Shown here piece after piece: positions 1 through 64,000 of a DNA stretch of 64,000 nucleotides. How positions within the stretch are numbered: the first letter of the stretch is position 1; each line of letters starts with the position of its first letter. The notes beneath the pieces were generated by a model. That model searched no databases. It saw only the letters and a list, made by a program, of their open reading frames with translations, and was not told the origin of the DNA. Position numbers and translations under genes: made by a program. The DNA comes from Brachyhypopomus gauderio (Eukaryota; Chordata; Actinopteri; Gymnotiformes; Hypopomidae). The stretch lies in contig NC_135221.1 of NCBI RefSeq assembly GCF_052324685.1, forward strand, positions 7,237,375 through 7,301,374, in the 5' to 3' direction.

Positions 1-471
1 CCCTGCAGCACCCTTGTCTCGCTGCAGTCTGATCGTGTCACTCGCCTTCGCTGCTCTTAGCCTTTAGATCCTCTGTCTGCTACAAGTCATGTTGGGGTGT
101 GTGTTCACCGGCTGTTATCAGCATCCACTCTGGACATTTATCTCCGCAGGCATCTGGCAAATCTAGGTTGCCTAATGTGGGCACCATTTGCTTTGTCTGA
201 CTGCTCATAACCTATTTACTATGACTCTTTAGTTTCAGAGAAACCAGGGACACGCTTGAGGATATGAGCGTTCTGCAGATTAGAATGGTGGAGTTGTTCT
301 AATTGCCGTTTTGTAGCTTGACTTGTGGCATTTCCCCATGGGGTTTCTTTATTTAGACCAATCCTGTTTCGTCTCCAAATGAGAGGTGTGGCTTAAGTGG
401 GACTAGAGAAGGGTGTGCAAACTGGAGCAATAAAATGATTAATCTTACCTCTGTGCCAAACCAATGTTTGT

Positions 472-519
<48 letters not shown>

Positions 520-532
520 CTCGTGCATCCAG
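1..532. other. Non-coding flank with TG microsatellite
   Basis: No gene is supported. A (TG)n tract occupies 474-518. The bases before it are AT-rich with no conserved motif that I recognise. Confidence 0.5.
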
Positions 533-624
533 ACCTCAGCAATCCTCCTAGCGCTGCATCCACTTCAGGACCTTCATCCCCATCCTCGGCTGAGCCTCCA
601 GCCCTCAGCATCAGCAGCGAGTAG
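533..624 (+). CDS. Possible C-terminal exon of an unidentified upstream gene
   Basis: After an acceptor-like tcgtgcatccag at 521-532, a frame entered in phase 1 reads a Ser/Pro/Ala-rich tail (NPPSAASTSGPSSPSSAEPP, then ALSISSE) and stops at 622-624. Composition and the acidic end resemble a disordered protein C-terminus. The gene would be convergent with map1a; in mammals PPIP5K1 is the convergent neighbour of MAP1A, but I cannot recognise its C-terminus here. A second open frame crosses the same bases without stopping until 871, so the coding call is weak. Confidence 0.3.
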
Positions 625-1039
625 AACTCACGCTGCACATGTACTCATCTCGTCCCCGCCGACCGCTGATCCAAGATCAGTTTCTTTCTCTCTCCGTCAT
701 GCGGTGCTATGGGTAGCAGAAGTTAAGCCCAGATCAGTAAGCAGCTACTTCCTGACGCCCACAGCTGCCAACCTGCTCACCTTTTGCACTTCCTGTGGTA
801 ATGTAAAGGCCCTTTGTCTTCAGAGAAAGAGCATTACTTGGGCTGTCAGGCAACAGACAAGAGACCCGTGAATCCATTCATTAGCTGAACTTCTATACCT
901 CTGTGCTGAGAGGGACTGAGATCTTAATTACAGTCCACGCTAAGCAGTATAAAGATAAGGAGACTGGAATACACACTGGTAATTGTCCCTTCTCACAGCT
1001 GAACGCAGCTGTCGCCGCTTCTTGCAGCCGAGCAATTTC

Positions 1040-1251
1040 ATTGGACGGTGATGTCACTCCAAGCCCAGCAGCGGCTAAAAGATGCAGGCAGACCAATCAG
1101 CACGTAGGTTTGTTTATCTGGAGGGAGCCGAGCGGTCCCGCCTCCCGCACTCACACAGCTGAGTCACGGTGCCAGTAAATACACAAAAAGCAGTTCTGCT
1201 GTAGCCACTGATCAAGCACAGACTTTTTAATCACCTCCGATATTTTCTGAG
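1040..1251 (+). promoter_or_regulatory. Promoter-like region with possible non-coding first exon
   Basis: Clustered motifs within 130 bp: inverted CCAAT (ATTGG, 1040-1044), CRE-like TGATGTCA (1049-1056), CCAAT box GACCAATCAG (1091-1100), a CG-rich stretch (1130-1150) and AP-1-like TGAGTCAC (1160-1167). A leader could end at TTTTCTGAG before gtaaat (1252). Motif-based inference only. Confidence 0.35.
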
Positions 1252-1800
1252 GTAAATTTTTTTTTTATGTTGCCCATTTTAAACTAGTATTACATAATGC
1301 AAATCATATAAATGAGAGGAAGGTTTGAGTCAAACGGGAATTATTTGTATGGCTTAAAAATAATAGTATTGGGGAGTTTACTTTTGGTAACAACTGTGCC
1401 TTAGCCCTGCCATGGATTCCAAATTTGTGTTTTGCTTTTTAAAATGAACTTTCCGTCCAGTTCAGATTTATTACCTGTACCACTTTTGTGTATGCCTAAG
1501 TGCTCTGGAAATGTCAGGAATGGCTGACTGAGAATGTTTAAATGTTTAAATCTGCTGTTCTTGTCAGAATGTTATGTCGTCGAATTGATTGAATTTATTT
1601 AATTTTGAGATCTATGCAGATTATATTATTACATTAATAAAATAATGTGTGTAAAGATGAGTGCCTTTTTATATAAAGTGATGATTCATAATAATCATAT
1701 TCATCATACGTTTTGTTTGTTCCCGACGTTCCCATTCTTTTAGACTTAATCTTGCAATTTTGAAACCACATTTAGAGTCTTAACATTTAATTTAATTCAG

Positions 1801-1913
1801 GACACTCAAATCCACTAATGATGACTCATGCCTTGCCCTCCGCTGTGCTGCATTGCTATGGTGACGGGATTCTGAACGCCATTGACTTCTGCTGTGAAAA
1901 CCTGGCTGAACTG
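1801..1913 (+). CDS. Possible small coding exon, unrecognised
   Basis: A good acceptor (taatttaattcag) and donor (gtgagt) bound 113 nt. Tandem ATGs at 1818 and 1821 open 32 codons (MMTHALPSAVLHCYGDGILN and on to CCENLAEL), ending in phase 0. It follows the promoter-like region at 1.04-1.25 kb in the same direction. A possible partner with an in-phase acceptor lies at 4701-4799 (AAGGCACATGAG onward, stop TGA). No family is recognised; chance is quite possible. Confidence 0.22.
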
Positions 1914-3899
1914 GTGAGTGTGTAGTGGAGAAGGAACGGGCGGGAGGCTGAGACAGCGGGACAAAGGGAGAGTTTATTCTGAATCGGTCACATCCAGACA
2001 TTAACAGGAAGCCAAATGCTGATGTAATTGCCACCACTTTGCTGGTTTTCATGCACTTTGGGGTAGGCGGGAGTTTCCCACAGCCGTTCCATATGTATGC
2101 ACTGTGGGCCAATGAGGACAAACTGCAGTGATTCTTTATCCAAACGTAATCGATTTGTTCTGCCACATTTGTGTGGTGTGGACTTTGCTAATATCCGATG
2201 CTGTGCTTCTCTCTACATAGAAGGTAGTTTGTCGTGTAGGGTATGTTGTCATAGCTTGTTGGAGAGCAGTATGTGGTTGAAGCTGTGTGAGCTGTTGTCT
2301 TTGTATCATGGACACCTAACAGCAGGCTGACCTCCAGACGGGTATGTCCCCCCAAGTTGCTGTTGGCTGTATCTGGCAACCCTGCCAACCCTGTTTGCCT
2401 GCTCAGTTGGCATGGCAGAGTTAGAATGACGGTCTCAGTCAGTGTACTGATAGCAGCCATGACCTTTCCTGTGCTTAAGCTTAACCTTGAAAAGGCAGCA
2501 TTGTATCTGGCTTGAATTTAAAGAGCCTGACTAATGTGAGATGAGAAAAAAAACGAGAGAGAGTCTCAGAATTTTGGCATGAGGTTGTTGTTTTTTTATT
2601 GATGATCACCAGGATGGTTCCTTTTTACAATAAATCAGCAGAAATCTATTTTTGCATTTCGATTTGAAAGAGATCATATGGAATACTGCACTAAAGAAGA
2701 ACAGAACAGTGTCATACAGCGGCAAAAAACAGGAACTATCACAGCGTCTTCTCAACAACATCTTAGGGCAAACAGAAGCAAAGCCCAATAATATGCATAT
2801 TTCAGTACTATTAAGACAGTTAGCTTGTTCAAATATACCTTTTTGAAATGGTATTTGTATTTAATTTCGGTTATTAAATGAGTACATTCAGGAGTATAAC
2901 TAATAAAATCGCATGCAGAAATTGATGCATTGGCATGACGCGTGCCAGGGGGTCCATTCTGTTTTGAGAATGGTTTTAGAAGGATGAAACTGACCTTATC
3001 CTTGATGTCACTTTGTTGTGTTTGTTGAGAAGTAGAATTACTTCTAGAATGCAAATTCTTTGTGTTCAAGCAGAATCCAGCAAAGCAACTTACAATACAT
3101 TCAATAAAACTAAATTAGTGCATCCATTACTTGCAGTTCTGTGTATGGAAATCACAGCTAATCAACAAGACCAGATGGTACTTGTCGCTAAGGCCAAATA
3201 TTAAGATATATTTAATATCTGTGGGCATACAGTACAGGATCCTATCTTACCATAGGTCTATCAAAAATACATTGTCCTTGGTGTATATTGTTGGGAGCAG
3301 AGAGCAATCTCAGTCACTGACCCTCTCAGTCACTGACCCTCTCAGTCACTGACCCTCTCTCTGTGGGCAAAGAGGTAACTCTGTCACTTTGGCCACTCAG
3401 CTATGATCTCCTCCAGCCGACCTTGTGCGTCCACAGCTAAGAGGAATACGGTAAAACCTTGTCACTGAAAGCATCTCAGAAGGAATCCTTTCAGAAGACA
3501 ACTAGCCCATTTACACAGGGGGGGGGGGGGAACCTCTAAAAAACCAAAAATTTTAAAAGTTTTAAAATGCTGAATCGCACATCTTTGAAATAACCAACTA
3601 AGAAAATCTGAAAACGTAAAGAGGCTCACTGTTATCTTTCATCTGGCTTGGGATAATATTTAAACGCTTCTCAAATTACGAGATGACACAGCGCATTTCC
3701 CACAGAAAGACGTCATTCATAGGTGAGCAGCAGCCGGGTTTACAAGATTATTACTAAAATATGGCTGGTATGTAACTGAGGGGGGAACACAGCAACCACA
3801 CTCCAGAATTGATTATTCAAACACACTCGCCATCTTGCTTTCAGGCCATTTTGCATGCAACAAATAACAGTGTGATGGTACGAAATTCTACACTAGCGC

Positions 3900-3939
<40 letters not shown>

Positions 3940-6239
3940 TGTGTGTGTGTTTTAGGCAAATACTAAACTTAACAGACAGAAATAGTACTTTTAACATCTA
4001 GCCATGTTGTACTATTATAGAAAGTAATCAAAAATGAACAATGCTGGTTTAGACAAGCAAAAAAATAAAAGAGAAAGTAAATAAATGAATTAAATCATGC
4101 TATTAACAGCTTAACATTAATATTTTTTAGCGCTTTAAAAATGTTTGTAGTGAGTCCACAACCTCTGAATCACTCAAGGAAGGTACTTCTATGGTGGTCA
4201 TTATAAATTAATTGCATGACAGGCAAACAATAACATTAGGTTTATACATTTGGGATGCCATTCTAGATTCAATCAACTACATTACATTCAAACTTCAGTA
4301 AATGTTATAAATACCTCAGTTCAATCAACAGACAGTTCTAATTCTTTACAATAAATTAACCATTTCAGATTATTTCTGTAATATTTACATGCAGTTTACC
4401 TACCTATAGCCCCTTTCATTTTTGGCCCCTCTATAAAATCTGCTATTATTCTTGATGCAAAATATAGTTTTTAGATGTTTTGGATAATGCTTTAGATCAG
4501 AGAACCTTTAATTCTGCATTACTGTACTTTTGTGTGTCTATTAATAAGGCTGCCAAGGACATATAATTAATCATAATTAAAATCTAGATGCTATTTCAGC
4601 ATACATCAATTCTATTAATCCTTCCCCCATGCTGTTTAAAGTGCTTCTGCATTGTTCTGTAAACCATTATTTTGCCTTTTCTAGATATCGAATGCAGAAG
4701 GCACATGAGGCCTCTTTGCTCTTTGCTCATCCAGAATATGGATGCTACACACTCATGGACAAACCTCAGAACTGCTACTGCTACATAAACCTCTGGTGAT
4801 CAGTGCCTCACCCAAGACGGAGTTACTATCTGAAAACTGTTTTTAAACTACGTCACTTGAAACTTTCATGTAAAACTTTACAAAAGGTGTCAATTATTTT
4901 TGTGTGTATTCCTGTTCAAATTCTTTAGGCATGTACCCATGATGTCATTATGAAAATGACTGCACCATGCTACTGACCTCCAACCTTATCAGGAAAAAAC
5001 ACATTTGGCAATAAGGTTTCATTTTCTCAATCTGTCAAATTGGTCAGCATGTGGATGACTCACTAAATGATATGAAAATATTAGTCTGCATGTAAAGATG
5101 GGGGAATACAAACTCTTTTAACCCTCGAAGCAGAACCCTCAGTCACTATAGCTCTTAAGATATGCCTGAGCTACACAAGCACCATGCTTTAGTTAAACAA
5201 ATTAAAATATCAGTCGCTGCAAAATAAATCCTTTTCATTGCTAGCTTTTTTGTTTTTAGTTAGGTTTTTTTATACAGATTGCTACACACAAGCTGCACTG
5301 TTCTTGAACGTTTTGCATCAGCCAATGGACGTACAGAAGGGCCTGTTGATGTCATCTACTGTGCCATATTCTTAAAGACACATACATATACAGTCTCCAG
5401 TAACAACAAACTCATGTTGAGATTATGTATTTGCAGACTCTATTCTTTGAAAAGACATATTTGCATAACATTTTCAGAAAACCTCAAGAGGTTTTGTTCA
5501 CCATCATAATGATTTTAGATCAGGACCCTAAACATGTTTTGAACAAGCTTGTTTGCTTCTTGACTGGTTGCTTGCTCCTTTGTTGCTGGTATGTGTACTG
5601 CATGCGTCTTTTCAGAATAGGGTGATTCAGGTCTCCAGTGCTGGGTCTTACAAATACAGCCATAATACTGTACCATCAGCCACAACACAGATATTTTGAA
5701 GATTTACTTTAAAGACTTGTTGTCTCTCACAGGCTGATTTTACATTTCTGAAGAATAAATGTTCCTATATTCACTGTATGACTTAATAATTAAGACAAAA
5801 TTGTGTAGTGATTTGGTAACATGCCAACATGAATAAAGTAGGGAAAGGATGAGGTATATTATTACAAATTGCAGAGGGCATTTTTGTGCTACAAATTCAT
5901 TTTTTACACAAATACTTGTTTCTTAAAGATATCACTCTAGCAAATATGAGTGATTTAAATGTACAATGAACTTCAGCCTATGCCACCAATTCTCAAACAG
6001 TATCTAATAAGTCAACACTGAATTCTTTGCCTAAGTTTTATAGACAATCAAATAACACATGGGTGTAAATGAAGACACTAAACCAAATCTTATAAGTAAG
6101 GCCTTGATTGACAGCACTAGGATTTGTGGCAGGCTAAGATTCAAACTAAATAAATGGAAAGCAAGACTATGGCCGGTACTGAATACACCATCTTAAGGAA
6201 TCATGACAAATGAACGTATTTATAAATTGAAAGACCTGC
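1914..6239. other. Non-coding region, 3' flank of map1a
   Basis: AT-rich sequence without a convincing gene. It contains three tandem copies of AGTCACTGACCCTCTC (3310-3359), a 12-base G run (3520-3531) and a (TG)n tract (3901-3950). The map1a 3' untranslated region must begin here at 6239 and run leftward; no strong minus-strand AATAAA close to the stop was found, so its end is not placed. Confidence 0.5.
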
Positions 6240-36581
<30,342 letters not shown>

Positions 36582-36599
36582 GACAACTGCTTCTGCCAA

Positions 36600-36790
36600 A
36601 GGCTCAACGTGCAAAGTTAAGAGAGGGTGGGTCTAGTAGAGAGAAAGATCGCACACTCCGGGAGCAATTTACGCGTGCACGATTGGTCAAAAAGCCCGTG
36701 CATCTGAGTGATGTCACATCTGACCCCAAAACGTGGAGAATTAATGCAGTTGTGTAGAAAACGAACCAAAAACTCAAAGAGTGAAAACAA
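36600..36790 (-). promoter_or_regulatory. map1a: Probable map1a upstream promoter
   Basis: Directly upstream of exon 1 on the minus strand there is a CCAAT box (GACCAATCG on minus, near 36681-36688) and a CRE-like site TGATGTCA at 36709-36716, with some CpG enrichment around 36.66 kb. No TATA box is evident. Assigned from position and motifs only. Confidence 0.5.
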
Positions 36791-38888
36791 GTAGACAAAT
36801 CGATTACGTTAAATGAAGCCTTTACTAAATGAGTTTGTTGAAAGGCTGATTTGTAAGATTAATCTTACACGTGTTCTAATTGCAAAATATTGGTAATGTA
36901 TGTTCGTGGCACTGGACGAATCGCCAGAGCATATGAAGAAATGTAATCGACGAATTTCAGTGTCAAAACTCCACGTGCTTCAGAGCAAATGCTCATTTCA
37001 TCTGGAATGAAATGAATAACAAAAACAGGAACACGTCTGTATCGGCCTCTTACTTGAGTAATAAACACATGTGCATCACACACCCGACGAGGGAAGAGGG
37101 GGTAGGATCTGCAGGGAAGAGGGGGTAGGATCTGCAGGGAAGAGGGGGTAGGATCTGCAGGGAAGAGGGGGTAGGATCTGCAGGGAAGAGGGGGTAGGAT
37201 CTGCAGGGAAGAGGGGGTAGGATCTGCAGGGAAGAGGGGGTAGGATCTGCAGGGAAGAGGGGGTAGGATCTGCCTTGATAGTAAAACAATCCTCTATATA
37301 AAAGTAGAAAAATAAAGACGAAATCAGTGCAGCTAGTTGAAAGGTGAGCTAAAAAGGCGTGCACGTACGTCCCCCCGCTGCGTGGCGCGCTGCCGCAGTA
37401 ACCTTGCTTAACCACGGACCCTCGTGCAGTGAGTCAGCAGGGCAAACGTTCTCCAAATTCATGAACACCTGCTGCCACCTCCTGGCTGCCTAGCTACACA
37501 TTCGCTATTAGCCGGAGATGTTGACTGAATCCACGCTGAGCAAATGTTAGTGTGATTCATAATTTTATAGGCAATACGCAGATTGATGGCATGCGATTGT
37601 GGCAGAACCCCGCGCGCGGCTGGAGGACAGAGCCGTATGAGCGCTCGCGGTTCTGTCTTACTCTTTAATGGATGTCGGTATTTTTAGACGCTGTGAGGCT
37701 ACAGTTTACTGACCAGCAGCCACGGTCAGGCAGTGAGATTAGTGTCTGTCTGTTCGTTTGCAATGTCATCTCTTATTCGCTAGGATGGTGATGGCTGTAA
37801 ACATAATTGTACTTTCTTCTGTGTGCATTAAGATATTACGGACCTTGAATGAGATCACAATCTGGCCAGTGAAGTTAGCGAATGCTAGGCGCAGCTTTGC
37901 AGTACTTCTGGTAGTGGTTTTGGCATCAATAATGTTTAAAGGTGGCCTTTGTAACAAACACGGTGTTTTTGTATTCTCACTTCTACATCGTAACTCTAGG
38001 GGGCAATAAAACACCTCCCTTCACATAGACTATTAATTAACATCACATTGAAAAATAACGATCCAAAAGACACACTGAGCAGCTACTACATGTTCAGTCT
38101 AGGCACATGTAAACCATAATTAGTTATGATATAAACCAACCAATGTGTGTAATACAAAGTAATGATCTTTGCATATCAGAGGTGTCAGCATGAAGATATT
38201 GATGAAGAAATACCCTAGGAATTTTCACGAGACATGATATTTGTTTAAACAGTAATGCTAAACTCTTCTGTTATTTGAGAGGCTGAAGAGTCTATGACAT
38301 CACGATATTGCGAGAAAAGTGAAACTATCGTCACTGAAGCGTTTTCTCCTGTTTAATATTAGCAACAAATAAATATTTCGATTGTTAGATCAACAAATGT
38401 GGAGAGCTGTGTGACAGCCTTAACTGAACCGAAATAACCCGAGTGTCCTAAGATTTTTACTCATAAGTCATTTGACGAAAAAACTGAAAATTCCTCTGAA
38501 GATTTAAAAGACTTCTGAAGTCATTTTAAACCAGTGCTTTTACTCAAAGTCTTTGGATATTTAATTGCTTGCTTTTTTTCTTTTACGAATAAATGTAACA
38601 ACAACTAGAACATAAAAGTACATTTACTCAACCGGGTTTGAACTTAGAACCTGATGGCAAGTGAAAAACATTAAGTCGTAGTTCAGTGAGAAATCTTCAG
38701 CAATGAATTATGAGGTATTATTATGAGGTATTTGACAGATCTTTTGTTATTAAGCTTTCAGCCTACGTGTTCTTATTGTGCCTGCTGTTCAAAGACGGCA
38801 ATAAAGAGAAAGGCTTTGATTAAATATATATGAACATTTCTTGTGTAGTTTTGGGCATTTGATATTTTTCAGAACATGTTTATCTAGT

Positions 38889-38938
<50 letters not shown>

Positions 38939-39315
38939 GCATGTTTATACTTTCTCGAAATATAACTTTTTGAGGACAGTAAGCAAGTGTAAATACACAG
39001 TCTCTTACAAATCTACTAACCCTTTTGATTTCTACTAACAATATATTAAAAGGACGGATACGCAAACTACTTACAAAAGAAGATATTGTGGACTTTAATA
39101 CACAAAACAGTCAATGTTACATATTGACATAATTATATGCGTGCAGGATTTTAACAGAATAACAAAGTTCCACATTGCATTTAAGTGTTACTTCACTTAA
39201 AAAATATCTATATAAATAATTGCAATACTTTAATGGTACACATAAATACCCTCCTCTCCACGACCAGCAAAAACAAAAACACGAAACAAAAACAAAAAGA
39301 ATCGGACGAAGTCCT
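36791..39315. other. Intergenic between map1a and CART, with 22-bp tandem repeat
   Basis: No gene is supported. A 22-bp unit containing AAGAGGGGGTAGGATCTGCA is repeated eight times almost perfectly at about 37092-37268. A (CA)n tract is at 38890-38935. Some CpG enrichment occurs at 37.3-37.65 kb. The CART 3' untranslated region must lie at the right end. Confidence 0.6.
37092..37268. repeat. 22-bp G-rich minisatellite, eight copies
   Basis: Eight nearly identical copies of a unit containing AGAGGGGGTAGGATCTGC, about 0.5 kb upstream of map1a exon 1. Confidence 0.96.
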
Positions 39316-40093
39316 TCACAAACACTTCAGCAGGAAAAAGTTACAAAACGCCCCACGCGGGCAGTCGCACATCTTGCCGATTCGTGATCCTTTTCGAATT
39401 GCGCACTGCTCTCCGACGTCGCACTGAAAGTTTGACATTGCACAGTACTGAAGTGAGTACAAAATCACGCGCCTCAAACTACAATTCAAATGCGTCAACA
39501 TGCAATTACAAGTTATCAGGGAAAGCATTGCCAGAGTGTTAAAACTACGCGTCATTACTTGAGTGCGATAAAGCAACGGTCATAGATAATATTGTGTGCT
39601 ATGCAGATTTGCGCAATACATCTTACAGTTACATAAATCCATTTAAGATCCAGTTACCATAGGAACTTGTCCAAATTTCTTCTCCCAAGTAGGGATTTTT
39701 TTTGTCTGCAGTTTTTCCAGAACTTCGTGAAGAGCCCCGAGCTGGTAGAATAGAATGTTGCAGAAAAATAAAATAAATCATTGCAGTCATTTGTTCATTG
39801 AAAGACTTGCCTGGATAGACTTATAGACTTTGTTGCCGATTCAGTCAGAATCGGTAAAAGATCTCTGTCAACCTGTAGTCAGTCTGTTTAAATATTGTGT
39901 CTGGCGTAGAGAACAACATATTACTCACAAGTTGTTTTTCACTGGTCAGGTTAGGGTCCTTTGGGTAGAAGTCTCGAATGGCTCTCGTATCCAAGTCCAC
40001 CTCCATCTCCGAGTCATCCGCTCTCGCGCAAGTCATAAGGAAAAGCAGCAACGCGCATACTGCCGTTCTTGTCCACATGCTGGTGCTCTCCAT
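39316..40093 (-). CDS. cart: CART (cocaine- and amphetamine-regulated transcript) neuropeptide precursor
   Basis: CART is a secreted hypothalamic peptide that suppresses feeding and modulates reward and stress. Coding exons are 40093-39929, 39741-39658 and 39423-39316, with canonical splice sites and phase-0 joins, giving 118 residues (human 116). Residues 1 to about 25 form a signal peptide ([20 protein letters not shown]). The prodomain contains dibasic processing sites (TKK, EKK) before FGQVPM. The mature domain begins [16 protein letters not shown] and continues through MCDCPRG to FLLKCL, with the six cysteines of the CART knot. The final Leu is the native C-terminus of the family. The gene lies 2.7 kb upstream of map1a, on the same strand. 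Teleosts have several CART paralogues; which one this is I cannot say. Confidence 0.96.
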
Positions 40094-40149
40094 GGTCCTG
40101 AACGAAGGGAGCTTTGGCACTCAGGTTCGTACCGCCGTTGTTGGTTTCT

Positions 40150-40275
40150 TGTCTGAGCGTCAGCTCAAATAACCATTCTCGTCCCCCGCCATCCTTTTAT
40201 GTGTCCCACAGTATTTGCGTTTATCTGATCTGACATCGCTCCGCCTTGTGCATTGATTTCTTCTTCGTACGTAAG
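40150..40275 (-). promoter_or_regulatory. cart: CART core promoter with TATA box
   Basis: On the minus strand a TATA-like CATAAAAGG sits at 40201-40193, about 100 nt before the ATG, placing the transcription start near 40165. GCTGACGCT lies just downstream, and CRE-like TACGTAAG (plus strand, near 40268) lies upstream. CART promoters are known to respond to cAMP through a CRE; the sites here are inferred by eye. Confidence 0.55.
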
Positions 40276-40590
40276 CGACACCACTCCTTGCGTAAAAGCG
40301 CCTGAGAGCTGACATCAAATGCGTTAATTTTGCTGTTTTGGAAACACTTGTTTGAAGATTATTTCAGTGCATCTAACTGGGGTCTCCATTATGACTTTTT
40401 ATGAATATTTTGAAGAATAATGTAAAAGTAAAGAGAGTTAGAGGAGGTAATTAGAGTTGTTTATGTTTGCTTTGTGTCATTTGAATTTAAGAAACATGCA
40501 TTTAAGAAACAACAGCCCCGGCATTCTTTCAATAATTTTTTAAACCACATATCTGAGTGTGAAACCTGCTTTTGAATAATTCTCTCTCAC

Positions 40591-40644
<54 letters not shown>

Positions 40645-43600
40645 CCCTCTCTCTCACACACACACGCACACACACACTCAATGTTTTCTTTTGGCTTTGA
40701 TGGGTTCATAAATAAATTAAGTGACTCACTAAAGCTACAAGACTATTTTTTTGCTTTGTAGGAATTGTGACCTGTTATTTTGGATCTCAGCCAAATGTGT
40801 AAACAAATTTCTTTTCTCTATGAATGTGAAAGCCAAAGAAAAATTCCATTAAATGAGTCCTTGATATTTTTAGGTGATTATACACACTTAGAAACAGTTT
40901 GTGGATTCTTTAATCCCACATCACAAATGCAGATGCTTGCTGTGCCCACATTCATGACTCAGTCAGACAGCAGGGACATGATGGGGTTGCGGTCCTGGTG
41001 TTACCTTAATTAGGCTCGGAAGCTCTTCGTACTGTGCTCTCCGATGACTGATTTCTGAGTATTTGAATTGCTGCCTAAAAGACAAGACATGAATAATGTC
41101 TTATCAGTGCATTCATGTAGTACTTGCATTTATTAAGGATTTCCATCATCTAGAATGATAAGCATCAAAACTGATCGAGATTCATATTATACACATTTAT
41201 TTTCATTTGGTGTGACAAAAAACATAAAAAAAACATTGTGGAGAGATAAATTTTCTTTTGAGCGTGACCACGTGATTACATATGTGCTCATTTGTTATCA
41301 CATTGAGCAAAACCAATGCAGCCCCCCCCCCACTTTAAACATGTCTAGACAGGGTTAAGCCTTGTTAAAATTTGAACGAGGATTTATTCAATGTGAAAAA
41401 TGACTTTCTAGATTTACGGCCCTTTATTTGTGGGTGAGAATAATAAGCTAATATCTTCACCCAGTGGTGACGTCACCTATGGAGGAAATTATTTTGAAGC
41501 TGGATTTGATCGGCTACTTGTGTGACAGCAGATCCAACCATTTCTGTCTAATAGCATTCACGCTCATGGCAATTCAGGGGAATTCTGTTTAGGTCTATTT
41601 ACACTGGCAAACTCACTTCTAAGAAATTGATTTAAATTTAAAACTGAAATTCATTTTCTAATTCATTTTCATTTAAAACTGAGTGACATATAGTCCAATA
41701 CATATGACTGAGAGCAAAACCTTTTTTCACATTCTGGTGTCTAGTCTGGTGTCTAGTAGCATGAATTGCTTATTGTCTCTTACCTGTCTGTTGAAAAAAT
41801 GATATAACAAGTGACACAACAGGAAAACAACAGGATGTCATGCTATCTGATCCACTTGTTTTGGACTATAGTTCCAGCAAAGGACACTGTTACTGCTAAA
41901 AAGTTGGATGGTAGAGGTGAATAATAACTACCATCATGTGTGAACTCCTATTGCACATGTAAAATCTGTTGTATATCTTTGAAAGAAAGAACAAAGTACA
42001 GAGGCCTGCAATGTTTTTCTGACTACAAAACCTCATAGAATTCCCACAATGCATTGGGAACCACAGACATTCTTCTCACATTTGTTATAATATTCATTCA
42101 AATCCATGGAATATGGTCTAATGAGAGCTACAGACACAGTGACAGTCAATCACATGCTCAGCCATGCCAGGGAGGCGAAGTCAACCATAAACCACAGCTA
42201 GGTAAGCATCAAGTAGAGCCTGTCCCATACACCTAACTCCAAGGAAAAGAAGGCTTTCAAAGCCAAAGAACTGTTCATACCTCTTGCTATAAATAGCTCG
42301 TCAGTGAATGTTACGGGGTTTAAAGTCTTAAATCTCCCCCCTGTTGCCCTGCCACGTTCACTCCTGGTGAGAGGCATGACTTCTTCCTGTTTGCTTCCAC
42401 AAGATCCGCTTATGTCTGCCCACATTTCGCAGCCTTTCAGAAATCACAGAGTAAACAGACACATGCGGGATCAGCCGGACCAGGACCGGGCAGCTTCTAT
42501 AAATCATGCCAGTCTATTCCGAGTTTTCCTCCGAGTCCTGAAACAATGACAAACTACAACAGTGCCATTTTCTGTCAGCTTGACCCATCTGTATGCTGTT
42601 CCACGCTGTAACTGGTATGTACGCTGTTCAGCAGATTATAGGGCTGGAATCAATGACTCCATTGCTAGTTTTGCATATTAAGTCATTGTTTCCAAAAACA
42701 AAGGCAAAAAATTATATTAAGCTGTTATTTTTTCATGAAACTTCATGTTTTGGGGGGCGGTGTTTGCCAGGAAAATACATTATAATCTGTATTATAATTA
42801 ATCTACATTATAATACACCTACATCACATTTCACCCAATTGATTGGCTCTCCAATTAGAGCAAATGTCTTCATTTAACTTCTTACACATGCTGTATAGTG
42901 CTGCAAGCTCATTTCTTTCTGTTACTGCCAGAGAAAAAAAATTAAGGTGTTGCAATTAAACCCTATGAGGAAGTAGAAGATAAATCTTTTCAATTTTACT
43001 ATTGATCAGAGGGCAAGAGCACAAGGCTTGTCCTAATGAACAGCAGGATAGAGGACCAATCAGACTCTATGCAGATTTCCCAAGCTGATTTAATAGCATT
43101 CCAGTAATCTATGCAGAATCATTGAAGCAACCTCTAAGGTGGCAAAGCTTAGAGTGTCTTCATGCTCTGGATTATGAATATGTTTCAGACAGAAACAATG
43201 TAAGATAATTGAGGGTGACTCATAAAATTTTTAAATTGCTCACAAGTATGCCTTGTATGAAATTACACATGTAGTTACACCCCCGTAATTCCGTGTGATG
43301 ACACTGCCCTGAACAAGCAGAGGGTTTAAATTACTTATACTGATCATGTGAGCTCTTAAACAAGCTTTTAACCATCAGTCCCTCTAAAGGGAGCTTTATT
43401 TATTGCCCAACACATTAACAGTAATTGACAGTCTACATGACCAAAATCTATTATTACTAACAGTGATGACGCACTTAACGACTCTAAGGGTTAAAGGTCA
43501 AGCAACACACAGGAACACCCAGAAGGTTCATAAGTCTCTTCCTCTGTGGAGTCAGCTGTCAGAACTGCCAGAACTCTGAGGTCTTGCGGGCTAGACTCAT

Positions 43601-46600
43601 GTCTCTCTGGGCACAGGCTGTGCGTATTTACATGTGGGAGCGGAGCTGCTCATCTTGACACAGGCCTAAAGACAACGAGGCAGAAGCAGCCTTTGGTCCT
43701 TCTGGCCCCTCAAGATTTAAAATCTGTGTCGCTGACAGCCTTGTCTGACATCCACCCCATTTCTTATCCTGACAGGAAGCTCACCCTTAATGGCAAGAAG
43801 GGCTTCTAGAGAATGAGATTGTGTTGTCAGTGCAGGGCTTGAGCTGTCGACCTGTTTCAGTGTTTGTTTGCAGGCCAGTGCAGTGTTTGCTGGCCTCCTT
43901 CAAGTCTTTCGTCCTGCTGAAGTTTTCCTTCTTAAGCTGCTTTGCTTAATGCAAATCGCTGCTTCCCTGGCTGAGAAAAGCCTCAATTTGAGGATTGACA
44001 TGATGAAGGGGGGGGAATAAAAAGCAAGAAGTCTTATAAGATCACAGCAAAAGAAATGCTTCAAAGGCCACGTTTTAATTATCTGAGCTTTCTGGACTGG
44101 TCACTGAAGACATGTGACAATAGTCTCGGTGGAGCAAACTCTGTGTCGTGGTACTGTCATACCTTTGAGCTGTCTGTCCAAACTGTTTCACACACTGCTT
44201 AATATTACCTGTGCGAGCAAAAGCATGTATGCAAGGGGCAGTTGGAAAGTGATAAAGTGTGTGTCAGCGTGACACACTGTGTGACTGTAATTGTCGAGAA
44301 GCATGAGAATGTCCATTTTTTTCCGTGTGAGTAAGCACTGCTGCTTTGAAGCTGAACTCCCCGTGGAGGGACACGGATCTTTCAGTGTGTGGGAGAGCAC
44401 AGACCTCATTATTTCCCAAGCCGAACTCATCCCACACTCCCATCCCTTCCGTGAGCTCTTAAAGATTGGTTTCTCGTGCAACATTCTGCCTGCACGGTGT
44501 CACGCGTCTGCCCCGCAGGGGCAACGGTCCACACGTGCTCCGGAGGTCTCGTTCTGCTGATCTCCTCCGCGCGGGTATCCAGCTACGCTCCCGTCTCCCC
44601 GAATGAGGACTGCACCACACGGACGAAGTGAAAGGACGACCACATCCTGAACAACGGCACTACACTTCCACAGAGAACAGACGGTGACAGAGGTGGAGAT
44701 CTAATGGGTGTTTAGCCCTGTTTAGACTCTTTGTTTGATCACGGTTGAGAACTCTACTTGTAACAGTGGTGTTACAAAAAGGAGAATCCTTTCTGAGATC
44801 CTCTGACTAATTTTATTTTAATTGAATAATAACATTAAGGGATGTTCTTTATGGTCCCACACGTCAGTGTAGTGAATGTACGTAATACACAGCTTTACTG
44901 ATTATATTCAACAGTGCACCAGAGCAGTCAGATATGTTCTTTTCTATCCCAGAGGCACCATACCAACACTAAAAACCTAATTCCAGTCTGGCTAAATGAT
45001 TAAATCTTACTAACTTACACTTAGCTGCTAAGCATGAACCTTCTCTCAACCTTTAATCGGATCTTAACACTAAGCCTACTGTATTTTTAATCTCCTGGCA
45101 GAATTTTATTTGCACCGAGGACTAAGCAAATAAAATAAATCCATAGGCCTTGTACTGTGTTTAACTCATCAGTTACTTTCTTAGCAAAAGGGTTTTTTTA
45201 TTAATTAAATATTTTTTTTCTATTCTTCTGTTTGCTGGATGATATATATTTCCTGTGCCTGCAGTGTGCAACCTGCCAGTTTAGTGATTCAAAAAGCAGA
45301 GGTGCCAGGTGGGTGTGGACTGCCTGCCTCATAAAACACGAGTGCCAGGGGCAAACTGGAGGGCTAAAGATGATATAGACAATAAGGAGGCAGTATATTT
45401 CTGTAAGTGTAACAGAGCTGCAGCTCATGTGGTTTGTCAAACACAGAGACAGCAGTCCCATGTTTAGCAACAAATGAAATCCTCCTGTGAGAGGTGATTC
45501 AGTGTCTCCAGTGACTGTAACAGACAGCCTTCCAGTTCACGCCATATGCTTCCAAGTCATTGCGTACTGTGTAACAGCTGGGCACCTGTGTGAAATATCA
45601 CCGTAGCACAGTGCCACCACCACCCACACATCTTCACTCCTGGCTCTAGACACTTTTCTCTCTAGTTATTGTGAGGGATTCACCATTCCTGCCACATACA
45701 TCACTCTGTGTAGCACCTACTGGATATTTTTATAACACCACAAATCCCCCTCCAAAAAAGAAAAAAAAAGACTAGCCATGGTTCAACAGCTCTTGCACAA
45801 CTTAAAAATGATAAAGGAAAACTAAAATCAAAATGGATCTTTTTGATTGATGTCCTTCATTGCTGTTTTTATAATATGGCTTGTGAGAGAAAAAATATAT
45901 TAATCAACATGTACTGTTTTAACAGTACAGTCAATGAAGAGTGGATATAATCAGTTCCCACCCAAATAGGCATTGGGAAAAACTGAAGCTTTCCATATGG
46001 TCTTTAAAAAACCAAACTACAAAATTTGGATCAGATTTGAACGTCTAAGTCTATTATTAGCTACAACATTAAGCTTTTTAAAAATTACTATGTTATAACA
46101 TAATTTAACCTAACAGAGTTATAACATTAATTAGAACACTACAGGCAAGCATGGCACTGATATTCAACCACACATTATTCTTACTAGTAATATTTTCTTT
46201 CTGTAAATTAAGCTGAAGCTCAGATCTCCAAGTTGTTGGACAAGCAAAACAAATCATGTGTTTAACTATTAACACAAGCCATGAGGACATGAGGACATGT
46301 GTCATCCCTGTTCATCTTCTGTGCAAAAAGAAAAAGATCTGTGAACTCAAGGAACTTGAGGAAGACCACACTGATGGACAGTAATGAAGACTGCATTTCA
46401 CAGTTTGACTCAATGATTCAATTAAGACTGCATAACGCAGTGCAATTCAGGGCGTACACACTTGATCCTGGATGGATCTTTTGGCTGACCTTTCAGAAAA
46501 TGACATTTTAAACCATTACTTGAGCATGAATTTCAATCATAGAGACATCCATCTGAATTTGTTACCAGGCAGAGCTTTGTAAGATTATCTGATTTTTAAG

Positions 46601-47571
46601 ATTTCTATGTATGAGTTTCTTATTTCGTGCAGACACACAAAACTGATTATGAGGGTAAAATTCAAACACCTTTAACAGAATCTTCACAGAATGCATTTCC
46701 TTTAGTATTTCAGGTCACACTCATATAAATTTAATCAACACTGAATATAACGGTCCTGGAAAGAGATGAACTGTGGTGATTTTATATGACTACACATTTT
46801 CGTACTCCCCATCACTTTAACTGACACCTACACAAGAAAACGCACTGGGGTAAAAAGGCACTGAAGCACCATGAACGGATGTGAAGGTGGTGGTTTTACT
46901 GCACTATGAGTGCTAGCATTAGCTCATCAGCTTCTAGCTAATTCAGCATTTGGAGTTGTTCTCCATCACCTCACATAATTGTAAAATCAGGATGTTATTA
47001 CAAAGATGCAAACCACTACACAATAATGTGAAATATCGACAAATAAAACAAGATATGAGCAGATATTCAGGAGTCACTGTACATCATTGCTACCCTAGAA
47101 TGGCTTCCATTATGCATGTTTTACAGTACAAAACTCTTTCTGTGGAAAAGGAAGTTACTCTGAAATGGACCCCCTCCCTCAAATAAATTAATCAGGCTAT
47201 CCAGTGTTGAGTGCATTTCGTATTGGAAGTGGTCTAATAGCAGTTCATTGGGATTTTCCTTAATTAAAACATAGCTCACCCACAGGGACACAGTTCTTAT
47301 AGCAATAGCTCTAGGTGCGTTCAAAGAAATGCAGAGTCATTAAGATCTCTTCAAAGAGAGGAGAGCACAAAATAAATGAGCTAAGGAGAAAAATGAAAGT
47401 TTTGTGCACTCTTCATGAAACATTAAGCAGTCTTGATGAATCACACAAGGTAAGCACTAAACATAAGATGGCACAAATCAGGCCTGGTGTTTGTTTTGGG
47501 GTTGTTAATTGATTGAGACAACTGTGTCCATCCAGGACAACCAAAGGACAACCAAAGAGTTTTTTTCGTTT
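40276..47571. other. Intergenic region between CART and C15orf40
   Basis: About 7.3 kb with no supported gene. A (CT)n tract occupies 40587-40642. Short open frames (for example 42054-42236, 44291-44560) have no recognisable motif or adequate start. The C15orf40 3' untranslated region lies at its right end. Confidence 0.55.
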
Positions 47572-48508
47572 TCAGGAACCTTGAGAAGCCTCATTCTTCA
47601 GTCTTTCCAGGAGCTCCTCTTGACTAATAGAGGCGTTAACTTTAACTATCTTTTCTCTGGATTTACCACCCTGAAATATAATAACAAACACAAACACACA
47701 CACACACATTATGTAGTCAATTACATAAAGATGGCGAAACAAAGTCAATACAAAATAATCACGGGGTTTTCGTATTATAAATGATAAATATCTTAATTAA
47801 AGTCTAGGCCCATTTGGACATTTTATCGCCGTAAGGTGTACCTTATCTAGGCTTATCTCACTCTTCCTCAACACCAGCACTTTGGATAAGTACCGCAGAA
47901 GTTCGGCGTTGGCCTCGCCGTCTGTGGGGGGGGCTGAGATGGCCACACCCACCGCCTCCGAGCTCACGTCTGACCGCAAACAGCCATGTCAGTACTTCAA
48001 CATTGTTGCTTGAATTAGTATTGAATAAGATAAAGGCTCTTTGCAGCCAGCTCAGAAACGCAGGCTCCCATTGATGTGGAAGATCACAACATTAGCAAAT
48101 ATACACCACCATTTTAAGCATGGGATGAAAGCACACAGAACAGAGGAAACATAGTCTGTTTCACCAAAAGTGATACACGTTTTATCAAATGTCCATAAAA
48201 CTATGGAATAACCAACCTGTGACAGCATTTTGCTTTGCTCCAGGCTTTGCGTGTATTGCGATTGCAAATTCACCGTCTTTGATTTTGGAAACTGGACCGG
48301 TCGGCGTTGCTTGTTGTTTCTGAACACTTTTAGTCTGAGCAGATATGAGGCATCAACATTAATCACTTAACACCAACGAATCTGAAATTATGGAAGAATT
48401 TACGCCAGTTACGTAACTCAAATTCTGCAGTGATAAACAACAAATAAATAAAATGACACTAGGAAGTTCAGATCCTACCGATTTGTCTTTTTTGTCTTTT
48501 TTGGGCAT
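47572..48508 (-). CDS. c15orf40: C15orf40 homologue, UPF0235/DUF167 family protein
   Basis: Small conserved protein of the YggU/DUF167 fold; its molecular function is not established. Exons are 48508-48479, 48334-48217, 47969-47842 and 47670-47572, all GT-AG and in phase, giving 124 residues from [10 protein letters not shown]. Family motifs are visible: [17 protein letters not shown], then [20 protein letters not shown], and [10 protein letters not shown] near the end. These match the human protein as I recall it ([38 protein letters not shown]). An in-frame upstream ATG at 48598 would add about 30 residues rich in Arg, His and Ser. It is divergent from the glutaminase-like gene, with about 0.7 kb between starts. 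C15orf40 lies in human 15q25 near SH3GL3, in agreement with the downstream neighbour. Confidence 0.93.
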
Positions 48509-48598
48509 CTTCCCGTGAGATACTCTTCCGTGGAGAAACACAGCCGTGCTCAGTCGTTTATGAAACACCTCAGCGTGTGTAAATGGCGGTATTCTCAT

Positions 48599-49301
48599 AA
48601 AACTACGTAGAGTCTGACAGTGCATTAAGTGCGGTGGTGTAGATTTAAAGTAAGCTACTTTAACACAAGTTAGCTGGTTAGCCGCTTTAGCTATCAAAAC
48701 ATGTCAGATAAAGAACTTTGCGCATGTCGTGAAATGTGCGCTGTGGTGCGTCAACTCTGCGTCCAAAACACGCAGGAAGGTTGATTTAGAGAAAGAATGA
48801 CGAATTCAGATTAAAGTCATTCTCCAATCTCCAGATTCTTCTACTTCAGGCATGGCAGTAAATTCTTTGGATGCGATCTAAATTATTGGGCATATCTGTT
48901 TAATGTCATGCAAATAGTGACTAAAATGGCAGTAGTATTAGTAGGCTAGTTTTAAGTTTCTAATCTGATCAAAAGTTGTTATACTTCATCTGCTACAACT
49001 ATTACATTTCTTACTGCTGTTCTCTAAAACATTTATACATAATCCACCACTGTCTACAAGTTTACAACGGTAAAGTCTTCTAGTCCCTCCTAGTCATTTA
49101 AATGCAGGCAGTCATGTCCCTCCTCCCGGTGGTTGGAACTGAGATGGTGTTTCTGGCTGTCTAGACGCAGTTCGAAACTCACCTCTACAAGGTTTACACC
49201 CAGTGATAGCAAACGCGTAGACCATCACTAGTCTAGCAGCTTGAGACATCTCACACAGGACTGTGGGTGGAGTGTAACAGTAATTTGAAGTCAAGACCAT
49301 A
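48599..49301. promoter_or_regulatory. Shared divergent intergenic region of C15orf40 and the glutaminase-like gene
   Basis: About 0.7 kb separates the two divergent starts. It has only modest CpG content near 48.7 kb and no clear TATA box. Shared control is possible but not shown. Confidence 0.35.
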
Positions 49302-52300
49302 ATGGAAAATAATTCAAACCAAGAAGCAGATGAAAATCCTTATGTCTGGTAAGATTATTTTCTTTCTATTTTGAGGTGTTACTTGAGGTGTTACTTAGGG
49401 AAAATATTATTTTTTCACATAGTCTTGAAATATAATTAAAAAAATTAGAGAACAGTAATAGTTCAGAAGCACATTGAAGTTATGCTGACAATTTTGTCAC
49501 AACATAAGACACTCAAGACGCCTCATGACTAGACTTGTACCAGCACAGATTATAAAAGTCTGTAGTTGTGACTGTTACTGCAGCTTCTGAGTATCAGTGC
49601 ATGTGACTGATCTTTCCACCTGTGCGTTTGCCTTCATTAACACCAACGGAAACAACACACTCCTGTCTGCATCTCTGGTTCTCTTGCTTATCTGTTGCTT
49701 GGAGAGGGAAAAAAAGTCTGACATTTTTTTATCAGTTTCCAGAGAACGCCCTCTCTGCGTCGCAAATGGAGGAAACGTTACGGGGGTTTGGACGGCAACA
49801 AACTGCTGGATCCAAACGAAGGCGATGACATGAGAGGTACCGGCCTACAATCAGCACTGCTCTAGCCTGTCATTTGGAAACGGCCCACGTGACTTTACAG
49901 CCCATCATTTTCACTGACAGTGGTCTCTAACTTTGGGTGTAACAGTTAGTAATTGTCCTTTCATGCTAGCCTAGAGGCAGCTTTTCTGACCCAAATCCCA
50001 TTTTAAAATATGGCAGAGTGAAACCACAAAACAGATCTGAAGTCAGCTTCAAAAAGGAGCCCTAACAATATGGGGCGGTCAGAGAGTGGCGCACTCCTGC
50101 AGACAGCCTGTTAAGTGGGCCTGTGGTTTGAGTTTTGGGTTGGACAACTTTTGGGAGAAACCGGGTGTGTCTGCAAGAGAAACCGACTCAAGATGAGGCA
50201 CTGTGATGTTTTCTATGTTTTCTGTGTGGTTTGTTTTCTGAATTAATGACTTATAAAGAAATAAGCCACACTGAATTATACTGATATTCCCATCAATATT
50301 TTATTTTAGGAATGATAAATTGTGACTTTTTGTCTCTTAATCTTAAGTTACAGGAATGTACTTTCATTGCTTAAAATGTCTCAGTGATAAAAATGTCATA
50401 ATTTACTTACTTTGAATACTTAACCATGAGTAATAAAAATAAGGAAAGTAGTCTCGTTTTTCTTCAGACGTCTGCTTCAGTGGCTCCTGCTTTGCTCTGT
50501 GGTCCATAGGCTCTTTTAATAACCAACTGGAGTATTTAAACAGGTTTCATGGATTCAAACTGCTGGTATATAGTTACTGTTAGAAGTGTTTTTGCTACAG
50601 ATAGCCAGGCCCAAGCCCAGACTTAAACGGTTGGCCATGTTTGCACAACTTTGCCTGGAATGCACCAATATAACTAGATATAGAATCTACTTTCTCTGAA
50701 AAAAAATGTTTTTTATGACCTTCCTCTCCAAAGTGGCATGTAGAGGTTGCACACAAGTTTATTTCAGTTTCCCAGTATGTATTGAAACCCAATCTGGCAG
50801 TTGGTATGTCTAATGCCCTTTAGAACACACTCTATGTACTCTATGAGTTATGCATATAGGCACTTTGGATTTACACATTAAACAATCTATGACATAAAAC
50901 CCCAATACAAAAAAACTGTCCTGAGATTGAAAATAGAAATTACAATTATAACTCACACCAACTCCAGCATGTTTGCTGTTATGCTTTTGCGTGGAATTCA
51001 GAGGTCATGAGAGGGTGCGACCCCTCTGCTAAAATACCTCTGGCCATCTCACCCTACAATGTCCTTACCCCACATCCTCTCATCATTTCGGGCCACCGCA
51101 AGTGAACGAATATAAAAATACTTTGATTGCTATTTCAGTATCAGTCCAAGGAGGTCTGCTTCTCCCATCTCACCTCCTTTCTCCTCCTCCTCTGCACTCC
51201 CTCCTCCTTTTTAGATAATGGTGTGATGACAGAGGGGATCCCAGGGCGGAATGCAGGCCCGGAGAGAAGTGCAGAAGTTGAGGTGCACGCTCTGTCTTGC
51301 TCATTCACCCACCGCCACATTCTCACACACGTTGTCCACAGGTGGCCTCACGCAGGGAGGGAGGAGAACATCTCCTGATTCAAACAGATATGAAAGGACG
51401 AGACCCGTAACCAAAGGCGATGGAATGAACTTCCCCGGCTGTCCGCACAGCTGAGACACTGGATAACAACTATTTGAAAGTTGCTATTCTTTACCGCTCT
51501 ATATAATGAGATTCTAAATACACATCATGCTTCCTCACAGTGAGTCAAACTCAAGGAGGCCACTGTAATATTTTGGTGATATCAGGAAGAACATTACATT
51601 ATACACAGCATGGCCTTGGTTGCCGGTTATGCTAGAAAAACCTACCCACACAAGGTAATAAGGCGAGGCTAAGCCAACGTGTCCTTTAATAAAACCACCC
51701 CTCCAGGCACTCTTGTTGTTGCTGTTGTCAGCCGATTCAACACATTCGTCATCTGCCGTGTTACCTTGTAAAGGTATCAATTAGTTTTTCCCTCCAAGAG
51801 CAGCACCTGCATTTACTCAGACATCAAAGAGCGTTCTGCACTGTGCCTTAAGGCTGTAGACGGTGCATCTCATATATCATGTGGATTCAAGTTCCTGTAA
51901 GCCCTTTAAATAAGCTAATTCAGATGTTTCCTCAACACCCAGAAGGAAAGCACTCTGATTAAAACCAGACAGTGGTTGATTTATCGCACAAACAAACAAG
52001 TTATAAACAATATAACCATTATACATTTTAAACAATTTAAACATTTTATTTGCATGCATTGTGCATTTATATATGTGTGTATTTTTCAGAAGAGTAGTCT
52101 TTCAGGGAACATTTCAGGGAACATTCCTCATGTTGTGCCAAGAAGCGTTCGGCTATCTCCAAGGTCTGTGAACTTAACATCTCCAGGCTCAACAGGTACA
52201 ACCACAGAGAATGTGTGTTTTAGTCTTCTCTATCTCTCTCATCACAACATGCTACCAAAACATTGTTATATCCTTTATATAACAGCAACAATAATCATTA

Positions 52301-55300
52301 CTATTATTGTTATTTTCATTATCATTATTGTTATTACTTGGTTATGAAGAATAGCCTTTCCCCATAATTACTGAAATAGTCCCACGGCTTTAAAGACGGA
52401 CTTCACCGTATTTCCCATTGGACACATTCTAAGTATTTATTGAATGGTTTCTGGGAGACTCTGGCAATTTTTACATCTGTTATGTAAATACTTCCTTAAA
52501 GATAATTTAAATAAAGTAATTACTGCAATTAAGCAATTAATACACGCATAGTTAACACTCCACATAATACACACATAGTAAACACTCCACAAAATACACA
52601 CATAGTAATTCTGCTTTTACAGTTCATTGAATGATTGTATTTGCCTACTGTGTTTTCATAACAACTGAACAAGTTAAGCAAACAACATTCTCAGGAATGT
52701 TTCTTTAAGAATGTAAATATCACTTTGAGCATGTCATTGGGCTAGTTTGAGTAAAACTCATGGTGTTCTGTTGCTTGTAGCCATAACTGGCACAAAAACT
52801 CTTTTTTTCATGGTTTTTTTCATTTACAACCAATGACCAACCTCACACTGCTGAGTGCTGAATGAGCTGGCGAAGACCGGTACAACATACCGAGAGTTTC
52901 TACGCTGCTTCCAGCAGATCTAACAACAGCGCAGAAGAAAATAGAATCACAACGGGAATATGTTGTACCAGAAATATGTTAATATTACCTTACTGTCTTA
53001 AAAAATATTTTGATGAATATCAATTGGCATATATGCAGGCATAAATATGATTAGAATTTATCTTGCCAATCATTGGTGGTGAAAAAGCAAAATTTTGAAA
53101 CTGCATATTTTGATACAAAAAGGCATGTAGAAACATGCACAACGTAGGTATCACGTGCTATACCTTCATTTTTGTCCCGACACCGAGGCGGTAGAATGGA
53201 CTTCCCCTGAACTTTGAATTGCCAGTGTGTATGAAAGGTGCTATATAAATAAACTTGCCTTGCCTTGACTGTCCGTACAGCTGAGACACTGGATGTGTTC
53301 TGATGAAGACTCGCACTAATCTCTTCACGGAGTCACTGAGTTCTTAAACGTGATAGTATAGAATTCACGTGATGGTAGAATTGATGTGATGATATAGGAT
53401 TGACGTGATGATATAGGGTTGATGTGATAGTGTAGGATCGATGTGATAGTATAGGAAGACACTATAATGCTCACATGAGTTTGTTTTAAAAGATATTACA
53501 AAGTATATAAATTTAAATACGGAAAACCTCCCCTTTAAGAGCTGCTTTGGAGGATGAGGATTTGACCTAGTGTAATGTGAGTTTAATCTCTATCAGGAGA
53601 ACTTATCCAAAACGTTTTGTTGTCAGTAAAAACTGCAGTGTCACACTCTTCCTCCCAGGCGTACCAGCATTCTGCAGCAATGGTGTAAAGGCCTTGTCCC
53701 TGCCAGCTGACCCAGAGCAGGCCCTCTCCCCCCAGCCCTGGCCCATGATCAGCAGGACGGAGACCCTCAACAGCCAGTCACACAAGAAAGTGTGAGTCTC
53801 ACACTTCTCATTCTAGCGACATTTAAAGAAACACGCGGTGTGGCCCAAATGTGCTTAAGGTCATTTGTGCTGCGTTTGTGCTGATACGTGCTGATGACCC
53901 GTGCTTCACTGCCACCGTTCTCCAGGGCTGCTGACGTGTTGTTTGACAGCTTTGCATCTGGAGGGCGAGTCAGCACAGATCGCATGTTTGAGGTAGCGGC
54001 GAATGGCAGTATACCTGGACAATCTCTTCATAACTGTTCTGCTGAAGGCATGTTAGATGCTGTGGGTGTTCCTCCTCCCCCTCAGACGCTGTGGAGCTGT
54101 GGCATTTTACGCACCGACCCGCGGATTAAAGGCTGCTACGCGTTGATGAGGAAGCTCCAGGATGCTGACGGGGCCGTGAGCAGAAGCACCTTCCACAGGT
54201 ACTGATGAGCCCTTCACCTTCGTAAATAAGAACTTCAAGCCTGAAATAAACCAGTCAGGCAGGTTCTGATCGGCTCCGGATGTTCTGCCGCAGGTGTGTG
54301 ACGGGTTTCGTGTCCTTCATCCTGAAGGCCTTGCAAGGCAGATTTGTCCTTCCCGATTTCTCCACATTCACCGAGGAGACCCAGAAGTTGTTTACTAAAT
54401 GCAAGCAGCTGTCTTCTGTGAAGGTGTGTGACTTCATTTCAGCTTTTCTTCTTTGGGCCTGTTCAAAGTCTCATTTTTTTAGAAATGTCAATGACTTTTA
54501 ATCTTAATATGTCAATATCTGAATGACTTTAGTGTACTTGAATAATGAGTTGGTGAGTCATATGCACGGCTGCGTTTTCCACCAGGAGAAAGAAGAGGGG
54601 AATGAGAATGCTGGAACGTGGGGGGTTTCCATCTGCACGGTGGATGGGCAGAGGTACAGAAGCACGATTGCCTATTTTGAAACACATAAGAACTCCACAT
54701 CACCAAGAACTCCACAACAGCCCTTCAAGAGGCTTGGGGTCTTGGGTTCTTGGGTCTTGGGTTCTTGGGTTCTTGCCCATGTGCTGCATTCTCAGCACTC
54801 TCTGTGCCATCGCGTTGTCAAGATGTTTTTGCCTGATGGATGAGCTTTAGATTCTGCTTACGTCAGATGTGCCTGTTTGGTTTTGGCTGCAGACTTTCTC
54901 TCGGTGACTGGGCAGAGCCTTGTGTTCTGGGAGAGGTGTGCTGGGCTCTTGTTTACGGGCTTGCGGTGGATCAGCTTGGAGTCGACTATGTACACAGATA
55001 TGTAGGGGTGGATGAATATGCCAAGTATGAATCCCCGTTTACTTTAAACAAACAAGGTAAGAACAAGAGGCCATATGTTACAGCCCACACTGTCATCTGT
55101 ACCAAGCAGTAAATAACACACAGGTATACACTGATAAACCTTTTTAGGCCAGGTTAAATAAAACTGGTACTGTTTCCTATCTGTAATAGTAAGTGTAATC
55201 CTGAGCTAAATCCCTATTGAGGGTGTATTTTATGTAAAGATCCTCAAACAATGTAGACTGTGTTGGTGTGGTTGGGTTATTCTGGGTTGCAGGTGTCCCT

Positions 55301-58300
55301 CACAGCCCCCTGACTGAAACGGGGGCTATTGTCAGTGCATCACTGCTGCAGGTGGGTGCAAGTTTGACCTTTGACCACCACAACACATTCACCAAAGAGA
55401 ATCAATATATGTGATGATTGTTTCTGCCTTGTAGCAGTTAACAGTGAGGCCAGTAACGGAGGAAGAGGAGAAGTATGAGTCAGTAAGCATCTGCACTAAA
55501 ATATAACCTTCAACTTGTAGATGGTTTTCCTATCTTTGATTAAAATTAAGCTTCAGCTAATCTACTTCATAATCTAATCTAATGTAATCTAATTAATAAT
55601 TTAACTTCTCTGTCTTGAATCCTCAGGTCTTGAATATTGTAAGACGACTGTGTAACAAGGAACACGCAAATTTAAACTGTACAAGGTATGTTACTTTCAC
55701 AGCCTTCTATAACATATATCAGATCGATCCGCTGGACTTCCGTGTTGTTCTCATCTCTTCAGTTACCAACGTTTGAGAAAGGACATCATTCGTCTGCACG
55801 CCCTTTCGTTTTATCTTCAGGAGAAGAAGGTCTGTGCATTTTCTTTCCTGATATTAAATTAAATTAACACCACTGTAAAAACATATTGGTACAGTGAGAT
55901 ATCGAACCACATGTCTTTTCTAAACTTTAACACTTTGATTCCTTCTAGTGCTTCCCAGAAGGCGTCGACATAAATGCCACATTGGATCTCCTGTTGCAGG
56001 TATTTAGTTCCACTATTTAGTCGATATTTAGTTTAGTTCAGCTGCAGTGTGTTCTAAGTCTAAGTCTGCATCTCTCACAGAGCACCTTGTGTTTAGTGTT
56101 TGTCTACAGAGGTCACCTGTGCGTCTGGAGCCGTAATGGCTGCCACTTTCGCTAACGGCGGCCTCTGCCCTATGTCAGGGGACCAGGTCCTGTCCCCGTC
56201 TGCGGTTCGGAGCGCACTGTCGCTAATGCAGGTGGCAGGGCTGAACGATTACTCCAGAGTCTTCCATTTTAAGGTCAGCATGTTGGACTGAATATCAATC
56301 CTGTTTATTCGTGCAATAAATGACGAGCATCAGGTGTCATGCTGTTCTCCTTACGTTAGATACAGAAAAATGAAAATATATAAGAGCAATTGCTGCATAT
56401 TTCTCCATGTTAAACAATTGTCTAATCTTATTGCACCATCTACTGGTAAGAAAGTAACTTATGATTCACATATTTAGTTCAATTCTATTACATTATTTTT
56501 ACAGTACAAAAAATAACCTCTCTAGTCTCCATTGAGGAATGTGATAGAAACAGCAGGATATCTGCTAAGTATGACACAGTGGTAGCAAAACCTTTTCTGG
56601 TTTTACTTATGCAGCCTTCAAACCAAACTGAATCATAATATGCTGAGGTAAGTGGAAGCATAATGGCTTTCACACTCTCTGCTCCACAGACCTCAGTTCC
56701 TGCTAAATCCAGCAGCTCCGGTGTGGTGCTGGCTGTCATCCCTGGGGTCCTGGGCCTGACCTGCTGGTCTCCTGAGCTGGACGCACACGGAAATTCCTGG
56801 AGGGGGGTGCATTTCTGTGAGGTGAGCTGCAAAGCTGGCTATGTTCACAGCAGACCAGTTTTACAGATGGAAATAAACTGAGCACGACATTAGCAGAATT
56901 GTACCTAATAGCGTACCTTATATTTTGAAGTCTGCCCTAAATAATTGCTCTTGGCACTGCTATTGTACATTGACGTTAACTGGCTGACTGTGCTGTAGCG
57001 TGATGCACCTTGTGTTTGTTGTGTCAACCTTTATTGGCCTGTTTTATTAGTGATCTGATTAATGTTAACTGGATGCTTTTAAGATATTTTTATACTATAA
57101 ATGCACTTGTAAGTACTGTTTATGCAAATTCTTATGAGTACAGCGTAATGTGATACATTTATGCATTCATTTATACCTACACATCATATCCACACATAAT
57201 TTGTCCTTTTTGTAAAAGCAAGTCTTGTCATGAATGGGACCGTTGGAAACACAGCACAACGGTGCAGAGAAAAAGCATTGCCATCAGCCATTTAACTCAG
57301 AACTGATCAAGAAGGGTGTGATATCAAACAGACATGGTTAAAGAATGGCGCTCCTAATGAACTGGCAACTGTGTCTTGTGTGTGTCACGCGTCTGCAGTA
57401 ATTCTCTGATGTGTTCAGGCGCTGGTGTCAGGTTTTCAGCTCCACAGCTTTGACATCCGGACTCCTTTCAGACAGGCGCTGTCCTACAGACAGTGGAAAG
57501 TGGAGTCTGAGGTGAACTGAAGCACGTCGAGGCCGTTCCTGTGGCATTACCCGCTGTGTTTGATAATAGGTGCAAACACCCACGCTTTCTTTGCCCCCAG
57601 GGTTACCAGATCATGAACGTGCTTTTAGCTGCTTACCGTGGCGACGTGCACTCCTTACGAAGGTAGGCACATGATGCACTGATGATGTCATTAAAGGTAG
57701 GGGGGGGGGGGTTCTCTTTTCAAAAGCATTAAAATGCATTTAACCCTCTACTGCACACATTATTATATCAACTGTTTTTTATCACTTAAAATGAACTTAG
57801 ATTTACATTTTTTTAGTTTTTTTAGAAATATTTTTTAAAGGAGTACGTTTGGTATGTTGCCATATAGCAACACCATGCATGTACAAGCTGAAAACAGTAC
57901 ATAAGTGGCAAACAGACATTATTTATCATCAAAGCTTCAAGAGCAGGATTTAAAAACTACCTCGCTTGGTTTGGTTCTTGTCTGATTTGTATAAATGCCA
58001 TAAAAACAGACTCGCAAAAATCATTTTAAGCAGTGGAAGTATCACCATCCATTTGACCAAGAACCTGTAATTAATAGAAGCCCAAGGTGTATAGTTAGCC
58101 CTCCTGTTGCCAGGCACGATTTGTGTTCTCCTGACCACAGGATTGCTGTTGGACGGACCATCCTCAGCCCAGCAGGGGTACTGAGAGAACTTCCCCAGCC
58201 CCGTTGCGTGGTGCTCACAGCCATGCCCCTTCTGACTCCACCCAGAAAGGGAAGGCTTTAGTAAACACCCCTGTGTTGGATGAGCAAGGCTAACGACGTG

Positions 58301-58897
58301 GGTGGCGAGGGCAGGTCTCACTGGTTTGTGTTGGCCCGGTGTTGGTCCAGTGATTTGAGGGCCGTGCCGCCGGCACTGTGCAAATGACGCAGATAGAGCA
58401 AGCGTGGCCGCACACGCTCCACTCCCCCTCGTTTCACACCCATTCTGAGGACCTCCCTCTGCTGTCTGTAAATAATGCGTCACCGTGGCAGGTACTTCCT
58501 GTCAGGAGCAGATGTGAATGCGGTGGATTATGATGGAAGGACTGCCCTTCACGTGGCGGCCTCAGAGGGGCGTCTGGAGGTCGTTGGCTTCCTGGTGGAG
58601 AACGCAGGAGCTGACTGTATGCTCAAGGACAGGTGAAGTTGAAAGAAAAAAATGGCCTGGATGATGTGTTGCGTGACCAGGTTTAGTTGTATATGAAACT
58701 GTATATATACAATATGCAATATTTAGATTGTATATTTCAACCTTTATTCCTGAATGATAATGTCAGATCTGTGATGCAGTGATGTGCTAACATTTGACAG
58801 GTGGGGAAACACAGCATTGCAAGAGGCTCTGAGATGTAATCAAGGTCCTGCCGCACACCTTCTGAAGAAGTTCACAAATTATGAGGAGAGTTTGTGA
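49302..58897 (+). CDS. Glutaminase-like protein with degenerate active site (21 exons)
   Basis: Exons: 49302-49348, 49736-49836, 51215-51282, 52090-52195, 53659-53791, 53926-53992, 54086-54198, 54294-54423, 54586-54653, 54893-55056, 55293-55351, 55435-55482, 55627-55685, 55763-55829, 55949-55999, 56097-56273, 56690-56821, 57419-57511, 57601-57662, 58492-58632 and 58801-58897. Phases match throughout, giving 660 residues (human GLS 669). Homology to GLS/GLS2 is clear: WGVSICTVDGQR, GVDYVHRYVG, YLQEKKCFPEGVD, VMAATFANGGLCP and CWSPELDAHGNS, followed by ankyrin repeats (DYDGRTALHVAASEGRLEVV, KDRWGNTALQEAL). Known GLS enzymes convert glutamine to glutamate in mitochondria. Here the Ser-x-x-Lys pair reads Glu292 and Trp295, and the other active-site residues are also changed, so catalysis is unlikely. 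The first 170 residues resemble nothing I know and lack a clear presequence; exons 1-4 rest on phase and splice sites only. It may be the gene called glutaminase-like in fish. A poly(A) signal follows. Confidence 0.9.
51421..51466 (+). mobile_element. Possible non-LTR retrotransposon ORF2 tail fragment
   Basis: TGGAATGAACTTCCCCGGCT and the following bases translate to WNELPRLSAQLRHW, like the WNxLPxxVR..S C-terminal signature found in fish LINE ORF2 tails. A similar stretch (CAGCTGAGACACTGGAT) recurs at about 53279. Strongly decayed; the family is not identified. Confidence 0.4.
53197..53297 (+). mobile_element. Possible LINE/SINE 3' tail fragment
   Basis: AGGTGCTATATAAATAAACT followed by short TGCCT repeats is the typical 3' end of vertebrate LINE/SINE families. 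It is followed by CAGCTGAGACACTGGAT, shared with 51449-51465. Confidence 0.45.
53345..53458. repeat. Degenerate short tandem repeat
   Basis: About five copies of a unit near GATGTGATGATATAGGAT with point changes, in intron 4 of the glutaminase-like gene. Confidence 0.8.
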
Positions 58898-58997
58898 TTG
58901 AGAAGGAAACAAAATTGTAGCCTGCAAACATCAGTCAAGTAACGGTCCTGACAGAGTGCTGATGAATACTGATCAAATTGTTACAAAGTGTGCTAGC

Positions 58998-59111
58998 CGA
59001 TACTTCATAACGAGTAGTTCAGCAATGGATATGTTTAATTGTTCAATAAAATAAATAAAAATATTTTACGGATCTCATTTAATAGTCTTGGACTGAAGTA
59101 ATCGATCTTTA

Positions 59112-59167
<56 letters not shown>

Positions 59168-59302
59168 GCATTTTGTTAGGGATGATGATACTTCATAATG
59201 AGTAGTTCAGCATACTTTATAACGAGTAATTGTTCAATAATATAAATAAAAATATTTGACTGATCTCGTTTAATAGTCTTGGACTGAAGTAATCGAACTT
59301 TA
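58998..59302. repeat. Tandem duplication around the poly(A) region, with (TATC)n between
   Basis: Copy 1 (about 59003-59112) and copy 2 (about 59190-59302) share CTTCATAAYGAGTAGTTCAG, AATTGTTCAATAA and TAGTCTTGGACTGAAGTAAT. A (TATC)n microsatellite (59112-59167) separates them. Copy 2 is followed by (TTTA)n (59309-59336). Confidence 0.9.
59045..59050 (+). terminator. Poly(A) signal of the glutaminase-like gene
   Basis: AATAAA lies about 150 nt after the stop codon, followed by an AT-rich stretch; an overlapping AATAAA begins a few bases later. A degenerate second copy of this 3' region is present about 190 bp downstream. Confidence 0.6.
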
Positions 59303-59336
59303 TATATTTTTATTTATTTATTTATTTATTTATTAT

Positions 59337-59708
59337 TACTTTATTTTTTACGCTGCCCATTCCTTTCACGGAACTGATTTGCACTTTGTAAGTAGTTCGG
59401 GACGATAGCGTCAGCTAAATGTAGAGCAGCGCGCCCTCTAGTGGCTATGAGAAGTGCACACCACGTGGCCGATGTCGGACTTTTACAGCGGCGGTCCAGC
59501 GTTTGCTCTCCACCAATCAAATTTCGGCACTGCTCACAACACAAAAAGACACGGTCCAATGCGGCGGTTCTGAAGGGTGGGGAGTGCTGTGTACACATGG
59601 ACCCTGGATGGAGACTGCAGGAGATCGTGTACACAGCACTACTTTATAGTTTGTATGTTTGCGTTTCTTGTTTGTATGAGTTCATTTGAATGTGACTAAT
59701 GCGTGAAG
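59337..59708 (+). promoter_or_regulatory. sh3gl3: Upstream region of sh3gl3
   Basis: Before the ATG at 59709 the sequence becomes moderately CpG-rich (59400-59600) and has an ATTGG inverted CCAAT-like context (CACCAATCAAAT near 59511). Start-site position is not determined. Confidence 0.35.
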
Positions 59709-62700
59709 ATGTCCGTGGCGGGACTGAAGAAACAGTTGCACAAAGCAAGACAGGTAACGCAAACGATACGTTTATTTTTATGCGCAAAAAACTGTGCCAT
59801 AACTTATAAAGTATCACATCGTCAGTGTTGTTTAATACTTAATTTAGTTTGGTGACTTTTTTGTACGCGTTACTATTGTTAATTCATGTGCTATATCTGG
59901 ACACTGTCACATCACGCTTTCTATTTCTAGCCTACATCATTCATACGGTCCAATCTGCCTCACAGATTTAATCCGTTTACAACAAAACACAAACCGCATA
60001 TGATCAGCACATGTTTCAAAAAGTGGCACCATATAATGACCGTGACACCGGCGACTGAGCTGCGGGTCCCACCTTGTGTAAACGAGCCAATATTCACTTA
60101 TTCACCTTGAACTGATTTACAGCAGTAAAACAAGTACTATAAGGGCAAAGGAGATAAGTGAACGTAAATTGTAAATTAACGATGGAAAATTGTCCTGAAC
60201 TAGTATTATATAAATATACTGAACCGTTCCAACGTGTATTCTGCTAATGTTAATGTAGAAAGGGTTTCCACATTAACGTTAGCAGTATACATGTCGGGAT
60301 ACTAACTAGTGATGTACTATTGGAGAGGAATCTTTCAGTTAAAAGGGCTTCGTTAAACCAGTGAGTTTGCAAAGTATGAAGAAAGCTGTATGGAAAGTTA
60401 CTAATTATGTATTTTATCAGATAATGTTGGACAAAAATGAACGAGGTTCTTAGACTCCAATTAATAAAAAAATGTAGTGCCTGTGATGGAGATGGAGACT
60501 GTGATGTCACTCGGGAAGGTCTCAGGAAGATCTCTGTCTGCTGCTCCAGAGAGTTGGCACTTTGGTCCGTCATCAGGGTCTTGTGTTTGCCCGCCTTCAT
60601 CATAAATGGTGTCAGAGATGGGTACCATGAGACCATCAGGAGTGTGTCCATAGTTAATGACCCCCACCCTTTGCTGGTACCACGCCCAGTGTGAGTCCCT
60701 GGGCTTGGGTGTGACCCTGCACGAAGGGTGAGTGCATGAGTGTGTCACGCGCAGGGGTGCACGTGCAGTGTGTCACGCACAGAGGTGCACTCCCCAGGGT
60801 GAAGGTGTGTATTGAGTATCAAGAGACTGTGACTCCCTGAAGGAGACACTTGTGTGATGGAGTCGCTCAGGAAGTGTGTGATCCTGCTGGTGTGTCAGAA
60901 CTGAGCTCTCTGCTGTGGGGGCTTTGCGTCTGGCACCAGGTCCACTAATGTTAAAATGCAGGATGTGCAGAATGTGATTATTCGATTCACATTACCTGAT
61001 AGAGACCAGAGCAGCGGTAACAGATATGAAAATAGAAATATGCATGATAGACCAGTCTATTAATACTCACTTCTGAGACAAACATGAAGGCTTTAGGTAG
61101 CACAGTGACCGGGGGTGGGGGGGTTGGGGGTAATCACTGACTACTGACCTACAGAGAAAAGTTGACAAATGGTTCTTTTGTGTGTTCTATGTATTCCACA
61201 GAGCAGTTTGCTTAATGGTACCTTGCATGTGTCTTTTTCAATGTAAGTCCAGTTGTTCAATGAAAAGGTCAATGGAGTTGAAGGAACAAAGTTGGATGAA
61301 GATTTTCTCAAAATGGAAAAGGTACGAACTGTTAAATGAAAGGTAGCGTTCAATGTGACTGGTTTAAACCTGTGAACCTACCAAAGATTCAAACTAATAC
61401 ATCTTTTTGCTGACCTTGTTGTAGAAGACACAGATCACTCACAAATTGATTCTGGACCTTGTTACAAAAACCACAGAGTACCTTCAGCCCAACCCAGGTA
61501 TGGCTATAAGAGGTTTCATGGTTATCTCATCACTTTACTACTCTTTAAGCAATTGGATAATAATAAATTCATTCAAATGTTATTTTCTGCCATCTCCCCT
61601 GGACGCTCAGCATACAGAGCAAAAGTGAGCATGCTCAGCACGGTGTCGAGGATCCGTGGGCAGGTGAAGATGACAGGATACCCGCAGACAGAGGGCATGC
61701 TGGGAGACTGTATGTTGCACTATGGATCAGAGCTAGGGATGGAGTCAGCATTTGGTATGTTTGTAAGATAGAATAAAACTCCCTAATGGTCATTCTAGAA
61801 AGTTTTTTAATTACTTAGAGCAACAGTACATAATAGGTTTGAGTTGTGTTCACATTACAAACTTACTACGTATTCTAGTCACTAGGTTTTACAACATATC
61901 ACAAATACTATGTGAAGCTTTCTAATCAATGAACAAAATAGTTTGGAGAAAAAAAGCATTTCCTCTGTTGGGCTGTATTCTAGCTCATACTTTTGCTGCT
62001 AGGCTGTGCACTAGTGGACATGGGACACGCCTTAAGGGATATGGCCAAAATTAGAGACTGTCTGGATGTGCGTGTGAAACAGAGCTTCATCGATCCTCTT
62101 CAGATTCTGCAGAACAAAGAGCTGAAGGAAATCGCAGTGAGTCCTGCAATATTTATGCAAAGAAACCAAAACAAATCAATAAAGGGGCATGAGTTCCTTC
62201 CTACTAATACTGTACCACCTCTGACTCTCAAGCACAAACGGGCCTTGCCTATGCTGCTCCTGCAGGTACATCATCAGAGGATAGTGTATTTCTACTCATG
62301 ACTGAATGATCTCTTTATTTCCTGTTTTGCAGTATCATCTGAGAAAACTTGAAGGCCGTCGTTTAGATTTTGATTACAAGAAGAGGCGTAAAGGGAAGAT
62401 CCCAGACGATGAGATAAAACAGGCACTGGAGAAGTTTGAGGAGTCCAAAGAGCTTGCAGAGAGAAGCATGTTCAATCTCATAGAAAATGATGTAAGACAT
62501 CTGAAATGTATGCACTCAGAAACATTTCCGTCTGTGTGACGCCACTTAAACTCGATATGTCATGTATACTTTAGAAGGATCAGGTACAACAGCTGTTAGG
62601 ACTCACCGAAGCAGCACTGGACTACCATCGACAGACGTGCCATGTTCTGGACAATCTCCACAGCAATCTGCAGAACAGGTCAGAAGGACGGCCCAAACGC

Positions 62701-63757
62701 TCCAAACGCTTGTTTCATTTCAGCAGTGATTTTTGAGTTATGAATGTGACATCCTCCCTGGGCTCAGGCTGATGGAGGCCAGCAACAGACCCAGGACGGA
62801 GTTTAAGTCAAAATCTGTTGCAAGTTCATTGTGCTATACAGACATTTATGGATTTTCGACGTGCTCATCGCCGCAGTCTTCAGGTGTGGTGTTTTTTTTT
62901 TGTTATCAGAGTTCTAGAATGTTCTAAAAATCATCTGTTTTCACTGATTTTTTCCTCTGTCAAAAAACTACTGTTCCTCTAAACTACTGTTCCTCTAAAT
63001 GCTGAGATTTTAACTTTGTTTAATGTGGCAGATACTGAAATAACTGAAGCATTTAGTGAAAAACGTAAGTATGATTTAATACAAATAAACTATAGACAGA
63101 CTTAAACCCATCACTCTGCATGTTTGAAGTTCTCAGAACCTTGACTAAGTCTGTGTGTACTGTTTGTCCATTCCTGCTAGATGTCACTCCTGTGGTCCAC
63201 AGTACCAACCAGACTACCGTCACACCCCAAGCTTCAAACCTTTCAACTCACAAAAGTAAATAATTGCAATTTGCTCTTTGTTTGAAAACAAAACAGAGCA
63301 AAAGATTTCTTCTGCAATTGACTAGCTATAATTTATATAAAGGTTTTATTTAGGTTTTTTAAATGTTTATATTTTCATTTAAAAAAAGAAAATTTAATTG
63401 CTAGCCTTTTGTACTTTTTTAATGGACTTGGCAGCAGTATTGTCAGATTAGATATCTCTCACATGTTACTAAATTTGTGATGTGTGATAACGGTGTACAA
63501 CTAGATATTGTTCTTAAGGTCTATGAGGATTCATGGAAAACTATTTTATTTTTGCAGACTCTCCACTGGACCAACCTTGTTGTCGAGCACTTTACTGCTT
63601 TAAGGCTGAAAATCAAGGAGAGTTAGGCTTCAAGATGGGTGACATCATTTTTCTCACCAGTAAGATCGATGCAAACTGGTATGAAGGCATTCTGAGAGGG
63701 GAGTCTGGCCTTTTCCCCATCAGTTACGTTGATGTTATTGTACCGCTGCCACAGTAA
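59709..63757 (+). CDS. sh3gl3: Endophilin A3 (SH3-domain GRB2-like 3)
   Basis: Endophilins bend membranes through an N-BAR domain and recruit dynamin and synaptojanin through an SH3 domain during clathrin-mediated endocytosis. Exons: 59709-59753, 61253-61321, 61425-61497, 61611-61754, 62003-62136, 62333-62491, 62575-62678, 62768-62883, 63032-63064, 63181-63255 and 63558-63757. All join in phase, giving 383 residues (human SH3GL3 about 347). Helix 0 is [20 protein letters not shown]; the BAR core includes [37 protein letters not shown] and [20 protein letters not shown]. The variable linker is residues about 245-318. The SH3 domain starts at [11 protein letters not shown] and ends [20 protein letters not shown] then VIVPLPQ. 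A3 is chosen over A1/A2 because [12 protein letters not shown] and the ending VIVPLPQ match SH3GL3. The ALYDF motif reads ALYCF. Confidence 0.96.
59754..61252 (+). other. sh3gl3: sh3gl3 intron 1
   Basis: No second gene is supported. Two overlapping frames at 60250-60694 lack known motifs. The minus-strand one lacks any recognisable domain. Confidence 0.5.
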
Positions 63758-63984
63758 CGGTACCGCTGCACTATGAAATCATCACATCACTGGTGTTTGA
63801 AAATACATAGCTCTGACCACTGGATAACACATTTATTTAAAGCAGTTAAGCTTTATTTAAAGCTTCATGTCTCACAGTGGTTATCTCGGGGTTTATTCCA
63901 CTATGCAAAGCTTTTGCATTTTGCTTTGGTCTTATGCTGTAAATTGGGGTAATCAAAGTAGACCTGTGAAATATTTAGTATGCC

Positions 63985-63990
63985 AATAAA
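63985..63990 (+). terminator. sh3gl3: Poly(A) signal of sh3gl3
   Basis: AATAAA, 228 nt after the stop codon, immediately followed by TGTTGACAGG at the window end. Confidence 0.6.
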
Positions 63991-64000
63991 TGTTGACAGG

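Follow-up and report, generated by a model that had tools for sequence, protein, structure and literature searches.

The gene at 49302-58897 on the forward strand of the window (the whole 64-kb stretch of Brachyhypopomus gauderio DNA analysed here) very probably encodes a pseudoglutaminase, that is, a product that would be translated, catalytically dead and selected for a non-catalytic role. As judged from the sequence, its intact frame, lost catalytic residues and apparently retained fold would qualify it as a pseudoenzyme. Glutaminase holds a central place in metabolism, serves as a drug target and relies on tetramers and filaments for its activity. If a naturally occurring relative has kept much of the fold without the chemistry, it would help to separate the functions of the scaffold and the ankyrin tail from catalysis.

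Gene structure and domain architecture

The gene comprises 21 exons with 660 codons plus a stop codon, contains neither internal stops nor frameshifts, and is free of splice defects, with GT-AG borders in 20/20 introns. A 21-exon, 660-residue frame without stops or frameshifts had already been described in the first-pass annotation and was fully reproduced; the span given there (54086..56821) lies within the gene, but covers exons 7-17 only. Exon 1 (49302..49348, predicted start codon at 49302), exon 2 (49736..49836, with a polybasic LRRKWRKR stretch), exon 3 (51215..51282), exon 4 (52090..52195) and exon 5 (53659..53791), which account for approximately residues 1-151, were modelled on the open frame and splice signals alone, without homology. 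The EF-hand_14 domain begins in exon 6 (53926..53992) and extends into exon 7 (54086..54198), and the N-terminal domain ends in exon 8 (54294..54423). The glutaminase domain, the exons of which are described below, ends in exon 18 (57419..57511), and exon 19 (57601..57662) encodes a linker and the beginning of the ankyrin repeats. Exon 20 (58492..58632) continues the repeats and corresponds to a pair of exons in paralogue A, one of four other glutaminase loci in the same genome; the ankyrin region of paralogue A has one intron more. The repeats end in exon 21 (58801..58897), which closes with NYEESL and the stop codon. By eye, the terminal E-S-L is a candidate PDZ-type ending.

Pfam domains were assigned to residues 154-232 (EF-hand_14), 263-541 (Glutaminase) and 570-650 (Ank_2). 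The PF04960 match (211.2 bits against a cut-off of 27, profile positions 14-286 of 286) places the protein in the glutaminase homologous family, and the succession of an EF-hand-like N-domain, a catalytic-type domain and ankyrin repeats corresponds to the vertebrate KGA-type architecture, with the same domain order as in human GLS and GLS2 (EC 3.5.1.2). Residues 153-653 align to human GLS2 (chain 8t0z_A, E 7e-121) with 202/496 aligned residues identical, and residues 153-651 to human GLS (KGA; chain 8gwr_B, E 2.4e-117) with 201/494 identical. A whole-genome search, in which 67/104 initial candidates were scored, yielded, besides the present locus, the four canonical ones and matches confined to ankyrin repeats, with no second copy of the gene among them.

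Loss of the glutaminase active site

Human GLS numbering was checked against 8gwr_B, in which Y249, S286, K289, N335, E381, N388, Y414, Y466, S482 and V484 are found as stated. The alignment revealed that 0/8 catalytic or substrate-binding pocket positions are retained, although each is identical in 26/26 reference glutaminases. Within the same genome, loci A, B and C keep all eight positions and locus D carries Y466H. In exon 10 (54893..55056), S286 is replaced by E (residue 292, codon 54933-54935) and K289 by W (residue 295, codon 54942-54944), and in exon 16 (56097..56273), Y466 is replaced by N (residue 477, codon 56244-56246); the references read S, K and Y in 26/26. The substrate-contacting positions are changed as well, with N335 to E (residue 341, codon 55316-55318) in exon 11 (55293..55351), E381 to L (residue 392, codon 55773-55775) and N388 to L (residue 399, codon 55794-55796) in exon 14 (55763..55829), and Y414 to L (residue 425, codon 55991-55993) in exon 15 (55949..55999). 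Beside the pocket, exon 17 (56690..56821) retains K481 and S482, while G483 and V484 are each replaced by S (V484 at residue 495; V in 25/26 references and I in one). The earlier calls S286E, K289W, N335E, E381L, N388L, Y414L, Y466N and V484S all proved correct by alignment and codon position. The statement that the whole active site had been lost agrees with the replacement of all eight pocket residues and is slightly too strong in view of K481 and S482.

The lid is altered in a different manner from that originally proposed. The lid exon of the GLS-type paralogue A reads VADYIPQLAKFSPD..., and its counterpart here (EKEEGNENAG...), in exon 9 (54586..54653), is four codons shorter. Residue 255 is the final residue of the preceding exon. 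Y249, the column of which shows a gap in one alignment and E in another, is thus left without a counterpart, and the reading of Y249 as K255 at a constant offset has to be abandoned: the offset to human GLS changes from +10 immediately ahead of the lid loop to +6 behind it and to +11 past exon 12 (55435..55482), which is five residues longer than in GLS. The activation loop, remodelled in exon 10, has diverged too (R317Y, F318E, E325K). Unlike GLS and GLS2, the fish protein therefore combines 0/8 pocket residues, a lid shorter by four residues, an exon 12 longer by five and a non-conserved activation loop.

Both the S-x-x-K pair with the catalytic tyrosine and the N335/E381/N388/Y414 set of active glutaminases (EC 3.5.1.2) are absent. 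The predicted protein should be incapable of hydrolysing glutamine, given that it lacks the nucleophile S286, the base K289, the catalytic tyrosine Y466 and the substrate contacts N335, E381, N388 and Y414, together with the tyrosine of the lid and the phenylalanine of the activation loop. In GLS2, exchange of Ser219 (equivalent to S286) for Ala disrupted activity (PMC8130709). Having lost the residues of the chemistry, the protein is probably a binding or regulatory protein and not an enzyme. A remodelled pocket with a new ligand or a different chemistry could account for the radical character of the replacements (E, W, E, L, L, L, N) and for the persistence of K481 and S482 beside the pocket, but we regard it as very improbable, as no substitute catalytic set is recognisable in the sequence and both lid and activation loop are altered.

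It is scarcely credible that a gene-model or assembly artefact conceals intact catalytic exons. Such an error could draw on exons 1-5, for which open frame and splice signals are the sole support, but the lid and active-site changes are spread across exons 9, 10, 11, 14, 15, 16 and 17, and introns 6-20, beginning with that after exon 6, agree in phase with paralogue A in 15/15 cases (by eye); the intron before exon 6 disagrees. The acceptor of exon 16 at 56097 keeps the gene in frame and agrees with GLS, and exon 13 (55627..55685) follows from gene model and alignment. Alternative exons restoring S-x-x-K, which the first-pass annotation had named as a finding that would overturn its reading, were sought in two ways. 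None emerged when the window was searched by tblastn with GLS and GLS2 as queries: each catalytic-domain exon detected was single-copy, the shortest exons escaping detection. The 9 matches of a motif scan in six frames across 48801-59200 all lay outside any glutaminase-like context.

Apparent retention of the fold

From the sequence comparison, the losses fall mainly on the pocket and the loops, and a large part of the fold seems to be preserved. Against 0/8 pocket positions, 15/26 other invariant positions are retained (one-sided Fisher p = 0.004), or 15/21 without the lid positions (p = 7e-4). Deeply conserved positions of the catalytic domain, a set that excludes the pocket, its neighbours, the lid and the activation loop, are kept in 31/40 cases (p = 6e-5 against the pocket). 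Columns of hydrophobic type, as classified by sequence, remain hydrophobic in 43/46 cases (39 with a stricter letter set), and among the 22 of these that have changed, 19 are still of hydrophobic type (p = 9e-4). Vertebrate-invariant positions are kept at 26/36 in the ankyrin region, 98/187 in the core and 17/37 in the N-domain. The retention of structural motifs and ankyrin repeats noted at first sight was upheld by the Ank domain match and by the location of CTVDGQR in exon 9, CFPEG in exon 15 and ANGG, within the MAATFANGG core, in exon 16.

We consider it improbable that the gene is a decaying pseudogene or a relaxed-constraint copy that is open by chance. The extreme branch length would fit such decay (1.74 versus 0.08-0.10 for the human enzymes in one tree; 3.19 versus 0.04-0.16 for canonical vertebrate rows in a second), as would the loss of 11/26 invariant positions outside the pocket, including C418, G470 and G477. 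A very long branch is also consistent with partial relaxation. Nevertheless, 21 exons contain neither stops nor splice defects, the losses cluster in pocket and loops while hydrophobic-type columns persist, and seven lost pocket codons require at least 15 nucleotide changes; neutral change that deep would leave many stops. In simulations of neutral change, alteration of 35-46% of the residues was accompanied by about 12-15 stops and 0/300 runs were still open, a result that leaves room for a loss of constraint too recent for stops to have arisen. Moreover, loci named glsl are reported from zebrafish (PMC6197330) and coho salmon (PMC8102513). At the sequence level, the intact frame, the conserved hydrophobic columns and the simulations together make neutral decay of a pseudogene an unlikely explanation. 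One tree placed the protein beside human GLS2 (support 92/77), a placement that we do not trust because of the long branch. A position before or after the GLS/GLS2 split was considered and is supported in neither direction by the two trees.

Oligomer interfaces and localisation

Our tentative choice for the likeliest role of the pseudoglutaminase is that of a homo-oligomeric platform that would present its ankyrin repeats to partners. Such a platform may reside elsewhere than in the mitochondrial matrix, for the modelled N-terminus has no evident presequence: this segment, which belongs to the uncertain exons 1-5 and is unrelated in sequence to those of GLS and GLS2, contains 1 K/R and 4 D/E in its first 20 residues. 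The second-ranked role, which we hold to be unlikely, is a regulator that would join oligomers of active Gls or Gls2 and lower or tune their activity, or cap their filaments. Consistent with this, exon 14 retains R387, Y394, E397 and K398, which belong to the phosphate/dimer-dimer site (PMC10912226); the last three of these are variable across the reference set. Among the seven published filament-contact residues, Q379, D412 and Q416 are retained and the other four carry substitutions (F355Y, F373L, N375C, F378Y), a pattern that a filament cap might show, and glsl and glsb were both seen in the zebrafish swim bladder (PMC6197330). The interface residues as a whole, on the other hand, are mixed: the R317-E325 contact between monomers is not kept, H461 of the monomer-monomer self-contact is Q, and the N-domain (17/37 kept), like the activation loop, has diverged strongly. 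GLS itself is mitochondrial, with residues 1-71 serving as localisation sequence (PMC13218152), so that the lack of an evident presequence weakens the case for hetero-oligomers, within the uncertainty of exons 1-5.

Relationship to teleost glsl

The gene is probably teleost glsl, as indicated by the gene set and neighbourhood. It is the fifth glutaminase locus of the genome, and a BAR+SH3 gene of endophilin (sh3gl3) type lies directly downstream. In the literature, glsl is a named, uncharacterised teleost locus (PMC6197330, PMC8102513), it shares an interval with sh3gl3a in coho salmon, the order inside the interval not being given (PMC8102513), and in zebrafish it falls outside the GLS and GLS2 clusters and is additional to glsa, glsb, gls2a and gls2b (PMC6197330), just as the present genome holds four canonical loci plus one. 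The likeness concerns the gene set for zebrafish glsl and the neighbourhood for coho salmon glsl; the residue losses given above are those of the Brachyhypopomus gauderio protein. Among the matches listed, we found no description of a pseudoenzyme under the name glsl, no statement on its catalytic residues in the accessible text of the literature on glsl and fish glutaminases, and no pseudoenzyme in the serine-dependent glutaminase family. A catalytically disabled paralogue retained alongside active ones has a reported parallel in the plant pseudoenzyme PDX1.2.

Conclusions

Apart from the Y249 detail, the original proposal of a pseudoenzyme under constraint is well supported by sequence: the pocket has gone in its entirety, whereas four dimer-dimer residues, the ankyrin repeats, an open frame and, as far as the sequence shows, a good part of the fold are kept, and glsl loci are reported from zebrafish and coho salmon. 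The roles suggested with that proposal (partner binding, hetero-oligomerisation, scaffolding) are candidate functions. We consider it possible, if somewhat short of probable, that the neo-functionalisation of glsl is ancient and that the gene encodes a pseudoglutaminase throughout the fishes. Such a protein would have retained its oligomeric scaffold together with the ankyrin tail, and would serve the swim bladder or another tissue in a non-catalytic capacity, as a regulator or as a scaffold. If so, it would be the first pseudoglutaminase known to us in the glutaminase family, and the annotation of glsl as 'glutaminase' would be wrong across fishes. Zebrafish studies group changes in glsl expression with metabolic or glutamine-pathway genes (PMC6197330, PMC9368350, PMC11546858); if glsl is a pseudoenzyme, these changes would need a different reading.

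Gene structure and identity

The glutaminase-like gene occupies positions 49302–58897 on the + strand, and the gene model built from the window DNA comprises 21 exons, GT-AG boundaries at all introns (20/20) and a spliced reading frame of 660 codons plus stop. The open 660-residue, 21-exon frame proposed by the first-pass annotation was thus borne out, while its span (54086..56821) proved to cover exons 7 to 17 only. Pfam placed an EF-hand_14 domain at residues 154–232, a Glutaminase domain at residues 263–541 (211 bits vs. a cut-off of 27) and ankyrin repeats at residues 570–650. Among solved structures, human GLS2 (chain 8t0z_A, E 7e-121, residues 153–653) and human GLS (chain 8gwr_B, E 2.4e-117, residues 153–651) were the best relatives. 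Exons 1–5, encoding the residues before ~152, are based on an open frame and splice signals only and gave no match in Pfam or solved-structure searches. Exon 2 (49736–49836, +) encodes a polybasic LRRKWRKR stretch; provided that exons 1–5 are real, this stretch could direct the protein to the nucleus or serve in membrane binding.

Directly downstream, domain matches indicated an endophilin-type BAR+SH3 gene (59709–63757, +), presumably SH3GL3-like. A DUF167 gene (approximately 47600–48510, −; domain match), which we take to be C15orf40-like, and the glutaminase-like gene are arranged head to head. The window also contains a CART (cocaine- and amphetamine-regulated transcript) neuropeptide gene (39319–40120, −; Pfam CART match, exons roughly joined) and a very long open stretch of 3693 codons for a MAP1A/B-type protein (6886–17964, −; MBL_MAP1B domain match). 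According to published work, zebrafish possesses glsa, glsb, gls2a and gls2b plus an additional Ensembl prediction, glsl, outside the GLS and GLS2 clusters (PMC6197330), and a single 0.5-Mb interval of coho salmon lists glsl together with sh3gl3a (PMC8102513). We therefore take the gene to be probable glsl, on the grounds of gene set and neighbourhood rather than of sequence comparison. Zebrafish studies further report glsl and glsb in the swim bladder (PMC6197330) and reduced glsl upon glula knockdown (PMC11546858); for a model of insulin resistance, glsl is listed at −2.033 (PMC9368350).

Loss of the active-site pocket

References for the glutaminase domain were human GLS and GLS2 plus 24 bacterial glutaminases (18/18 loci from genome contigs and 6 of 208 matching plasmid records), whose activity was assumed from family membership. 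Y249, S286, K289, N335, E381, N388, Y414 and Y466 (human GLS numbering) were identical in 26/26 references, and the fish protein kept none of the eight, confirming the loss noted earlier at the seven positions from S286 to Y466. PMC10912226 and PMC13218152 describe S286 and K289 as nucleophile and base, Y466 as catalytic, E381 as substrate-binding and Y249 as closing the lid; a docked substrate analogue touched N388 and Y414, and N335 in simulation (PMC13204110). GLS2 activity was disrupted when its nucleophile was exchanged for alanine (PMC8130709). Activation-loop residue F318 (F in 25 and Y in 1 of 26 references) is E in the fish protein, and R317, K320 and E325 are likewise changed. A search of the window brought up no further set of catalytic exons.

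At Y249, the earlier assignment to K255 did not hold, as residue 255 is the last residue of the exon preceding the lid exon; the supposedly constant offset (+6, then +11) was in fact +10, then +6, then +11 around the pocket positions. The lid exon starts at an intron common to glsl and the GLS-type paralogue A, is 4 codons shorter in glsl, and reads EKEEGNENAG vs. VADYIPQLAKFSPD in paralogue A. Opposite Y249, alignment programs placed a gap in one alignment and E in another.

Selective loss or general divergence

While 0/8 pocket residues were kept, 15/26 other positions invariant in all 26 references were retained (one-sided Fisher p = 0.004), or 15/21 outside the lid (p = 7e-4). Among 40 core positions (shared by all canonical vertebrate rows, with a match in ≥85% of bacteria), 31 were kept (p = 6e-5); this set leaves out the pocket and its neighbours as well as the lid and the activation loop, exclusions chosen after reading the structure papers, and without them the count was 31/44. 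Retention was higher with higher bacterial conservation (51/74 vs. 30/69, p = 0.0025), and 43/46 columns of hydrophobic type, as judged by sequence, remained so (39/46 with a stricter letter set). Vertebrate-invariant positions were kept at 26/36 in the ankyrin part, in line with the first-pass remark that these repeats persist, at 98/187 in the catalytic core, 17/37 in the N-domain, 7/17 in the linker and 0/8 in the lid. Counting against selective loss, C418, G470 and G477 are gone and the rate is extreme, with a tip length of 1.74 where the human enzymes have 0.10 and 0.08 (3.19 vs. 0.04–0.16 in a tree including fish paralogues).

Random mutation of the coding sequence yielded a mean of 3.5 stops at 10% residues changed and 12 to 15 stops at 35–46%, and 0/300 simulated decay runs were still open at each level of at least 0.1 substitutions per site. 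Since simulated decay leaves many stops and the real frame is open, a copy long free of constraint would not look like glsl. At least 15 nucleotide changes are needed for those seven of the lost pocket residues that have a clear counterpart. A more recent release from constraint, after an earlier pocket loss, is conceivable.

A whole-genome search revealed one glsl locus (67/104 first-look candidates scored) and four further glutaminase loci (C4 13.5 Mb, C1 31.2 Mb, C23 0.56 Mb and C4 30.9 Mb). Copies A, B and C retain all eight pocket residues. The canonical gls2-like copy D (C4 ~30.948 Mb, +) carries CAT, encoding H, at Y466 (L045:8182-8184) and retains the other seven; this could point to lowered activity, to a variant or to an error in the assembly. 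For introns 6–20, glsl and copy A have matching phases (15/15, read by eye), copy A having one additional intron in the ankyrin region. No such match was seen for the intron preceding exon 6, as would fit a 5′ end of glsl that is unrelated.

Possible role

Among the literature matches listed, none stated that glsl lacks its active site and none described a pseudoenzyme of the glutaminase family; the locus name and pseudoenzymes as a kind are already in print. The phosphate/dimer-dimer site residues R387, Y394, E397 and K398 are retained; since the last three vary among the 26 references, upkeep of the fold alone does not account for their being kept. Published filament-contact residues were kept at 3/7. 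As the R317–E325 contact between monomers and H461 at a monomer-monomer contact are not retained, the interface evidence is mixed. Because the modelled N-terminus (exons 1–5, from open frame and splice signals only) is acidic and without evident presequence, we consider a scaffold located outside the matrix more likely than a subunit that mixes with mitochondrial Gls, a preference that an unseen first exon could reverse. Glsl would neither bind glutamine nor build ordinary filaments, and may still oligomerise, displaying its ankyrin repeats.
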